Positions 1 to 64,000 of a stretch of 64,000 nt of DNA are shown piece by piece. The translations under genes were made by a program, and so were the position numbers. The notes under the pieces were generated by a model that was given only the letters and a program-made list of their open reading frames with translations, was not told the origin of the DNA and ran no database searches. Every line of letters begins with the position of its first letter. Position 1 is the stretch's first letter. The stretch comes from Desulforamulus putei DSM 12395 (lineage in GTDB: Bacteria > Bacillota > Desulfotomaculia > Desulfotomaculales > Desulfotomaculaceae), in the NCBI RefSeq assembly GCF_900129195.1, contig NZ_FQUY01000018.1:1-64000 (forward strand), read 5' to 3'.

Positions 1-144
1 AGTACACCGCAATCTACGAATGTTCAACACGATAATATCACCGGATGGTTTGATCGATTTGCGTAGACGGCTTCCGATTACCCTTAACTCTCTGCCACAA
101 CAAGGGCAAGGGACTATTTCCGCACCCCTAACAGAAAACGCCAT
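1..144 (-). CDS. DUF6431-like zinc-ribbon protein, N-terminal fragment (runs off the left edge)
   Basis: Read on the minus strand from an ATG that directly follows an in-frame TAA, 48 codons remain before the window edge. The peptide carries CPCCG at residues 13-17 and another Cys at residue 47 after an Arg-rich stretch (NIRRLRC), the pattern of a zinc ribbon. From memory this spacing and the VIGSR and RRLRC phrases resemble DUF6431 proteins, which tend to occur with transposition genes. The ribosome-binding site is weak. The C-terminal part lies outside the window, so neither full length nor intactness can be judged. The family call is recognition only. Confidence 0.5.
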   Translation of the reverse strand, partial: MAFSVRGAEIVPCPCCGRELRVIGSRLRKSIKPSGDIIVLNIRRLRCT

Positions 145-198
145 TTACAGGATTCTCAACCAGCGAAAAATCTGATACAATGATCATACTTGTTAGGT

Positions 199-250
199 GG
201 ACATCTCTAGTGATACTGTTGGCGCAGTACCACGCACTACAGAGATGTCC
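199..250. repeat. Long two-part hairpin upstream of the DUF6431-like gene
   Basis: GGACATCTCT plus AGTG (199-212) pairs with CACT and AGAGATGTCC (235-250, with AC inserted), and an inner TACTG/CAGTA stem lies in the loop. A pyrimidine-rich run follows on the plus strand. It may be the end of the mobile element that carries the DUF6431-like gene, or a terminator. No target-site duplication can be judged because the other end is outside the window. Confidence 0.55.
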
Positions 251-405
251 TTTTCCTTTCTTTAAGTTATGGTCATTATATCCATCTATTTCTGGACAGG
301 CAATACCGTCAGCTTCTGGGCTTTTTAACTCAGCCCCAACAGTAAGATTTTAGCCATATAATATCTTATAGGAAGCATAATAACTTTTTCCCGGAGGTGA
401 AGAGA

Positions 406-468
406 ATGTTTACCAAACACTGGATGCTGCGTGAAGTAGCTCACTGCAAAGAAGGTTGTTCTAGATAG
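406..468 (+). CDS. Possible 20-residue peptide with a strong ribosome-binding site
   Basis: GGAGGTGA lies 5 bases before an ATG. The frame codes 20 residues (MFTKHWM at the start, CKEGCSR at the end) and stops at TAG. A TATAAT at 357-362 could be a -10 element, but no good -35 is visible. The peptide is too short to assign. It could be a real leader peptide, or the head of a decayed gene beside the mobile-element end. The good SD is the only reason to list it. Confidence 0.25.
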   Translation: MFTKHWMLREVAHCKEGCSR

Positions 469-509
469 TCCTGGACAAGACGTTAAACTGTCCCCAGATG
501 AGGAATGGT

Positions 510-544
510 AAAGGGTCCGCCCCGGGTTCGGGAGCGGACCCTTT
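510..544. repeat. REP-like hairpin, AAAGGGTCCGC arms
   Basis: AAAGGGTCCGC at 510-520 is perfectly complemented by GCGGACCCTTT at 534-544. A further CCC/GGG pairing extends the stem inward past one bulged A. It lies between the short ORF and the 3' end of the metal ATPase gene. There is no T-run typical of a terminator, so a dispersed palindromic repeat is more likely. It resembles, but is not identical to, the GGGGTC palindromes at 7201 and 12725. Confidence 0.6.
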
Positions 545-720
545 AAACTTATGCAGAATTAATTTAACAAAGGATTTTTCCAAAACAATGCTCTGCCCGG
601 CGGAATTTACCTTCCCCCTTCGTGTTCCTTTTAATTTTGCCAGCTTCCCCGGAAATCTTCGCCATTTCGCCATTCCCAGAGTCTGTCGGCAGCAAACCCC
701 GACCGGGGTTTCGATTACCG

Positions 721-2913
721 TCAACCAGCGGCGGTGCCGGGAGTACCACTGCAACAAGGGGTATTTTTATGCTTGTCGGGATAAGACAGATTCTGCTCAG
801 GCTGTAATCCTAACAAGCGAATACCGTTGAGGGTGACCAGCAGTGTGGTACCCATATCCGCTAGGATGGCCAGCCAGAGGGTGAGCCAGCCGGGGAATAC
901 CAGGAGTACAGCCAGCATTTTGATGCCGATGGAAAAGAAAATATTTTGTTTAATCACCTGTCTGGCCGCTCTGCCCATACGAACAGCAAAGGGTAGCTTG
1001 CTTAAATCATCTCCCATCAAAACCACATCTGCGGTTTCCAGGGCGGTATCGTTGCCTGCGCCACCCATGGCAATGCCTGTATTTGCCGCTGCCAGGGCAG
1101 GGGCGTCGTTGATACCGTCGCCCACCATGCCAATGAAACCGGTTTTATCCCGCAATTCTTTGACAGCCAAAACTTTGTCCTGGGGCAGCAGGTTTGCCTG
1201 AAAGGAATCTATTCCTGTTTGATGAGCAATGGAACGGGCGGTTTCCTGATGATCCCCAGTTAACATAGCCAGTGGTGAAATACCAAGTTTCTTAAGGGCT
1301 GCCAGGGTACCGGCGGCTTGCGGACGGACACTGTCCGCCAGTGCAATGCAGCCAGCCACGGTTCCATCTATAGCAACCATAACAACCGTATGGCCTTCTC
1401 TTTGCAGGCAGGATAATTTTTCCTGCCAGGGGCCCATGGCAATGCCCTGTTGCTCAAGCAAACGGGGGCTGCCCAGAAAAATTTCATGTCCTTCTACCAT
1501 TGCTCTGGCGCCAAGACCGGTAAAGGATTTGAAGTTTTCCGCCGGCGGCAGGTACCCGTTCTCTGAGGTGGCCCTGGCCTTGCGAAGTATGGCTTTGGCC
1601 AGGGGGTGCTCCGAATGATGCTCTACGGCGGCGGCCAGGGTCAATAACCTGTCTTTGGAGATGCCCGGGGAAGAAAAAATTTGCGTGACCTCCGGTGTCC
1701 CGGTGGTCAGGGTGCCGGTTTTATCGAAGGCCAGCGCTTTCAGTTGTCCCAGGGTTTCCAAATGAATGCCTCCCTTGATTAGCACACCGTGCCGGGCGCT
1801 GCCGCCGATGGCCGAGACGATGGCCACCGGTGTGGAAACCACCAGAGCGCAGGGGCAGGCTACCACCAGTAATGCCAGGCCCCTGTAGATCCAAGGTTCC
1901 CAAGGTTGTGCCAGTACCAAAGGAGGAACGGTGACAAGCAGTGCTGCCAGGACCATGACCACCGGCGTGTAAACCGCTGCAAAGCGGTCCACAAAGGTTT
2001 GGGAGGGCGCCCTTTGGGCCTGGGCTTCTTCTACCAGATGAATGATCCGGGACAGGGTGGTGTCCTTCACCGGCCTGGTCACCTTCACCTTCAGGCTGCC
2101 TTCGCCGTTCATTGTGCCGGCAAATACTTCATCGCCGGGTTGGCGGTCCACCGGCACCGACTCCCCGGTGATAGCCGACTGATTAATTGACGAAGTACCG
2201 GATAAAATGATGCCGTCCAGGGCAATTTTTTCACCGGGTCGGATCACCAAAATGTCACCTGCGGCAATTTCGCCCACGGGCAGTCTCATTTCCTGATTGT
2301 CCCGAATGACCACGGCCGATTCCGGCGCCAGCCTCATCAACCGGCGGATGGAGTTGCGGGCTTTATCCATGGTATAGGACTCCAGCGCTTCGCTTACCGA
2401 GAACAGGAAAGCCACCGTGGCCCCTTCACTCCATTCCCCGATGAGAATGGCCCCGGTAACCGCCACGCCCATGAGTACATTCATATCCAGGCGAAAGCGA
2501 CTGAGGGACAAAAGCGCCTTGCGGCCCACCGCAAAACCGCCTGCGGCAATGCAGGCCAGGTACAAGGTCCTGGCCGCCGTTTCCGTTTCCAGGACATAAT
2601 CCAGGCACCAGCCCAGAGCTAATAATAAACCTGCTATGGCGCTGGTTATGGCCCAGCGGTTTTTCGTCCAAAAGTTTGCTCCGGTCTGTTCTTTATACTC
2701 ACCGGCCGGGATGGCCTTGACACCGTCCCGTCTGGCCTCGTTAATAACAGCGTCTGCCGACATATCACCGTGAACGGTCAGTTTGGCGGCGGTAAAATTT
2801 AATTTGGCTTCCTGTACGCCGGGCAGAGAAGCAATCTGACGCTCCAGTTTTGCCGCGCAGTCGGCGCAGGACAGGCCTTCCAGACGAAATTCCAGAACAG
2901 CGCCGTTACCCAT
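721..2913 (-). CDS. cadA: Heavy-metal P1B-type ATPase (Cd/Zn/Pb exporter, CadA/ZntA-like)
   Basis: The 730-residue membrane pump exports soft divalent metal ions at the cost of ATP. An N-terminal HMA domain carries Cys16 and Cys19 (SCADC). The transmembrane metal-binding CPC is at residues 353-355, the TGES actuator motif near 249, the phosphorylated Asp397 in DKTGT, then an HP motif (SEHPLA) and GDGINDAP. CPC with no SPC or His-rich tail fits Cd/Zn/Pb rather than Co or K transport; copper is less likely given the CadC-type regulator next door. GGAGG precedes the ATG, which overlaps the stop region of the regulator by 8 bases, so the two genes are translationally coupled. Metal specificity is inferred. 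Confidence 0.9.
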   Translation of the reverse strand: MGNGAVLEFRLEGLSCADCAAKLERQIASLPGVQEAKLNFTAAKLTVHGDMSADAVINEARRDGVKAIPAGEYKEQTGANFWTKNRWAITSAIAGLLLALGWCLDYVLETETAARTLYLACIAAGGFAVGRKALLSLSRFRLDMNVLMGVAVTGAILIGEWSEGATVAFLFSVSEALESYTMDKARNSIRRLMRLAPESAVVIRDNQEMRLPVGEIAAGDILVIRPGEKIALDGIILSGTSSINQSAITGESVPVDRQPGDEVFAGTMNGEGSLKVKVTRPVKDTTLSRIIHLVEEAQAQRAPSQTFVDRFAAVYTPVVMVLAALLVTVPPLVLAQPWEPWIYRGLALLVVACPCALVVSTPVAIVSAIGGSARHGVLIKGGIHLETLGQLKALAFDKTGTLTTGTPEVTQIFSSPGISKDRLLTLAAAVEHHSEHPLAKAILRKARATSENGYLPPAENFKSFTGLGARAMVEGHEIFLGSPRLLEQQGIAMGPWQEKLSCLQREGHTVVMVAIDGTVAGCIALADSVRPQAAGTLAALKKLGISPLAMLTGDHQETARSIAHQTGIDSFQANLLPQDKVLAVKELRDKTGFIGMVGDGINDAPALAAANTGIAMGGAGNDTALETADVVLMGDDLSKLPFAVRMGRAARQVIKQNIFFSIGIKMLAVLLVFPGWLTLWLAILADMGTTLLVTLNGIRLLGLQPEQNLSYPDKHKNTPCCSGTPGTAAG

Positions 2914-3262
2914 TGTGTCTTTCCTCCTTCATATGATCAAAGGCAGCGTTGATGATTTGAGAAACATGGTGGTCATCAATGTTGTAGTAAATGAATTTTC
3001 CCTCTTTACGGCTCCTGGCCAGCCCCATAGTTCGCAAAATGCGCAGATGATGAGAAACCGCCGGCAAGGTGCAGCCGGTCAACTCCGCTATATCACATAC
3101 ACATAATTCCTGCCGGGCCAGGGCATAAATAATTTTTACCCTGGTCTCATCTGACAGGGCCTTAAACAACGGCGCCAGTTTAGCAGCTTCTTCCATAACT
3201 GGTTTGAGACCGGCAATTTTTTCGTTGTGCACACAATATTCCTGACAGCGTTCATTGTGCAT
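2906..3262 (-). CDS. cadC: ArsR/SmtB-family metal-sensing repressor, CadC-like
   Basis: This 118-residue winged-helix repressor should control the ATPase gene that follows it. With the ATG at 3262 the protein has Cys6 and Cys10 near the N-terminus and Cys54/Cys56 in ELCVCD. This matches the four-thiolate Cd/Pb site known in CadC (Cys7, Cys11, Cys58, Cys60), which supports this start over an upstream in-frame one at 3316. The recognition helix region is LTGCTLPAVSHHLRIL, and a DDHH/H pattern near the C-terminus could form the second (zinc) site. The longer reading frame would run through the likely operator, another reason to reject it. Confidence 0.9.
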   Translation of the reverse strand: MHNERCQEYCVHNEKIAGLKPVMEEAAKLAPLFKALSDETRVKIIYALARQELCVCDIAELTGCTLPAVSHHLRILRTMGLARSRKEGKFIYYNIDDHHVSQIINAAFDHMKEERHNG

Positions 3263-3278
3263 GCCATTCACCACCCAT

Positions 3279-3333
3279 AAACATTTAAGCAAGTGTTTAA
3301 TTGTAGTATATAACACCGGGTTTCACCTGTCAC
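3279..3333 (-). promoter_or_regulatory. cad operon promoter with probable CadC operator
   Basis: On the minus strand a -35 GTGACA (3328-3333) and a -10 TATACT (3305-3310) are 17 bases apart. Just downstream lies the imperfect inverted repeat AAACACTT-GCTT-AAATGTTT (3279-3298), covering the expected transcription start and ending 16 bases before the cadC ATG. Repression by CadC bound there and release by metal is the standard model for the family; the site is inferred from position and symmetry. Confidence 0.65.
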
Positions 3334-3411
3334 TACATTTTTTCGAAAAGAAGTGGTCACAATAAGGTTAATGGTTTAATGATGGTCATTGTTTGTCAAT
3401 TTATTTAAAGA

Positions 3412-3441
3412 TTGACATACGAACAAACTCAGGAATATAAT
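3412..3441 (+). promoter_or_regulatory. Consensus sigma-A promoter of the riboflavin operon
   Basis: A perfect TTGACA (3412-3417) and a perfect TATAAT (3436-3441) are separated by 18 bases. Transcription should start near 3448, about 16 bases before the FMN aptamer. Confidence 0.85.
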
Positions 3442-3463
3442 GGACTTAATTAAAAATGAGTAA

Positions 3464-3586
3464 GACCTTCAGGGATAGGTGTAATTCCTTACCGGCGGTA
3501 TGGCCTTGGCCGAGCCCGCGAGCCCCTCGGGGCAGATCCGGTGAGAAGCCGGAGCCGACAGTGAAAGTCTGGATGGGAGAAGGTTC
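3464..3586 (+). promoter_or_regulatory. FMN riboswitch (RFN element)
   Basis: The conserved FMN aptamer blocks appear in order: a TTCAGGG-type 5' strand, ACCGGCGGT, AGCCCGCGAGCC, CAGATCCGGTGAGA, GCCGGAGCCGACAGT, then GGATGGGAGAAGGT closing P1. FMN binding should reduce expression of the four rib genes. A terminator-like hairpin lies 64 bases further on, so transcription attenuation is likely. Confidence 0.95.
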
Positions 3587-3626
3587 ATGCAAGCCTGGCA
3601 AAAATGTCTTTTTGTTAGGTCTTTGT

Positions 3627-3652
3627 CCTTTTGCCCTTTTGCCCTTTTGCCC
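3627..3652 (+). repeat. Three tandem CCTTTTGC units in the rib leader
   Basis: Three exact copies of the 8-mer CCTTTTGC follow one another, with a partial fourth leading into the terminator stem. It lies in the riboswitch expression platform and may act in the switch or be simple slippage-prone sequence. Confidence 0.8.
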
Positions 3653-3680
3653 TGGAGTTTTCCGGGGTTTTACTTTTTCT
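3650..3680 (+). terminator. Probable riboswitch-controlled terminator before ribD
   Basis: CCCTGGA (3650-3656) pairs with TCCGGGG (3661-3667) around a GTTT loop, allowing one T-G wobble. TTTTACTTTTT follows. Its place between aptamer and ribD fits an attenuator. The stem is short, so strength is uncertain. Confidence 0.55.
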
Positions 3681-3698
3681 GTTTGGGAGATGACGTTA

Positions 3699-4826
3699 TT
3701 GAACCAGGACAGACATTACATGCGGATGGCCCTTGAGCTGGCAGCCAAAGCTAGGGGGCGCACCAGTCCCAACCCCATGGTGGGGGCGGTTGTGGTGAAG
3801 GATGGCGAGGTGGTTGGCAAGGGGTTTCATGCCAGGGCAGGCAGCGCCCATGCAGAAGTGGTGGCGCTGGCCGATGCCGGGGAAAAGGCCAGGGGCGCCA
3901 CCGTCTATGTCACGTTGGAACCCTGCTGCCACCACGGCAGGACCGGTCCCTGCACCGAGGCATTGCTAAAGGCCGGGGTCAAAAGAGTTGTGGCGGCCAT
4001 GACCGATCCCAATCCCCTGGTGGCCGGTAAGGGTCTGGCTGTTTTAAGAGAAGCAGGGGTGGAAGTTCAATCCGGCCTGCTGCAAGAAGAAGCCCTTCGC
4101 CTGAATGAAGTCTTTATTAAATATATCACCACCAAACGGCCCTTTGTGGTACTGAAGGCTGCCACCAGCCTGGATGGAAAAATTGCCACCGCGGCCGGGG
4201 AATCCAAATGGATTACCGGCCATGCAGCCAGGGAGTACGGACACCGTTTAAGGGACATTTATGATGCCATCCTGGTGGGCGTTAACACCATTTTGGCGGA
4301 CGATCCTTCCCTGACGGCTCGGCTGCCGGAGGGCAGGGGAAAGGACCCCGTTCGGATTATCGTCGACAGCGCCGCCCGCACTCCCACCGCGGCGAAGGTA
4401 CTCACCCAGTTATCCGCCGCCCATACCATCATCGCCACCACCGAAAGGGCGCCGGTGGAACGCAGGGCCAGTTTAATGGCTGCCGGGGCAGAAGTGATGG
4501 TGGTCCCCGGAGAAGGCTCCCGGGTCGATTTTGTCAAACTGATGGAAATGCTGGGTGAAAAAGAGATTACCAGCGTGTTAATTGAGGGCGGCGGCCAGGT
4601 GAACGGCGCTGCCCTGGCTGCCGGCATCGTGGATAAGGTGGCCTGGTTCCTGGCCCCCAAAATCATCGGCGGGGATGCGGCGCCCGGACCGGTGAGAGGA
4701 GAAGGAATTGCGTCTCTTCAGGACGCCATAAAACTATATGATGTGTCCGTGGAAAGGTTGGGAGAGGATATTTTGGTCACAGGATATACCTCGGAAAGGG
4801 GTGGCAGACTATCTTTACCGGAATAG
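3699..4826 (+). CDS. ribD: Bifunctional diaminohydroxyphosphoribosylaminopyrimidine deaminase / 5-amino-6-(5-phosphoribosylamino)uracil reductase
   Basis: RibD carries out the second and third steps of riboflavin synthesis, deaminating the pyrimidine ring and reducing the ribose. The N-terminal deaminase half has the zinc ligands in HAEV and PCCHHGRTGPC; the C-terminal reductase half begins near KRPFVVLKAATSLDGKIA and contains VLIEGGGQVNG. A longer open frame runs back through the riboswitch and is spurious. TTG at 3699 sits 9 bases after GGGAG; ATG at 3690 is in frame but touches the SD. The gene overlaps the start of ribE. About 375 residues is normal for the family. Confidence 0.93.
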   Translation: MNQDRHYMRMALELAAKARGRTSPNPMVGAVVVKDGEVVGKGFHARAGSAHAEVVALADAGEKARGATVYVTLEPCCHHGRTGPCTEALLKAGVKRVVAAMTDPNPLVAGKGLAVLREAGVEVQSGLLQEEALRLNEVFIKYITTKRPFVVLKAATSLDGKIATAAGESKWITGHAAREYGHRLRDIYDAILVGVNTILADDPSLTARLPEGRGKDPVRIIVDSAARTPTAAKVLTQLSAAHTIIATTERAPVERRASLMAAGAEVMVVPGEGSRVDFVKLMEMLGEKEITSVLIEGGGQVNGAALAAGIVDKVAWFLAPKIIGGDAAPGPVRGEGIASLQDAIKLYDVSVERLGEDILVTGYTSERGGRLSLPE

Positions 4827-5464
4827 TTGAGGAAATCGGCACCATCAAGGGCATCTCCAGGGGCCCGGATTCCGCCAAACTGCACATTCTCGGTTCTAAG
4901 GTGCTGGAGGATGTAAAGATTGGCGACAGCATCGCGGTAAACGGCGTCTGCCTCACCGTTACCGCCTTTGGGGACGGGGTCTTTACAGCGGATGTCATGG
5001 CGGAAACCCTGGCCAAGACCAATTTGAGGGATCTGCGGCCGGGCAGCAAAGTAAATTTGGAGCGGGCCCTGCGGCTGGGTGACCGGCTGGGCGGCCACCT
5101 GGTGTCCGGCCACGTGGACGGGGTCGGAACCATCGCCGGACTGGAGAAGCATGATATCGCCACGCTGGTTACCATTAAAGCGCCACCCCAGGTGATGAAA
5201 TATATCATAAAAAAGGGGTCGGTGGCCATCGATGGCACCAGCCTGACAGTGGTAGATTTTCATCAGGAAAAGTTTCGGGTTTCCCTGATACCCCATACGG
5301 CCCAGGCCACTGTGCTGGGAAGTAAAAAAATCGGGGATACCGTCAATCTGGAAGCCGATATTTTAGGTAAATATATTGAACGCCTGCTGCAAGCCCGGGA
5401 GGAGCAGCCCGCCCAAAACAGCAAGCTAAGCCCGGAATTTTTATCCGCCCATGGATTTTTATAA
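4811..5464 (+). CDS. ribE: Riboflavin synthase, alpha chain (apparent ATC start)
   Basis: This enzyme dismutates two 6,7-dimethyl-8-ribityllumazine molecules to riboflavin. The frame contains the family's highly conserved N-terminus [11 protein letters not shown] and the matching half-barrel repeats (NGVCLTV, SGHVDG, then DGTSLTV). The codon in the place of the usual initiator Met is ATC (4811-4813), 6 bases after AAAGGGGTGG. Upstream in this frame there is no ATG, GTG, TTG or CTG before a TGA at 4739. The first ordinary start downstream, GTG at 4901, would remove 30 residues of the first barrel. Coordinates therefore assume a non-standard AUC start, about 217 residues, the usual length. A base error or a mutated start are the alternatives. 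Confidence 0.85.
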
Positions 5465-5477
5465 GGAGGGACAGGCT

Positions 5478-6710
5478 ATGACATTCAAGTTTAATACCAT
5501 AGAAGAGGCCATTGAAGATATTCGGGCCGGCAAGATGATTGTGGTGGTGGACGACGAAGACAGGGAAAACGAGGGCGACCTGGTGATGGCCGCGGAAAAG
5601 GTCACCGCCGAAGCCATTAATTTTATGGCCACCTATGGCCGCGGATTAATCTGTATGCCCATTTACGGCGAACGGCTGGATGAATTAAACTTACCGGCCA
5701 TGGTGACCAACAACACCGATCCCCACGGCACTGCCTTTACCGTCTCGGTGGATGCCAAAGAGTGCACCACCGGTATTTCCGCTGTTGAAAGGGCATTAAC
5801 CATTCAGAAAATTTTAGATCCCCGTACCAAACCCGAAGATTTGCGCCGCCCGGGACACATCTTCCCCCTGCGGGCCAAAGAGGGCGGGGTCCTGGTAAGG
5901 TCCGGCCATACAGAGGCCGCGGTGGACCTGGCCAGACTGGCCGGCCTGAAATCCGCCGGTGTCATTTGTGAGATTATGAAGGACGACGGAACCATGGCCA
6001 GGGTGCCGGAGTTGATTGAGTTTTGCAAAACTCATAATTTGAAAATAGTCACCATTGCGGATCTCATTAAATATCGCCGGCATCATGAAAAGTTCGTAAG
6101 AAGAGTGGAATCTGCCAAAATGCCCACTAAGTATGGCGATTTTATTGCCATCGGTTATGAAAGCTTAATTGACGGCAAAGGGCATATTGCCCTGGTGAAA
6201 GGGGATCTTTCCAGCGTTGAAGCTCCCCTGGTAAGGGTACACTCCGAATGTCTGACAGGCGATGTCTTTGGTTCCTGCCGCTGTGACTGTGGGGATCAGC
6301 TGGCCCGGGCCTTGCAGGCCATTGAGAAGGAAGGTGTGGGTGTACTTCTGTACATGAGACAGGAGGGACGGGGCATTGGTCTCATGAACAAGATCAGAGC
6401 CTATAAACTGCAGGATATGGGGGCCGATACTGTAGAAGCCAACCTGGCTCTGGGTTTCCCGGCCGACCTCAGGGACTACGGCATCGGCGCTCAGATTTTG
6501 GCCGACCTGGGCCTGAAAAAAATCCGTTTACTGACCAATAACCCCCGCAAGATTGCAGGGTTGGAAGGGTACGGGCTGGAAGTGGTGGACCGGGTACCCA
6601 TTGAAATCCCGGCCGGCAAGGCCAACAAAAAATACCTAAGCACCAAAAAATGCAAACTGGGGCACCTGCTCACCCTGGATGAAAGGGCCCAAAAACCGGT
6701 AAACGAATAA
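5478..6710 (+). CDS. ribBA: Bifunctional 3,4-dihydroxy-2-butanone-4-phosphate synthase / GTP cyclohydrolase II
   Basis: The N-terminal RibB half makes the four-carbon precursor from ribulose 5-phosphate ([31 protein letters not shown]). The C-terminal RibA half opens GTP, with the zinc site in [17 protein letters not shown] and the [12 protein letters not shown] and TNNPRKI blocks. The ATG at 5478 follows AAGGAGGG; an upstream in-frame ATG overlapping ribE at 5451 lacks this site. 410 residues is standard for the fusion. It feeds both branches into RibD and RibH. Confidence 0.95.
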
Positions 6711-6746
6711 AGATGCAATTTAGTAAACATACAGGAGGACGAATTT

Positions 6747-7223
6747 ATGCCGAGAGTTTTTGAAGGACATTTGCTGGGACAGGGGTTAAAATTTGGTATC
6801 GTGGTGGGACGTTTTAACGAATTTATCACCAACAAATTGCTAAGCGGTGCACTGGACGCTTTAAAACGCCACGGGGTAGAGGACCAGGATATTGACATCG
6901 CCTGGGTTCCCGGCGCCTTTGAAATCCCCCTGGTGGCTAAGAAAATGGCAACACTTGGCCGTTATGACGGGGTGATTTGCCTGGGAGCCATCATCCGGGG
7001 CGCCACACCGCACTTCGATTATGTGGCGGCGGAGGTCTCCAAAGGGGTTGCCAAGGTTGGGCTGGATGCCGGTTTACCCGTTATTTTCGGCGTTCTAACT
7101 GTGGATACCATTGAACAAGCCATTGAACGGGCCGGTACCAAAGCCGGTAACAAGGGCTGGGAAGCCGCCAACACCGCCATTGAAATGGCCAACCTGATGA
7201 AAACATTTCCAAAAGGGGTCTGA
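6747..7223 (+). CDS. ribH: 6,7-dimethyl-8-ribityllumazine synthase
   Basis: RibH condenses the RibB and RibD products to lumazine, forming a 60-subunit or pentameric shell. Family blocks are [40 protein letters not shown] and [22 protein letters not shown] precedes the ATG. The last codons (KTFPKGV) and the stop lie inside a 41-base perfect palindrome, so the C-terminal tail is probably not ancestral. 158 residues is close to normal. Confidence 0.95.
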
Positions 7224-7241
7224 CCCCTTTTGGAAATGTTT
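7201..7241. repeat. 41-base perfect palindrome (GGGGTCTGACCCC family) inside the 3' end of ribH
   Basis: Two 20-base arms flank a single T at 7221. The core is GGGGTCTGACCCC with TTTCCAAAA on one side and TTTTGGAAA on the other. The ribH stop TGA (7221-7223) lies at the dyad. The same TTCC-AAAA-GGGGTCTGACCCC unit recurs at 12751-12771. Confidence 0.95.
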
Positions 7242-7251
7242 GTTAAAATAA

Positions 7252-7272
7252 AAAACGGCCCGAGGCCGTTTT
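7252..7272. terminator. Bidirectional terminator between ribH and rpmB
   Basis: AAAACGGCC (7252-7260) and GGCCGTTTT (7264-7272) form a stem with a CGA loop and A/T tracts on both sides. It suits the convergent ribH and rpmB genes. Confidence 0.85.
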
Positions 7273-7300
7273 AGGAACTGTTTTTTTAGAGAGGGTGCAA

Positions 7301-7489
7301 CTAGATAGCCCGCTGAACTTTTCCGCTCCGGAGACAACGGGTGCAAACCATAATCCGCTTGGGGGAACCGTCTACGATGGCTTTTACCCTTTGTAAGTTG
7401 GGGCTCCAGGTCCGCTTGGTCCGGATATGGGAGTGGCTTAACTTAATGCCAACGGTAACACCTTTGTCACAAATCGCGCACTTGGCCAT
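7301..7489 (-). CDS. rpmB: 50S ribosomal protein L28
   Basis: The 62-residue protein begins MAKCAICDKG and contains SHSHIRTKRTWSPNLQ and VCTRCLRSGKV. Its two CxxC pairs would bind zinc, the C+ form of L28. AAAGGAGGTG precedes the ATG. In Bacillus relatives rpmB lies near recG with yloU and yloV between; here rpmB is divergent from recG and those genes are absent. Confidence 0.96.
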   Translation of the reverse strand: MAKCAICDKGVTVGIKLSHSHIRTKRTWSPNLQRVKAIVDGSPKRIMVCTRCLRSGKVQRAI

Positions 7490-7555
7490 TGTTACACCTC
7501 CTTTAACGACAATAACCCTATGTCACAAAGTATACTCCAATAATCTCACTAGGTT

Positions 7556-7583
7556 AGTATACCACAAATAAAACCAAAATCAA
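7556..7583 (-). promoter_or_regulatory. rpmB promoter
   Basis: On the minus strand TTGATT (7578-7583) and TATACT (7556-7561) are 16 bases apart. A second TATACT nearer the gene (around 7530) could be an alternative -10. Confidence 0.6.
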
Positions 7584-7626
7584 ACGAAAATTTATGAATT
7601 CTTGCTACCCATGGAAATTGTGCCCA

Positions 7627-7635
7627 TGCTATAAT
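7627..7635 (+). promoter_or_regulatory. recG extended -10 promoter
   Basis: TGCTATAAT is an extended -10 element 31 bases before the recG ATG. No good -35 is seen at 16-18 bases. Confidence 0.6.
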
Positions 7636-7666
7636 GGAACATATGTTTTGAAACTGGTGATTGTGA

Positions 7667-9724
7667 ATGGCAGACTTGAACAAACCGGTACAATTCCTTA
7701 AAGGGGTAGGACCCCGGAGGGCCAAACAACTGGAACGAATGGGCATCTTCACCCTTTGGGATCTGCTTTACCACTTCCCAAGGGAATACCAGGACAGAAG
7801 CATCATACGCCCGGTTCATACCTTTGCCCACGGAGATATTGCCACCGTAAAGGGAACGGTGCTAGCCAGTCAGGAAACTAAGCCCCGACGGGGTTTAATC
7901 ATTACCAAACTGGTCCTTCAGGAAGGCGGCGGTACCTTTTATGCCGTGTGGTTCAATCAGCCCTACATTCGTAAACAGTACCCTCCGGGCAAAAAGCTAC
8001 TCATTACTGGCAAAGTAGACAGGGGGTTCGGGGTGCCGCAGGTACACGTCACCGATCATGAAGTTCTCGAGGGAGATGAAGGGCTGCACAGCGGCAGGAT
8101 CGTACCCATTTACCCCTTGTCCGAAAATATCAGTCAGCGTTTCCTGCGGACCCTCTTGAAAACAACCCTGGATCAAATCGGTTCCCAGGTACAAGAATTT
8201 TTGCCGGATGGCTTGCTGGACCGCTATAATCTGCCCTGCCTGCCGGAGGCCCTGCAGGAGATTCATTTTCCTCATAATACCTCTTCCTGTGAAAGGGCGA
8301 GAAAAAGATTTATTCTGGAAGAATTGTTCCTGTTCCAGTTGGGATTGGGCTTACAAAGGAACCGTAACATTAAAAAAGCCAAAAAACATAAATATATGAA
8401 GGAATCCTTAACCGGTATGCTGTTAAAAAACCTCCCGTTCCGCTTAACGCCTGCCCAGCAAAGGGTCTGGCAGGAAATTGAGTCGGACCTTGTCGGTCCC
8501 TACCCCATGAACCGCCTGCTGCAGGGGGATGTGGGAGCGGGTAAAACTGTGGTGGCGGCCCTGGCCCTTTGTAAAGCTGCCGGTTCCGGCCTGCAGAGCG
8601 CCCTGATGGCTCCTACCGAACTGCTGGCTGAACAACATGCCAAAAGCATCATGGGTCTTCTAACCCCCCTAGGCATTCGGGTGGCCCTGCTGACCGGAAG
8701 CACCCGGCGGGGCAGGAAACAACTTCTGGAGGGGGTGGCCGGCGGGGAAATACAGGTGGTGATCGGTACCCATGCCCTCATTCAAGGAGAAGTCGAATTT
8801 AAGAACCTGGCCCTGGTGGTGGTGGATGAGCAGCACCGCTTTGGTGTTCGCCAGCGGGCAGCCCTGCAGGACAAAGGAATTACACCGGATGTGCTGGTGA
8901 TGACCGCCACACCCATTCCCCGGACCCTGGCCCTAACCCTGTACGGCGATCTGGATGTCTCCGTTATTGATCAGATGCCGCCTGGCAGGCAAAGCATCAA
9001 AACCCACCTGCTCAGCCTAGCCCAGGCGGGCAAGGCCGTGGGACTGATCAAACAACAGGCGGACCAGGGCCGTCAGGCCTATGTGGTGTGCCCTCTGGTG
9101 GAAGAATCGGAGAAAATTGATACCCAGGCTGCCATTGAATTGTATGAAAGGTTGAAAAAAGCGCTGTCGGGGTATACCGTGGGTCTGCTGCACGGCAGAA
9201 TGAAGTCTACGGACAAGGAAACCGTCATGGATGGCTTTCGCCGGGGGGACATCGATGTGCTGGTTTCCACCACCGTCATTGAGGTGGGGGTGGATGTGCC
9301 CAATGCCACGGTCATGGTCATTTGGGACGCCCAGAGATTTGGGCTGGCCCAGTTGCACCAGTTAAGGGGCAGAGTGGGCCGGGGCAGCCACCAGTCTTAC
9401 TGCATTATGGTAGGGGACCCCGTCACCAGGGAGGCCAAGGAGCGTCTGGCGGCCATGTGCCGTACCCAGGACGGTTTTGCGCTGGCGGAGGAAGACCTGA
9501 AACTCCGGGGCCCCGGTGAATTTTTCGGCACCCGCCAGTCCGGGCTGCCCGATTTCAAAATGGCCAATCTGGTGCGGGACAGCCGGGAAATTGAACAAGC
9601 CAAAAGGGAAGCGGAACGTTTGCTGAAGGAGGACCCCTATTTACTGCAACCGCAAAACAAGCTGCTTTTTGAGCAGTTTGCCCGGCGTTTCCCCGATTTC
9701 ATAAAATACAGCGATGTAAGTTAA
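7667..9724 (+). CDS. recG: ATP-dependent DNA helicase RecG
   Basis: RecG regresses stalled replication forks and branch-migrates Holliday junctions. The N-terminal wedge/OB region (LKGVGPRRAKQLERMGI, then an OB fold to about residue 170) is followed by two RecA-like domains with Walker A GDVGAGKT, a DEQH box in VVVDEQHRFG, TATPIPRTLAL, and the C-terminal QLRGRVGRG and GEFFGTRQSG motifs. 685 residues is the usual length. It stands alone between its own promoter and a terminator. Confidence 0.97.
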   Translation: MADLNKPVQFLKGVGPRRAKQLERMGIFTLWDLLYHFPREYQDRSIIRPVHTFAHGDIATVKGTVLASQETKPRRGLIITKLVLQEGGGTFYAVWFNQPYIRKQYPPGKKLLITGKVDRGFGVPQVHVTDHEVLEGDEGLHSGRIVPIYPLSENISQRFLRTLLKTTLDQIGSQVQEFLPDGLLDRYNLPCLPEALQEIHFPHNTSSCERARKRFILEELFLFQLGLGLQRNRNIKKAKKHKYMKESLTGMLLKNLPFRLTPAQQRVWQEIESDLVGPYPMNRLLQGDVGAGKTVVAALALCKAAGSGLQSALMAPTELLAEQHAKSIMGLLTPLGIRVALLTGSTRRGRKQLLEGVAGGEIQVVIGTHALIQGEVEFKNLALVVVDEQHRFGVRQRAALQDKGITPDVLVMTATPIPRTLALTLYGDLDVSVIDQMPPGRQSIKTHLLSLAQAGKAVGLIKQQADQGRQAYVVCPLVEESEKIDTQAAIELYERLKKALSGYTVGLLHGRMKSTDKETVMDGFRRGDIDVLVSTTVIEVGVDVPNATVMVIWDAQRFGLAQLHQLRGRVGRGSHQSYCIMVGDPVTREAKERLAAMCRTQDGFALAEEDLKLRGPGEFFGTRQSGLPDFKMANLVRDSREIEQAKREAERLLKEDPYLLQPQNKLLFEQFARRFPDFIKYSDVS

Positions 9725-9752
9725 GGCGTGGCAGAAAAACCACGCCTTTTTT
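9723..9752 (+). terminator. recG terminator
   Basis: AAGGCGTGG (9723-9731) pairs with CCACGCCTT (9740-9748) over an 8-base loop and is followed by a T-run. The stem overlaps the recG stop codon. Confidence 0.9.
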
Positions 9753-9815
9753 GTTAGAATTTGCTTGTTATGCCGGGAAGTCTTGGACAAACAATAAGTT
9801 CGAGGAGTGATGACC

Positions 9816-9998
9816 GTGCCAAAAAACAAAAATGAGAAGGATCTCCTGTTGAAGCAAAGGGCCAATGATGAAATCCGGTTTGAAGTGGGACAGGAAATCG
9901 GTTTTGTGGACGAGGGCAATAAAATTGGCTTGACCCAGCCCACCACCGGCGCGGATTCCCTGACCAAAACGGACCACGGCAATTATGCCGCAATTTAA
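9816..9998 (+). CDS. Unrecognised 60-residue protein beside gpr
   Basis: GAGGAG precedes several possible starts; GTG at 9816 has the best spacing (8 bases), while ATG at 9810 is nearly on top of the site. The peptide is polar and begins MPKNKNEKDLL. A central segment, NDEIRFEVGQEIGF, loosely recalls the conserved N-terminal block of alpha/beta small acid-soluble spore proteins, but their second conserved block is absent. It converges on gpr, whose product degrades such proteins. No function is assigned; a spore-associated role is only a hint from similarity and position. Confidence 0.6.
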   Translation: MPKNKNEKDLLLKQRANDEIRFEVGQEIGFVDEGNKIGLTQPTTGADSLTKTDHGNYAAI

Positions 9999-10014
9999 TC
10001 CTGGAATTTAGGTA

Positions 10015-11001
10015 TCAGTGCAAATACTGACTGTATTCATCAGCGGCTATGGACGGGTGCAGGGCCAGGGAAATACCCCCGGCAATGATTTTTGCGGTAT
10101 TCTCAATCAACGTATCAATTTCCTTGGGCGTCACCATCAACTGGGCGGATGTATAGGGCTGCAGGACGGCGTTGACGATGGGTTGAATGGCTTCGGAATT
10201 CATAAATTGATAAATTCCTTGTAAATTAGGATTGTTTTTGGTTTGTTCAGCCAGGCGGTCCAGCGTTTCACCGGCAATGATGGCGGCCGGCACAACGGTG
10301 GGAACCCCGATGGCAATGACGGGCACACCCATGGACTCTTTATTGATACCGGCCCGCTTGTTTCCCACCCCTGAGCCGGGTGCGATACCCGTATCGGCCA
10401 GTTGAATGGTGGTGCCGATCCGTTCCACCGACCGGGAAGCCAGGGCGTCAACTGCGATAATTAGTTCGGGCTTTATTCTGTCCACCACACCTTTAATGAT
10501 CTCGGCCGTTTCAATGCCGGTCAAGCCTAAAACTCCCGGGGAGAGGGCGCTGACTGAACGCATGCCGCCTCTGATTTCTTCCGGGGCATAATTGTACATA
10601 TGACGGGTCACCAGGGTCATGCCCACCACTTTGGGGCCCAAGGCATCAGGGGTGGCGTTCCAGTTGCCCAGGCCAACTACCAGCACATTGGCGTGTTCAG
10701 GTAGATTAAATAAGGAAGAGAGCTGACGTGCAAAGACTTCTACAATCTCCTGGTGGACATGGCGGTTGTTTTCACGAATTGCAGGGGCTTCAATGGTGAT
10801 GTAGGTTCCCCGGGGTTTGCCCATTATTTGTTCTGCATACTCCTCTTCTATGTGAACAATGGTAACGGTTGCATTGGAGTATGTTTCTTTGTCCATCCGG
10901 CAGCCTGGGATTTCCTGGCCCGTTTGGCCCCGGATCACTTCCCTGGCCTCCACGGCCAGATCCAGACTGATATTGTTGCTTTTATAGAAGTTGAGATCCA
11001 T
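10015..11001 (-). CDS. gpr: Germination protease Gpr
   Basis: Gpr cleaves small acid-soluble spore proteins early in germination, releasing amino acids. Family blocks are LVVGLGNWNATPDALGP, SVSALSPGVLGLTGIET, VDALASRSVERIGTTIQL, and DTGIAPGSGVGNKR. The N-terminus has LDLAVEAREV and a pro-segment ending before the mature part, as in other zymogens. AAGGAGG lies before the ATG. 328 residues is slightly shorter than in Bacillus. It shows that the organism sporulates. Expression by a forespore sigma factor is expected from the family, but I could not find a clear sigma-G promoter. Confidence 0.95.
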   Translation of the reverse strand: MDLNFYKSNNISLDLAVEAREVIRGQTGQEIPGCRMDKETYSNATVTIVHIEEEYAEQIMGKPRGTYITIEAPAIRENNRHVHQEIVEVFARQLSSLFNLPEHANVLVVGLGNWNATPDALGPKVVGMTLVTRHMYNYAPEEIRGGMRSVSALSPGVLGLTGIETAEIIKGVVDRIKPELIIAVDALASRSVERIGTTIQLADTGIAPGSGVGNKRAGINKESMGVPVIAIGVPTVVPAAIIAGETLDRLAEQTKNNPNLQGIYQFMNSEAIQPIVNAVLQPYTSAQLMVTPKEIDTLIENTAKIIAGGISLALHPSIAADEYSQYLH

Positions 11002-11112
11002 ACAAAACCTCCTTGACTTTTAAAAAGACATTGCCTATATCCTGTTCTTTCCATGAGCAATTTATGCAAAACCTGTCTCAAATGTAAAAAAATCGATTTT
11101 TTTCATACATTA

Positions 11113-11121
11113 TGCTATAAT
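11113..11121 (+). promoter_or_regulatory. rsmD extended -10 promoter
   Basis: TGCTATAAT is a strong extended -10. The expected start of transcription, near 11128, lies downstream of the ATG at 11123, so that ATG cannot be the rsmD start. Confidence 0.6.
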
Positions 11122-11167
11122 AATGAAAGTTAGCAACCAAGACCAGTTAAGGAAGGGAATCTCAGGA

Positions 11168-11722
11168 TTGCGAATCATTGCCGGTTCTGCCAGGGGAAGA
11201 AATTTAAAAAGCCCCAGAGGGATGTCCACCAGACCTACTGCTGACAGGGTCAGGGAGGCCCTTTTTAATATTCTGTCCCCTCTGGTACCGGGCAGCCGTT
11301 TTTTGGATTTATTCAGCGGCACCGGCGCTGTGGCCATCGAAGCCCTCAGCCGTGGTGCGGAAAAAGCTGTACTGGTGGAAAAGGACCGCAATACCGCCAG
11401 GATTATTTACCACAACCTGAGGCTGTGCGGTATGCTTGATAACGCAGAAATTCTTACTATGGATGTCGGTAAGGGTATCCAGGTTCTGGGCCAAAGAAAA
11501 GAAACTTTTGATTTAATTTTTATTGACCCTCCCTATAAAAAAGGGTTTGAGAGACCCACCATGGAAAAGGTTTTACAACAGGAACTCCTCGCCGCCGGTG
11601 GCATACTGGTGGTGGAAAGCGATAGGGCAGACCTGCCGCCGGATCAGGTAGAAGGTTTGAAGGCATACCGGCGGGAGCGGTATGGAGATACAGCACTGAC
11701 ATTTTATAGGTTTGACATCTAA
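11168..11722 (+). CDS. rsmD: 16S rRNA (guanine966-N2)-methyltransferase RsmD
   Basis: RsmD methylates G966 in the small subunit. The product begins MRIIAGSARGRNLKSP, matching the family's usual N-terminus, then STRPTADRVREALFNIL, the SAM site DLFSGTGAVAIEALSRGA, and the catalytic DPPY. The TTG at 11168 lies 11 bases after GGAAGG and is preferred to the in-frame ATG at 11123, which precedes the probable transcription start. It is followed directly by coaD, a very common pairing. Confidence 0.92.
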   Translation: MRIIAGSARGRNLKSPRGMSTRPTADRVREALFNILSPLVPGSRFLDLFSGTGAVAIEALSRGAEKAVLVEKDRNTARIIYHNLRLCGMLDNAEILTMDVGKGIQVLGQRKETFDLIFIDPPYKKGFERPTMEKVLQQELLAAGGILVVESDRADLPPDQVEGLKAYRRERYGDTALTFYRFDI

Positions 11723-11734
11723 GGGGGAAAAGGA

Positions 11735-12223
11735 ATGCGAATTGGTATCTATCCCGGTAGTTTCGACCCTGTCACCAACGGGCATCTGGATATTATCGAG
11801 CGGTCTGCCGGGCTCTTTGACCGACTGATTGTAGCAGTGGCCAGGAACCCACAAAAGATTAAACCCCTTTTTACGGTGGACGAGCGGGTTCAAATATTAG
11901 AATCTGTGTTAGATAAATACCCCAATATTATTGTGGACTCCTACGACGGTTTGACGGTCAACTATGCTTTGAAACAGGGGGCCAATGCCATTGTACGGGG
12001 GCTGCGGGCCATCACTGATTTTGAGAGTGAATTTGTTTTTGCCCTCACCAACAAGAAATTGGCGCCGCAATTAGAAACGGTCTATCTGATGACCCGGGCG
12101 GAATACTCTTTCATCAGTTCATCCACAGTGAAGGAAGTGGCCTCTTATAACGGCTGTTTAAGCGCAATGGTGCCGGATCTGGTGGCTGTAAAACTAAAGG
12201 AAAAATATGGTTATGGTAAATAA
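11735..12223 (+). CDS. coaD: Phosphopantetheine adenylyltransferase
   Basis: CoaD transfers AMP from ATP to 4'-phosphopantetheine in coenzyme A synthesis. The N-terminal IYPGSFDPVTNGHLDII contains the TxGH nucleotidyltransferase motif, and TRAEYSFISSSTVKEVASY is the ISSTxVR-like motif near the C-terminus. 162 residues is typical. AAGGGGGAAAAGG precedes the ATG; the gap to rsmD is 12 bases. Confidence 0.96.
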   Translation: MRIGIYPGSFDPVTNGHLDIIERSAGLFDRLIVAVARNPQKIKPLFTVDERVQILESVLDKYPNIIVDSYDGLTVNYALKQGANAIVRGLRAITDFESEFVFALTNKKLAPQLETVYLMTRAEYSFISSSTVKEVASYNGCLSAMVPDLVAVKLKEKYGYGK

Positions 12224-12241
12224 TTAAGGAGGGGTAGAATT

Positions 12242-12682
12242 GTGGAGCTCTTTAATATCCTGAATGAGCTGGAGGAACTCATTGAGGAGAGCCCCAAGGT
12301 GCCTATGACCAGGCGGGTCATGGTAGACGAGAATAGGGTTCTGGACTACCTGGACCGCATTCGCACCTCGCTTCCCGAAGAAGTTCGCCAGGCAAAGTGG
12401 CTGGTGAAAGAAAGGGATAAGGTACTCTCTGAATCCAAAAAAGAAGCCCAACGGATGTTGGAGGATGTGGCCCGTGAAATTGAACAGCGGGCCGAAGATC
12501 ACGAAATAGTTAAGAAGGCCGAAAAAATAGCCCAGGAGACCATTAAAAAGGCGGAAGATGTATCTGCCCAGATTCGCCAGGGCGCCCGGGAATACGCAGA
12601 TGAAATCCTGCAGTCCCTGGAAGAAAAACTAAGTAAAATGCTGCAAGAAATTCAACAGGGCAGAAATGAATTAAGAAAGTAG
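12242..12682 (+). CDS. Coiled-coil protein of unknown function
   Basis: The 146-residue protein starts with GTG at 12242 after AAGGAGGGG. Residues 1-45 contain a short acidic helix and PMTRRVMVDENRVLDYLDRIR, which resembles the N-terminal lipid/pole-targeting motif of DivIVA-like proteins. Residues 55-140 are a long Lys/Glu/Gln-rich coiled coil with a heptad pattern, like ATP synthase b subunits. It has no catalytic motif. It follows coaD by 18 bases and is probably in the same transcript. A scaffold or cell-division-related role is possible but not shown. Confidence 0.8.
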   Translation: MELFNILNELEELIEESPKVPMTRRVMVDENRVLDYLDRIRTSLPEEVRQAKWLVKERDKVLSESKKEAQRMLEDVAREIEQRAEDHEIVKKAEKIAQETIKKAEDVSAQIRQGAREYADEILQSLEEKLSKMLQEIQQGRNELRK

Positions 12683-12692
12683 TTAATTAGTT

Positions 12693-12718
12693 AACCGGAG
12701 AAGCACTCCGGTTTTTGC
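12693..12718 (+). terminator. Terminator of the rsmD-coaD operon
   Basis: AACCGGAG (12693-12700) pairs with CTCCGGTT (12706-12713) over AAGCA and is followed by a T-run. Confidence 0.9.
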
Positions 12719-12724
12719 TTTAAA

Positions 12725-12771
12725 GGGGTCAGACCCCTAAAGGAAATAAATTCCAAAAGGGGTCTGACCCC
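12725..12771. repeat. Twin GGGGTC palindromes in inverted orientation
   Basis: GGGGTCAGACCCC (12725-12737) and GGGGTCTGACCCC (12759-12771) are exact reverse complements. Inside them lie GGAA and TTCC, so the whole 47 bases can fold as one nearly perfect hairpin. The right unit shares TTCCAAAAGGGGTCTGACCCC with the palindrome in ribH (21 bases, split here as TTCCAAAA + GGGGTCTGACCCC). It lies between two convergent transcription units. Confidence 0.9.
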
Positions 12772-12776
12772 GGACT

Positions 12777-13826
12777 TTATTTCAGGCTGTTTAAAATACC
12801 TTGCCAGTCACAATAACGTTCCACATTTTCAACGGCTTTGTTAATGCTTTCTTTATTATTTGGGGTAATCCGGCCGGAAAGTTCACTGAGTTTTTCGATG
12901 GCGGTGTAAGTATCGTAATGAACCAGCAGCACCGGCACGCCCTTTTCCATGGCCCGGCTGATGACCTTTACGTCGGGATAAAGACCGCCCGTCAGGACAA
13001 TGGCGGAAGTGCTGGTTTCCAGGGCTGCCAGGGCCATATCCGCCCGGTCGCCGCCGGTGATAAAGATTTTGTTGTTGGAGCGCCGTAGATAACCCAGTGC
13101 GCTTTCGATGGTCATGGCGCCCACCATTATGTCTTCCACCAGCAGGTCCAGGTTTCTCTCGCCGGTTAACAGCTCCCCGCCCAGCAGTTCATGTACCTGG
13201 GCAACCGAAGGGGAGGATAATTCCCTTACCCTGGGAACGATGCCCAGGGTGCGAAAACCAAGATTGTCCAGCAAAGGTTTATAGACCCCTTCAATTTTTG
13301 CTTGAATGGGCCTGGGAACATGGGTAAAAATGTTTCCCAGCACCGGTACGCCCTTGTATTGGAGGTACTGGTTGAAGAACACAGACTGGTCCAGGCTGTA
13401 GTCGTTTTTTACATTTATCAAATACAACACGCCGGCGCCAAGTTCCGACGCCAGGGAAGGTGCATCCAGGCCAATGGTGCCCATAATATGGGGGAAAATG
13501 GCACTGTCAATGATCACCAGGTCGGCATGGCGCGCAATTTCCTGGTAAGCCCTTTTGATGGTTGCCAGCATTTCAGCGGAACGGTTGCCCCGGGAGAGGT
13601 AAAAGGGACTGGCCATGGTCGGCGCAATGACCTCAAGAGGCGCTGCCATATCTAATAATTCTTTCATTAATACGGCGTCTTCATCGGCTTTGCCGGTTAC
13701 AGTGGAAGTTCCTACAGGTTTAAAGTAAGACACCCTGAGTCCTTCCTGTTTAAACTTTAATGACAATCCTACTGCCATGGCTGTTTTACCACTGCCTGCG
13801 GAACCCATAATATACAGGTTTTTCAC
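12777..13826 (-). CDS. BioD-like P-loop / DRTGG domain protein (phosphotransacetylase-related)
   Basis: The N-terminal ~200 residues are a dethiobiotin-synthetase-like P-loop domain: Walker A GSAGSGKTAMAVGL at the start and switch-like DLVIIDS. A DRTGG domain follows near residues 210-320, and ITGGDRADMALAALET lies in it. This arrangement equals the N-terminal regulatory part of long phosphotransacetylases without the catalytic domain. GTG at 13826 follows GAGGTG and fits the expected N-terminus; the longer frame overlaps the upstream gene. It sits downstream of an ADP-forming acyl-CoA ligase, so a role in acetyl-CoA/acetate energy metabolism or its control is inferred. Confidence 0.85.
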   Translation of the reverse strand: MKNLYIMGSAGSGKTAMAVGLSLKFKQEGLRVSYFKPVGTSTVTGKADEDAVLMKELLDMAAPLEVIAPTMASPFYLSRGNRSAEMLATIKRAYQEIARHADLVIIDSAIFPHIMGTIGLDAPSLASELGAGVLYLINVKNDYSLDQSVFFNQYLQYKGVPVLGNIFTHVPRPIQAKIEGVYKPLLDNLGFRTLGIVPRVRELSSPSVAQVHELLGGELLTGERNLDLLVEDIMVGAMTIESALGYLRRSNNKIFITGGDRADMALAALETSTSAIVLTGGLYPDVKVISRAMEKGVPVLLVHYDTYTAIEKLSELSGRITPNNKESINKAVENVERYCDWQGILNSLK

Positions 13827-13863
13827 TGGTAACACCTCACCTATTGAAATATTTAAAGCGTGC

Positions 13864-15969
13864 CTACAGTTCGATGGTGATTTTGATATCCAAGGCCGAG
13901 TACCCGTCGGGATAAGCGAATACCGGGTTGATGTCCATTTCACTGATCTCTTCAAAGTCTAAAATCAACTTGGCCGCCCGGGCTACCATATCGATGAGGC
14001 TCATCATATCCGCCGGTTGTTCACCGCGGTAGCCGCGGAGCAAGGTAGAGGCTTTGGTTTCTGCAATCATGGCGGCGATTTCAGCGTGGGTAATTCCCTT
14101 GGCCAGGCGGAAGGATACATCCTTTAACAGGTTTACGTAAATGCCGCCCAAGCCGAAGGCGATCAAGGGGCCAAACTGCATGTCCCGGGTCATACCGACA
14201 ATCAATTCCGTACCCTTTGGCATCATTTTGCTGACTTCAATGCCGTAGGGAACAACGTTAGGCAAATATCGCTGCACGTTTTCCAAAATCTCAATGAACC
14301 CGTTGCGGACATCTTCGGCGTTGTTCAAACCAATCTTAACGCCGCCCACATCGGTTTTGTGCATGATCTTGGGGGAAGCTACCTTCAGTACCACCGGATA
14401 TCCTATGGATTCAGCCAGGGCAACCGCTTCCTCCGGCGATATAGCAAGCTTTACGGGAGCGGCAGAAATTCCATAGGCTTCCGCCACGGCGGCGGCTTCA
14501 CTGCCCAGCAGGACACTGCGGCGGTCACGGATTACATCATAGAAAATGGCTTTCACTTTATCGGGGTTGATATCGTCATACCGGATTTCTTCTCCTTCAA
14601 CCCGGCTTTCCATGCGGCGCACATAATTCACCATACCGGCAATGGAACGGATGGCCGGTTCCGGGAAGGTAAAGACCGGAATCTTAGCCCGGGTTAAAAT
14701 TTTAACACCTTTGGCTAAAGTCATCCCACCCATATAAGCTGTTAAAAGTGGTTTTTCGGGGTATTTTCGGTGCAGCTCGATAATCCTTTGGGCAATATTT
14801 TCCGGGTCGGTGACGGCGGTGGGACAAACCAAAACAACCACACTGTCCACATGGGGGTCCTTTAAGACAGCTTCCAGGGCAAAGGCGTAACGATCGGCCC
14901 TGGCGTCCCCGATTACATCCACCGGGTTATATATATTGGCTTCCGCAGGCAGGTTGGCCCGCAGGGCGTCCAACGTTTCCTTGTCAAAGCGCGCCATGGT
15001 CAAACGGGCCTCTTCAATGGCATCCGAGGCCACAATGCCAGGTCCTCCGGCATTGGTGACAATGGCCACACGATCTCCCTTGGGCAGGGGCTGGTAAGAA
15101 AAGCAGGTGGCCAGGTCAAACAACTCTGTCATGCTACGGGCCCGCAAAATGCCAGCCTGGGTAAAGGCCGTTTCATAGGCCAGGTCGCTGCCGGCCAGGG
15201 CGCCGGTATGTGAAGAGGCGGCCAGGGCGCCGGCTTGACTGGTGCCGGACTTCAATACAATGACCGGTTTTTTTCTGGCGGCCCGGCTGGCTGCCTCCAG
15301 GAAATACTTGCCGTTATGTACATCTTCGATATAGCAGAGGATCACTTTGGTGAACGGGTCGTCCGCCATGGCATCGATAAAATCCGCTTCGTTCAGGTCT
15401 GCCTTGTTTCCCAGGCTGATGACCCGGCTAAAGCCAAGGCCGATGGACTTTGCCCAGTCCATAATGGAAACCAGCATGGCCCCGCTTTGGGAAATAAAGG
15501 CGATATCCCCTTGCACAGGAAAACCGGCAGCAAAGGAGGTGTTAATGGGGATATGGGTGTCCATAATTCCTACACAATTGGGACCCACCATGCGAATGCC
15601 GTATTTTTTACAAATAAACAGAAGTTTTTTCTCCAATTCCAGTCCTTCCGGACCCACTTCCTTAAAGCCCGCTGTGATTACCACGGCATACTTGATCCCC
15701 GTCTTGCCGCACTCTTCCATCACATCGGGGCAGAATTTGGCCGGCACGCAAACAACGGCCAGGTCAATCTTGTCCGGCGCCTGACTGACGCTGCTGTAGC
15801 AGGGTAACCCTTCTATTTCTGTTTCTTTGGGGTTAATGGGAAAAATCTTACCGGCAAAACCGCTTTCAATGATATTTTTAACAATCACATTGCCGATTTT
15901 ACCCGGTTTGTTGGACGCCCCGATAATGGCCACGGACTTCACATTAAACAAGGGTGTTAAGTCTGCCAT
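13864..15969 (-). CDS. ADP-forming acetate--CoA ligase family protein
   Basis: The enzyme converts acyl-CoA plus ADP and phosphate to the free acid, CoA and ATP, or the reverse. Fused alpha and beta parts are visible: a CoA-binding Rossmann domain at the N-terminus (SVAIIGASNKPGKIGN), two succinyl-CoA-synthetase-like ligase domains (GPNCVGIMDT, SQSGAM, then SHTGALAGSD with the likely phosphohistidine), and a C-terminal ATP-grasp domain from AYGISAAPVKLA to the end. ATG at 15969 follows AAGGTG; the longer frame starting at 16086 adds a non-family tail. 701 residues is standard for the fused form. Substrate range (acetate or other acids) is not visible. It lies 37 bases upstream of the BioD/DRTGG gene. 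Confidence 0.9.
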   Translation of the reverse strand: MADLTPLFNVKSVAIIGASNKPGKIGNVIVKNIIESGFAGKIFPINPKETEIEGLPCYSSVSQAPDKIDLAVVCVPAKFCPDVMEECGKTGIKYAVVITAGFKEVGPEGLELEKKLLFICKKYGIRMVGPNCVGIMDTHIPINTSFAAGFPVQGDIAFISQSGAMLVSIMDWAKSIGLGFSRVISLGNKADLNEADFIDAMADDPFTKVILCYIEDVHNGKYFLEAASRAARKKPVIVLKSGTSQAGALAASSHTGALAGSDLAYETAFTQAGILRARSMTELFDLATCFSYQPLPKGDRVAIVTNAGGPGIVASDAIEEARLTMARFDKETLDALRANLPAEANIYNPVDVIGDARADRYAFALEAVLKDPHVDSVVVLVCPTAVTDPENIAQRIIELHRKYPEKPLLTAYMGGMTLAKGVKILTRAKIPVFTFPEPAIRSIAGMVNYVRRMESRVEGEEIRYDDINPDKVKAIFYDVIRDRRSVLLGSEAAAVAEAYGISAAPVKLAISPEEAVALAESIGYPVVLKVASPKIMHKTDVGGVKIGLNNAEDVRNGFIEILENVQRYLPNVVPYGIEVSKMMPKGTELIVGMTRDMQFGPLIAFGLGGIYVNLLKDVSFRLAKGITHAEIAAMIAETKASTLLRGYRGEQPADMMSLIDMVARAAKLILDFEEISEMDINPVFAYPDGYSALDIKITIEL

Positions 15970-16101
15970 TGCTTTCACCTTCCCTACACATAAATCCCAC
16001 ATAAACTTCTTCCCAAACAGAACAGGCTGGTTATGTAAATATGATGTAGTTTTTTCCACGGCAGAGCCCCCAATACCTTTTTTCAATAAAAAATTAAATG
16101 A

Positions 16102-17379
16102 CTAACGGCAAAAAATTTTACCCAGCCGCCACAAAATCTGCAGGGAAAAGCCAAACAGGGTTAATAACACAATAGAGACAACCATACCCAGGAAAGAAAT
16201 GGCGACCATGGCAAGGAAAGGGTAAGAATAGAAATCAAACACCGGCGCCAATGCCGGTAAAACCGGCGTGGCACCCGATCCTTCGGGGTTATAAAATAAA
16301 AAGGTAAAAAAAGCAGCCAGGGCCCCATGGGCCATGCGTGTTACCACAAACAACCCCATGCGGATATCGGTTTTGGCGATCATGCTGGCCACCTGGGCGT
16401 GGATAGAAAGCCCGCTCCACCCCAGGATCATGGCCACCGCCATGAGGCGCTGCAATTCCGGAGCGGCTGCTTCGGAGGCCAGTTTGGTGCCGATGGTCAT
16501 TTCAAACACCCCGCTGGCCAGGGCCGTTAAGATGTCCGGTGACAACCCCATAGGAATTAACACTGCACCCAGCCAAGAGGCCAGTAAATCAATGACCCCG
16601 GCATAACTGAGCAGCCTGATAATGACCGCAAATAAAATGATAAAACCACCGATATGCAAAAGCTTGGTCACCGAGGATGCCACCGCCTCACCCAGCAGTT
16701 GGCCGACGGGCTGCCTTTCCTGAGGATTTTGCTGCAGCAGCACCTGGAAAGCTTGCCTGAGGGACCAGGCAGCAGGGGGGAGGCTGTTGGCATGAGGTTC
16801 ATGGCGCCGGTAAAAGCGTAATAATAAACCCAACAGGATATTAGCCAGGTAATGGGAGCCGGCAATTACCACCCCCAGGTCGGGCCGTCCGAACATGCCC
16901 ACGGCCACGGCGGTCAGCATGAACAGCGGGCTGGAATTGTTGGTAAAGCTAATTAAACGTTCGGCCTCCACACGGCTACATAAACCCTGCTGCCTGAGTT
17001 TGGCGGTAACCATGCTGCCAATGGGAAAGCCGCTGGTAAAACCAATTACCATCACAAAGGCTCCCGCCCCCGGCACATTAAAAAGCGGTCGCATCACGGG
17101 TTCCAGCAAAGCACCCATAAATCGCACCAGGCCCAGCTTCATCAAAATTTCAGAGGCAATGAAAAAGGGCAGCAGGGAGGGGAAAACAATGTTCCACCAG
17201 GCCTGCAGCCCGTTGATGGAACCGTCGTAAACAATTTTCGGCTGGAGCACCATCCCCAGCACAAAACACAACGCCAGAGCCAACCAGACAAGAGAAAGGG
17301 CATCTTGTTTGCGCAGCCCCACGGTAAGCCGGTTTTTTTTCGGCAGCAAAACCATCACCCCATGCATAGGATTAGACAA
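16102..17379 (-). CDS. ylbJ: Sporulation integral membrane protein YlbJ
   Basis: The protein is a polytopic membrane protein with eight to ten hydrophobic segments and the nucleoside-transporter gate motif region (GFTSGFPIGSMVTAKLR, FTNNSSPLFMLTAVAVGMFG). In Bacillus YlbJ is made in the mother cell and is needed for spore cortex formation. 425 residues is close to the family length. The exact start among several upstream codons is uncertain. In B. subtilis it lies near coaD (ylbI) and ylbH, and here too rsmD and coaD are within 5 kb. Confidence 0.88.
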   Translation of the reverse strand: MSNPMHGVMVLLPKKNRLTVGLRKQDALSLVWLALALCFVLGMVLQPKIVYDGSINGLQAWWNIVFPSLLPFFIASEILMKLGLVRFMGALLEPVMRPLFNVPGAGAFVMVIGFTSGFPIGSMVTAKLRQQGLCSRVEAERLISFTNNSSPLFMLTAVAVGMFGRPDLGVVIAGSHYLANILLGLLLRFYRRHEPHANSLPPAAWSLRQAFQVLLQQNPQERQPVGQLLGEAVASSVTKLLHIGGFIILFAVIIRLLSYAGVIDLLASWLGAVLIPMGLSPDILTALASGVFEMTIGTKLASEAAAPELQRLMAVAMILGWSGLSIHAQVASMIAKTDIRMGLFVVTRMAHGALAAFFTFLFYNPEGSGATPVLPALAPVFDFYSYPFLAMVAISFLGMVVSIVLLTLFGFSLQILWRLGKIFCR

Positions 17380-17458
17380 GTCCCTAACAATATATATAAA
17401 TGGAAAACCTTGACTTTAGACCAGGTCCGGGGAGTTGCGCGATATACAGGATTTTTCC

Positions 17459-17487
17459 TTGACAAATAAGGACCTGCTTTATATAAT
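17459..17487 (+). promoter_or_regulatory. Perfect consensus sigma-A promoter before yceD-rpmF
   Basis: TTGACA (17459-17464) and TATAAT (17482-17487) are 17 bases apart, an exact consensus, 35 bases before the GTG start of the first gene. Confidence 0.9.
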
Positions 17488-17521
17488 GAATTTTGTTAAA
17501 TATTGAGGTGACTTTGAACCA

Positions 17522-18037
17522 GTGAAAATTAACATCCTGAACATGAAGAACGCACCCGGCGACAAACTTTCGTTTAGCTTCAGCAAGGAATTGGAGGCCT
17601 TGGAAGTAGGCGGTCAAATATTTACTTTTGTAACGCCGGTGGAAGCCGCCGGAGAGGTGGTTAATCGAAATCAACTTTTTCATGTCAAAGGAGTGACCCG
17701 GGCAACGGTCTCCACCAACTGTGCCAACTGCCTGGAACCCTTTGAGTTAAACCTGCGGGGTTCTCTGGAAGAAGTATACACCAGGATGGATGATGATTTT
17801 ACCAATGATCCTGATTCGGAGATGATTGGGTTCAACGGGGATGTTATTGATGTTGAACCTGAAGTTATCAAATCACTCCTGTTAGAAATTCCCATGCGCT
17901 TGGTTTGTTCACCCGACTGCCGGGGTCTGTGTCAGCAGTGCGGCAGCAACTTGAATGTTCAACCATGTAATTGCCAAGTTGAGGACATTGACCCAAGGTT
18001 GGCGGTTCTTAAAAATTACAACAATAATAAGTTTTGA
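17522..18037 (+). CDS. yceD: DUF177 / YceD family protein
   Basis: The 171-residue protein belongs to the YceD/DUF177 family found just upstream of rpmF in most bacteria, linked to 23S rRNA accumulation in plants and bacteria. A CxxC pair in TNCANCLEPFEL and a C-terminal cluster CSPDCRGLCQQCGSNLN suggest a zinc site. GTG at 17522 lies 10 bases after AGGTGA. It is followed by rpmF after 23 bases. Confidence 0.9.
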   Translation: MKINILNMKNAPGDKLSFSFSKELEALEVGGQIFTFVTPVEAAGEVVNRNQLFHVKGVTRATVSTNCANCLEPFELNLRGSLEEVYTRMDDDFTNDPDSEMIGFNGDVIDVEPEVIKSLLLEIPMRLVCSPDCRGLCQQCGSNLNVQPCNCQVEDIDPRLAVLKNYNNNKF

Positions 18038-18060
18038 CTTTTTGAAGGGGGTGTAAGAAA

Positions 18061-18246
18061 ATGGGTGTACCGAAAAGGAAACTTGCAAAGCATCGGGGAA
18101 GACAACGCCGGGCTATGAACATGAAGTTGGAAGCCCCCAGCCTGGTAGCTTGTCCGCAGTGCCATGCCTTGATCCAACCGCACCATCTGTGCCCCGAGTG
18201 TGGTTATTACAAAAACCGCGAAGTCGTTGCGGCTGCCAATAAGTAA
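18061..18246 (+). CDS. rpmF: 50S ribosomal protein L32
   Basis: The 61-residue protein begins MGVPKRKLAKHRGRQRRA and has the zinc-binding CPQCHALIQPHHLCPEC pattern with all four Cys, the zinc form of L32. AGGGGGTG precedes the ATG. It is the second gene of the yceD-rpmF unit and is followed by a terminator that separates it from fapR. Confidence 0.96.
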   Translation: MGVPKRKLAKHRGRQRRAMNMKLEAPSLVACPQCHALIQPHHLCPECGYYKNREVVAAANK

Positions 18247-18259
18247 TGATAAATACAAG

Positions 18260-18290
18260 CCCTTTCTCAGTTGACGAGAAAGGGTTTTTA
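18260..18290 (+). terminator. rpmF terminator
   Basis: CCCTTTCTC (18260-18268) pairs with GAGAAAGGG (18276-18284) and is followed by TTTTTA. Confidence 0.9.
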
Positions 18291-18319
18291 CTTTTTTTGG
18301 AAAATTCATTTAAAATGGT

Positions 18320-18368
18320 TTGCATTACAAGGAAATTCCGGGTATAATTAGTACCAGGTACTAATTAT
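18320..18368 (+). promoter_or_regulatory. fapR promoter with FapR operator
   Basis: TTGCAT (18320-18325) and TATAAT (18343-18348) are 17 bases apart. A 25-base perfect palindrome centred on TTAGTACCAGGTACTAA runs from 18344 to 18368, overlapping the -10 and the transcription start. The core matches the known FapR operator, so the fab operon is autorepressed and induced by malonyl-CoA or malonyl-ACP. Confidence 0.93.
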
Positions 18369-18385
18369 TGACGGTGGTAACAAAA

Positions 18386-18958
18386 ATGGCTAGAGGTGGG
18401 AAAGCCAAAAATCTGAGACAAAGGGAGCTAATCAGGTACCTTGCCAATAACCCCCTGCTGAAAGATGAGGAACTGGCAGGTTTGTTTGGGGTTAGTATTC
18501 AGACCATTCGTTTGGACCGTTCTGAATTACAGATTCCTGAACTTCGGGAGCGTATGAAAACAGCCCTGCAGGCCCGCCATCCGGTGCGTTCCCTGGGCAG
18601 TGATGAACTGGTGGGGGAACTGCTGGATATTGAGGTGGGTCAATATGGTGTTTCTATGTTAAAGATAACTCCTGAAATGATCTTTCGCAAAAATTTAGTT
18701 GCCAGGGGCCACCACCTGTTTGCACAGGCTAATTCCCTGGCCGTGGCTGTTATTGATGCCGAAGTTGCTTTAACCGGTTCAGCAAGGGTGCTGTTTAAAC
18801 TTCCCGTTAAAGCTGGTGATCTGGTGCTTGCCAGGGCGGAAATAAGCAGCCGGAAGGGTCATAAAACCATCGTTAAGGTGGTTTCCAGGGTGAAAGAAAC
18901 CATTGTATTTGAAGGGATCTTCACGGTATTTGCCTTGCAAGAGGAGGAAAATCAATGA
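18386..18958 (+). CDS. fapR: Fatty-acid biosynthesis repressor FapR
   Basis: FapR represses lipid synthesis genes and lets go when malonyl-CoA binds. The N-terminal helix-turn-helix (DEELAGLFGVSIQTIRLDRSELQIPELRERM) is followed by a hot-dog ligand domain of about 120 residues (KNLVARGHHLFAQANSLAVAVID). ATG at 18386 is chosen because GGTGG precedes it and it gives the family N-terminus; TTG at 18368 lies within the operator. The stop overlaps plsX by 4 bases. Confidence 0.95.
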   Translation: MARGGKAKNLRQRELIRYLANNPLLKDEELAGLFGVSIQTIRLDRSELQIPELRERMKTALQARHPVRSLGSDELVGELLDIEVGQYGVSMLKITPEMIFRKNLVARGHHLFAQANSLAVAVIDAEVALTGSARVLFKLPVKAGDLVLARAEISSRKGHKTIVKVVSRVKETIVFEGIFTVFALQEEENQ

Positions 18959-19962
18959 CCAGAATTGCGTTAGATGCCATGGGGGGCGATTACGCGCCCA
19001 TAGAGATTGTCCGTGGCGCTAGGGATGCTGCTCATGAATTAGGTGTTCAAATCATTTTGGTTGGTGACCGGGATAAAATACAAAGGGAATTGGACGGAGA
19101 TGATGTCGGGGGACTGATATCCATTGTTCATGCTTCGGAAGTAGTGGGAATGGACGAACACCCGGTCAGCGCCATCCGCAAAAAGAAAGACTCTTCCATT
19201 GTTGTGGCCACTCAATTGGTCAAGGAAGGGGCTGCCGATGCGGTGGTTTCTGCGGGCAGCACCGGGGCTCAAATGGCTTCTTCTTTATTAATCCTGGGTC
19301 GCATTGCAGGTGTTGACCGTCCTGCCATCAGCACCCTGCTACCCACAGCCGGTGGCGTGGTGGCTCTTTTGGATGTGGGGGCCAATGTAGATTGCCGTCC
19401 CCAGCACCTAAAACAATTTGCAGTGATGGGTTCCCTGTACGCAGAAAAAATTTTGGGACTTCCCAATCCCAAAGTGGGACTGCTGAACATAGGCGCTGAG
19501 GAAACCAAGGGTAACGAACTTACCTTGGCGGCCTATAACCTGCTTAAGGAAACCAACATTAATTTTATCGGCAATATCGAAGGAAGGGATCTTTTTCTGG
19601 GCACCGGTGATGTGGTGGTTTGCGATGGTTTTGTGGGAAACGTCGTTTTAAAGTCTGCCGAAGGTTTGGCCATGTCCATTTTGGGGATGTTTCAGCAGGA
19701 ATTGGGCAGACTGGAAGATATCCTTGGACGTGAAAGAATTATGCACATCATGGGCGGCTTTAAACGGCGCATGGATTACGCAGAGTATGGCGGGGCGCCG
19801 CTGCTGGGAGTAGACGGGGTCTCCGTGATCAGCCATGGCAGTTCACGGGCTAGGGCCATTAAAAATGCCGTCCGGGTGGCCAAGGAGACAGTTGAACAGG
19901 GGTTGGTTCAGGCCATTAAGGTGAGCCTGGAGAAAGAGATTGTTAAGGGGGGAGACTGGTAA
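18955..19962 (+). CDS. plsX: Phosphate acyltransferase PlsX
   Basis: PlsX makes acyl phosphate from acyl-ACP, the first step toward phosphatidic acid with PlsY. Family blocks are IALDAMGGDYAP, SAGSTGAQMASSLLILGRIAG, RPAISTLLPT, LLNIGAEETKGNELT and CDGFVGNVVLKSAEG. The ATG lies in the ATGA overlap with fapR and is preceded by GAGGA. 335 residues is standard. It is followed by fabH with no gap. Confidence 0.96.
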   Translation: MTRIALDAMGGDYAPIEIVRGARDAAHELGVQIILVGDRDKIQRELDGDDVGGLISIVHASEVVGMDEHPVSAIRKKKDSSIVVATQLVKEGAADAVVSAGSTGAQMASSLLILGRIAGVDRPAISTLLPTAGGVVALLDVGANVDCRPQHLKQFAVMGSLYAEKILGLPNPKVGLLNIGAEETKGNELTLAAYNLLKETNINFIGNIEGRDLFLGTGDVVVCDGFVGNVVLKSAEGLAMSILGMFQQELGRLEDILGRERIMHIMGGFKRRMDYAEYGGAPLLGVDGVSVISHGSSRARAIKNAVRVAKETVEQGLVQAIKVSLEKEIVKGGDW

Positions 19963-20985
19963 ATGCCCAACCACCTAATTCAGGCCGGCATCCTAGGTGT
20001 GGGGAGTTATGTGCCTGAACGAATACTCACTAATAAAGAGTTGGAACAAATGGTGGATACCAGCGATGAGTGGATCACAACGCGGACCGGTATCCGGGAG
20101 CGAAGAATTGCAGATCCGGCCGTATCCACCTCCGATCTGGCTGTCCGGGCCTCTCGTAAAGCGTTGGAACACGCCGGTGTAAAGCCCGAAGAACTGGATT
20201 TAATCATTCTTACCACTTGTTCCAAGGACATGCCACTTCCGGCCGGCGCCTGTCTGGTACAAACAGAGTTGGGGGCGCCCCAGGCAGGGGCCTTTGACTT
20301 GGAAGCAGGCTGCAGCGGTTTTGTTTATGGGCTCACCATCGCATCCCAGTTTATTGCCACCGGGGCCATGAAACGAATCCTGGTCATTGGTGCGGAGGTA
20401 TTATCCAGAATTATCAACTGGCAAGACCGCAATACCTGCGTGTTGTTTGGGGACGGAGCCGGCGCTGTGGTTGTCGGCCCGGTGGCTCCCGGGGAAGGCA
20501 TCCTGGCCAGTAAATTAAGCGCCGAGGGCGCCGGCTGGGAGCATCTGTATATCCCGGCCGGGGGCGCCAAAATGCCGGCCGACCCGGTAACCGTCGAGAA
20601 AAAACTTCATTATGTTCATATGAACGGGAAAGAAGTATTCCGTTATGCCACCAGGGTCATGGAGGAGGAGTCCATTCATTTAATTAAGGCGGCCAATCTC
20701 CGACTGGAGGATATTGACTTGCTGATACCCCACCAGGCCAATATTCGAATTATTGAACACGCCGCCAGGAAGCTGAAGTTACCCATGGAGAAAGTGGTGG
20801 TAAATTTAGACCGTTACGGCAACACTTCGTCGGCTTCCATTCCATTGGCCCTGGATGAGGCAGTAAAATCCGGACGTGTTAAAGCCGGAGACAACATCGT
20901 CATGGTGGCCTTCGGAGCGGGCCTCACTTCCGGCGGTATTGTTCTAAAGTGGAGTAAAGGGGAGGGGGAGAGTAATGAAACTTAG
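19963..20985 (+). CDS. fabH: Beta-ketoacyl-ACP synthase III
   Basis: FabH starts chain elongation by condensing an acyl-CoA with malonyl-ACP. The catalytic triad is seen as Cys in EAGCSGFVYGL, His in LIPHQANIRII and Asn in YGNTSSASIPLAL. The N-terminus has GVGSYVPERILTN and TRTGIRERRIA. 340 residues is slightly longer than the family norm. The ATG directly follows the plsX stop, behind GGGGGGAG in plsX. The 3' end overlaps fabK by 11 bases. Confidence 0.96.
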   Translation: MPNHLIQAGILGVGSYVPERILTNKELEQMVDTSDEWITTRTGIRERRIADPAVSTSDLAVRASRKALEHAGVKPEELDLIILTTCSKDMPLPAGACLVQTELGAPQAGAFDLEAGCSGFVYGLTIASQFIATGAMKRILVIGAEVLSRIINWQDRNTCVLFGDGAGAVVVGPVAPGEGILASKLSAEGAGWEHLYIPAGGAKMPADPVTVEKKLHYVHMNGKEVFRYATRVMEEESIHLIKAANLRLEDIDLLIPHQANIRIIEHAARKLKLPMEKVVVNLDRYGNTSSASIPLALDEAVKSGRVKAGDNIVMVAFGAGLTSGGIVLKWSKGEGESNET

Positions 20986-21922
20986 AACCAAGTTGTGCGA
21001 TTTGCTGGAAATTGAATACCCAATTTTACAAGGCGGTATGGCCTGGGTTTCCACAGCTGAACTGGCTGCGGCGGTCTCCGAGGCCGGTGGTCTGGGTATT
21101 ATCGGTTCGGGGCATGCTCCCACGGAATGGTTGGAGGAACAGATCAAAAAGGCCAAAGTCCTTACCAATAAACCCTTTGGGGTTAACGTCATGCTGATGT
21201 CCCCCTTTGTAGAACAAAACATGGAGTTGATTGTTCGTGAGAGAGTACCGGTGGTCACCACCGGCGCCGGCAACCCCGGAAAATTCATTCCCCGGCTGAA
21301 GGAAGTGGGTACCAAAGTCATTCCCGTCATCCCATCGGTGGCGCTGGCCCAACGGATGGCCAGGGCTGGGGTGGATGCGGTGATCGCCGAGGGTGGCGAG
21401 TCCGGCGGCCACATTGGCGAACTGCATACCATGCCCCTGGTACCCCAGGTGGTGGATGCGGTGGACATCCCCGTCATCGCTGCAGGCGGATTTTTTGACG
21501 GCAGGGGGCTGGTGGCAGCCCTAGCCCTAGGGGCCCAGGGTATCCAGATGGGAACCCGCTTCATGTGCGCCACAGAATGTACCATTCATGATAATGTGAA
21601 GCAGCTGCTGGTGAAGGCCAAAGACCGTGATACCGTGGTAACTGGCCGTACCACCGGGCATCCTGTGCGCATTATACGTAATAAGTTAGCCAAGCAATTT
21701 GAAGAAAAAGAACGCCAGGGGGCGCCGGTGGAGGAGTTGGAAAAATTGGGCGTCGGCCGCCTGCGTATGGCCATGGTGGAAGGCGACATTCAGGAAGGTT
21801 CCGTCATGGCCGGCCAGGTCTGCGGCATGATTAAAAGAGTTGAACCGGCAGCGGAGATCATTAAAGACATTGTAACCGGCGCTGAACAAGTCTTGAGCCG
21901 ACTGAGCAAAGGGGAGTTTTAG
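20975..21922 (+). CDS. fabK: Enoyl-ACP reductase II, FMN-dependent
   Basis: FabK reduces trans-2-enoyl-ACP with FMN and NAD(P)H, replacing FabI. It has the nitronate-monooxygenase-like TIM-barrel fold: EYPILQGGMAWVSTAELAAAVSEAGGLGIIG at the N-terminus, EGGESGGHIGE with the catalytic His, and ALGAQGIQMGTRFMCATE. 315 residues is typical. AAAGGGGAGGGGG precedes the ATG. No fabI or fabL appears in the window, so triclosan-insensitive FabK may be the main reductase. Confidence 0.95.
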   Translation: MKLRTKLCDLLEIEYPILQGGMAWVSTAELAAAVSEAGGLGIIGSGHAPTEWLEEQIKKAKVLTNKPFGVNVMLMSPFVEQNMELIVRERVPVVTTGAGNPGKFIPRLKEVGTKVIPVIPSVALAQRMARAGVDAVIAEGGESGGHIGELHTMPLVPQVVDAVDIPVIAAGGFFDGRGLVAALALGAQGIQMGTRFMCATECTIHDNVKQLLVKAKDRDTVVTGRTTGHPVRIIRNKLAKQFEEKERQGAPVEELEKLGVGRLRMAMVEGDIQEGSVMAGQVCGMIKRVEPAAEIIKDIVTGAEQVLSRLSKGEF

Positions 21923-21925
21923 GAA

Positions 21926-22870
21926 TTGTTAAAGACTGCCTTTATTTTCCCCGGACAGGGTTCCCAGTATGTGGGAATGGGCCGGGAACTGTATAACAAT
22001 TTTAAAGTTTGTCGTGAAACCCTGGAAGAAGCAGATGATACTTTGGGGTTTGGCTTGACCAAATTGTGTTTTGAGGGACCGGCGGAGGAATTAAACCGTA
22101 CCGTCAATACCCAACCGGCCATCCTGGCTGTCAGTATGGCTGCCCTCAGAGTTTTGCAGCAGGAGTGCGGACTAAAGCCTCAGGCGGTGGCCGGGCACAG
22201 CCTGGGGGAATATGCTGCTCTGGTGGCTGCCGGTTCCCTCAGGTACTCGGACGCCATCAAGGTGGTTCGCCAAAGGGGTCAATTTATGCAGGAGGCTGCA
22301 CCGGTGGGATTGGGCGGTATGGCAGCCATCCTGGGACTGGACCGGCAAAAGGTGATTGCCAGTTGCCGCGAGGCAGCCGCCTACGGGGTGGTGGAACCGG
22401 TGAATTTTAACTGTCCCGGCCAGGTGGTGATTGCCGGTCAATGGGAGCCGCTGCAAAAAGCCATGGAACTCTGCCGTCAGGCAGGGGCAAAAAGAGCCGT
22501 CGAACTGGCGGTCAGCGGCCCCTTCCACTCCAGCTTAATGCGCTCGGCCAGCGAAAGACTGGCAGAGGTCTTGGCACAGATTGAGGTCCAAGATCCGGAC
22601 ATCCCGGTGATAGCCAACATCAGCGCCGACTATGTCCGCAATGCTTCTGAAATAAGAGATTTACTGGCCAGGCAGGTGTGCGGGGCGGTGCTCTGGGAAG
22701 ACAGCGTGCAAAGGATGGCTGAGGAGGGAATCAGTGCCATGATAGAATTAGGGCCGGGGAAGGTTTTATGCGGCCTGGTAAAAAAAATAAACAAGGAAAT
22801 AAGGACAAACAACGTAGAAGATTTGGCAAGCCTGGAAAAAGTCCTTGCAGAGTTCAAGGAGGTTGGCTAA
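21926..22870 (+). CDS. fabD: Malonyl-CoA:ACP transacylase
   Basis: FabD loads malonate onto ACP. The TTG start gives MLKTAFIFPGQGSQYVGMG, the family N-terminus. The catalytic Ser is in GHSLGEYAALVAAG, the partner His in GPFHSSLM, and the Arg in RQRGQFMQEA. 314 residues is typical. It follows fabK by 3 bases and precedes fabG by 1 base. Confidence 0.95.
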   Translation: MLKTAFIFPGQGSQYVGMGRELYNNFKVCRETLEEADDTLGFGLTKLCFEGPAEELNRTVNTQPAILAVSMAALRVLQQECGLKPQAVAGHSLGEYAALVAAGSLRYSDAIKVVRQRGQFMQEAAPVGLGGMAAILGLDRQKVIASCREAAAYGVVEPVNFNCPGQVVIAGQWEPLQKAMELCRQAGAKRAVELAVSGPFHSSLMRSASERLAEVLAQIEVQDPDIPVIANISADYVRNASEIRDLLARQVCGAVLWEDSVQRMAEEGISAMIELGPGKVLCGLVKKINKEIRTNNVEDLASLEKVLAEFKEVG

Positions 22871-22871
22871 A

Positions 22872-23615
22872 ATGTTTCTGAGCGGCAAAGTTGCCATTGT
22901 CACCGGCGCTTCCAGGGGAATCGGCAAAGCCATTGCTCTGGCCATGGCCGGGGCCCAGGCCGATATCGTTATTAACTATGCCGGCAGAGCCGATGCTGCG
23001 GAAGAAACGGCTGAGGCCGTCCGCAAGATTGGCCGCCGGGCGCTGGTTTATCAAGCCGATGTGTCCGATACCCGCCAGGTGCAACAGATGGTGGATACCG
23101 TCATTGCAGAATTCGGCAAAGTGGATATCCTGGTGAATAATGCCGGGATTACCCGGGACAATTTAATCCTGAGAATGAAAGAAGAAGATTGGGACACGGT
23201 CATGGCAGTAAACCTTAAGTCCGCCTTTAATACCATTAAAGCGGTGGCCCGTCCCATGGTGAAGGCCCGTTACGGGCGCATTATCAATGTTTCTTCCGTG
23301 GTGGGTCTCTATGGTAACCCGGGGCAGGCCAACTATGCCGCTGCCAAAGCCGGTCTCATTGGGCTTACCAAGTCCATGGCCAAGGAACTGGGCCCCAGAA
23401 ATATTACAGTGAACGCAGTGGCGCCCGGTTTTATCATGACCGATATGACCGAACACCTGACCCCTGAGGCTAAGGAGAGACTGACTTCCTCCATTGCTCT
23501 AAATCGCCTGGGTACTCCGGAAGATGTTGCCGGCGTGGTAGCCTTCCTGGCCAGTGATTTTTGCAGCTATATCACCGGGCAGGTCATTGGTGTGGACGGT
23601 GGCATTGTAATGTAA
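22872..23615 (+). CDS. fabG: 3-oxoacyl-ACP reductase
   Basis: FabG is the NADPH-dependent reductase of the elongation cycle. It is a short-chain dehydrogenase: TGASRGIGKAIA cofactor loop, NNAG at about residue 90, and the Ser-Tyr-Lys triad in NVSSVVGLYGNPGQANYAAAKAG. The ATG at 22872, behind AAGGAGG, is preferred; an in-frame codon at 22845 lies within fabD. 247 residues is standard. Confidence 0.96.
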   Translation: MFLSGKVAIVTGASRGIGKAIALAMAGAQADIVINYAGRADAAEETAEAVRKIGRRALVYQADVSDTRQVQQMVDTVIAEFGKVDILVNNAGITRDNLILRMKEEDWDTVMAVNLKSAFNTIKAVARPMVKARYGRIINVSSVVGLYGNPGQANYAAAKAGLIGLTKSMAKELGPRNITVNAVAPGFIMTDMTEHLTPEAKERLTSSIALNRLGTPEDVAGVVAFLASDFCSYITGQVIGVDGGIVM

Positions 23616-23697
23616 AGGTTCGGGGTACAAAACTCTACCTCGAAATTAAATACTTTGTATGAATAGATTGATGAGATCCCGGAAGGGGGTGAACAAC

Positions 23698-23928
23698 TTG
23701 GCAACCTTTGACAGGATTAAAGCAATTATTGTAGATCAACTGGGTGTTGATGAAGCAGATGTAACCATGGACGCTTCCTTTGTGGATGATCTGGGCGCTG
23801 ATTCTCTTGATATTGTTGAGCTGGTCATGGCTTTGGAAGAAGAGTTCGGCCTGGAAATCCCCGATGAAGAGGCCGAAAAAATTCGCACCGTTGGCGATGC
23901 CGTTAATTTTATTCAGGACCGCCTGTAA
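23698..23928 (+). CDS. acpP: Acyl carrier protein
   Basis: The 76-residue acidic carrier holds acyl chains on a phosphopantetheine attached to Ser36 in [19 protein letters not shown]. The TTG at 23698 lies 6 bases after GGAAGGGGGTG; the in-frame ATG at 23659 adds a basic tail not seen in the family. It lies 82 bases after fabG and is followed by a hairpin that may raise its transcript level over fabF. Confidence 0.97.
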
Positions 23929-23935
23929 TAATGGT

Positions 23936-23968
23936 AAAAGTCCCGGCATTTATAATCCGGGACTTTTT
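23936..23968 (+). terminator. Terminator-like hairpin between acpP and fabF
   Basis: AAAAGTCCCGG (23936-23946) pairs with CCGGGACTTTT (23957-23967) with a T-run after it. It may be a partial terminator, since fabF follows at once with no clear promoter of its own. Confidence 0.85.
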
Positions 23969-23985
23969 TCAAATGTAAGGAGGAA

Positions 23986-25233
23986 ATGACTTTGTCAAAA
24001 CGGGTTGTTATAACCGGCATGGGGGTGATTTCTCCCGTTGGTACCGGGCTGGATAATTTCTGGAACGCCCTTACAGCGGGGGTTTCCGGAATTGCCAGAA
24101 TAACCAGGTTCGACCCGTCCGAATACAGCACGCAAATTGCGGGTGAGGTTAAGGATTTTGATTATTCCAAGTATATAGATAAAAAAGAAGGCCGCCGCAT
24201 GGATAAGTTTTCCCAGTATGCAGTGGTGGCAGCGGCCATGGCCATTGAGGATGCCGGCATGGACCTGCAGTCCCTTGATAAAGACCGTACCGGTGTCATT
24301 GTGGGGTCGGGGATCGGTGGCATGGAAACCTTTGAGGAACAGTGCCGCGTCCTAGTAAACCGTGGTCCCAGCCGTATCAGTCCCTTCTTAATTCCGATGA
24401 TGATTGCCAACATGGCGGCCGGCCAGATCGCCATTAAATTTGGATTGCGGGGCCCCAACATTACGGCTATTACCGCCTGTGCTTCCAGCGGTAATGCCAT
24501 TGGGGATGCTTTTAAATTAATCCAGCGGGGCGGTGCAGAAGTGGTGATCACCGGAGGCACCGAAGCCCCCATAACTCCTCTGTCAGTAGCCGGTTTTTGT
24601 GCTATGAAAGCCATGTCCACCAGAAATGAAGAACCGGTACGGGCCAGCAGGCCCTTTGATGCTGACCGGGATGGCTTTGTCATGGGGGAAGGCGCTGCCA
24701 TGATGGTTCTGGAGACGCTGGAGCACGCCCAAAAACGGGGGGCCAACATTTATGCGGAAATTGTAGGGTATGGCAGTTCCTGCGATGCTTATCATATTAC
24801 CGCTCCCGACCCGGAAGGTTCCGGGGCTGCCGCAGCTATGAAGATGGCTTTGGCTGACGGGGACTTAAAACCCGAGGATGTGCAGTACATTAACGCCCAT
24901 GGTACCTCCACCCCGGTGGGAGATGTCGCCGAAGTAGTCGCCATCAAGAAAGTGTTTGGCGATCATGCCTACAAACTGACCGTCAGTTCAACCAAATCCA
25001 TGACGGGGCATATGCTGGGGGCTGCCGGAGCGGTGGAAGGGATTGCCACTGTACTTGCCATTCGGGATGATCTTGTACCCCCTACCATCAATTTGGAAAA
25101 CCCCGACCCGGCCTGTGATTTGGATTTTGTTCCCAATCAGGCACGTAAAATGACTGTGCATGTGGCCCTTTCCAATTCCTTCGGATTTGGCGGGCATAAC
25201 GTTACACTGGCATTTAAAAAGTTCAGACCTTAG
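23986..25233 (+). CDS. fabF: Beta-ketoacyl-ACP synthase II
   Basis: FabF elongates acyl-ACP by two carbons. The Cys-His-His active site is in TACASSGNAIGDAF, NAHGTSTPVGDVAE and STKSMTGHMLGAAG. The N-terminus KRVVITGMGVISPVGTGLD and C-terminus NSFGFGGHNVTLAFK fit the family; 415 residues is standard. AAGGAGG precedes the ATG. Confidence 0.96.
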   Translation: MTLSKRVVITGMGVISPVGTGLDNFWNALTAGVSGIARITRFDPSEYSTQIAGEVKDFDYSKYIDKKEGRRMDKFSQYAVVAAAMAIEDAGMDLQSLDKDRTGVIVGSGIGGMETFEEQCRVLVNRGPSRISPFLIPMMIANMAAGQIAIKFGLRGPNITAITACASSGNAIGDAFKLIQRGGAEVVITGGTEAPITPLSVAGFCAMKAMSTRNEEPVRASRPFDADRDGFVMGEGAAMMVLETLEHAQKRGANIYAEIVGYGSSCDAYHITAPDPEGSGAAAAMKMALADGDLKPEDVQYINAHGTSTPVGDVAEVVAIKKVFGDHAYKLTVSSTKSMTGHMLGAAGAVEGIATVLAIRDDLVPPTINLENPDPACDLDFVPNQARKMTVHVALSNSFGFGGHNVTLAFKKFRP

Positions 25234-25239
25234 ATCCGG

Positions 25240-25989
25240 GTGATGCAATTGTCTAAACTGGACGAGCAAACCGGTCGCCTAAAACAAAGACTTGGTTTTC
25301 AATGGCACAATCCATCCCTGCTGCTCCAGGCGCTGACACACAGTTCCTGTGTCCATGAAAGCAGGGGACATGGTTTATACCACAATCAAAGGCTGGAATT
25401 TCTGGGCGATGCGGTTTTAGAGTTAATCATCAGTGAAGAACTGTACCGAATGTTTCCGGACCGAACTGAGGGTGAACTGACCAAAATGCGGGCAGCTTCG
25501 GTTTGCGAGCCTTCCCTGGCCAAAGCAGCCCGGGAACTGGACCTGGGCCGTTGCCTGCGCATGGGGCGTGGTGAAGAACGCTCCGGCGGCAGGGAGCGGC
25601 CATCCATCCTGGCGGATGCCTTTGAGGCATTGTTAGGCGCCGTTTATTTGGACCAGGGTTTGGAAGTGGCCAGGAATTTTGTGTTAAGCTGTTTAAGACC
25701 CATCATTGAAGATGTTGTGGCAGGAAGGCTGGACAGGGATTATAAAACAGAACTGCAGGAAACGCTGCAACAGACTTCACCGGAACCCTTAATCTACAGG
25801 ATTATGGATGAATCGGGGCCGGATCACGATAAAACCTTTACTGCCGGGGTCTTTTACCGGGGCCGGGTGATTGGCCGGGGCAGCGGTCATTCCAAGAAAG
25901 AAGCGGAACAGCAAGCAGCCAAGGATGCCTTTAAGAATTTGGATTGGCTGAAAACGCCCGGGCCCAAACCAACCGGAGCCACCCAATAA
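25240..25989 (+). CDS. rnc: Ribonuclease III
   Basis: RNase III cuts double-stranded RNA in rRNA and mRNA processing. The catalytic domain has HSSCVHE and the signature NQRLEFLGDAVLEL, with Asp and Glu metal ligands (ILADAFEALLGAVYLDQG). The dsRNA-binding domain (DYKTELQETLQQ to KKEAEQQAAKDAFKNL) is at residues 160-235. The start may be GTG 25240, ATG 25243 or TTG 25249, all near GGGTGA. It is followed by smc as in many Firmicutes. Confidence 0.95.
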   Translation: MMQLSKLDEQTGRLKQRLGFQWHNPSLLLQALTHSSCVHESRGHGLYHNQRLEFLGDAVLELIISEELYRMFPDRTEGELTKMRAASVCEPSLAKAARELDLGRCLRMGRGEERSGGRERPSILADAFEALLGAVYLDQGLEVARNFVLSCLRPIIEDVVAGRLDRDYKTELQETLQQTSPEPLIYRIMDESGPDHDKTFTAGVFYRGRVIGRGSGHSKKEAEQQAAKDAFKNLDWLKTPGPKPTGATQ

Positions 25990-26015
25990 AGCTTGACAAC
26001 AGGGGGCAGGAAGCT

Positions 26016-29000
26016 TTGTGTCTGAAAAGAATCGATATTCAGGGATTTAAGTCCTTTGGCGACCGTGTCAGGTTAGAGCTGCATCCTGGTTTATCCGTCA
26101 TCGTGGGTCCCAATGGCAGCGGCAAAAGTAATATTTCAGATGCCATCAGCTGGTGTCTGGGAGAACAGCGGGCTTCCCATCTCAGGGGTTCTCGCATGGA
26201 AGATGTTATTTTTGCCGGCAGCGACAAGAGAAAACCTGTTAGTTTGGCGGAAGTAACCTTAACCCTGGACAACGGGGCCAAAAACTTCCCCCTGCCCTAT
26301 GAAGAAGTCGCCATAACGAGACGTCTATACCGTTCCGGAGAAAGTGAATTTTTGATCAACAAGGTGCCCTGCAGGCTAAAGGATATCCAGGCCCTCTTTA
26401 TGGATACCGGGTTAGGCCGCGGGGCCTACTCTCTTATAGGGCAAGGTAAGGTGGATGAAATTTTAAACAGCAGGCCGGAAGAAAGACGGTCTGTCATTGA
26501 AGAAGCGGCGGGTATCGTTAAATACCGCCACCGGAAAGAAGAGGCGCTGCGAAAACTATCTTCTGCTCAGCAGGATTTAAATAGAATTTCCGATATCATC
26601 AACGAACTGGCAGGACGCATCGAACCGCTGGCCCGGCAAGCCGACAAGGCCAGACAGTATAAAGAACTGAAAAATAAAGCCTGGCAATTGGAGTTGGCGT
26701 TGTTTAAGCGGGACTGGCAGGACCTGACTGCCAAAGCAAAGGAAATTTCCGAGCAGTTGCAACAGGTCAAAAGGGAGTTTCAGGACGAAAGACCGGTTAT
26801 TGAAGAAAAATTGGAGCATGCCAGGAGAAGGCTCCTTACCATAGAAAAAAACATCGGCGAAGCCAGGGACCGATATTTTAAAATTATATCAAACATTGAA
26901 ACAACGCAAAATAAATTGACCCTGGTTAACGAACAGATTTCCCACCACACGGCGGAGACGCAGAGGGTAGAAAATGACCTCCGGGAATCCCAAACAGCTT
27001 TGCAAAAACTTATTTCTGAATTAAGTGAGGAAAGGGAAAAACTGCTTAAATTAAAACAGGATGCAGCACAAAGGTTTTCCTCTGCCGGCGATAAGGCGCT
27101 GCAACAGCTTGAACAGGAAGTTCAGGAAAAACAGGCATTGCTGCAAAACCTGAACACCGATTTAATTGATCAACTGAACAGGGTGGCCCACCAGCGCAAC
27201 ATCCGGAACCAGGCGGCGGACCGCAAAGAGCAGTTAAACCAACGGTTAAATCACATGCGCAAGATGGCCGGAGAGGCTATGGAGAGGGAGAAAACCCTTG
27301 GTGTATCCATTGACGCTGCCAGGTACAGGTTGGAGGAAGCAGGCAGAAGAAAACAGGCGCTGTTATCAGAAACCCGGCAAACGGAAGAGGAACTGAAACA
27401 ATTAAACCAGGAGTTGTCCCGCATCCAAGCAAAACTTTTGGCTGCTAAAGAAGAAATGGTAGCCAAACACTCCCGGTTAAAGGTACTGGAAGAGAACTTG
27501 AGTTCTCACAGTGGTTTCATGAAGCCGGTCAGAGAACTGCTAAAGGCTTCCAAGCACCGGCAGGAGGTGTTCTCAGGCATATGTGGGGCGGTGGCAGACT
27601 TGATCAAAGTCCCCAAAGGATTGGAAACTGCCATCGAAGCGGCACTGGGCGGCGCCCTGCAAAACCTGGTCACCGAAACCTCCTCCCAGGCCAAAGCGGC
27701 CATTGAGTATTTAAAGAAACATAACCTGGGCAGGGCCACTTTTCTTCCTTTGGATTCATTGCGGCCAACCCCGGCCGGCGAATGGGAGAAAAAATCCCTC
27801 GGGTTGCCGGGTGTTATCGGTCTGGCAGCCGGTCTGACCGAGACAGAGTCCAAGTACCGTCCGGTGGTGGAATTATTGTTGGGTCGCCTGGTGGTGGTGG
27901 ATACCCTGGACAATGCCATCAAAGTGGCCAGGCAAATGCAGCAGAGAATCAGAATAGTCACTCTCACCGGCGAGTTGTTTCATCCCGGCGGATCGTTGTC
28001 CGGGGGTGGCCCTGTCCGCAATGCCGGTGGCATGCTGCACACCCGCAGGGAGCGGGACGAACTGGCCCGGTATGTGCAGGAATTGCATTTGCAAGTCCAT
28101 GAACTGACCGGCAGGTTGACGGAGAAACAACTGAAACAGCGGGAACTGTCCGGCCGGCTGCAGTCCTGCCAGCAGGAACTGGTTGCCCTGGGATTGGAGC
28201 TGCAGGCGGCGGAAATGGACTTAACCAAGGCCAAAGAAGAGTTAACCAAGGCCCGTGAACGCAGCCAGGAGAGTCAATGGGAAATCGCCAAAACAGAGCA
28301 GGAAGTTAAACATTGGTCGGAAACCGAGACGGAGGCAGCGGAGAAACTGGCGGCCCTGGAACAGGAATTGGAACAATTACAAGATCAACTGGTGGTTACA
28401 CAGGAAGAACTGGCAGCCGCCAGGGACCAAAAGGCCCAATTGGAAAGTGCAGTACACCGGGAAAAAATACGACAGGCGGAGCTGCGCCAGGAAATCTTAG
28501 GGTCGCAAAAAATTACGGACCGGCTGACGAAGGAAGTCGAGGAAAAAAGAATGTCGGTTACTGCCGCCGAGGCTTTGCTGGCGCACCTGCATAACAGGGC
28601 CCAAGAACTGGAAGAACAGAGGTCTTTATTAGCAACAGAATTACAAAAACTGGAACAGGAGCAAATATTGGCTGATGAAAACCTCAAGTCACAGCAAACA
28701 AAATATGAGGCTGAGGCAGCGGTCTTAAAGGAACTGGAGGACCAGTGGCAAAGACTTCAGGAGCAGTGGCACAGGACCCGGGAGCAGATTCATGCTTTGG
28801 AGCTGCAGCAGGCCCGGAACCAAACCGAACTGGAACTGTTAACCAACCGGCTGGCGGAATACGGCATTGACGACCCGGCCGGGATTAACGTGGAACCGGC
28901 GGCCAGCAAAAGGCAGGCCAGGGCCGATTTGCAGGAGATCAGGGGGCAAATGGCAGCGCTGGGACCGGTAAATGCCGGAGCTGAGGCGGAATATCAGGAA

Positions 29001-29576
29001 GTGATGGAAAGGTATCATTTTCTTTTAGGCCAAAAACAAGACCTGGAGGAAAGCAGAAGGTCGCTGGAACAGCTGGTAGAGGAATTAAACCGTTTAATGT
29101 CCAGTCAATTTGAACATGCCTTTACCGTTATTAACCAAAACTTCAACAGGGTGTTTCAACAGTTGTTTGGCGGCGGGGGCGCCTCCATGTCCCTCACCGG
29201 CGGGGATGCCCTCACCTGTGGCATTGAAATCACCGCCCGACCTCCGGGTAAGAAGAATCAAAGTCTGTCTCTTCTCTCCGGGGGAGAAAGGGCATTAACG
29301 GCCATCGCCCTGTTATTTGCCATCTTACAATACAAGCCCAGCCCCTTTTGCGTGTTGGATGAAATAGAAGCATCCCTGGATGAAGCCAATGTAAAACGGT
29401 TTGCTGATTATTTGTCCCGCACATCCCAGGAAGTGCAGTTTATTGTCATCAGTCACCGTAAAGGCACCATGGAACGGGCCGATGCCCTTTACGGCGTCAC
29501 CATGGACGAAGCGGGGGTCACCCGGCTGCTTTCCATGTCCCTGGAAGAAATAAAGGGAAATAAACGGTTGGCATAA
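26016..29576 (+). CDS. smc: Chromosome segregation protein SMC
   Basis: SMC forms the condensin ring with ScpA and ScpB and organises the chromosome. The N-terminal head has Walker A GPNGSGKSNISDAISWCLG; coiled coils fill roughly residues 165-500 and 680-1010; the hinge lies near 510-670 (GFMKPVRELL to TLTGELFHPGGSLSGGG). The C-terminal head carries LSGGERALTAIALLFA and FCVLDEIEASLDEANV. The TTG at 26016, behind AGGGGG, gives 1186 residues, the same length as in B. subtilis; the open frame runs further back into rnc. Confidence 0.95.
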   Translation: MCLKRIDIQGFKSFGDRVRLELHPGLSVIVGPNGSGKSNISDAISWCLGEQRASHLRGSRMEDVIFAGSDKRKPVSLAEVTLTLDNGAKNFPLPYEEVAITRRLYRSGESEFLINKVPCRLKDIQALFMDTGLGRGAYSLIGQGKVDEILNSRPEERRSVIEEAAGIVKYRHRKEEALRKLSSAQQDLNRISDIINELAGRIEPLARQADKARQYKELKNKAWQLELALFKRDWQDLTAKAKEISEQLQQVKREFQDERPVIEEKLEHARRRLLTIEKNIGEARDRYFKIISNIETTQNKLTLVNEQISHHTAETQRVENDLRESQTALQKLISELSEEREKLLKLKQDAAQRFSSAGDKALQQLEQEVQEKQALLQNLNTDLIDQLNRVAHQRNIRNQAADRKEQLNQRLNHMRKMAGEAMEREKTLGVSIDAARYRLEEAGRRKQALLSETRQTEEELKQLNQELSRIQAKLLAAKEEMVAKHSRLKVLEENLSSHSGFMKPVRELLKASKHRQEVFSGICGAVADLIKVPKGLETAIEAALGGALQNLVTETSSQAKAAIEYLKKHNLGRATFLPLDSLRPTPAGEWEKKSLGLPGVIGLAAGLTETESKYRPVVELLLGRLVVVDTLDNAIKVARQMQQRIRIVTLTGELFHPGGSLSGGGPVRNAGGMLHTRRERDELARYVQELHLQVHELTGRLTEKQLKQRELSGRLQSCQQELVALGLELQAAEMDLTKAKEELTKARERSQESQWEIAKTEQEVKHWSETETEAAEKLAALEQELEQLQDQLVVTQEELAAARDQKAQLESAVHREKIRQAELRQEILGSQKITDRLTKEVEEKRMSVTAAEALLAHLHNRAQELEEQRSLLATELQKLEQEQILADENLKSQQTKYEAEAAVLKELEDQWQRLQEQWHRTREQIHALELQQARNQTELELLTNRLAEYGIDDPAGINVEPAASKRQARADLQEIRGQMAALGPVNAGAEAEYQEVMERYHFLLGQKQDLEESRRSLEQLVEELNRLMSSQFEHAFTVINQNFNRVFQQLFGGGGASMSLTGGDALTCGIEITARPPGKKNQSLSLLSGGERALTAIALLFAILQYKPSPFCVLDEIEASLDEANVKRFADYLSRTSQEVQFIVISHRKGTMERADALYGVTMDEAGVTRLLSMSLEEIKGNKRLA

Positions 29577-29675
29577 CATAAACCCTGGCTTCCATGATTG
29601 ACAGGGCCTTTTATTTGGCATTATAGTATGGACAGGCTCTGCCAAATACGAGTATTGTACTGGAGGTATTGTGAA

Positions 29676-30605
29676 GTGGGCTTTTTCAGCCGTTTGAAAG
29701 AGAGCTTAACCAAGACCCGCCAAACCTTTATCGAAAAAATTGACCAGGTGGTTACCGGGCGGAAGGGTATTGATGAAGAATTATACGAGGAACTGGAAGA
29801 AGTATTAATCCAGGCAGATGTGGGTGTAAACACCGCCATGAAGCTGGTGGAGCGGGTGCGCAAGGGTGTTAAGGCCAGAAATGTACAGGAGGCTTCACGG
29901 CTGAAGGATATTTTCCAGGAAGAGTTGGCATACCTGATGGGTGAGAAGGTTACACCCATTCATGAGAACCCCGACGGACCTACGGTGATTATGGTGGTAG
30001 GCGTCAACGGGGTAGGAAAGACCACCACCATCGGTAAAATGGCCCATCAATACAAGGAACAGGGCAAAAAGGTCCTGCTGGCAGCCGGGGATACCTTCCG
30101 GGCCGCAGCTATCGACCAGTTGGAAATTTGGGCGCAACGGGTGGGTGTGGATATCATCAAACACCAGGAAGGCTCCGATCCGGGCGCCGTGGCTTATGAT
30201 GCCGTTCATGCGGCGCGCTCCCGTAAGGTCGATGTCCTGCTGATTGATACCGCTGGACGGCTGCACAACAAAAGCAATTTAATGGACGAATTAAGGAAGG
30301 TGCACAAAATTATCGCCCGTGAGATGCCCGGCGCTCCCCACGAGGTGCTGCTGGTCCTGGATGCCACCACCGGTCAAAATGCCCTCAGCCAGGCGAAGAT
30401 CTTCAGTGAGGCTGTCCATGTTACCGGTATCGCTTTAACCAAACTGGACGGTACCGCCAAGGGCGGCGTAGTTACCGCCATTGTTACTGAAATGGCCATT
30501 CCGGTGAAGCTGATCGGCATCGGGGAAAGAATGGATGACTTAAGACAATTCAACCCCAGGGACTTTATCGATGCGCTGTATGATAAAAGAAAAGACGATG
30601 AGTAG
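29676..30605 (+). CDS. ftsY: Signal recognition particle receptor FtsY
   Basis: FtsY is the GTPase receptor that docks SRP-ribosome complexes at the membrane. The N domain ([22 protein letters not shown]) leads into the G domain with [42 protein letters not shown] and [13 protein letters not shown] at 29676 lies 8 bases after GGAGGT; the in-frame codon at 29598 adds a tail lacking an SD. 309 residues shows a short form without the acidic A domain. It follows smc and has its own terminator. Confidence 0.96.
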
Positions 30606-30620
30606 ATAAAATCAGGATAC

Positions 30621-30660
30621 AAGAAGAACTCTCCGGAAAGTCTTGAGTTCTTCTTTTTTA
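30621..30660 (+). terminator. ftsY terminator
   Basis: AAGAAGAACTC (30621-30631) pairs with GAGTTCTTCTT (30645-30655), followed by TTTTTA. Confidence 0.9.
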
Positions 30661-30730
30661 TTTGTTTTTGTGAATAAATCTGCAGGAAAAATCAAAAGAT
30701 ATTCCTGACAAATCATTAGGAGGTATAAAA

Positions 30731-30931
30731 ATGCCCGAAGTAGCATGCACCGTAAACAACTGCAAGTACTGGACCCAAAATAACCTTTGCACCGCTAAAC
30801 AAATCATCGTCCAAAACGATTCTCAGGGTGGCGGTATCAGCCCCAATGCCAGCTTGCAAAACCTGACGGCAACTCCTGCCAACAGTATTGATGACACCTG
30901 CTGCCAAACCTTTAAACCTGTTAACGGATAA
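30731..30931 (+). CDS. DUF1540 domain protein
   Basis: The 66-residue protein starts MPEVACTVNNCKYWTQNNLCTA, the Cys pattern (CxxNNCxYW...C) of DUF1540, a small Clostridia/Bacilli family of unknown function thought to bind metal. Two more Cys lie in DDTCCQTF. AGGAGG precedes the ATG. It has its own terminator and appears to be a single gene. Function unknown. Confidence 0.85.
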   Translation: MPEVACTVNNCKYWTQNNLCTAKQIIVQNDSQGGGISPNASLQNLTATPANSIDDTCCQTFKPVNG

Positions 30932-30935
30932 CAGC

Positions 30936-30961
30936 AAACACCCCTGACGGGGTGTTTTTTT
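30936..30961 (+). terminator. Terminator of the DUF1540 gene
   Basis: AAACACCCC (30936-30944) and GGGGTGTTT (30949-30957) form a stem with a TGAC loop and a T-run. Confidence 0.92.
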
Positions 30962-31085
30962 ATGATATGAGAAAATCAAACTAAAAATTATTGGTTTTGG
31001 AGGAAATCAAACCTGGCAAGGAGAATATTTCAAGTTTGTATAACCCAAGCTATGTTTAGAAATTTGTGGGAAAAGGAGAATCGTT

Positions 31086-31877
31086 ATGACGGTACGCATC
31101 GCCATTATTGGGGGGACCGGTGTCTATGACCCCAATATATTGACCAATATTCGGGACGAAAAAGTGAGTACCCCTTACGGTGAAGTCAGTTTAAAAATCG
31201 GTGACTATCAGGGGAAATCCGTGGCCTTTTTAAACCGCCACGGCGCCGGGCACTCGGTACCGCCTCACCTGGTGAATTACCGGGCCAATATTGCTGCCCT
31301 GAAGGAACTGGGGGTTAAAAGCATCTTTGCCACAGCCGCCGTGGGCTCGCTGAATATGAACATGGCGCCGGGACATTTTGTCTTTGCTGATCAATTTTTA
31401 GATTTTACCAAGGTCCGCCAGCATACTTTCTTTGAGGGCGGGGAACAGGGTGTTGTTCATATCGACATGACCGACCCCTACTGCCCGGAGTTGCGCCAGG
31501 TTTTAGCCGACGCTGCGGAAGAACTGGGTTTAACCTATCACAAGTACGGCACCTATGTAACCACCGAAGGACCTCGTTTTGAAACGCCGGCCGAAATTAA
31601 AATGTATAAACTGCTGGGGGGTGACCTGGTGGGCATGACCAGTGTACCGGAGGTTGTGCTGGCCCGGGAGAAAGAAATGTGCTATGCCAATATTTCCATG
31701 GTGACCAACTATGCAGCCGGCATTTCACCGACCAAACTGACCCACCAGGAAGTGTTGGATGTAATGGCTGCCAATGCAGAGAATCTGAGAAAATTGGCTA
31801 TGAAAGCCATCAGCCTGATTGACCCGGAAAGGGGCTGCCTGTGCCAGGACGCACTGGAGAAGCTGAACAAGGAGTGA
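31086..31877 (+). CDS. mtnP: Methylthioadenosine/methylthioinosine phosphorylase family, probably 6-oxopurine type
   Basis: The enzyme splits 5'-methylthio- (or deoxy-) nucleosides with phosphate to the ribose 1-phosphate and a base. The phosphate loop is GGTGVYD; RHGAGHSVPPHLVNYRANI follows, closer to the archaeal MTI type than to the RHGRQH of human MTAP. At the base site the enzyme has Thr-Asn208-Tyr-Ala210, while adenine-specific MTAP has Asp-Tyr-Asp. Asn and Ala at these positions are known from hypoxanthine-releasing MTI phosphorylases. The product is therefore likely MTI phosphorylase; the symbol is the family name. It heads a five-gene operon with a deaminase. AAAGGAGAA precedes the ATG. 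Confidence 0.9.
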   Translation: MTVRIAIIGGTGVYDPNILTNIRDEKVSTPYGEVSLKIGDYQGKSVAFLNRHGAGHSVPPHLVNYRANIAALKELGVKSIFATAAVGSLNMNMAPGHFVFADQFLDFTKVRQHTFFEGGEQGVVHIDMTDPYCPELRQVLADAAEELGLTYHKYGTYVTTEGPRFETPAEIKMYKLLGGDLVGMTSVPEVVLAREKEMCYANISMVTNYAAGISPTKLTHQEVLDVMAANAENLRKLAMKAISLIDPERGCLCQDALEKLNKE

Positions 31878-31884
31878 ACCTCTA

Positions 31885-32925
31885 ATGGATGCAATCATCT
31901 GGGAAAATGACAGTCTCCGCCTGCTGGATCAAACCAAGCTGCCCCGTAGCATCGAATATATCGAATGCAACGACTATCGGACGGTGGCGGAAGCCATCAA
32001 AAGACTTGCCGTCCGTGGCGCGCCGGCCATTGGCGCCGCCGCTGCCTACGGTTTGGTGGTAGGAGCCAGGCAAATCGAAGCTGCCGACCGCAAAACCTTT
32101 TTAGAGAAACTGGAGGCCATCGCCGGTGAATTGGGGGCCACCCGCCCCACCGCAGTCAACCTGCGCTGGGCCCTGGACCGTATGATGATGCGGCTTACCA
32201 CCGCGCCGGAACAGGATGTTCAGGAACTGCGCAGGATCATGCTGGATGAAGCTCACGCCATCTATAACGAAGACGTCCAGAGCAATCGTAAAATGGGGGA
32301 ATTTGGCCAGGAACTGCTGCCTGACGGGGCCAGGGTGTTAACCCACTGCAATGCCGGGGCCCTAGCCACCGCCGGTTACGGAACTGCCCTTGGCGTCATT
32401 CGGGCAGCCCATGAAAAGGGCAAGCAGATTAGTGTTTATGCCGATGAGACCAGGCCTCTGCTGCAGGGCGCCAGGCTGACCGCCTGGGAAATGGTGCAGG
32501 AGGGAATTCCTGTTACCTTAATCACCGACAACATGGCGGGTTATCTAATGGCCAAGAAAATGGTTGACTGCGTCATTGTAGGGGCCGACAGGATCACTGC
32601 CAACGGGGATGTGGCCAACAAAATCGGTACCTACGGAGTGGCGGTGCTGGCCAAGTACCACAACATTCCTTTTTACGTGGCAGCTCCCCTGTCCACCATT
32701 GACATGGGCCTTTCCTCCGGCGAAGAAATCCCCATCGAAGAAAGGGACCCCCGGGAAGTGACCCACCATGCCGGGCAGGCCATGGCGCCGGACGGTGTGC
32801 AGGTATGGAATCCGGCCTTTGATGTCACCCCCAATCATTTGGTGACGGCCATTATCACCGAAATGGGCATCGTTTACCCACCCTATATTGAAAATTTGGC
32901 AAAAATCTGCGGTTATAAAAAATAA
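31885..32925 (+). CDS. mtnA: S-methyl-5-thioribose-1-phosphate isomerase
   Basis: MtnA turns methylthioribose 1-phosphate (or 5-deoxyribose 1-phosphate) into the ribulose 1-phosphate. Family marks are [33 protein letters not shown] with the catalytic Cys, and [19 protein letters not shown] with the catalytic Asp. 346 residues is standard. It starts 7 bases after the phosphorylase gene and passes its product to the aldolase encoded three genes later. Confidence 0.96.
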
Positions 32926-32936
32926 GGAGGACAAAG

Positions 32937-34193
32937 ATGCCGGATTATATTGTAAGGGACATTAACCTGGCTCCCTCCGGCCGTTTAAAAATCGACTGGG
33001 TACGCCAGCACATGCCGGTTTTAAACGTAATTCGGGAGCAGTTTGAAAAGGAACAGCCCTTTAAGGGATACCGGGTGGCGGTATGCATTCACCTGGAGGC
33101 AAAAACAGCTTATTTGGCTGAGGTGCTAAAGGCCGGCGGCGCGGATGTCTCCATCGCCGGTTCCAACCCGTTGTCCACCCAGGACGATGTGGCTGCCGCC
33201 CTGGCCGCCGCAGGCATCAATGTTTACTCCTGGTACAATGCCACCGATGAAGAATACAAGGCCCATCTTTTACATTTAATTGATGATCAACCGGACATCG
33301 TCATTGATGACGGCGGCGACGTGGTACAACTGCTGCACACCGAAAGAACTGATATGGCCGCTAGGGTCCTGGGTGGCTGCGAGGAGACCACCACCGGGGT
33401 TTTGCGCCTGCGTTCCCTGGAAAAACAGGGAGCCCTCAAGTTCCCCATGATTGCCGTCAACGATGCCTATTGCAAGTTCCTGTTTGACAACCGCTATGGC
33501 ACCGGGGAGTCCGTGTGGTCCGGTATTATGCGCACCACCAACTTAATAACCGCCGGGAAGACGGTGGTGGTGGCCGGTTACGGCTGGTGCGGCAAAGGAA
33601 TTGCCATGCGGGCCAGGGGACTGGGGGCCAGGGTCATTGTCACCGAGGTGGATCCTGTGAAGGCCATCGAAGCCTATATGGACGGCTTCCATCCCATGCA
33701 CAGCCTGGAGGCTGCCAAACTGGGAGATGTTTTTATCACCGCCACCGGCTGTAAAGATGTCTTTACCGCCCAGCACTACCAGGTCATGAAAGACGGGGCC
33801 ATTCTCTGCAACGCCGGTCATTTTGATGTGGAAGTCAATAAACCTGATTTGGCGGCCATGGCCACCGCCCGGCGAATTGTTCGCAAGGACATCGAAGAAT
33901 TTACCCTCAAAGACGGCCGTAAACTCTATTTACTGGCAGAAGGGCGTCTGGTGAACCTGGCAGCGGGGGACGGCCATCCGGCGGAAATCATGGATATGTC
34001 CTTTGCCCTGCAGGCCTTAAGTGCCCGTTACGTGCTGGAAAACGCAAAAAGTTTGCAAAACAAGGTTTATGTAGTTCCCAAGGAAATTGATGACCGTGTG
34101 GCCAACCTGAAGCTTCAGTCGCTGGGAATCCGCATCGACCGGCTGACTCCCGAGCAGGAAGCTTATATCAATGAATGGAACCACGCCACCTAG
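32937..34193 (+). CDS. ahcY: Adenosylhomocysteinase family (SAH or S-inosylhomocysteine hydrolase)
   Basis: The enzyme releases homocysteine from S-adenosyl- or S-inosyl-homocysteine with bound NAD. Motifs are [56 protein letters not shown], the NAD loop [11 protein letters not shown] and [10 protein letters not shown]. At 418 residues it is the short form without the ~40-residue insert, like archaeal enzymes, including the methanogen enzyme known to prefer S-inosylhomocysteine. Its operon includes a deaminase able in relatives to make that substrate. Preference cannot be read from the sequence alone. Confidence 0.92.
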
Positions 34194-34207
34194 GTGGGAG
34201 ACCAAAG

Positions 34208-34912
34208 ATGAATGCAGCCATTGAAACAGCGAAGGAAAAGGTAACGGAACTGGGAAAAAAGATGCTGACTGCCGGACTGGTGGCAGGCACCTGGGGCAAT
34301 ATCTCTGCCCTGGTCCGGGAGGCAGGGGTGGTGGTGATTACCCCCAGCGGTATGGACTACACCCGTCTCCAGGCAGCGGATATGGTGGTGCTGGACCTGA
34401 ACGGTCGGGTCATAGACGGACATCGCAGACCCTCCAGCGAGGCGCCTTTGCACCTGGCCATTTATCGTGCCAGGGAGGACGTAGCGGGGATTGTTCACAC
34501 CCATAGTGAAGTGGCATCGGCCTTTGCGGTGGTTCGGCAACCCATCCAACCGGTGGTGGAAGATGCAGCCATGCTGGTTGGGGGGGCGGTGGAAGTGGCT
34601 CTGTATGCCCTGCCAGGCACCGATGAATTGGCACAGAACGTGGTGGCCGCTCTGGGACAGCGATATGCCGTGTTGATGGCCAACCACGGGCTGGTGGGTG
34701 TGGGCCGCAGCGTCGAGGAGGCCTTTACGGTTTGCCAGGTGGTTGAGAAATGTGCCAGAATTTATGCCTGGTCCAAAACAATCGGGCAGCCGGTGGTAAT
34801 ACCGGAACAGGATGTGTTATTGCTGGGCAGGGCATACCGTAACGCCTACGGGCAGCCCTCAGAACAGAGAGTACCCTTTCGGGGGAGTGTAGGAGAGATG
34901 AATTTTGAATAA
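34208..34912 (+). CDS. Class II aldolase family, probable 5-deoxy- or methylthio-ribulose-1-phosphate aldolase
   Basis: The 234-residue protein is a FucA/AraD-type class II aldolase. GTWGNISA near residue 30, SSEAPLHLAIYR with the catalytic Glu, the zinc ligands HTHSEVASAF and the C-terminal His in ANHGLVGVG are all present. With MtnA just upstream, the likely substrate is methylthioribulose or 5-deoxyribulose 1-phosphate, giving DHAP plus an aldehyde, as in the known DHAP shunt; the MtnB dehydratase role is an alternative. ATG at 34208 is preferred (GGTGGGAG); a codon at 34175 lies in ahcY. Its end overlaps the next start by 8 bases. Confidence 0.85.
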   Translation: MNAAIETAKEKVTELGKKMLTAGLVAGTWGNISALVREAGVVVITPSGMDYTRLQAADMVVLDLNGRVIDGHRRPSSEAPLHLAIYRAREDVAGIVHTHSEVASAFAVVRQPIQPVVEDAAMLVGGAVEVALYALPGTDELAQNVVAALGQRYAVLMANHGLVGVGRSVEEAFTVCQVVEKCARIYAWSKTIGQPVVIPEQDVLLLGRAYRNAYGQPSEQRVPFRGSVGEMNFE

Positions 34913-36206
34913 GCTACTGATCCGCGGGGCGACAATTCTAACCATGGAAGGTCCGGATGCCATTATCGACACAGGCGAAATCCTGATTGAAGACGGGTGG
35001 ATTACCCATGTGGGGCTTCCAGGTTCGGCATCCGGCTCCTTTGATATGGACGAGGTCATTGAGGCTGACGGACAGGTAGCCATGCCAGGCTTTATCAACT
35101 GTCATACCCATGCGGCCATGACCTTGCTCCGAGGCTATGCAGACGACCTGCCGTTAATGAAATGGCTATCGGAAAAAATTTGGCCCTTTGAGGGAAGAAT
35201 GACCGGTGAGGACATTTACTGGGGCACCATGCTGGCCTGTCTGGAAATGATCAAATCCGGCACCACCTGTTTTGGGGATATGTATGACCACATGCATGAT
35301 GTGGCCCGGGCAGTGGAAAATACGGGGATGCGGGCGATGTTGTCCCGGGGCATGATCGGCGTGCTTCCCACCGGCGAGAAGGCCTTGGCTGACGCTGAGG
35401 AACTGGCAAAGAACTGGAACGGTAAAGCAGACGGGCGCATCACCGTGATGCTGGGGCCCCATGCCCCCTATACCTGCCCGCCGGAGTACCTGGACAAAGT
35501 CATGAATTTGGCCGCCAAGTTTAAGCTGGGTATTAACATCCATGTGGCGGAAACCCTGGCAGAAGTAGAGGAAATCAAAAAGCAGTACGGCAAAACGCCG
35601 GTGCAGCACCTGGACAGTTTAGGGTTATTTAAATTCCCCGTTTTAGCCGCCCATTGTGTGCATTTGGACGAGCAAGATATGGAAATCCTTGCCCAAAAGG
35701 CCATGGGCATTGCCTACAACCCCCAGAGCAATATGAAGCTGGCCAGCGGGATTGCGCCGGTGGCCAGGTTGTTGGAACTGGGTGCCACCGTGGGAATCGG
35801 AACGGACGGCACAGCCAGCAACAACAACCTGGACATGTTGGAAGAACTGAGAACCGGTTCCTACCTGCAAAAGGTCAGCACCATGAATCCGGAAGTCATT
35901 CCGGCCTACCGCGCCCTGCAGATGGCTACCATTGACGGCGCCCTGTGCATGGGCCTGGGTGACCGGGTCGGTTTGATTAAAGAAGGCATGCGGGCGGACA
36001 TTATTTTAATTGATACCACCGAGCCCCACATGTGCCCCCGGCACAACCTGGTGGCCAACATTGCCTACGCAGCCAATGCTTCGGATGTCCGCACCGTCAT
36101 CATTGACGGCAAAGTGGTGATGCTGGACCGTGTGGTCTTGACCATTGACGAAGAAAGGGTCATGTACGAAGTCCGGGAACGGGCTGAACGGTTGGCCGGC
36201 AAGTGA
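34905..36206 (+). CDS. dadD: 5-methylthioadenosine / S-adenosylhomocysteine / 5'-deoxyadenosine deaminase
   Basis: The enzyme belongs to the TrzA/AtzA amidohydrolases and should convert MTA, SAH and 5'-deoxyadenosine to the inosine forms. It is about 433 residues from TTG at 34905. The metal ligands are HTH in FINCHTHAAMTLLRGYADDLPL, His in NIHVAETLAE, His in LAAHCVHLD, and Asp in GTDGTASNNNLDML. It closes the operon after mtnP, mtnA, ahcY and an aldolase gene, and is followed by a terminator. The symbol follows the archaeal enzyme; mtaD is the other common label. Confidence 0.88.
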   Translation: MNKLLIRGATILTMEGPDAIIDTGEILIEDGWITHVGLPGSASGSFDMDEVIEADGQVAMPGFINCHTHAAMTLLRGYADDLPLMKWLSEKIWPFEGRMTGEDIYWGTMLACLEMIKSGTTCFGDMYDHMHDVARAVENTGMRAMLSRGMIGVLPTGEKALADAEELAKNWNGKADGRITVMLGPHAPYTCPPEYLDKVMNLAAKFKLGINIHVAETLAEVEEIKKQYGKTPVQHLDSLGLFKFPVLAAHCVHLDEQDMEILAQKAMGIAYNPQSNMKLASGIAPVARLLELGATVGIGTDGTASNNNLDMLEELRTGSYLQKVSTMNPEVIPAYRALQMATIDGALCMGLGDRVGLIKEGMRADIILIDTTEPHMCPRHNLVANIAYAANASDVRTVIIDGKVVMLDRVVLTIDEERVMYEVRERAERLAGK

Positions 36207-36232
36207 GCTGTGTAATGCGGAACGACGTAAGT

Positions 36233-36263
36233 GAGAAGCGGGTACTCTCGCTTCTTGTTTTTT
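36233..36263 (+). terminator. Terminator of the salvage operon
   Basis: AGAAGCG (36234-36240) pairs with CGCTTCT (36249-36255), followed by GTTTTTT. Confidence 0.8.
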
Positions 36264-36331
36264 GTGTTAACGAGTTTTACTCTGTGGTGTGATACTATTA
36301 GGTGACTTAATAGATAATCGGAGGTTTATGC

Positions 36332-37507
36332 ATGGCCAAAGTAATCTTGCACCAGGGCAAACAAAAACGCATCACCGGCGGGCATCCCTGGGTTTATAGG
36401 ACTGAGATTAAGGAAATCATCGGTGATTTTACGCCGGGGGACATCGTGGAAGTCTATGACTTCCGGGACAGGTTTGTGGGCCGAGGCTATATCAATCCGG
36501 CCTCCCAAATTACCGTTCGTATCATGACCCGCCATCCCGAAGAGGAAATCAATGAGGAATTTTTCCGCCGCAGAATCCTGGCCGCCTGGGAATACCGTCA
36601 GAAAGTGGTGCGGGACAGCAATGCCTGCCGGGTGGTCTTTGGGGAGGCGGATTTCCTGCCTGCCTTGATTGTTGATAAATTCGGGGATTACCTGTCTGTG
36701 CAAACCCTGGCCCTTGGCATCGATGTGCATAAAGAAACCATATTTAAGCTATTGAAAGAGATCATCCAGCCCAGGGGGATGTACGAGCGAAATGATGTGT
36801 CCGTCCGCAAACTGGAGGGGCTGCCCTTTATCACGGGCTTTATCGGGGAACCCTTTGATCCCAAGGTGGTCATTCACGAAAACGGCATCCGGTTTGTGGT
36901 GGATTTGGCAGGGGGGCAGAAGACCGGTTATTTCCTGGACCAGCGGGAAAACCGTATGGCATTGCAGGGGCTGGTGAAGGGAGGCCGGGTGCTGGACTGC
37001 TTCTGCCATACCGGTACCTTCTCCATGTATGCCGCCAAATACGGTGCCGGGGAGGTTGTGGGACTGGACATTGCCGCCCCGGCCCTGGAAGTGGCCCGGG
37101 TCAATGCCCGGTTAAACGGTTACGGAGATGTTTGTTCCTTTAAGGAGGCCAACAGTTTTGATGAACTGAGGGCCATGGAGAAGGCCGGAGAGAAATTTGA
37201 CGTGGTGATCCTGGACCCGCCGGCCTTTACCAAATCCCGCCAGGCTGTGGAGGGAGCCGTCCGGGGCTATAAAGAAATCAACCTCCGGGGCATGAAACTG
37301 TTGCCGCCGGGAGGTTACTTAATCACCTGCTCCTGCTCCTACCACATGAAGGAGGACATGTTCCTGGATGTCATCCTGGATGCCGCCCGGGACGCCGGCC
37401 GCCAGCTGAGGCTGGTGGAACTGCGCCGCCAGGCCAAGGACCATCCGATGCTGCTGGCCTATCCCGAAAGTCATTATTTGAAATGTGTGGTGCTGCAGGT
37501 TTGGTAA
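36332..37507 (+). CDS. rlmI: Class I SAM-dependent rRNA methyltransferase, RlmI-like
   Basis: The protein has an N-terminal PUA domain (GKQKRITGGHPWVYRTEI, residues 8-80), a central linker domain with DFLPALIVDKFGDYL, and a C-terminal Rossmann methyltransferase: KTGYFLDQRENR, VLDCFCHTGTFSMYAAKYGA for SAM, and the DPPAF catalytic box, then CSCSYHM. This is the RlmI (23S m5C1962) architecture. 391 residues is normal. GGAGG precedes the ATG. The specific target is inferred from the family. Confidence 0.9.
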   Translation: MAKVILHQGKQKRITGGHPWVYRTEIKEIIGDFTPGDIVEVYDFRDRFVGRGYINPASQITVRIMTRHPEEEINEEFFRRRILAAWEYRQKVVRDSNACRVVFGEADFLPALIVDKFGDYLSVQTLALGIDVHKETIFKLLKEIIQPRGMYERNDVSVRKLEGLPFITGFIGEPFDPKVVIHENGIRFVVDLAGGQKTGYFLDQRENRMALQGLVKGGRVLDCFCHTGTFSMYAAKYGAGEVVGLDIAAPALEVARVNARLNGYGDVCSFKEANSFDELRAMEKAGEKFDVVILDPPAFTKSRQAVEGAVRGYKEINLRGMKLLPPGGYLITCSCSYHMKEDMFLDVILDAARDAGRQLRLVELRRQAKDHPMLLAYPESHYLKCVVLQVW

Positions 37508-37516
37508 GTTTTTGGC

Positions 37517-37546
37517 TTTCAGCCTTCAGCCGTCAGCTATCAGCTT
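37517..37546. repeat. TCAGC tandem repeat
   Basis: Four copies of TCAGC/TCAGCC spaced 6-7 bases apart lie between the converging rlmI and AlbA_2 genes. It is a simple short repeat with no visible function. Confidence 0.7.
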
Positions 37547-37589
37547 AAATTTGTTCCTTTCATTGAGTTGAAGGATCACACAAACGTAA

Positions 37590-38762
37590 CTACCTCGCCA
37601 ATTCTGCCCGGGCGATGGAATGGGTATCCAGGGCCTCAAAGCCGAAGCAGCGGTAGATATAGCGCAGCAGGATATCCGCTACTTGGCGGGGTGTTTCCAT
37701 GGTTTTGGCTTCCATGGGGCTGAAGCCGTAGGGAAGGATGATGTCGGAATAGCTGCACTGGGGACCGGGGGTGTTTTTGTAAAAGTGAAAGAACTTGGGG
37801 TCGTCCAGTCCCTTGCCTGCAATGTTTTCCAGGGCCACTTTGGGCACAAACAAGCCCATGTAGCCGGTAAAGCGGTACACTTCCCGGGCCAGTTTGATGG
37901 TGCGCAGCAGGGCCACTTGCAGGGCGCGGTAATCCAGAAAATCCAGTGTAAAGGGTTCGCTCGGCCTTTCGATTTTTTTCACACAGGTGGGGATGGTGCA
38001 GAAGTAGCAGACAACCCCGGAACGAAGAATTTCCAACCGGTGGTTTTCCCCATCAAAGGCAAAGCCCTCGGGTTCAAAACGTATGATGTGGGGTAAGGTA
38101 TCCTTCCAGATGCTGCGGGCCATTTTTTTCAGCCGGGAGATGCGTTCCGGCACAAAGAAAGGGTCAATTAATTTTAAGTTTAAAGGGACAGGGCAGCACA
38201 TAACCTTGAACATGACTTTGTCCTGGTCGCTTTTTTGCAGCTTGCGGTTGATAAAGGCCTTGACCTCGGTTTTATTAAGCCTGCTTTTTTCAAAGAGACG
38301 GTCCAGGATGTGCCGGTCTGTTTCGGGAACCGGGTCGGAACCTTCCATATTCCGACGATAAATGCGACCGTCATTGGTGATATGGGGCGGGTAGGTACTT
38401 TCAGGAATTTTGACCACCAGCACACCCCGTTTGGCATCCTCTGCTTTGAGGATCAGTTTGGAGGAAAACAGGGGCACCGGGGTAATGTTCCCCTGGCAGA
38501 TATTGCGAAAGCGATCCTTGGGGTCGTTGGAGATGTCGATACCCGGAAAGGATGTGGGGACATTCCTAGGGTTCCGCGCATCCGCCCCGATGATGAGCCA
38601 GCCCCCGAAGGTATTGGCAAAACTGGCTACAATTTTGGCCAGGTGCCTGGGAAAATCTTCCTTGTATTCCACATAGAGCCCTTCCGGGGTTTCTTCCTCA
38701 ATTAGTTTATGAAGGTCTGCCTCTTCCAGTTGCTCCAGGGGTTTTCCGAAGGGATTAATCAT
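37590..38762 (-). CDS. AlbA_2 / Schlafen-like ATP-binding domain protein
   Basis: The 390-residue protein has an N-terminal AlbA_2 domain: EGLYVEYKEDFPR, then IVASFANTFGGWLIIGADA and YRRNMEGSDPVPE. This fold is found in Schlafen-type proteins and in regulators and defence proteins. The remaining ~240 residues match nothing I recognise; FYKNTPGPQCSYSDIILPYGF and a conserved MEAKTMETPRQVADILLRYIYRCFGF lie near the C-terminus. ATG at 38762 follows GGTGG. It sits alone between terminators. A DNA- or nucleotide-binding role is all that can be said. Confidence 0.75.
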   Translation of the reverse strand: MINPFGKPLEQLEEADLHKLIEEETPEGLYVEYKEDFPRHLAKIVASFANTFGGWLIIGADARNPRNVPTSFPGIDISNDPKDRFRNICQGNITPVPLFSSKLILKAEDAKRGVLVVKIPESTYPPHITNDGRIYRRNMEGSDPVPETDRHILDRLFEKSRLNKTEVKAFINRKLQKSDQDKVMFKVMCCPVPLNLKLIDPFFVPERISRLKKMARSIWKDTLPHIIRFEPEGFAFDGENHRLEILRSGVVCYFCTIPTCVKKIERPSEPFTLDFLDYRALQVALLRTIKLAREVYRFTGYMGLFVPKVALENIAGKGLDDPKFFHFYKNTPGPQCSYSDIILPYGFSPMEAKTMETPRQVADILLRYIYRCFGFEALDTHSIARAELAR

Positions 38763-38820
38763 AGCTTCCACCACGCGAATTTTTTATTATTCTATCATAT
38801 TTTTGCCAATTTCTTAACAG

Positions 38821-38853
38821 AAAAGCCATCACCCTGGCCGGGTGGCGGCTTTT
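38821..38853 (-). terminator. Terminator of the aminotransferase gene
   Basis: AAAAGCC and CACCC on one arm pair with GGGTG and GGCTTTT on the other, with a small mismatch. It follows the aminotransferase stop on the minus strand, with a T-run there. Confidence 0.7.
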
Positions 38854-38858
38854 CATAT

Positions 38859-40277
38859 TTATTTCCTCATTTTCAGGATGGCATTTTTGGCGCCGGAGCC
38901 GACCATGCTTAAAAAACCGGTGTGATTGGCCAGCACTTCCTCCAGGGCGTTCAACACACGGTCTATTTGTTCCCTGGAAACAATGAGGGGCGGTTCCAAG
39001 CGGATGACATTGGGGTTGTTCAAGGTGTAGGCGGTTATAATCCGGTGTTTATTGAACAGTTCCCCGGCCACCAAGCTGCCCATGTATTCCTGGGCCAGCT
39101 TATTCACCACATTCATGGTAAACTTGAAGGAATATTTTTTGCCGTCGGATGCCGGTTGTTGAAATTCCAGTCCGATCATGAGGCCGCGTCCCCGCACATC
39201 TTTCAGCAGGGGGTATTTTTCTTTCAGCTTTCTTAACTGAGCAATTAAGTAGTCGCCCTTTTCCTTTGCCTGTCGGCATAAATCGTGCTTTATTATAATC
39301 TCGATGGTTTTGAGAGCCGCGGCACAGGCCGCTGTATTGCCGCCAAAGGTTGAGGTATGGAGGAGGGCTTTCTCCATGGTCCCATAGGCCTTACGCCACA
39401 GTTCATCGCTGGTTATATAAGCTCCCGTGGGCATTACACCGCCGCCTAGGGATTTGGCCAAACAGAGAATGTCCGGTACCAGGTCTTCCGCCTCACAGGC
39501 GAAAAATGTCCCGGTACGGCCAAAGCCGGTTTGTACCTCGTCGGCGATCAGCAGGGTACCGTACTGGGCACAGAGCTTCTTGGCCCTGGCTAAATAGCCC
39601 GCCGGCGGTTCGATGATGCCCCCTTCCCCCTGTACGGGCTCCACGATAAAAGCGGCTGCTTCTCTGGAGGAAAGCTGCTGCTGCAAGGCAGTCAGGTCGC
39701 CGTAGGGAACCCCTGCACATTGGCTGATCAGGGGCTTAAAGGGGGCTTGATACTTGTCACGGCCGGTCACCGAGAGGGCCCCGAAGGTTTTGCCATGGAA
39801 GGAATTATGACAATAAATAAACTTTTGCCTGCCGGTGGCGATTCTGGCCAGCTTCAGGGCGCCTTCCACCGCTTCCGCCCCGCTGTTGCAGAAAAAGCTC
39901 CGCTGCAGGTTGCCCGGGGCCAGGTGAGCCAGGTTATGGGCCAGGGCTGCGGCAACACCGTTCATGGAGGCTTGCAGCAAATTGGGCCAGGACTGAACCC
40001 TTTGTAATGCCGTTAAAAGTTCCGGGTGGTTATGTCCTAAATTGAGGGCGCCGTAAGCGCCTAAGAAATCCAGGTATTCGTTGCCCCGGGCATCGTAAAC
40101 CGACACACCGGAGGCGGCGACAAATTGAGTATCAAAGTTAATCAGACTGAGCAGTGTAACCAGACTGGCATTCAGGTACCGGCTGTGCAGGTCCTTTACC
40201 TGATTTTGCTGCAGTTCCAGGGCCTGCTCAAGGTGGATAAGGTTACAGCAGCCACAGGAACAGTGGTGGTGGGACAA
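38859..40277 (-). CDS. Class III aminotransferase (putrescine/ornithine/4-aminobutyrate type)
   Basis: The PLP enzyme transfers an amino group from an omega-amino compound to an oxo acid. Marks are SGAEAVEGALKLAR, the NSFHGKTFGALSVTG block, EPVQGEGGI, IADEVQTGFGRTGTFFA and the PLP-lysine in LCLAKSLGGGVMP. Length (472 residues) and the long N-terminal helix before VTLLSLINFD fit putrescine aminotransferases best. TTG at 40277 lies 7 bases after GGGAGGTG. The N-terminus SHHHCSCGCC is rich in His and Cys and is not part of the fold. Substrate is unproven. Confidence 0.85.
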   Translation of the reverse strand: MSHHHCSCGCCNLIHLEQALELQQNQVKDLHSRYLNASLVTLLSLINFDTQFVAASGVSVYDARGNEYLDFLGAYGALNLGHNHPELLTALQRVQSWPNLLQASMNGVAAALAHNLAHLAPGNLQRSFFCNSGAEAVEGALKLARIATGRQKFIYCHNSFHGKTFGALSVTGRDKYQAPFKPLISQCAGVPYGDLTALQQQLSSREAAAFIVEPVQGEGGIIEPPAGYLARAKKLCAQYGTLLIADEVQTGFGRTGTFFACEAEDLVPDILCLAKSLGGGVMPTGAYITSDELWRKAYGTMEKALLHTSTFGGNTAACAAALKTIEIIIKHDLCRQAKEKGDYLIAQLRKLKEKYPLLKDVRGRGLMIGLEFQQPASDGKKYSFKFTMNVVNKLAQEYMGSLVAGELFNKHRIITAYTLNNPNVIRLEPPLIVSREQIDRVLNALEEVLANHTGFLSMVGSGAKNAILKMRK

Positions 40278-40383
40278 GGGCGTACACCTCCCAAAATTTT
40301 TTCTTACCAATAAAGTATGTGGACTGGCCCAACAAATGACAGTTTTATTTAACGGGTGGGCGTTTGCTATAAAATCTTTGACC

Positions 40384-40412
40384 TTGACAGGAAACGGGCT
40401 GTTCAGTAAAAT
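40384..40412 (+). promoter_or_regulatory. Promoter of the ylxM-ffh operon
   Basis: TTGACA (40384-40389) and TAAAAT (40407-40412) are 17 bases apart, about 54 bases before ylxM. Confidence 0.85.
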
Positions 40413-40465
40413 AAATATATCTGTAAAGTGAAAGTCCTTTATACCTCAATAAGGGGGACTGCGCT

Positions 40466-40819
40466 TTGAAGGAGTTCCATAAGATAAATCTTCTCTATGA
40501 TTTTTACGGCAGCCTGTTGACCGAAAGGCAGCAAAATTTTATTGAGTTATATTACGGGGAAGATTTGTCTCTGGGCGAAATTGCGGAACAGTTTGATGTG
40601 ACACGCCAGGCTGTACACGATACCCTAAAAAGGGCGGAACAGATCCTGGAGAATTATGAAGAAAAGCTGGGTTTGGTTGGTAAATTCAGCCAGGAGTACA
40701 GGTCCATTGAAGAGGCTTTAAACTTCCTACAGCGTTATCAGGCCGGTCAAGAACCCGATGGGTTGGACAAATCCATAGAGATATTACAATCTATCCTAAG
40801 AAACCGGCAGGAGTTTTAA
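40466..40819 (+). CDS. ylxM: YlxM/UPF0122 putative helix-turn-helix protein
   Basis: The 117-residue protein begins (TTG) MKEFHKINLLYDFYGSLLTERQQNF and contains a sigma-70 region-4-like HTH, LSLGEIAEQFDVTRQAVHDTLKRAE. It is found upstream of ffh throughout Firmicutes and may regulate or bind SRP; its exact role is unknown. AAGGGGGA precedes the start. ffh follows after 56 bases. Confidence 0.92.
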   Translation: MKEFHKINLLYDFYGSLLTERQQNFIELYYGEDLSLGEIAEQFDVTRQAVHDTLKRAEQILENYEEKLGLVGKFSQEYRSIEEALNFLQRYQAGQEPDGLDKSIEILQSILRNRQEF

Positions 40820-40875
40820 TGTTTAGCTTTTTTCTCAGGAACCTTTCAACAGACTGAGGAAAGGAGGCGTCTGGT

Positions 40876-42216
40876 ATGTTTAAAGGCTTAGGGGAACGCC
40901 TGGATGAAATCTTCAAATCGTTAAAGGGTAAAGGACGCCTTACGGAAGACGATGTTAACCAGGCCATGCGGGAAGTAAAAATGGCCCTTCTGGAAGCGGA
41001 TGTCAACTTCAAGGTTGTGAAAGAATTTGTTGCCCAGGTCAAGCAACGGGCCGTGGGTCAGGATGTATTGGAAAGCCTCAGCCCGGCCCAGCAGGTTATT
41101 AAGATTGTTAAGGACGAGCTGACAGAGCTTTTAGGCGGGACCCAGGCTAAAATCAATTTATCTCCCAAACCGCCCACCGTCATCATGCTGGTGGGTTTGC
41201 AGGGGGCCGGTAAAACCACCACCGCCGGTAAGCTGGCCAAGCTTTTAAGCAAGCAGGGCCGCCGCCCGCTGCTGGTGGCAGCCGATATTTACCGCCCCGC
41301 AGCCATTAAGCAGTTACAGGTACTGGGGGAACAGCTGAAAATCCCTGTCTTCAGCATGGGACAGGAAAATCCGGTTAAAATTGCCCGGGCAGCGGTGGAA
41401 CACGCCGACAGTACCGGCAAGGATGTAGTGATTATCGATACCGCCGGCCGTCTTCACATTAATGAGGAATTAATGGGCGAACTGGCCGATATGAAAGCAT
41501 CCGTCAAGCCCCACGAGATCCTGCTGGTGGTGGATGCCATGACCGGTCAGGAAGCGGTTAATGTGGCGGATACCTTTAACCAAAAGCTGGGCCTGGATGG
41601 CATCATCATGACCAAGCTGGACGGTGATGCCAGGGGTGGGGCCGCCCTGTCAGTCCGCAAGGTAACCGGTACACCCATTAAATTTGCCGGTATGGGTGAG
41701 AAGCTGGATGCTCTGGAACCCTTCCACCCGGACAGAATGGCGGATCGTATTCTGGGCATGGGCGATGTATTAACGCTGATTGAAAAGGCCCAGGCCAACT
41801 TTGACGCCGAACAGGCCGCCAAACTGAACAAGAAAATCCGCCAGGCTGATTTCAACCTGGAAGATTTTCTGGAGCAACTGCAGCAGGTTAAGAAATTAGG
41901 CCCCCTGGAGCAGATTCTCAGCATGATTCCCGGCATGAGCAAATTGACCAAGCAGCTGAAGGATCAACAATTGGACGGGAAAGAACTGGCCCAGGTGGAG
42001 GCCATCATTTATTCCATGACACCCTGGGAACGCCGGCACCCGGAAAAAATTGACGGCAGCCGCAAAAAACGGATTGCCCGGGGCAGCGGCACCCGGGTGC
42101 AGGATGTCAACCAGCTGCTGAAACAGTTCGAACAAACCCGAAAAATGATGAAACAGATCTCCAATATGACCAAAGGTGGCAAGAAAAGCAAAATTAAATT
42201 GCCTTTCTTTCAATAA
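40876..42216 (+). CDS. ffh: Signal recognition particle protein Ffh
   Basis: Ffh is the GTPase core of SRP that binds signal peptides and 4.5S/6S RNA. The N domain (residues 1-90) and G domain carry GLQGAGKTTTAGKLA, ADIYRPAAIKQL, DTAGRLHINEELM and TKLDGDARGGAAL. The M domain at the C-terminus has LEQILSMIPGM and the RNA-binding RKKRIARGSGTRVQDVNQLLKQFEQ. 446 residues is standard. AAAGGAGG precedes the ATG. Confidence 0.97.
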   Translation: MFKGLGERLDEIFKSLKGKGRLTEDDVNQAMREVKMALLEADVNFKVVKEFVAQVKQRAVGQDVLESLSPAQQVIKIVKDELTELLGGTQAKINLSPKPPTVIMLVGLQGAGKTTTAGKLAKLLSKQGRRPLLVAADIYRPAAIKQLQVLGEQLKIPVFSMGQENPVKIARAAVEHADSTGKDVVIIDTAGRLHINEELMGELADMKASVKPHEILLVVDAMTGQEAVNVADTFNQKLGLDGIIMTKLDGDARGGAALSVRKVTGTPIKFAGMGEKLDALEPFHPDRMADRILGMGDVLTLIEKAQANFDAEQAAKLNKKIRQADFNLEDFLEQLQQVKKLGPLEQILSMIPGMSKLTKQLKDQQLDGKELAQVEAIIYSMTPWERRHPEKIDGSRKKRIARGSGTRVQDVNQLLKQFEQTRKMMKQISNMTKGGKKSKIKLPFFQ

Positions 42217-42253
42217 TGCTTTTTAAACCTGTCTAAGGAGGTGAAATGCAAAA

Positions 42254-42523
42254 GTGGCTGTTAAAATCCGCCTGAGACGTATGGGGGCCAAGAAAAACCC
42301 CTTTTACCGTATAGTGGTGGCCGATTCCCGTTCCCCGCGTGACGGCCGTTTCATTGAGGAAATCGGGTACTATGATCCCGTCAAGCAACCCGCTGAGGTA
42401 AAAATTGACGAGGCCAAAGCCCAGGACTGGCTGAAGAAAGGCGCTCAGCTTTCCGATACCGCCAAGTCCCTGTTTATAAAAGCCGGTATTATCCCGGGCC
42501 GGGCCAAAACCAATGAGGCCTAA
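42254..42523 (+). CDS. rpsP: 30S ribosomal protein S16
   Basis: The 89-residue protein begins (GTG) [38 protein letters not shown], an unmistakable S16. AAGGAGGTG precedes the start. It is part of the ffh-rpsP-khpA-ylqD-rimM-trmD-rplS order. Confidence 0.97.
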
Positions 42524-42547
42524 GGTTCACAGGGGAGGTCCAGAGCT

Positions 42548-42775
42548 GTGAAAGAACTTGTGGAAATTCTGGCCAAAGCCCTGGTAGACCAACCGGACAA
42601 AGTGGAAGTAACCATGGTGGAAAAGGAAAGATCTGTGGTTATCGAGCTCAGAGTGGCCCCTGAGGACATGGGAAAAGTGATTGGCAAACAAGGGCGTATC
42701 GCCCGGGCCATCCGTTCGGTGGTTAAGGCTGCGGCAACCAAGCAGCGTAAGAAAGTGGTCGTTGAAATTATTTAA
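42548..42775 (+). CDS. khpA: KH-domain RNA-binding protein KhpA
   Basis: The 75-residue protein is a single KH domain with the GxxG loop in [16 protein letters not shown]. In Firmicutes KhpA pairs with KhpB (Jag) and binds many RNAs, affecting cell elongation. GTG start after GGGAGG. Position between rpsP and ylqD is conserved. Confidence 0.94.
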
Positions 42776-42846
42776 ACCGGCACAAAATTCCGGTCAGGCA
42801 AAGGGGGCGTAAAGCCTCCTTTGCTATCCTGTAGGGGGTCGGTTGT

Positions 42847-43248
42847 TTGCTAACCATTACTCGCCCTGTTATGGTGAAAGTCCGTGTGACGGACAACTAC
42901 AAAAAAAGCCTGGCCATGGAACTCCGGCAAACCGTTGCCAAGCTGGAGTTGGAGCTGCAGCAGATTGAGTACCAAACTCGTAAACTGCAGGAAATAGCGA
43001 AGAAAAATCCCGGTGCAGCAGAGGCCGCCCTAGCGCAATGGGAACAGGAGAAACAAAAGCGCCTGGATACCAGGCTGAAGCTACTGGATAAAATAAAAGA
43101 AGTAGGTAAACTGGAAAACGGTTCCGAGGTGCTGCAGGGCAAGGTAGAGAGCTTTGTGCAGGTACAAGTGGGCGATGATTGGAACCGCTTGATGAGCGCT
43201 GAAATTATTCTGGTAGACGGCAAGGTGGCAGAAATCAGAGGTTCGTAA
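42847..43248 (+). CDS. ylqD: YlqD family protein
   Basis: The 133-residue protein has a central coiled coil (residues 20-85, rich in Lys, Glu, Gln) and ends in a beta-rich segment, VQVQVGDDWNRLMSAEIILVDGKVAEIR, the typical YlqD tail. TTG start after TAGGGGG. The family lies between khpA and rimM in Firmicutes; function unknown. Confidence 0.88.
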   Translation: MLTITRPVMVKVRVTDNYKKSLAMELRQTVAKLELELQQIEYQTRKLQEIAKKNPGAAEAALAQWEQEKQKRLDTRLKLLDKIKEVGKLENGSEVLQGKVESFVQVQVGDDWNRLMSAEIILVDGKVAEIRGS

Positions 43249-43263
43249 GCCGGAGGAATAACC

Positions 43264-43773
43264 GTGACGGAACAATACATTACAGTGGGGGAAATTGTCA
43301 ACACCCAGGGGGTCCGGGGAGAGGTCAGAGTCCTGCCCACTACGGATTTTCCCGAGCGTTTTGCAAAAAATAAAAAGATAACCCTTTTTCTTAAAAATCA
43401 ACGCCGTAACTTAACCATTGAAAAGGTTTGGCCCCATAAGCAGTTTATCATTATTAAATTCGCCGAGATCCCGGACATGACCGCCGCGGAGAAACTAAAG
43501 GGCGGGCTGCTGCAGGTGACGACTGAAGAATTAACGCCCTTGCCCGAGGATAGTTACTATATTTTCCAGATTGTGGGCTTAACGGTTATTGACGAGAAAG
43601 GTCAGGAGCTGGGCAAGGTGGTTCAAGTATTACAGACCGGGGCCAACGACGTTTATGTGGTCAAGAGAGAACAAGGTAAAGATATTTTAATTCCTGCCTT
43701 AAAATCTGTGGTAAAGAAAATCGATGTTCCCGGCGGCAAGATGGAAGTGGAACTTCCCGAAGGATTACTCTAA
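43264..43773 (+). CDS. rimM: Ribosome maturation factor RimM
   Basis: RimM binds S19 and aids maturation of the 30S head. The N-terminal domain begins [28 protein letters not shown]; the PRC-barrel C-terminal domain has [15 protein letters not shown] and [31 protein letters not shown] start after GGAGGAA. 169 residues is standard. Confidence 0.96.
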
Positions 43774-43786
43774 AAAAGGTGAAGCC

Positions 43787-44542
43787 ATGAAAATTGATAT
43801 CCTGACACTCTTCCCGGAAATGTTTGAGGGTCCCTTCAGTCACAGTATTTTGAAGCGGGCCCGGGAAAAAAAGCTCCTGCAGATCAATACCATTAATATC
43901 CGTGACTTTTCCCGCAACAAACACCATACGGTGGACGATACCCCCTATGGCGGCGGCGCGGGCATGGTCATGGGTCCGGAACCCCTGTTTGAGTGTTTTG
44001 ATCACCTGGAAAAAATCTATGGCGGTAAGCCGGAGCGGGTCATCATGATGTGTCCCCAGGGAGAGCCCTTCAGTCAGGCCTATGCCAGGGAACTGGCCCG
44101 GGAAGAACACCTGGTGATCGTGTGTGGTCACTACGAAGGGATTGATGAAAGGGTCCGGGAAGCGCTGGTCACCGATGAGATCTCCATTGGGGATTATGTC
44201 CTGACCGGCGGTGAACTGCCGGCCATGGTGGTGGTGGATGCCGTGGCCAGGATGATACCCGGGGTCCTAGGTGAAGCGGCCAGCGCCGAGGAAGATTCCT
44301 TTTATCATGGCTTACTGGAATATCCCCACTATACCAAGCCCAGGTCATACCGGGGCTATGAGGTGCCGGAGATTCTGTTGTCTGGCCACCATGAAAACAT
44401 CCGCAAGTGGCGCAGGCGCCAATCTCTTTTACGGACCCTGGAGCGCCGGCCGGAATTGCTGCAAGAAGTGGAATTAACCAAAGAGGATAAGAAGGTTTTA
44501 TCAGAATTACTGAATCTTCTGCAGTCACTGGATTTGACTTAG
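43787..44542 (+). CDS. trmD: tRNA (guanine37-N1)-methyltransferase
   Basis: TrmD methylates G37 next to the anticodon. It begins [15 protein letters not shown]; the trefoil-knot SAM site is [10 protein letters not shown] to [27 protein letters not shown]. The C-terminal helix domain ([15 protein letters not shown]) is intact; 251 residues is standard. ATG at 43787 follows AAAAGGTGAA; the longer frame at 43724 lies inside rimM. Confidence 0.97.
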
Positions 44543-44557
44543 ATTTGCCACAAATTC

Positions 44558-44586
44558 TTGCCAGCTTGGGAAGTATATGATACAAT
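44558..44586 (+). promoter_or_regulatory. rplS promoter
   Basis: TTGCCA (44558-44563) and TACAAT (44581-44586) are 17 bases apart, giving rplS its own promoter inside the operon. Confidence 0.75.
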
Positions 44587-44599
44587 TTTTTATGTGTGT

Positions 44600-44655
44600 A
44601 TTACGGGCGGTCCGCTGCCTTCGGGAAAAGGTACGAACGCCTAGGCGAGGAAGGG
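44600..44655 (+). promoter_or_regulatory. Probable L19 (rplS) autoregulatory leader
   Basis: Between promoter and rplS lies a compact GC-rich segment with GGGCGGTCCGCTGCC, a TTCGGG loop, then GAACGCCTAGGCG. It can form nested stems and resembles the L19 leader known in Firmicutes, where L19 binds its own mRNA. Recognised by eye, not by a covariance model. Confidence 0.5.
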
Positions 44656-44665
44656 GGTACAGCAA

Positions 44666-45013
44666 ATGAACCTCATTCAATCTTTGGAACAAGAACAAAT
44701 TAGGAAGGACATCCCTTCATTCAGACCCGGCGACACCGTTAAAGTGAATTACAAGGTTATTGAAGGTAACCGTGAACGTATTCAGGTGTTTGAAGGTATT
44801 GTGATTCGCCGCCGTGGCGGTGGCCTGAGCGAGACCTTTACCGTCCGCCGTGTCTCTTATGGCGTTGGTGTAGAGAGAACTTTCCCCCTACACTCTCCCA
44901 AGATTGACAGCATTGAAGTGGTTCGTCGCGGTAAAGTGCGGAGGGCCAGACTTTACTACCTGCGTGCTCTGCGTGGTAAGAAAGCCCGTATTAAAGAACT
45001 TACCACTCACTAA
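44666..45013 (+). CDS. rplS: 50S ribosomal protein L19
   Basis: The 115-residue protein contains [35 protein letters not shown] and [28 protein letters not shown], both diagnostic for L19 at the 30S-50S interface. GGAAGGGGG precedes the ATG. Confidence 0.97.
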
Positions 45014-45065
45014 ACCGGAGGGGACTGGCTTACAGTCCCTTTTCGGCTTTTGGGAGGAATATTCA

Positions 45066-45623
45066 ATGGAGCAGTTGGATTCTCAGCAGGAAATGCAAAC
45101 TGAAACCAAGCCTAAAAAGTCGGCCCTGCGGGAAATGCTGGAATCGATTGTTATAGCGGTATTGCTGGCCGCTGTCATCCGGCTTTTTATTCTGGAACCC
45201 TTTTATATTCCATCTGGCTCCATGGAGCCTACCTTGCTGATCGGTGATAGAATTATTGTAAGTAAAGTTACGTATCACCTGAGAGATCCCCGGCCCGGTG
45301 ATATTGTGGTATTTAAATTCCCGCTGGACCCCAGCCGCAATTTTGTCAAAAGGCTGATCGCCAGGGGTGGAGATACTGTAGAAATCAAAGACAGTGTTCT
45401 CTATATCAACAATAAGCCCGTTCAGGAGCCTTATTTACCAAAGGGGCTGACATTTCAAGATTACGGGCCCAAAACCGTTCCCCCGGGTCACTACTTTATG
45501 ATGGGTGACAACAGAAACAACAGTGACGACAGCAGGGTTTGGGGCTTCCTGGATGAGGATTTAATTGTAGGTAAGGCGGAAGTGATTTACTGGCCCCTGA
45601 ACCGCATCGGTTTGGTAAAATAA
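45066..45623 (+). CDS. lepB: Signal peptidase I
   Basis: The membrane protease removes signal peptides from exported proteins. One N-terminal membrane segment spans residues 24-43. The catalytic dyad is Ser52 (SGSMEPTL) and Lys95 (FVKRLIARGGDTVE); GDNRNNSDDSRVWGF is the box E signature. ATG at 45066, behind GGGAGGAA, is chosen over an upstream frame that overlaps rplS. 185 residues is the Bacillus SipS-like size. Confidence 0.95.
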   Translation: MEQLDSQQEMQTETKPKKSALREMLESIVIAVLLAAVIRLFILEPFYIPSGSMEPTLLIGDRIIVSKVTYHLRDPRPGDIVVFKFPLDPSRNFVKRLIARGGDTVEIKDSVLYINNKPVQEPYLPKGLTFQDYGPKTVPPGHYFMMGDNRNNSDDSRVWGFLDEDLIVGKAEVIYWPLNRIGLVK

Positions 45624-45702
45624 TTTTTTTAGCGCAAGCTTTCGTAGAGGCCGTTTCCGGGTAAACTCTTACGGAAGCTTTTTTCACATGGAGGTACCGT
45701 AA

Positions 45703-46563
45703 GTGGATATTCAAATACAATGGTTTCCCGGGCATATGGCAAAGGCCAGGCGCCAGGTGCAAGGGGTTTTAAAGCTGGTTGACGTGGCCATTGAATTGTT
45801 GGATGCCCGTATTCCGGTCAGCAGTGGTAATCCCATGATTAATCAGATCCTGGAAAAAAAACCAAGATTGGTGATACTAAATAAAAGTGACCTAGCAGAT
45901 CCGGCCTTGACCAAGCAGTGGCTAAAGGTCCTGGAACGCCCCTGGGTGAAGGCTGTAGCGGTGGACACCATCAAAGGGGAGGGGCTTAAAGAAGTTCCCA
46001 GGGCGGCAGCGGCGCTGGCGGCCGAGCAAATGGCCAAACTGGCGGCCAGGGGACGGCGCCCTAGGGCCATCCGCTGTATGGTGCTGGGGATTCCCAATGT
46101 GGGGAAGTCTTCCTTTATCAACCGCCTGGTGGGCAGGAAGGCAGCCAAAACCGGCGACTTACCGGGGGTCACCAAGGGCCAGCAGTGGATCAGGACCGAA
46201 GGGTCCCTGGAATTATTGGATACTCCGGGTATCCTGTGGCCGAAATTTGAAGATCCCGAGGTGGGCTACAAGTTGGCTGTTACCGGGGCCATCAAAGAAC
46301 AGGTCTTTGATGTTTATGAAGTGGCCTTGAAGCTTCTCCGCTGGTTGGCAGAACATAATCCGGATAAAGTAAAGGAAAGATATAAGCTGCCTGAACTTTC
46401 ACAGGATATTCCAAAGCTGTTATCCGATATAGGAGCCCGCCGGGGGATGCTGGTGTCCGGCGGGGTGGTGGACGAACAAAAGGCAGCCCAACTGATTTTA
46501 AAGGAGTTCAGGGAGGGCACCCTGGGCAGGTATACCCTTGATGTGCCCCCGGCCAATGAATAA
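45703..46563 (+). CDS. rbgA: Ribosome biogenesis GTPase RbgA (YlqF)
   Basis: RbgA is a circularly permuted GTPase needed for late 50S assembly. The order G4 (NKSD), G1 (GIPNVGKSSFINRL), G2/G3 (GVTKGQQ, DTPGILWPKF) is the permuted arrangement. It begins (GTG) MDIQIQWFPGHMAKARRQV. C-terminal ANTAR-like domain up to residue 280 is present. GGAGG precedes the start. 286 residues is standard. Confidence 0.96.
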   Translation: MDIQIQWFPGHMAKARRQVQGVLKLVDVAIELLDARIPVSSGNPMINQILEKKPRLVILNKSDLADPALTKQWLKVLERPWVKAVAVDTIKGEGLKEVPRAAAALAAEQMAKLAARGRRPRAIRCMVLGIPNVGKSSFINRLVGRKAAKTGDLPGVTKGQQWIRTEGSLELLDTPGILWPKFEDPEVGYKLAVTGAIKEQVFDVYEVALKLLRWLAEHNPDKVKERYKLPELSQDIPKLLSDIGARRGMLVSGGVVDEQKAAQLILKEFREGTLGRYTLDVPPANE

Positions 46564-46587
46564 AAGAGATTCAAAAAGAAGGAATGA

Positions 46588-46620
46588 TTCCCCTGGAATC
46601 GAATATTTCAGGGGGATTTA
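46588..46620 (+). terminator. Terminator-like hairpin after rbgA
   Basis: CCCCTG and CAGGGG arms with AA/TT inner pairs; the following ATTTATTTG is a poor T-run, so termination may be partial. Confidence 0.5.
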
Positions 46621-46670
46621 TTTGTTGACTTTTCTGGTTGTCTGTATCAGAAAATGAGAGGTAGTATTTT

Positions 46671-47321
46671 ATGGTTTCTTTGGCATTGGAGCAAAAGTTG
46701 TGGGACAGGGGAATTGAACTGGTTGCCTTCTGTGATGAGGTTGGCAGAGGTCCGCTGCTGGGCAGTGTTGTGGCTGCGGCGGTCATTTTGCCTGTGGCCC
46801 TGTGTATAGAAGGGGTTGACGATTCAAAGAAACTCTCTGTTAAAAAGAGAGAAGCTTTACATGACATCATTTACGAACATGCCCTGGCGGTAGGCATCGG
46901 AGAGGTTGACAACCGGCACATCGATAAAATAAATATCCGGCAGGCCAGCAGGTTGGCCATGAAAAAAGCGGTATTGAACTTGCAGAACAAACAGGGAGCG
47001 CCTGTCAGGCCTGATTACCTGCTAATTGACGGACGAGAAACCATTGACTTGGACATACCCCAGGAAGGCATTATCCACGGGGATGCCATTTCCCATGGGA
47101 TTGCCGCCGCCTCGATTCTGGCCAAGGTCTTCCGGGACCGGAGATGTTTGGAATGGGATAACCGTTATCCTGACTATGGGATTGCCAGCCATAAAGGCTA
47201 TTGTACCAGGGCTCACGTGGACGCCCTGTTAAAACTGGGTCCCACCCCCATTCACCGGATAACCTTTTTAAAAAAGATAATCGCAAAGGCCACTGTTGAG
47301 CAGCAGGTTCTGTTTAAATAA
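46671..47321 (+). CDS. rnhB: Ribonuclease HII
   Basis: RNase HII removes ribonucleotides and RNA from RNA-DNA hybrids. The first motif reads CDEVGRGPLLGSV, where the usual DEAGRG has Val for Ala; the two acidic residues are kept. The second acid is in DGRETIDL and the third block is GDAISHGIAAASILAKVFRDR, then YPDYGIASHKGY. 216 residues is normal. ATG follows GAGAGG. It ends the translation cluster. Confidence 0.93.
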   Translation: MVSLALEQKLWDRGIELVAFCDEVGRGPLLGSVVAAAVILPVALCIEGVDDSKKLSVKKREALHDIIYEHALAVGIGEVDNRHIDKINIRQASRLAMKKAVLNLQNKQGAPVRPDYLLIDGRETIDLDIPQEGIIHGDAISHGIAAASILAKVFRDRRCLEWDNRYPDYGIASHKGYCTRAHVDALLKLGPTPIHRITFLKKIIAKATVEQQVLFK

Positions 47322-47333
47322 ATATTCGAAATG

Positions 47334-47368
47334 TACAGGTGTGGTAAGAATCCCACCTGTTTTCTTTT
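47334..47368 (+). terminator. rnhB terminator
   Basis: ACAGGTG(TGG) pairs with (CC)CACCTGT and is followed by TTTCTTTTT. Confidence 0.75.
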
Positions 47369-47372
47369 TGCA

Positions 47373-47392
47373 GGTGTGATTTAAATCACACC
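47373..47392. promoter_or_regulatory. CRP/FNR-like palindrome TGTGATTTAAATCACA
   Basis: A 20-base perfect palindrome contains TGTGA-N6-TCACA, the consensus half-sites of CRP/FNR-family regulators. It lies 490 bases upstream of nuoA, directly after the rnhB terminator. It could also fold as a second terminator, since CTTTT follows. Confidence 0.45.
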
Positions 47393-47656
47393 CTTTTCGT
47401 AACCCTCATCACTTACAGTCAAATCTTACTTTTGCAAAGTATGTCTAGGTAATTAAGTTAGTTGAGATAGTTAAAAAATTAAGTTAAGTTAATGTTCAAG
47501 ATACTAAAAATACAAAAAAATCAGAATTAATAGAATTTAAAGTCGGGTGAGCGACAGAACATATGAAAGTTAATGCTTTAACATCGTTAATAGTTAGGGC
47601 TTGCTGTGTAAACGGACTGGTGTTCTTTAATGGAACAGATAAAAGACCACCTGTTT

Positions 47657-47672
47657 TTGTAACCTGTTACAA
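47657..47672. promoter_or_regulatory. Palindrome TTGTAACCTGTTACAA upstream of nuoA
   Basis: TTGTAAC and GTTACAA form a perfect inverted repeat with a 2-base centre, 214 bases before nuoA. The form suits a dimeric regulator. It resembles, but does not match, the Rex consensus. Function not shown. Confidence 0.4.
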
Positions 47673-47885
47673 CTTGGAACGACCAGATTTTTTGGAATAA
47701 ATATTGGGTATCTTATCCTATAGGTAAAATCAAAAAAATTCGTAAGAGTGATGTTGGCGAAGTAATTGCATCTTAAGTTAAAAGTTATTATCTTGTCATT
47801 TCTTTTCGATACAATTACTCATCATAGAAGTATTTGATTATTTTTATTATTCATCATTTTAATAAACACGAAAGGAGAGGATACT

Positions 47886-48239
47886 TTGTCAGAGTGGGTA
47901 GGCGTTGCCCTGTTTATGGTGGTGGGTATTGTTTTTGGCGCAGGAGGACTTTTAACCAGCTTTTTGATTCACCCCCGGAGCAAAAACAGGTTTAAGTTAG
48001 AAACTTACGAGTGCGGTTTGCCAACGCAAGGAGCCTCCTGGGTGCAGTTTAAGACTCAATATTTTACCTATGCCTTAATGTTTGTCATCTTCGACGTGGA
48101 AGTGATTTACCTGTATCCATGGGCAGTGAGTTTTGAAAACCTGGGATTTGCCGGTCTTATTAAAATGTTTATCTTTATTTTTATTCTTGTTTTAGGTCTC
48201 TGGTACGCCTGGAAGGAAGGTGCCCTTGAATGGAGATAA
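47886..48239 (+). CDS. nuoA: NADH-quinone oxidoreductase subunit A
   Basis: NuoA is a three-helix membrane subunit at the quinone end of complex [21 protein letters not shown], with its loop Cys in ECG, and [19 protein letters not shown] are diagnostic. TTG start 7 bases after GGAGAGG. It overlaps nuoB by 10 bases and heads the 11-gene operon. Confidence 0.95.
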
Positions 48240-48811
48240 AAGATCAAGACAAAACGGTAGACGTTCCTGTTAAGGATGAGATGTACGAGGAAACGGTAAA
48301 ACGGTTAAAAAAATTAGGCGCCGAACCCGCAGTCATCGGAGAGGTTACCAAAGTGGTTTCCGTGGGTCCCCTGGAAAAACTGCTCAACCTGGCCAGGGCC
48401 AACTCCCTCTGGCCCATGGGATTCGGTTTGGCCTGCTGCGCCATTGAAGGTTTGATGGCTGCCAATATGGCCCGGTTTGATTTATCCAGATTCGGCTATG
48501 AGGTGATGCGGGCATCCCCGCGCCAGGCCGATGTGATGCTGGTTTGCGGTACCGTAACCAAGAAGGCCGCCCCTTTTGTGGTCCGACTGTACGAACAGAT
48601 GGCCGAACCCAAGTATGTGATTGCCATGGGCAGCTGCGCCATTTCCGGCGGCCCCTTTGTGGATTCCTACCATGTGGTCCCCGGTGTGGATAAATTGATT
48701 CCGGTGGATGTATACCTGCCCGGCTGTCCCCCCAGGCCCGATGCGGTCATTCATGCCTTCATGAAATTAAAGGAGAAAATTATTAATCCTGAGGTGGTGA
48801 ATCGCCAATGA
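48230..48811 (+). CDS. nuoB: NADH-quinone oxidoreductase subunit B
   Basis: NuoB carries the terminal iron-sulfur cluster N2 next to quinone. The four Cys ligands are seen in GLACCAIEG, in VCGTV or GSCA, and in [10 protein letters not shown] charged extension of about 40 residues precedes the family core. 193 residues. It overlaps nuoC by 4 bases. Confidence 0.96.
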
Positions 48812-49251
48812 CCCGCCAACCACTTGCGGATGTGATCGGGGAACTTGCTTCAAAATATCCGGGGATCGAGGTTTCCGAACAGGGTTACCTGACAGTACCG
48901 CTGGAAACCCTGGTGGAGTTTATGCGGGACCTGAAAGAAAACTATGGTTTTAACTTTCTTACCAATGTTACCGCAGTGGACTACCTCGAATATTTTGAGA
49001 TGGTTTATGACGTAAGCGTCGTGGGGGAACCGGACATGATCCATATTAAATGCAGAGTGGACCGGCATCATCCCGTGGTCCCCTCCATGGTTCCCATCTG
49101 GGGCGGGGCCATCTGGCAGGAACGGGAGGTTTATGACTTGCTGGGCATTACCTTTCAGGATCATCCTGATCTTAGGAGGATTTTACTGGACGATAACTGG
49201 GAAGGTCACCCGCTGCGCAAGGACTACCGGTATGAAGGCGGCAGGGAATAA
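48808..49251 (+). CDS. nuoC: NADH-quinone oxidoreductase subunit C
   Basis: NuoC (30-kDa subunit) lies in the peripheral arm beside Nuo[37 protein letters not shown] is the family signature. 147 residues is at the short end, with little extra N-terminal sequence. It is separate from nuoD, not fused. Confidence 0.95.
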
Positions 49252-49275
49252 ACGGTGGGAGAGAGGTGATGGGCT

Positions 49276-50376
49276 TTGACCATTAAGACCGAAGAATTTC
49301 TGTTAAACCTGGGTCCCCAGCACCCCAGTACCCACGGGGTGTTCAGGATTGTCTTAACCCTGGACGGCGAAACTGTGGTAAAGGCGGTGCCGGTGCCGGG
49401 TTATTTGCACAGGGGCATTGAAAAGATCGCCGAGTCCCGGACCTATACTCAGGTAATTCCTTACACTGACCGCCTGGATTACCTGGCCGGCATGCTGATG
49501 AACTGGGGCTATGTTATCGCGGTGGAAAAGTTAATGGGCGTGGAAGTGCCGGAGCGGGCCGAATATATCCGGGTCATCGTCGGAGAGCTGGCCAGGATCG
49601 CCAGTCACCTGGTGGCCACCGGCGCCTATGCCGCCGATATCGGGGGACTGACCGGATTTATTTATACCTTCCGGGACCGGGAAGAGATCATGGACCTGTT
49701 CGAAATGATCAGCGGCGCCCGGTTGACCCCCAGCTACATGCGCATCGGCGGCGTGGCCTATGATATTCCGGAGGGTTTTATCGAGAAATGCCGCAAGTTT
49801 CTTGATGATTTTCCTAAGGCCATTGAGGAATATAACGGGTTAATTACCGGCAACGAGATCTTTCAGGCCAGAACTAAGAACGTAGCCATTTTACCGGCAG
49901 AGAAGGCCATTGATATGAGTCTGTCCGGTCCGGTCCTGCGGGCTTCGGGGGTCAACTACGATCTCCGCAAGGCCAGACCCTACAGTGTGTACGACCGTTT
50001 TGAGTTTGAAGTCCCCATGGGCGCCAAAGGTGACTGTTTTGATCGTTATTACGTCCGCATTTTAGAGATGGAGCAGTCGGCTAAAATCATTCGTCAAGCC
50101 CTGGACCAATTGCCCGAGGGACCCATTAAGGGAAAGGTCCCCAAGGTGATTAAACCGCCTAGGGGTGAGGCCTATGCGGAGATTGAAAGTTCCAAGGGGA
50201 TTATGGGAACCTATGTGGTCAGCGACGGCAGCACCCAACCCTACCGGGTGCACTTCCGCCGCCCGTCCTTTGTAAATTTAGGCTACTTGGATGAAATGCT
50301 CAAGGGATGGAAAATTGCCGATGTGATCGCCATCCTGGGCAGCATTGACATCGTTTTGGGTGAAGTAGACGCGTAG
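49276..50376 (+). CDS. nuoD: NADH-quinone oxidoreductase subunit D
   Basis: NuoD (49-kDa subunit) forms the quinone-binding pocket with NuoB and derives from the NiFe-hydrogenase large subunit. [35 protein letters not shown], and [20 protein letters not shown] are diagnostic. No hydrogenase CxxC pairs are present. TTG start after GGAGAGAGG. 366 residues is standard for the unfused form. Confidence 0.97.
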
Positions 50377-50396
50377 AAAGTGGGGAGTGAGGCAGC

Positions 50397-51446
50397 GTGG
50401 AGAACCTCTTTGTGAATATGGCCAGCGGGATGCGTTCCCTGCTGGCATCCGCCGGCCTACCCGATACGGCAACGGATTTTATCCTGATGTTTTTAAAACT
50501 GGGTGCCATTCTGGTATACATTTTGATCAGCGCCCTCTGGCTGGTGTATATGGAAAGAAAGGTATCCGCTTACATGCAGTGCCGCATCGGTCCCAACCGG
50601 GTGGGCCCGCTGGGATTGTTACAGACCACGGCGGATATAGGAAAATTAATCAGTAAGGAGATCATTATACCCCGGTGTGCGGATAAAAAACTGTTTTTAT
50701 TGGGTCCCATTTTAATTTTTATGCCGCCCCTGGCGGTCTTTGCGGTGGCTCCCTTTGGCAAAGACATGGTGGCCATCGATATGAATATCGGTGTTTACTA
50801 TTTCCTGGCCGTAGCCTCCCTGTCCACCGTTATTGTGTGGATGTCCGGTTGGGCCTCCAACAATAAATACTCCCTCATCGGCGGTATGCGGGTGGTGGCC
50901 CAGATGGTCAGTTATGAAATGCCTTTGATTCTATCCATCGTAGGGGTTATCATCCTTACCGGGACCTTGAACATGAGTGAAATCATCCGGGCCCAGGAAA
51001 ACGTCTGGTTTATCTTCTTGCAACCCTTGGGATTTTTAATTTATTTAATTGCCGGTGTAGCAGAAACCAACCGGGCCCCCTTTGACCTGGTGGAAGGGGA
51101 GTCGGAAATCATTTGCGGCCCCTTTACCGAGTACAGCGGGATGGGGTTTGCCATGTTTTTCCTGGCGGAATATGCCAACGTGGTTCTGGTATCCGTCATG
51201 GCCACCACGCTGTTTTTGGGCGGCTGGCACGCACCCTTTGGTCTTACCTTTATTCCCTCCTGGATCTGGTTCCTGCTCAAGGTCTACGTCATGATTTTCC
51301 TGTTCATGTGGTTCCGCTGGACCTACCCCCGTGTCCGGGTAGACCAGTTGATGGAATTTGGCTGGAAGGTACTGGTGCCCCTCTCCATCGCCAATATTTT
51401 TGTAACCGGCATCGGTAAATACCTGTACCAGACCATAAGGTGGTGA
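50397..51446 (+). CDS. nuoH: NADH-quinone oxidoreductase subunit H
   Basis: NuoH links the quinone site to the membrane arm and has eight helices. ERKVSAYMQCRIGPNRVGPLGLLQ, AETNRAPFDLVEGESE and FTEYSGMGFAMFFLAEY are family blocks, including the acidic funnel. 349 residues. GTG start after GGGGAGTGAGG. Confidence 0.97.
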   Translation: MENLFVNMASGMRSLLASAGLPDTATDFILMFLKLGAILVYILISALWLVYMERKVSAYMQCRIGPNRVGPLGLLQTTADIGKLISKEIIIPRCADKKLFLLGPILIFMPPLAVFAVAPFGKDMVAIDMNIGVYYFLAVASLSTVIVWMSGWASNNKYSLIGGMRVVAQMVSYEMPLILSIVGVIILTGTLNMSEIIRAQENVWFIFLQPLGFLIYLIAGVAETNRAPFDLVEGESEIICGPFTEYSGMGFAMFFLAEYANVVLVSVMATTLFLGGWHAPFGLTFIPSWIWFLLKVYVMIFLFMWFRWTYPRVRVDQLMEFGWKVLVPLSIANIFVTGIGKYLYQTIRW

Positions 51447-51454
51447 TCTAGCAC

Positions 51455-51946
51455 ATGGCAAAAGGACTTATTAAAGGACTGGGAATCACGTTAAACCGCT
51501 TTTTCAAACCCAAGGTGACGGTGCAGTACCCGGAGGAACGTCTGCCCCTGCCGGACCGCTTCTACGGCAGGCCGGAATTCTATTACGACAAATGTATTGC
51601 CTGCAACATGTGCGTAAATGCCTGCCCCAACCGGGTGATAAAGCTGGAAACCGAGACGGTGGATAAGAAGAAAGTGGTCACCAAATACGATTTTGACCAG
51701 CAGTACTGCCTGTTTTGCGGGCTCTGTCAGGAGGCCTGCCCCAAAGACGCCATCAAATTTTCCAAAGACTTTGAGCTAACCCGGTATCACCGCCCTGATA
51801 TTAAAATTGAGTTCGTGAAGCCAGAAATGGTAGAGAGAAAGAAAGCGGAAATTAAAAAGGCCGCCGCTGAAAAGGCCGCTGCCGAGGCGGCCAAAGCCAG
51901 GGAACAAGAGGAGCAAAACCCGGCAGCAGGCAAGGAGGGGAGTTAA
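51455..51946 (+). CDS. nuoI: NADH-quinone oxidoreductase subunit I
   Basis: NuoI holds two 4Fe-4S clusters (N6a, N6b), bound by CIACNMCVNACP and CLFCGLCQEACP. The core ends near residue 130 and is followed by about 35 residues of Lys/Ala/Glu-rich sequence (AEIKKAAAEKAAAEAAKA) not part of the family fold. In this operon it is the entry point for electrons, as no NADH-module subunit is encoded here. Confidence 0.96.
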   Translation: MAKGLIKGLGITLNRFFKPKVTVQYPEERLPLPDRFYGRPEFYYDKCIACNMCVNACPNRVIKLETETVDKKKVVTKYDFDQQYCLFCGLCQEACPKDAIKFSKDFELTRYHRPDIKIEFVKPEMVERKKAEIKKAAAEKAAAEAAKAREQEEQNPAAGKEGS

Positions 51947-51947
51947 G

Positions 51948-52466
51948 GTGGAAAATATCTATAGTTATATTGCCTTTGTACTGCTCAGCGGCATGATTTT
52001 GGGTTCCGCTCTGCTGGTGGTCACCTTGAAGAACCTGGTTCACAGCGTGCTCTGGCTGATTGTTGCCTTTATTGGGGTGGCGGGGATCTTTCTCCTGCTC
52101 AATGCGGATTTTGTGGCGGCGGTTCAGGTGCTGGTTTATGCCGGTGCCGTTTGTATTATGATTGTCTTTGGCGTTATGCTGGTACAGCGAATCGACATGG
52201 CGAACTCCAACCCGGTAAACCGGCGTTTTAAAATTGCCGCTCCTGTGGTAGGGGGACTGTTTATCGTCATAGGACTGCTTACCGCCAGGGCCCAGTGGGT
52301 GGCGGCCGGTAAGGAAGTACCGACGCAAACGGTGCAGAACCTGGCCCCCATTTTATTGCAGGATTTTGTCATTCCCTTTGAAGTGGCGGCTATTTTACTG
52401 ACCGTGGCTCTAACAGGCGCCCTGGTGCTGGTGAAGGAGGTAAAATCAAATGGCGACAGGTCTTAA
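51948..52466 (+). CDS. nuoJ: NADH-quinone oxidoreductase subunit J
   Basis: NuoJ is a five-helix membrane subunit. VTLKNLVHSVLWLIVAFIGVAGIFLLLNADFVAAVQVLVYAGAV-type sequence is diagnostic, containing the helix 3 pi-bulge region. 172 residues. GTG start after AAGGAGGGG. It overlaps nuoK by 17 bases. Confidence 0.95.
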   Translation: MENIYSYIAFVLLSGMILGSALLVVTLKNLVHSVLWLIVAFIGVAGIFLLLNADFVAAVQVLVYAGAVCIMIVFGVMLVQRIDMANSNPVNRRFKIAAPVVGGLFIVIGLLTARAQWVAAGKEVPTQTVQNLAPILLQDFVIPFEVAAILLTVALTGALVLVKEVKSNGDRS

Positions 52467-52767
52467 TCCCTCTTATTTTGTCGCCCTCAGTGCGGCGCTC
52501 TTTTGCATTGGTTTGTACGGCGCCATTTCCCGTAAAAATGCCATTGCAGTGCTCGTCTCTATAGAATTGATGCTCACAGCGGTCAATATTAACCTGGTGG
52601 CCTTTAATAAGTTTCTTACCCCGGAGGCTTTCATCGGACAAATTTTCGCCATCTTTGTCATTACCGTGGCAGCGGCGGAAGTGGGGTTGGGATTGGCCAT
52701 TGTCATCGCCATTTACCGCAACCGTAAATCGGTTGACCTTGACGATTTTGACTGGATGAAGTGGTAG
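52450..52767 (+). CDS. nuoK: NADH-quinone oxidoreductase subunit K
   Basis: NuoK is a three-helix proton-channel subunit related to MrpC. LSAALFCIGLYGAISRKNAIAVLVSIELMLTAVNIN carries the conserved Glu in SIELM; a second Glu is in AAAEVGLGLAI. 105 residues is standard. GGAGG lies before the ATG within nuoJ. Confidence 0.96.
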   Translation: MATGLNPSYFVALSAALFCIGLYGAISRKNAIAVLVSIELMLTAVNINLVAFNKFLTPEAFIGQIFAIFVITVAAAEVGLGLAIVIAIYRNRKSVDLDDFDWMKW

Positions 52768-52791
52768 GGGTGGAAGGTAGGTGTTAACGGA

Positions 52792-54726
52792 ATGGTTCAA
52801 TTTGCTTTAAATCATGCCTGGTTGGTGCCCCTGTTGCCGGCTCTGGCCTTTGTGATCATCGTATTTCTGACAAGGCCCTGGCCAAAGGTCAGTTCAACGG
52901 TATCCATTGCTGCAATTTTATCGTCCTTTGTCCTGTCTTCTTCCATTGCCTACGGGGTGTTTACCAATCCAGGGTTTATTGAAAAGCCGCTGGTTTATTC
53001 CCTGCGCTGGTTTGGTATGGAAGGGTTTACGGTGCATGTGGGAGTCATGCTGGACCCCACCTCCACTATGATGCTCTTTATGGTATCCATGGTAGCAACC
53101 CTGATTCAAATCTACTCCACCGGTTACATGGAGGGAGACCCGCAGTACTCGGTATTTTTCTCTTATCTCTCCCTGTTTGCCGCTTCCATGCTGGGATTGG
53201 TCATTTCCAGCAACCTGCTGCAGATGTTTGTCATGTGGGAACTGGTGGGGCTCTGTTCTTTCCTCTTAATTGGGTTTTACACCTTCAAGATATCTGCCCG
53301 GGAAGCAGCCAAAAAAGCCTTTATCACCACTCGCATCGGTGATTTTGGCATGCTGCTGGGCCTGCTGTTTTTACAAATTGTTTTTGGCACCCTGGATTTA
53401 ACGGAACTGGCTCAAAGGGTGCCGGCCTTCGAGCAGTTTGGTATTTCCCTGGGACTGCTGACCCTCATTGCCATCCTGTTGTTTATCGGTCCCATCGGTA
53501 AGTCCGGTCAGTTTCCGCTGCATGTCTGGCTGCCTGACGCCATGGAAGGCCCCACCCCGGTTTCCGCTTTAATCCACGCTGCCACCATGGTGGTTGCGGG
53601 TGTTTACCTGGTGGGCAGGACCCTGTTCCTGTTTGCCGAAGTCCCCGGCGCCATGGAAGTGGTGGCCTTTACCGGTGCCTTCACGGCGTTGTTTGCGGCC
53701 ACCATTGCCGTTACTCAGAGGGAAATTAAGCGTATTCTGGCCTATTCCACCGTGTCTCAACTGGGCTACATGATGCTGGCCCTGGGGGTGGGCAGCCTGT
53801 CCGCCAGTATGTTCCACCTCTGGACCCACGCCTTCTTCAAAGCGCTGATGTTCCTGGGGGCCGGTTCGGTGCTGCATGCCCTGCATCACAAGGCAGACGT
53901 CTGGGACATGGGCGGCCTGATTAAAAAGATGCCCATCACAGGCTGGACCTTTGTGGTGGGGGGGCTGGCCATTGCAGGGATTCCGCCCTTTGCCGGCTTT
54001 TGGTCCAAGGATGAAATTCTGGCGGTAACCCTGGAATATGCCAAACATGGCCATACACTGGGGTATGTTTTATTCCTGATGGCAACCTTCACTGCTTTTC
54101 TCACCGCTTTCTACATGTGGCGGATGATTTTCCTGGCCTTCTTCGGCAAGGAAAAACCGGAGAACCACCCCCACGAATCCCCCTGGAACATGACCTTCCC
54201 CCTGATTGTGCTGGCCGTGCTGGCCGCAGTGGGGGGGCTTATCGGTACACCATGGGCCAATTGGTGGTCCCGGTGGATCCATTTCGGCCAACCCCATCAT
54301 GGGGAACCTGCCATCGGGTTGATGCTCCTCTCGGTGGTTCTGGCATTGGCCGGCATCGGGCTGGCGTATCTTCTGTATTACAAGGATGAAGAAAAAAGAA
54401 CAGCACAGGAACTGGCCAAGCGTTACCCGACTCTCTACCGAATCTCCTTTAACAAGTATTACGTGGATGAATTATACCAGTGGTTTACCCGAACCGTGGT
54501 GGATGCCGGCGCCAACGTGCTGTACTGGTTTGACATCCATGTGGTGGACGGTATTGTGAACGGCCTGGCCGGTATTACAAAAACGTCCGGGAAGGGTCTC
54601 CGTTACTTGCAAACAGGCAAACTGCAAACCTATGCGCTGGTGTTCTTCGTGGCCGTACTGGTCATCACTGTGGTGCTGGCCTTTGGCGACCCCACTTCGG
54701 CCGGTATCATGGGAGGTGGTAAATAG
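52792..54726 (+). CDS. nuoL: NADH-quinone oxidoreductase subunit L
   Basis: NuoL is the distal antiporter-like pump with a long lateral helix at its C-terminus. MWELVGLCSFLLIGF, GKSGQFPLHVWLPDAMEGPTPVSALIHAATMV and FKALMFLGAGSVLHA are diagnostic, with the channel Glu and Lys residues in place. 644 residues is standard. The gene abuts nuoM with no spacer. Confidence 0.97.
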   Translation: MVQFALNHAWLVPLLPALAFVIIVFLTRPWPKVSSTVSIAAILSSFVLSSSIAYGVFTNPGFIEKPLVYSLRWFGMEGFTVHVGVMLDPTSTMMLFMVSMVATLIQIYSTGYMEGDPQYSVFFSYLSLFAASMLGLVISSNLLQMFVMWELVGLCSFLLIGFYTFKISAREAAKKAFITTRIGDFGMLLGLLFLQIVFGTLDLTELAQRVPAFEQFGISLGLLTLIAILLFIGPIGKSGQFPLHVWLPDAMEGPTPVSALIHAATMVVAGVYLVGRTLFLFAEVPGAMEVVAFTGAFTALFAATIAVTQREIKRILAYSTVSQLGYMMLALGVGSLSASMFHLWTHAFFKALMFLGAGSVLHALHHKADVWDMGGLIKKMPITGWTFVVGGLAIAGIPPFAGFWSKDEILAVTLEYAKHGHTLGYVLFLMATFTAFLTAFYMWRMIFLAFFGKEKPENHPHESPWNMTFPLIVLAVLAAVGGLIGTPWANWWSRWIHFGQPHHGEPAIGLMLLSVVLALAGIGLAYLLYYKDEEKRTAQELAKRYPTLYRISFNKYYVDELYQWFTRTVVDAGANVLYWFDIHVVDGIVNGLAGITKTSGKGLRYLQTGKLQTYALVFFVAVLVITVVLAFGDPTSAGIMGGGK

Positions 54727-56241
54727 ATGAATATCCCGGTATTAACTTTAACCCTGCTGGCCCCTGTTATCGCTGCCCTGTTCATTGTGTTTATCCCGAA
54801 AGAGGAAGAAAAACTCTGCAAGTGGGTGGCGGCCCTGGGGACAGGGGTTGCCCTGGTCCTCAGCCTTTATGTGTATTTTGGTTATGACCGGTCTGTGGGT
54901 GGTTTGCAGTGGGTGGACTTCGGCGGGCCTGTTCCCTGGATTGGCGATTTAGGCGTTTCCTACTACATGGCAGTGGACGGTTTAAGTTTACCCATGCTGC
55001 TGCTGACCAATTTGATCGGTTTTTCCGCGGTCTTTGCCTCCTGGAACGTCACCCACCGGGCCAAGGAGCTCATGATTTATCTGCTCATCCTCATTGCAGG
55101 CGTCATGGGGACCTTCATCGCCCAAGATTTATTTATTTTCCTGTTGTTCTACGAGGTTGTGGTGATTCCCATTTACATTATGGTGATTATCTGGGGGAGT
55201 TCCAAGCGGGTCACCAAGGAATACGCCGGTATGAAGCTGACCATCTACCTGCTGATTGGTTCGGCCTTCCTGCTGGTGGGAGTCATTGCTACCTTTGTCC
55301 AGTCGGTGGCCATTACAGGTACGCCCGACATGAGCTTTGAAGGGTTGGCCAGGGTGGCCTTTCCGGAAGAGTTCCAGATCTATATGTTTGGTTTAATGCT
55401 GCTGGGCTTTGGTTCGCTGCTATCCATGTGGCCCTTCCATTCCTGGTCCCCGGACGGTTATGCCGGCGCTCCCACCGCCGTGTCTATGATCCACGCGGGG
55501 GTGCTGAAAAAGATCGGGGGCTACGGCTTAATCCGCATTGCTATTTTTGTTTTACCCATGGGCGCCAAGTTCTGGGCTCCCTGGATTGCCGTACTGGGGG
55601 TCATTGGGGTAGCCTATGCCGCCATGGGCGCGCTGGCCCAAAGAGACCTGAAATATGTGGTGGGTTACTCATCGGTTTCCCACATGGGCTATGTTTTACT
55701 GGGTGTCGCTTCCCTGGGGGTGATCGGGGTCAACGGGGCGGTGGCCAATATGTTTGCCCACGGGGTGATGGCGGCACTGTTCTTCTCCATGATCGGGTTC
55801 ATCTATGAGAAAACCCATACCCGCTGGATTCCGGACCTGGGCGGCTTGTCCCACCAGGCGCCCCGGCTGTCGGTGGGATTTATGATGGCGGCCATGGCTT
55901 CCCTGGGACTGCCCGGTTTAATCAGTTTTATTCCGGAGTTTACCATTTTCGTGGAATCCTTCAGGGTCTTTGGCTGGTTGGCAGTTCTGGCCATCGCCGG
56001 TATCATTATCACCGCTTTGTACGTGCTGCGTGCCGGGGCCAATACCCTGTTTGGCCCGGCCAGAGAGGAATACAACCATATTAAAGATATAAGGGGTCCC
56101 GAACTGGTGCCGCTGGTGGTGCTGGGCGGTGTCCTGGTGATCGGCGGGATTCTTCCCTCGTTGCTGTTTGATATGGTGAACAGCGGGGTGGCGCCCATTT
56201 TAGCGCACATTCAGGAAGCCCTGCAGATAGGGGGGAGATAA
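54727..56241 (+). CDS. nuoM: NADH-quinone oxidoreductase subunit M
   Basis: NuoM is the middle antiporter-like pump. FYEVVVIPIYIMVIIWG with the key Glu, MWPFHSWSPDGYAGAPTAVSMIHAGVLKKIGGYGLIR and YSSVSHMGYVLLG are diagnostic. 504 residues. ATG directly follows the nuoL stop, with GGGAGG within nuoL. Confidence 0.97.
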   Translation: MNIPVLTLTLLAPVIAALFIVFIPKEEEKLCKWVAALGTGVALVLSLYVYFGYDRSVGGLQWVDFGGPVPWIGDLGVSYYMAVDGLSLPMLLLTNLIGFSAVFASWNVTHRAKELMIYLLILIAGVMGTFIAQDLFIFLLFYEVVVIPIYIMVIIWGSSKRVTKEYAGMKLTIYLLIGSAFLLVGVIATFVQSVAITGTPDMSFEGLARVAFPEEFQIYMFGLMLLGFGSLLSMWPFHSWSPDGYAGAPTAVSMIHAGVLKKIGGYGLIRIAIFVLPMGAKFWAPWIAVLGVIGVAYAAMGALAQRDLKYVVGYSSVSHMGYVLLGVASLGVIGVNGAVANMFAHGVMAALFFSMIGFIYEKTHTRWIPDLGGLSHQAPRLSVGFMMAAMASLGLPGLISFIPEFTIFVESFRVFGWLAVLAIAGIIITALYVLRAGANTLFGPAREEYNHIKDIRGPELVPLVVLGGVLVIGGILPSLLFDMVNSGVAPILAHIQEALQIGGR

Positions 56242-57672
56242 ATGAGCTTTGACTTTTCCCTGCTGACAACCGAACTGGCGATGTTTGTATTGGGTTTAAC
56301 CACCTTTGTGCTGGGTCTGGTGGTTCCTTCCGGCTCCCGCAGGGGATTGGGGAGCTTCGCTGTGCTGGGACTGCTGCTGGTGCTGGGCATCACCGTTGTC
56401 AACCGGTCTCACCAGGGGGAACTGCTGAACGGCATGTACCTGGTGGACGGTTACGCTGCTTTCTTCAAGATATTATTCTTAATGGCAGCCATTTTGGTGA
56501 TTTTTGGCTCTTTCCGCTATGTAGACCAGCACGTGGGCAATCACTTTGAGTATTACTCCACGGTGATCTTTGCTACCCTGGGCATGATTGTCATGGCCTC
56601 CGCAGGCGACTTTATTACCCTCTACCTGGGCATGGAACTGATGACCATCTCCTTCATTATATTGGTGGCCTTTCGTTTCATTGAGGGGAAATCCCTGGAG
56701 GCCGGTATAAAATACCTGCTGCTGGCTGCCATGTCCTCGGCGGTTACTCTTTATGGTTTGAGTCTGGTTTACGGGGCAACCGGCACCATCATCATTGGAC
56801 AGGTTGCTCAGGCCGTTGCCGGAGGAGGAGCATCTCCGCTCCTGATTGTGGGGCTTACCATGCTGGTGGCGGGCCTTGGCTTTAAGGTAGCGGCTGTGCC
56901 TTTCCATATGTGGTCCCCGGATGTTTACGAGGGTGCGCCGACACCTGTGACATCTTTCCTGGCAGTGGGTTCCAAGGCAGCTTCCTTCGCGGTGTTACTC
57001 CGGTTATTTATAGGAGGATTGGCGGAACTCCATGGACAGTGGGCCATGCTGGTGGCCGTCCTGGCTGCCTTGAGTATGCTGATTGGCAACCTGGTGGCCA
57101 TTCCCCAAACCAATATTAAAAGGATGCTGGCTTACTCCAGTATTGCCCAGGCTGGCTATATCCTGGTGGGATTGGTGGCTGCCACGGAAGCAGGGATCAA
57201 GGGTGTTATGTTCTATGCTTTCCTTTATGTCTTTGCCACCGTGGGGGCCTTTACGGTGGTAGCGGCGGTCTATAATAAAATTCACAGTGACGAAATTGCT
57301 GACTATGCCGGTTTGGTTCAAAGGGCCCCGCTGGCGGCCACCGTTATGCTGGTCTGCCTGCTTTCCATGGCCGGTATACCGCCCCTGGCGGGTTTTGTGG
57401 GCAAGTTCTACCTGTTTAAAACCGTGGTGGAAGGGTATATGTGGCTGGTTTACCTGGGATTAATCATGAGCATGGTGTCGGTATACTACTACCTGCGGGT
57501 GGTTTTGGTGATGTTCCGGGACGATCCCAAAGACCCGTCGCCCATTGAACTGGGCAGCGCCACAACCCTGACCCTGTTTATTGCTCTGGTAACAACCATT
57601 GTTCTGGGTATTTATCCTGGTCCTCTGGCAGAGGTGGCCAACATGGCGGCCCAATCCTTCTTCCTGCATTAG
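56242..57672 (+). CDS. nuoN: NADH-quinone oxidoreductase subunit N
   Basis: NuoN is the antiporter-like pump closest to NuoK. LYLGMELMTISFIILVAFR, FKVAAVPFHMWSPDVYEGAPTPVTSFLAVGSKAA and YSSIAQAGYILVG are diagnostic. 476 residues. ATG directly follows the nuoM stop. A strong terminator after it closes the operon. Confidence 0.97.
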   Translation: MSFDFSLLTTELAMFVLGLTTFVLGLVVPSGSRRGLGSFAVLGLLLVLGITVVNRSHQGELLNGMYLVDGYAAFFKILFLMAAILVIFGSFRYVDQHVGNHFEYYSTVIFATLGMIVMASAGDFITLYLGMELMTISFIILVAFRFIEGKSLEAGIKYLLLAAMSSAVTLYGLSLVYGATGTIIIGQVAQAVAGGGASPLLIVGLTMLVAGLGFKVAAVPFHMWSPDVYEGAPTPVTSFLAVGSKAASFAVLLRLFIGGLAELHGQWAMLVAVLAALSMLIGNLVAIPQTNIKRMLAYSSIAQAGYILVGLVAATEAGIKGVMFYAFLYVFATVGAFTVVAAVYNKIHSDEIADYAGLVQRAPLAATVMLVCLLSMAGIPPLAGFVGKFYLFKTVVEGYMWLVYLGLIMSMVSVYYYLRVVLVMFRDDPKDPSPIELGSATTLTLFIALVTTIVLGIYPGPLAEVANMAAQSFFLH

Positions 57673-57690
57673 GCTGATGAATAGATAACT

Positions 57691-57730
57691 AAATCTCCCG
57701 CATCTTTAGCCGGCGGGAGATTTTCTTTTT
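57691..57730 (+). terminator. nuo operon terminator
   Basis: AAATCTCCCGC (57691-57701) pairs with GCGGGAGATTT (57713-57723) and is followed by a T-run. Confidence 0.92.
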
Positions 57731-57825
57731 TGCGGTACCGGCTGTTGAAATACATAAAAATTGAAGGGAAAAGCATTCATGGTCCAGAAAGAAATAGTAG
57801 TTTTTTCTGGAGAAGAGGTAAAACC

Positions 57826-58194
57826 GTGAAATTAAGTAGAAAAGATCTGGGCAACAGGGGAGAAGATGAGGCTGTCAAATTGCTTTCCAGCATGGGCTGG
57901 CAGGTGCTTGAAAGAAATTATCGCTGCCGTATCGGGGAACTGGATATCGTGGCCAGGGATACCACCGGTGCGCTGGTATTTGTGGAGGTGCGCTCCCGCA
58001 CCGGTGTAAGCCACGGTTTACCGGAAGAGAGTGTGGATTACAGAAAACAAAACAAGCTCAGGATGCTGGCTCAACAATACCTGCTGGCCCGCCCAAAGCT
58101 TGCCAATAGTTCCTGCCGCTTTGATGTGGTGGCAGTTTATTTTGATGAAGATGGGAAGAAAAAATTTATCAGGCATATTCCCAATGCCTTGTAA
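57826..58194 (+). CDS. yraN: YraN/UPF0102 family endonuclease-like protein
   Basis: The 122-residue protein has the restriction-endonuclease-like fold: GNRGEDEAVKLL, then RIGELDIVARD and LVFVEVRSRT, forming the E-x-D-EVR/K pattern. GTG at 57826 follows GAGGT; a longer frame from 57730 begins without a site. The family is universal and may act in DNA uptake or repair; role not established. In many genomes it lies beside rnhB and comM/yifB, as loosely here. Confidence 0.93.
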   Translation: MKLSRKDLGNRGEDEAVKLLSSMGWQVLERNYRCRIGELDIVARDTTGALVFVEVRSRTGVSHGLPEESVDYRKQNKLRMLAQQYLLARPKLANSSCRFDVVAVYFDEDGKKKFIRHIPNAL

Positions 58195-58206
58195 CCAGCT
58201 AACTAA

Positions 58207-58461
58207 CTAACTGCCTTGCGCATACCTGCAGAACTTCTTGCACTCCGGTTTGAAAAAAGGAGAAATACAGTCTTCAGGGTAACCCGGCAGGCTTTCATAG
58301 CAGGCCGGGATATTCTTCGGCCGGGAATAGTAACAGGCCACACAGGCCGGCGTGCAGCCGTATCGTAAACAGGCCGTTCCACGGACCCCGAAGCCAAACT
58401 CTTGATAGCAACTCGGGGGACAATCACATCGATGATAGTTTAGATTTGGTCCGCCACCCAT
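58207..58461 (-). CDS. Unrecognised Cys-rich 84-residue protein
   Basis: The protein begins MGGGPNLNYHRCDCPPSCYQEF and holds 11 Cys in 84 residues: CDC, PPSC, CLRYGC, ACVAC, PAC, DC, ECKKFC. The spacing suggests metal or disulfide binding, but I recognise no family. ATG at 58461 lies 8 bases after GGAGG, and the reading frame ends near the yraN stop, convergent to it. A small membrane protein gene lies just upstream, probably in the same transcript. Not rich enough in paired CxxC to call a ferredoxin. Confidence 0.75.
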   Translation of the reverse strand: MGGGPNLNYHRCDCPPSCYQEFGFGVRGTACLRYGCTPACVACYYSRPKNIPACYESLPGYPEDCISPFFKPECKKFCRYAQGS

Positions 58462-58489
58462 TTCAAGGTCCTCCTTATATATTAATAAT

Positions 58490-58648
58490 TTATTTGCCCG
58501 GTCTTTTAAACTGCATGGTTCCCAGGACAAAAAAGGCAATGCCCAGGAGACCAAACTCAACTTTCTGATCCACAAAGAAACTTATAATAATCAGTAGTAT
58601 TCCGGCGGTCCGCAATGATTTCGAAATGCTGGGGCGTTCCCGCTGCAT
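58490..58648 (-). CDS. Small membrane protein, 52 residues
   Basis: The frame starts with ATG 6 bases after AGGTGA and reads MQRERPSISKSLRTAGILL at the N-terminus. A basic head is followed by two hydrophobic segments (AGILLIIISFFV and FGLLGIAFFVLGTMQF) and a basic tail. It lies 28 bases before the Cys-rich gene. No family is recognised; a two-helix hairpin membrane protein is likely. Confidence 0.6.
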   Translation of the reverse strand: MQRERPSISKSLRTAGILLIIISFFVDQKVEFGLLGIAFFVLGTMQFKRPGK

Positions 58649-58699
58649 GAATCATCACCTCTGGTACTAATTTTAGCCTATGTTAACACGTAGAGATGA

Positions 58700-58734
58700 A
58701 AAAGAAAAGGGTTGGGCTAAAACAAGCCCCAACC
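58700..58734 (-). terminator. Terminator of the MBL-hydrolase gene
   Basis: On the minus strand GGTTGGGGCT and AGCCCAACC form a stem with one bulge, followed by CTTTTCTTTTT. Confidence 0.8.
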
Positions 58735-58765
58735 AATTATTATGTCCTGTAGGTATGGCGGTCTT

Positions 58766-59653
58766 TTACTTGTGCCATAATAACCGGTTATCCTGAATGG
58801 TCGTTTTAGCGCGTCCCTGTTCATATAAATAACTGAGAAACGCCACAACGGCAGTTCGATACAGGAAAAACAGTCCGGGGTTGGCTGCCGTAACGCCCAG
58901 GTGAGAGCATAATTGAGACACCAATCCCTCCGCTTCCCAAGACTCGGAAAGCCGGCTCTCAATTTGTTCGATCAGCTTTAGTACTTTACTGCGGTTGTAC
59001 TCGATGTCAGAGGTGATATCTTGGGAAGGTTCCCCGTGTGAGGGGACATACCATTCACAGGATAAAGACCCTAACTTTTCCAAGCTTGCCAGGTATGCCT
59101 GAATATCCACATTGTAAGGAATGCCGTGTTTTTCCAATAGACTTCCGCTTATGTAAGCATCTCCCGCAAATAAAACCCCGTCATACAGCACCCCGATTTG
59201 ATCCACGCTGTGCCCGGGAAGGGCCACAATCTCCAGGTGCAACCCGCAGAGGTTCACAGGGCCGGCTTGCAGTTTTTCACCCACTGTACTGGGCTTGGCC
59301 AGCAAAAACTTATTGCGCATTTCCTTCCAGGGGGAAGCCCCGCCGGTAAGCATAACGGGTTCAAAGAGCGGAGTTTCAATAAAAGGTGTTTCTAACGGCG
59401 ATGCACAGACAACTGCACCGGTGCGAGCAGTTATGAATGGGTTTCCCCCGATATGATCCGCATGGGAATGGGTATTAACAATGGCTTTTATGCGAAAACC
59501 TTCCTTTTCCACTTCCCGCAGCAGTTTTCTAGCTACGGATTCATCAATACCGGTGTCGATGACGATGGCTTCCCCGGTATCGGAAGCGATGACCCCAATA
59601 TTGGTGGGTGCTTTAAAAACATAAACGGAATTCTTTATTTTTTCCAGTGCCAA
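58766..59653 (-). CDS. MBL-fold metallo-hydrolase
   Basis: The 295-residue protein has the metallo-beta-lactamase motif NTHSHADHIGG near residue 60, LPGHSVDQIGVLYDGVLFAGDAYI with the third His and bridging Asp, and a fourth His in PSHGEP. After residue 215 a helical C-terminal domain may bind substrate. Substrate cannot be read; glyoxalase- or thiol-related hydrolases are possible. GGGGGGTAA lies upstream of the ATG. Confidence 0.85.
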   Translation of the reverse strand: MALEKIKNSVYVFKAPTNIGVIASDTGEAIVIDTGIDESVARKLLREVEKEGFRIKAIVNTHSHADHIGGNPFITARTGAVVCASPLETPFIETPLFEPVMLTGGASPWKEMRNKFLLAKPSTVGEKLQAGPVNLCGLHLEIVALPGHSVDQIGVLYDGVLFAGDAYISGSLLEKHGIPYNVDIQAYLASLEKLGSLSCEWYVPSHGEPSQDITSDIEYNRSKVLKLIEQIESRLSESWEAEGLVSQLCSHLGVTAANPGLFFLYRTAVVAFLSYLYEQGRAKTTIQDNRLLWHK

Positions 59654-59708
59654 GGTGTTACCCCCCCTTAAGATTGAAATCTTTCCAATTCCCCATTTTA
59701 GAAAATAA

Positions 59709-60467
59709 TCAACTATTGCCCTGAAAATAAGGCCCGGGTAGGTCCTGCAAACCCTTTACAAGATCAGCCAGCACCTGGCTGGCCGATTCACGAAAAACCA
59801 GCTCTGCATCATGATCCCAGGGTGTCGGTTCCCGGTTTATTATGACTACCTGCCGTGACAGGGAAGGAAGACTTGCCACCGGCTGAACCTGCAAACTGCT
59901 GCCGATAACCAGCAGCAGCTGGCAGCCGGACAGCACCTTTTCGGCGATGTAATAGTCGCGGGGCATGGGGTCGCCGAAGAGCACCACGTTAGGACGCAGC
60001 AGCCCGCCACATTGTTCACAGGAAAAGTCTTGGTAAAGCTGCTTTATAGCATACTCTTTGCCACAGGCCAGACAGTGACAGCTTCTTAAATTCCCATGCA
60101 CTTCCCAGACCCTTTGAGATCCGGCTGCCTGATGTAAACCATCAATATTTTGGGTGATGACCCCCAACAGCCAGCCTGACTTTTCCAACCTGGCAAGCGC
60201 TTCATGGGCCGCATTGGGTTTTGCCCTGAGACAATCTTTCCACCATTGCAAATTAAACCGGTAAAAAGATTGGGGGTCCTTCTTCAGTGCCTGTATGCCG
60301 GCAACCTCTTCGGGATTAAATTGTTCCCACAGGCCTGTATTTTTGGTTCGAAAATCCGGAATGCCGCTTTCGGTACTGATCCCGGCGCCGGTTAAAGCCA
60401 GAACTTTTCCGGCATGCCTGACTAAATGAATCAATTGTTGAATTTGTTCCAGGTATTGCAGAGGCAA
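59709..60467 (-). CDS. cobB: NAD-dependent protein deacetylase (sirtuin)
   Basis: The sirtuin removes acetyl groups from lysine using NAD. GAGISTESGIPDFR, TQNIDGLHQAAG, EVHGNLRSCHC with the catalytic His, the zinc ligands CHCLAC and CEQCGG, and VIGSSLQVQPVA are all present. The Tyr/Arg pair of desuccinylases is not seen. 252 residues is standard. A target may be acyl-CoA-forming enzymes, some of which are acetylated in relatives, but nothing nearby shows it. Confidence 0.93.
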   Translation of the reverse strand: MPLQYLEQIQQLIHLVRHAGKVLALTGAGISTESGIPDFRTKNTGLWEQFNPEEVAGIQALKKDPQSFYRFNLQWWKDCLRAKPNAAHEALARLEKSGWLLGVITQNIDGLHQAAGSQRVWEVHGNLRSCHCLACGKEYAIKQLYQDFSCEQCGGLLRPNVVLFGDPMPRDYYIAEKVLSGCQLLLVIGSSLQVQPVASLPSLSRQVVIINREPTPWDHDAELVFRESASQVLADLVKGLQDLPGPYFQGNS

Positions 60468-60769
60468 CTTCCTTTCAAATAATTATTTTAATGTATCTTT
60501 CCAGTTTAAAATCCTGTAGTTTCATTAAAGAACTCTCCCTTTGTAATACTTACCGAATTCGGTTATTGAGGCGGCCCCATTTCGGCCGGAGCGAGTCTTA
60601 GTGCTGTCGGTGCGAAGCTTCGGAGCGAGCGGGTAACACCGTACCTGAGACATTGTGAGTCCAACTGTGAAAGTTTAGTTAATCAGAAAGGCCCACCGGA
60701 TACTGGTTTGTTAGGCCTGCTTTGGGTGAAAATTATTACAGGTGTTCAAGATCATTAGTTGATAAGGAA
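60468..60769. other. Intergenic region with GC-rich stem-forming patch
   Basis: No gene is seen. At 60575-60650 a GC-rich patch has two copies of CGGAGCGAG and CGGTG/CACCG arms that can pair around GCGAAGCTTCG. Further on, AGGCC (60689) and GGCCT (60714) may form a weak terminator for the gene to the right. The patch could be a dispersed repeat or structured RNA; no known class is recognised. Confidence 0.4.
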
Positions 60770-61234
60770 TTAAAGGCCGGGGGCCCCAATTAAGATAGCT
60801 TTCTTTTGCTCGTCCCACCTTACTTCATAACCAAATGCCTCTGCTATCCAGCGAGCCGGCAGATAAGTACGACCATTCTTCATGATGGGTGCCGCATCCA
60901 GGTCTACGACAAGATCACCCTGTATAGACTGGTCAATACCCACCTGCATCTGGAGTATCGTATCACCTAATTTCATTGTAACTGTTTCAAGGGTATTGTC
61001 CCATTTAATGTCTTCATCTTTTACACCACATGCATATGCAAGGTAACGAATGGGTACAAAGGTACGATTGTTTTCAATAAACGGCGTTGCATCCATAGTG
61101 AACTGACGATTGTTAACCATGTATTTGTTCAGGTTAAGGTAAAATACTGCATTATAGGTTGGAGCAGCAATAGCTGTAACTGTAACACTGAGAACCAGAA
61201 AGCATGCCAGAATTATTGAAATAAGCTTTTTCAT
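60770..61234 (-). CDS. Secreted protein with copper amine oxidase N-terminal-like domain
   Basis: A signal peptide (MKKLISIILACFLVLSVTVTAIA) is followed by two copies of the domain's core: FIENNRTFVPIRYLAYACG and IMKNGRTYLPARWIAEAFG, each ending in a WD phrase. This domain is common in cell-wall or spore-associated proteins of Firmicutes and has no oxidase activity of its own. ATG at 61234 lies 7 bases after GGAGG. 154 residues, with no anchor motif. It may be expressed from an extracytoplasmic-function sigma promoter. Confidence 0.88.
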   Translation of the reverse strand: MKKLISIILACFLVLSVTVTAIAAPTYNAVFYLNLNKYMVNNRQFTMDATPFIENNRTFVPIRYLAYACGVKDEDIKWDNTLETVTMKLGDTILQMQVGIDQSIQGDLVVDLDAAPIMKNGRTYLPARWIAEAFGYEVRWDEQKKAILIGAPGL

Positions 61235-61268
61235 TTTCTGCCTCCACATAAAATTCGTCAATTTATTA

Positions 61269-61294
61269 GACGAATGAAAAGCAGCATATGTTCA
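61269..61294 (-). promoter_or_regulatory. Possible ECF-sigma promoter of the secreted protein gene
   Basis: On the minus strand TGAAC (61290-61294) lies 17 bases before CGTC in CGTCTAAT (61265-61272), the pattern of Firmicute ECF promoters. CGTC is also one arm of an inverted repeat ATTCGTC/GACGAAT (61253-61275). About 30 bases separate it from the start codon. Confidence 0.4.
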
Positions 61295-61532
61295 ATACAA
61301 TAAAACTCCCCGTGAACAATAAAATTTTTATCACCGTGGGAAAGAAAACTTAACAAGGTCCTGCCGGAAAACTACATGGATAATGGTAGAGGATAAGACA
61401 TCCTGAAAAACAGTTTGTTTATTCCTTGTTATTTTCCAAAGACACAAGGAAAAGTCAGAATTTTGTTGAAGTGTTGATATATGATTCTTTGTAAGGGATT
61501 AAATGCACTATTTAAGTATCGGGGGAAATATT

Positions 61533-63062
61533 GTGCTGGCTATTATTGACAGCGTGGCATTGTTAGGGTTAGATGGTCAAAAAGTAAGGGTAGAGGTAGA
61601 CGTGTCGAACGGGTTGCCTGCCCTGGATATTGTCGGGTTACCCGACGCAGCTGTACGGGAAGCCAAGGATCGGGTTCGAACAGCTATTAAAAACTCGGGA
61701 TTGGATTTTCCCATCCAGAGGATCACGGTAAACCTGGCCCCGGCGGATCTGAGGAAGGAGGGTCCGGCCTTTGATCTGCCTATTGCTGTGGGAATCCTGG
61801 CAGCCACCGGTCAGATCAATCCCGAGCGGTTCTCCGGTATGTTATTTCTGGGAGAGCTGTCTTTGGACGGATCAATTCGTGGTGTTAATGGGGTTTTACC
61901 GCTGGTTTTAGCTGCTCGGGAATTAGGGTTTAAAAAAGTGGTAGTGCCCCTGAACAACGCTCCGGAAGCGGCACTGGTACAAGGTATGAACGTATTTGGG
62001 TTAACAAGCCTGACCGAATTATCTGCTGCATTGAAGGGTGAAGTTGAGTTAAAACCCTACAAACCGGAGATGATAGCAACCGATCATTCGGCCGGAGAAA
62101 AAGAACTGGACTTTGCCGATGTCCGGGGACAGTTGGCTGCCAAGCGCGCCATGGAAGTGGCCGCAGCAGGGGGCCACAACATTTTGATGCTGGGTAGCCC
62201 CGGCTGCGGCAAAACCATGCTGGCCAGGAGGTTACCCTCCATTTTACCCGATCTCACCTTTGAGGAAGCCATTGAGGTCACAAAAATTTATAGCATTGCC
62301 GGACAACTTTCCGCCAAGAATCCCCTGGTCACAAGACGTCCTTTCCGGGCACCCCACCATACATCTTCCACAGCCAGCTTGGTGGGAGGGGGGAGAATTC
62401 CTAAACCGGGGGAAATCAGCCTAGCCCACCATGGGATTCTGTTTATGGACGAACTGCCGGAATTTCATAAAGACAGCTTGGAGGCATTAAGACAGCCGTT
62501 GGAAGACGGATGCGTCAGTGTTTCCAGAGTGGCGGCCAGTTTTATTTTCCCGGCCCAAATAATGCTGGTAGGAGCTGCTAATCCCTGTCCCTGCGGATTT
62601 TTACTGGATAAAGAGAAAGAATGTAACTGCACTCCTTACCAAGTACAGAAATATATCAACCGTATTTCCGGGCCGCTGCTGGATCGCATTGATATTCATC
62701 TGGAAGTCCCCAAGATTTCATATTCTGAATTACATGAAGCGCCCCCGGGGGAGGCCTCGCTGCAGATAAAAAAAAGGGTGGAAAAGGCAAGATCAATCCA
62801 GCGTGAAAGATTTAAAGATTTATCCATTTCCTACAATGCAGCCATGGGTGCCAGGGAAGTACGACGGTTTTGCAAACCGGATGCCGAAGGCGCAAAACTA
62901 CTCCAGGATGCCTTTAAACGGATGGCTTTAAGTGCCCGTTCCCATGACAGAATTTTGAAAGTGGCACGAACCATTGCCGATTTAGATGGAAGTGAAACCA
63001 TTTCCGCTCAACATCTGGCCGAAGCCATCCAGTACCGTGGACTGGATCGTTTGTTTAGGTAA
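61533..63062 (+). CDS. comM: YifB/ComM family Mg-chelatase-like AAA+ ATPase
   Basis: The protein has an N-terminal Lon-like domain (GLPDAAVREAKDRVRTAIKNSG), Walker A GSPGCGKTMLARRL at about residue 220, PFRAPHHTSS, Walker B ILFMDELPEFH, a small zinc-like Cys cluster ANPCPCGFLLDKEKECNC, and a C-terminal chelatase lid. ComM is a helicase that aids branch migration in transformation; in Firmicutes its role is less clear. GTG at 61533, 6 bases after GGGGGA, gives the family start; ATG at 61503 is in frame. 509 residues is standard. Confidence 0.94.
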   Translation: MLAIIDSVALLGLDGQKVRVEVDVSNGLPALDIVGLPDAAVREAKDRVRTAIKNSGLDFPIQRITVNLAPADLRKEGPAFDLPIAVGILAATGQINPERFSGMLFLGELSLDGSIRGVNGVLPLVLAARELGFKKVVVPLNNAPEAALVQGMNVFGLTSLTELSAALKGEVELKPYKPEMIATDHSAGEKELDFADVRGQLAAKRAMEVAAAGGHNILMLGSPGCGKTMLARRLPSILPDLTFEEAIEVTKIYSIAGQLSAKNPLVTRRPFRAPHHTSSTASLVGGGRIPKPGEISLAHHGILFMDELPEFHKDSLEALRQPLEDGCVSVSRVAASFIFPAQIMLVGAANPCPCGFLLDKEKECNCTPYQVQKYINRISGPLLDRIDIHLEVPKISYSELHEAPPGEASLQIKKRVEKARSIQRERFKDLSISYNAAMGAREVRRFCKPDAEGAKLLQDAFKRMALSARSHDRILKVARTIADLDGSETISAQHLAEAIQYRGLDRLFR

Positions 63063-63083
63063 AGCCTTGATTGAGGAGGTTTT

Positions 63084-63122
63084 AAAAGAAGGATGTCATC
63101 CGAGGATGGCGTCCCTTCTTTA
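63084..63122 (+). terminator. comM terminator
   Basis: AAAGAAGG and CCTTCTTT arms with inner GATG/CATC-type pairs, partly mismatched. T-rich sequence follows. Confidence 0.7.
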
Positions 63123-63206
63123 GACTCTACTTTTTTCGTTCCACCAAGAGTTCAGTACCTACCCCAACATTTTCCGGTTCTGTTTAAATAACAAAGGCTG
63201 AAATCA

Positions 63207-63581
63207 TCAGTAGCCTCCGAATTTAGCATAAATTTTATCCTTATAATAGCTTAAAGCCGGAGAACTTATTTTTCTTTTTTCCATAAGGATGTTAAACCGA
63301 AGTATTTTCTCATTTAGTTTTTTTATTAATCGACGTTTTTCGTCTTCATCATAACAATAGTTAATAAGCTTTTGTAAGGTCACAACCTCTTTTTTAATCT
63401 CCATTTCTTCCGGTAGTACTCCGGCATTCTTTAATAACCTGTAGCCGGCTCTAAGCTCATCCGGAATATGGGACAAATCTTCAATTTCCAATGGTTTTCC
63501 GCTTCCTGGCAGGTTGCTGAGTTCACCTTTTTCAATGGCTTCACGAATTTTATTTTCCGCAAGTAATGCGAAGATGTCCAT
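63207..63581 (-). CDS. DUF1992 (DnaJ-homologue subfamily C-like) protein
   Basis: The 124-residue protein begins MDIFALLAENKIREAIEKGEL and has NLPGSGKPLEIED with PDELRAGYRLLKNAGVLPEE, the core of DUF1992. It has no J domain. Role unknown; the eukaryotic relative DNAJC28 suggests a chaperone-linked or membrane-traffic role. AAGGTGAAAA precedes the ATG. Confidence 0.88.
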   Translation of the reverse strand: MDIFALLAENKIREAIEKGELSNLPGSGKPLEIEDLSHIPDELRAGYRLLKNAGVLPEEMEIKKEVVTLQKLINYCYDEDEKRRLIKKLNEKILRFNILMEKRKISSPALSYYKDKIYAKFGGY

Positions 63582-63704
63582 TTTTTCACCTTCTGTTATA
63601 TGATTATATTTCGATACACCTAGAAATTATGAGCTTTCTATGAGTTGTTTGACACTGTTTGTTATATTCCCTTCAACAAAGCAATAATACATAAAAATTT
63701 CCTC

Positions 63705-63733
63705 TTGCGTTAAGTCAACATGCGTGTTAATAT
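63705..63733 (+). promoter_or_regulatory. Promoter P1 of a probable rRNA operon
   Basis: TTGCGT (63705-63710) and TAATAT (63728-63733) are 17 bases apart. It is the first of three promoters in tandem. Confidence 0.7.
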
Positions 63734-63765
63734 AACAAATGTCGCTGCGAGGTGGCGGTTAAAAA

Positions 63766-63801
63766 TTACCACTTGCAACAAGCAAATGAAAGTGGTAAGA
63801 T
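63766..63801 (+). promoter_or_regulatory. Promoter P2 with built-in inverted repeat
   Basis: TTGCAA (63773-63778) and TAAGAT (63796-63801) are 17 bases apart. TTACCACTT (63766-63774) and AAGTGGTAA (63790-63798) are inverted arms that overlap the -35 and the -10. Confidence 0.75.
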
Positions 63802-63842
63802 GAGTTTCCTGCCGTCGATAAGGTGGTCAGCAAATTACCAAA

Positions 63843-63881
63843 AACTTTCACTTGCAACAACAGTGAAAGTTGTAGTAAGAT
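63843..63881 (+). promoter_or_regulatory. Promoter P3 with built-in inverted repeat
   Basis: TTGCAA (63852-63857) and TAAGAT (63876-63881) are 18 bases apart. AACTTTCACT (63843-63852) and AGTGAAAGTT (63862-63871) are inverted arms that enclose the -35. Confidence 0.75.
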
Positions 63882-64000
63882 AAAGTTCCGGTCGCGAGAT
63901 CGGGCCTGACAAGCTGGTCTTTGAAAACTAAACAGTGGATGATGGATGCACAACAGGTCAAGTCAAAAGTCATCGATACAAGATGAAACTGTGACAGACC
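63882..64000 (+). other. Leader of a probable rRNA operon (runs off the right edge)
   Basis: GGTCTTTGAAAACTAAACAG (63917-63936) resembles the boxA-containing pre-16S leader common in Firmicutes. No 16S sequence is present yet, so the rRNA gene should start shortly after the edge. Confidence 0.7.

Follow-up and report, generated by a model that had tools for sequence, protein, structure and literature searches.

A family of small proteins with nine invariant cysteines, accompanied in one bacterial family by a short hydrophobic protein

The window analyzed here (64,000 nucleotides; contig C40, one of 65 in a genome of 3.1 Mb) carries on its minus strand two adjacent small genes, encoding a hydrophobic protein of 52 residues and a Cys-rich protein of 84 residues, and sequence comparisons indicate that these are genuine conserved families uncatalogued in the libraries that we searched. 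We regard it as about evenly balanced whether the Cys-rich protein is a small metal protein of the cytosol (with iron-sulphur or zinc) from a lineage-restricted family, which in the window's own bacterial family is tethered to, or regulated together with, a membrane hairpin; tethering by the hairpin is rated lower than this reading as a whole.

The gene pair and its upstream region

The pair and the elements around it, together with a further small Cys-containing protein used for comparison below, were located as follows, with neighbors here and elsewhere named from their translations by eye unless a Pfam match is given.

30731-30931, plus strand: DUF1540 protein, 66 residues (PF07561, E=2.5e-13)
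57826..58194, plus strand: YraN (UPF0102), convergent neighbor (PF02021, E=6.8e-29)
58207..58461, minus strand: 84-aa Cys-rich protein, second gene of the pair; 11 Cys, nine invariant within the family
58470..58476, minus strand: ribosome-binding site AAGGAGG of the Cys-rich protein; GGAGG in 10 of 10 family genomes
58490..58648, minus strand: 52-aa hydrophobic protein, first gene of the pair; two hydrophobic stretches, low dN/dS
58656..58662, minus strand: ribosome-binding site AGAGGTG of the 52-aa membrane protein, read directly
58672..58688, minus strand: conserved element TGTTAACATAGGCTAAA immediately ahead of the pair, with core GTTAMCATAGGCTAA
58700..58734, minus strand: terminator-like hairpin with T-rich tail, folding at -13.1 kcal/mol; absent from a simple terminator scan
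58766..59653, minus strand: metallo-beta-lactamase-fold hydrolase, preceding gene (PF00753, E=9.8e-29)

A preliminary description of this region had given the span of the pair, the lengths of both proteins, the 11 Cys, the gap of 28 bases between the genes and a ribosome-binding site for each, all of which we recovered, although the conserved Cys number only nine. Each of the ten genomes in the window's family (f1, presumably Desulforamulus; nine genomes from one genus and one from a second) carried the pair, with a common strand, a common order and a gap of 12-35 bases. Among 60 genomes comprising the window's own and its relatives, the Cys-rich protein was matched in 18 and the membrane protein in 10. 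Nei-Gojobori comparisons gave dN 0.042 and dS 0.76 (dN/dS ~0.05) for the Cys-rich gene against genome G009, and dN 0.043 and dS 1.18 (dN/dS ~0.04) for the membrane gene against G003, while synonymous sites were saturated in several other comparisons. Because the pair is conserved throughout f1 and synonymous substitution greatly outpaces amino-acid replacement, both frames are considered real genes, which answers the question of conservation that the preliminary description had raised for each. For the Cys-rich frame, the list of open reading frames offers a longer version with a TTG start, while all ten relatives share the ATG of MGGG behind the ribosome-binding site. Co-transcription of the two genes in f1 is likely.

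The 52-aa protein has two hydrophobic stretches, with 17-residue hydropathy peaks of 1.78 at residues 11-27 and 1.62 at 30-46, in agreement with its earlier description as a two-helix membrane protein, and is therefore probably a short membrane hairpin. In the 113-genome class set, strong matches (6e-24 or better) came from the ten f1 genomes only; the next match had an E-value of 0.0039, and the spread of matches over 59 of the 113 genomes at E<=1 was read as hydrophobic-sequence noise. A free-standing frame of 49 residues with the same layout in G053 matched weakly (E 0.0067) and lies on a different contig from the Cys-rich gene of that genome. The two-helix part of seven of the ten 52-aa members resembled the NfeD membrane domain at E<=1 (best E 0.00045), but the window's protein scored 17.3 bits against a curated Pfam cut-off of 26, over only 33 residues, and NfeD identity was rejected in favor of a general likeness among hydrophobic hairpins.

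Upstream, the conserved element (TGTTAMCATAGGCTAAA) sits between the terminator-like hairpin and the start codon of the pair. Its core was found exactly ahead of the pair in seven of the ten f1 genomes, and the only exact copy in the window's genome is the one at this position. The element is probably a promoter -10 region or an operator, perhaps with the two overlapping; no good -35 hexamer was evident upstream of it in the window. When five whole genomes were searched with one mismatch allowed, exact copies occurred only ahead of the pair (three genomes), and the two one-mismatch places elsewhere were fewer than the four matches of a reversed control pattern, so that a regulon marked by the element was rejected. 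The ten f1 leaders had no common RNA fold, and Rfam searches returned only matches far below gathering scores.

In the window, the terminator-like hairpin comes after the hydrolase gene and before the pair. The hydrolase, recognized by its HSHADH motif, is upstream of the pair in eight of the ten f1 genomes, and its gene probably forms a separate transcript. In one of these genomes (G007), an additional hydrophobic frame of 101 residues without a Pfam match (L059:4928-5233) intervenes between the pair and the hydrolase gene.

The Cys-rich family

A profile of the Cys-rich protein matched 19 of the 113 genomes of the class, each at 4.9e-37 or better, and these carriers belong to four families only (f1, f3, f9 and f12). 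At E<=10 the same search had matches in 51 genomes, and those below the strongest 19 were treated as noise, the next (0.00128) coming from a frame interrupted by four stops. In a sample of the phylum, 7 of 398 genomes were matched, six of which are known carriers; the seventh (G342, 7.7e-4) has three internal stops and was dropped as noise. Presence is patchy, with the gene in four of the six listed g10 genomes and one of the two listed f12 genomes.

Neither family had been recognized in the preliminary description, and neither has an accepted relative in Pfam, NCBIfam, PHROGs or PDB sequences. Scanning the Cys-rich members against Pfam gave two matches, which were rejected; Rubella_E2, present in 4 of 17 members with a best E of 1.6e-4, was taken as an artefact of Cys/Pro-rich composition. 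Plasmid and phage collections yielded Cys-rich matches only at E 3-6, that is, no relative, and viral contigs yielded none. In the literature covered, which included passages of PMC4759654 and PMC4137172, no paper was recognized as treating the Cys-rich protein.

Seventeen sequences from the four families, with 48-93% identity to the query, align without gaps between the first and last invariant Cys. The alignment has 25 invariant columns. Nine are Cys (C18, C31, C36, C40, C43, C54, C65, C74 and C78), spaced C-x12-C-x4-C-x3-C-x2-C-x10-C-x10-C-x8-C-x3-C, and the other 16 are P15, G25, R27, G28, R33, G35, P38, N50, P52, A53, P59, G60, S67, K75, F77 and A81. The remaining two Cys of the window's protein, C12 and C14, are not conserved among the 17 members. 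The highest 19-residue hydropathy of the protein is 0.71, and since it has no long hydrophobic stretch, nothing resembling a signal peptide or anchor is apparent. Two AlphaFold models, differing in their first sequence, had mean pLDDT values of 43.9 and 52.1; both are unreliable, which precluded checking of ligand geometry.

Small iron-sulphur proteins resemble the Cys-rich protein in size and Cys content, yet it has no CxxCxxCxxxCP motif of the bacterial ferredoxins and matches none of the Pfam families. The segment C36-x3-C40-x2-C43, invariant in 17 members, is spaced like the CxxxCxxC motif that holds the cluster in radical-SAM enzymes. Unlike those enzymes, the protein matches no Pfam family, and its 84 residues are too few for a TIM-barrel-type domain of ~200 residues. 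It also differs from metallothioneins in that repeated CxC/CxxC clusters do not fill the chain: there is one CxC (C12 and C14, not conserved) and one CxxC (C40 and C43). DUF1540 proteins, of which the window encodes one, are likewise small, Cys-containing and functionally uncharacterized proteins of spore-forming (clostridial) anaerobes, but the 84-aa protein has no PF07561 match and differs in length and Cys spacing.

Genomic context in the other families

The Cys-rich gene has different neighbors in each of the other three families, which carry it without a strong match to the 52-aa protein. In f3 it lies beside a convergent acyl-CoA ligase gene, with a small upstream frame that has a sub-threshold ribbon-helix-helix match. 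In f9, it is flanked by genes for a DNA methylase or a DNA-binding protein and, on the opposite side, by a beta-oxidation/Etf cluster, and in f12 it adjoins a Crp-type regulator. Since the neighbors differ between families, the context names no partner for the Cys-rich protein, and together with a promoter of its own in f3 this implies that the gene travels as an independent unit. Its pairing with the 52-aa protein appears, from the genomes compared, to be peculiar to f1, and because the 52-aa protein is confined to that family, a membrane link is not a general function of the Cys-rich family.

In f9, a convergent hydrophobic frame of 63-68 residues ends 11 bases from the Cys-rich gene. It represents a small membrane-type protein different from the 52-aa partner in f1, and the L051 copy had no Pfam match. 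The frames, all convergent to the Cys-rich gene, are:

L051:6883-7083
L052:6951-7151
L053:6503-6709
L054:2977-3168

The f3 promoter, TTTAC[CT]-N17-TATAAT (sigma-A-type), is directly ahead of the Cys-rich gene in all four f3 genomes. In three of them (L048, L050 and L062; genus g4), its -35/spacer part is complementary to the ribosome-binding region, so that in L050, for example, CCGGGTTTTG pairs with CAAAACCCGG. The letters of the pairing arms differ among the three genomes yet still match, with fold z-scores of -2.8, -5.9 and -2.7, while that of the fourth genome, L049 from another genus, was +0.7. Judging from these sequences, RNA reading through from upstream would hide the binding site, and RNA from the gene's own promoter would be made without the first arm. 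This arrangement resembles that of T4 gene e.

Possible functions of the Cys-rich protein

Metal binding, a cytosolic location, the promoter type, co-transcription and any contact between the two proteins are inferences. Metal centres are favored over disulphides because nine Cys are held at fixed spacing in a small protein with no evident signal or anchor, and because the hosts belong to a group of strict anaerobes. Specifically, the nine Cys would hold one or two metal centres: the triplet C36, C40 and C43 (C-x3-C-x2-C), joined by an additional Cys, would be suitable for a [4Fe-4S] cluster, and C18, C31, C54, C65, C74 and C78 would complete that first cluster and supply the ligands of a second one or of a zinc site. 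The protein could then act as a small electron carrier, a cluster or metal carrier, or an accessory subunit. The f3 promoter, present in four of four genomes, is of the kind expected for vegetative expression, and the protein is probably made in ordinary growth from a local promoter. Only in f1 could a co-transcribed membrane hairpin hold it at the membrane or act as its regulator. Against the metal reading, the Cys-rich protein has no sequence relative of known structure, and its Cys spacing is not known to match any iron-sulphur or zinc signature in full. An odd number of Cys and patchy presence (19 of 113 genomes) would also suit a role without metal. A stronger version, in which a new nine-Cys metal-protein fold with one or two Fe-S or Zn centres is peculiar to one class of spore-forming anaerobes and a dedicated hairpin acquired in f1 carries it to the membrane as an electron or metal relay, we think rather unlikely.

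Disulphide bonds in a structural protein made late in sporulation, such as one of the spore coat, would use the Cys differently. Many spore-coat proteins are small and Cys-rich, the spore-coat ATPase SpoIVA is encoded by all 19 carriers, and the upstream element holds CATAGGCTA, which fits the sigma-K -10 pattern CATAnnnTA. SpoIVA does not discriminate, however, because it is present in 104 of the 113 class genomes, against 19 for the Cys-rich gene; moreover, no sigma-K -35 element was evident at the right distance and the f3 promoter is of the sigma-A type, and we find this explanation decidedly unlikely. High Cys content would fit a thiol-based sensor or redox regulator that works with the hairpin and binds no metal, as would the pairing in f1 and the Crp-type regulator adjoining the gene in another family. 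We strongly doubt it, given that nine fixed Cys exceed the needs of a thiol switch and that the membrane partner is absent outside f1.

Location could point to a minor subunit or an assembly factor accessory to the neighboring respiratory complex (Nuo), since Nuo-type genes (named by eye from translations) and yraN adjoin the pair, the latter in convergent orientation in all ten f1 genomes. According to PMC4759654, the Nuo genes of Desulfotomaculum reducens are Dred_2036-46, a location in keeping with the Nuo-type genes next to the pair; no mention of Dred_2032 to Dred_2035 was found in the literature covered. Such a role is very improbable, as the pair is on the strand opposite to nuo and yraN, and the other three families place the Cys-rich gene beside acyl-CoA ligase, methylase or Crp-type genes. 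Finally, a precursor of a modified peptide (a RiPP of the SCIFF type) would be small and Cys-rich too, but the conserved positions seen here extend over most of the chain instead of a C-terminal core. No radical-SAM maturase was noticed among the neighbors scanned by eye in the loci read, and we find this idea hardly credible.

A positive link between the Cys-rich gene and sulphate reduction was not supported by DsrD, which was over the cut-off in 5 of 19 carriers versus 47 of 94 non-carriers (raw counts that ignore kinship). None of the ten f1 genomes, G006 among them, gave a DsrD (PF08679) match, and in f3 matches were below the cut-off only. The f1 DsrD may be very divergent, or our tentative equation of G006 with D. 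reducens may be wrong, as PMC4759654 lists a putative DsrD (Dred_3185) for D. reducens.

The preliminary description had suggested a membrane-linked metal or redox role. Its metal component is plausible, the nine-Cys core being consistent with it, while the membrane link did not hold as a general rule and would apply as an f1-specific arrangement. Otherwise the Cys-rich protein is one among many small uncharacterized Cys-rich proteins of anaerobes. The family is well conserved and absent from the libraries searched, its hosts are anaerobes relevant to sulphate and metal reduction, and its invariant Cys pattern offers a clean target for testing a new metal protein.
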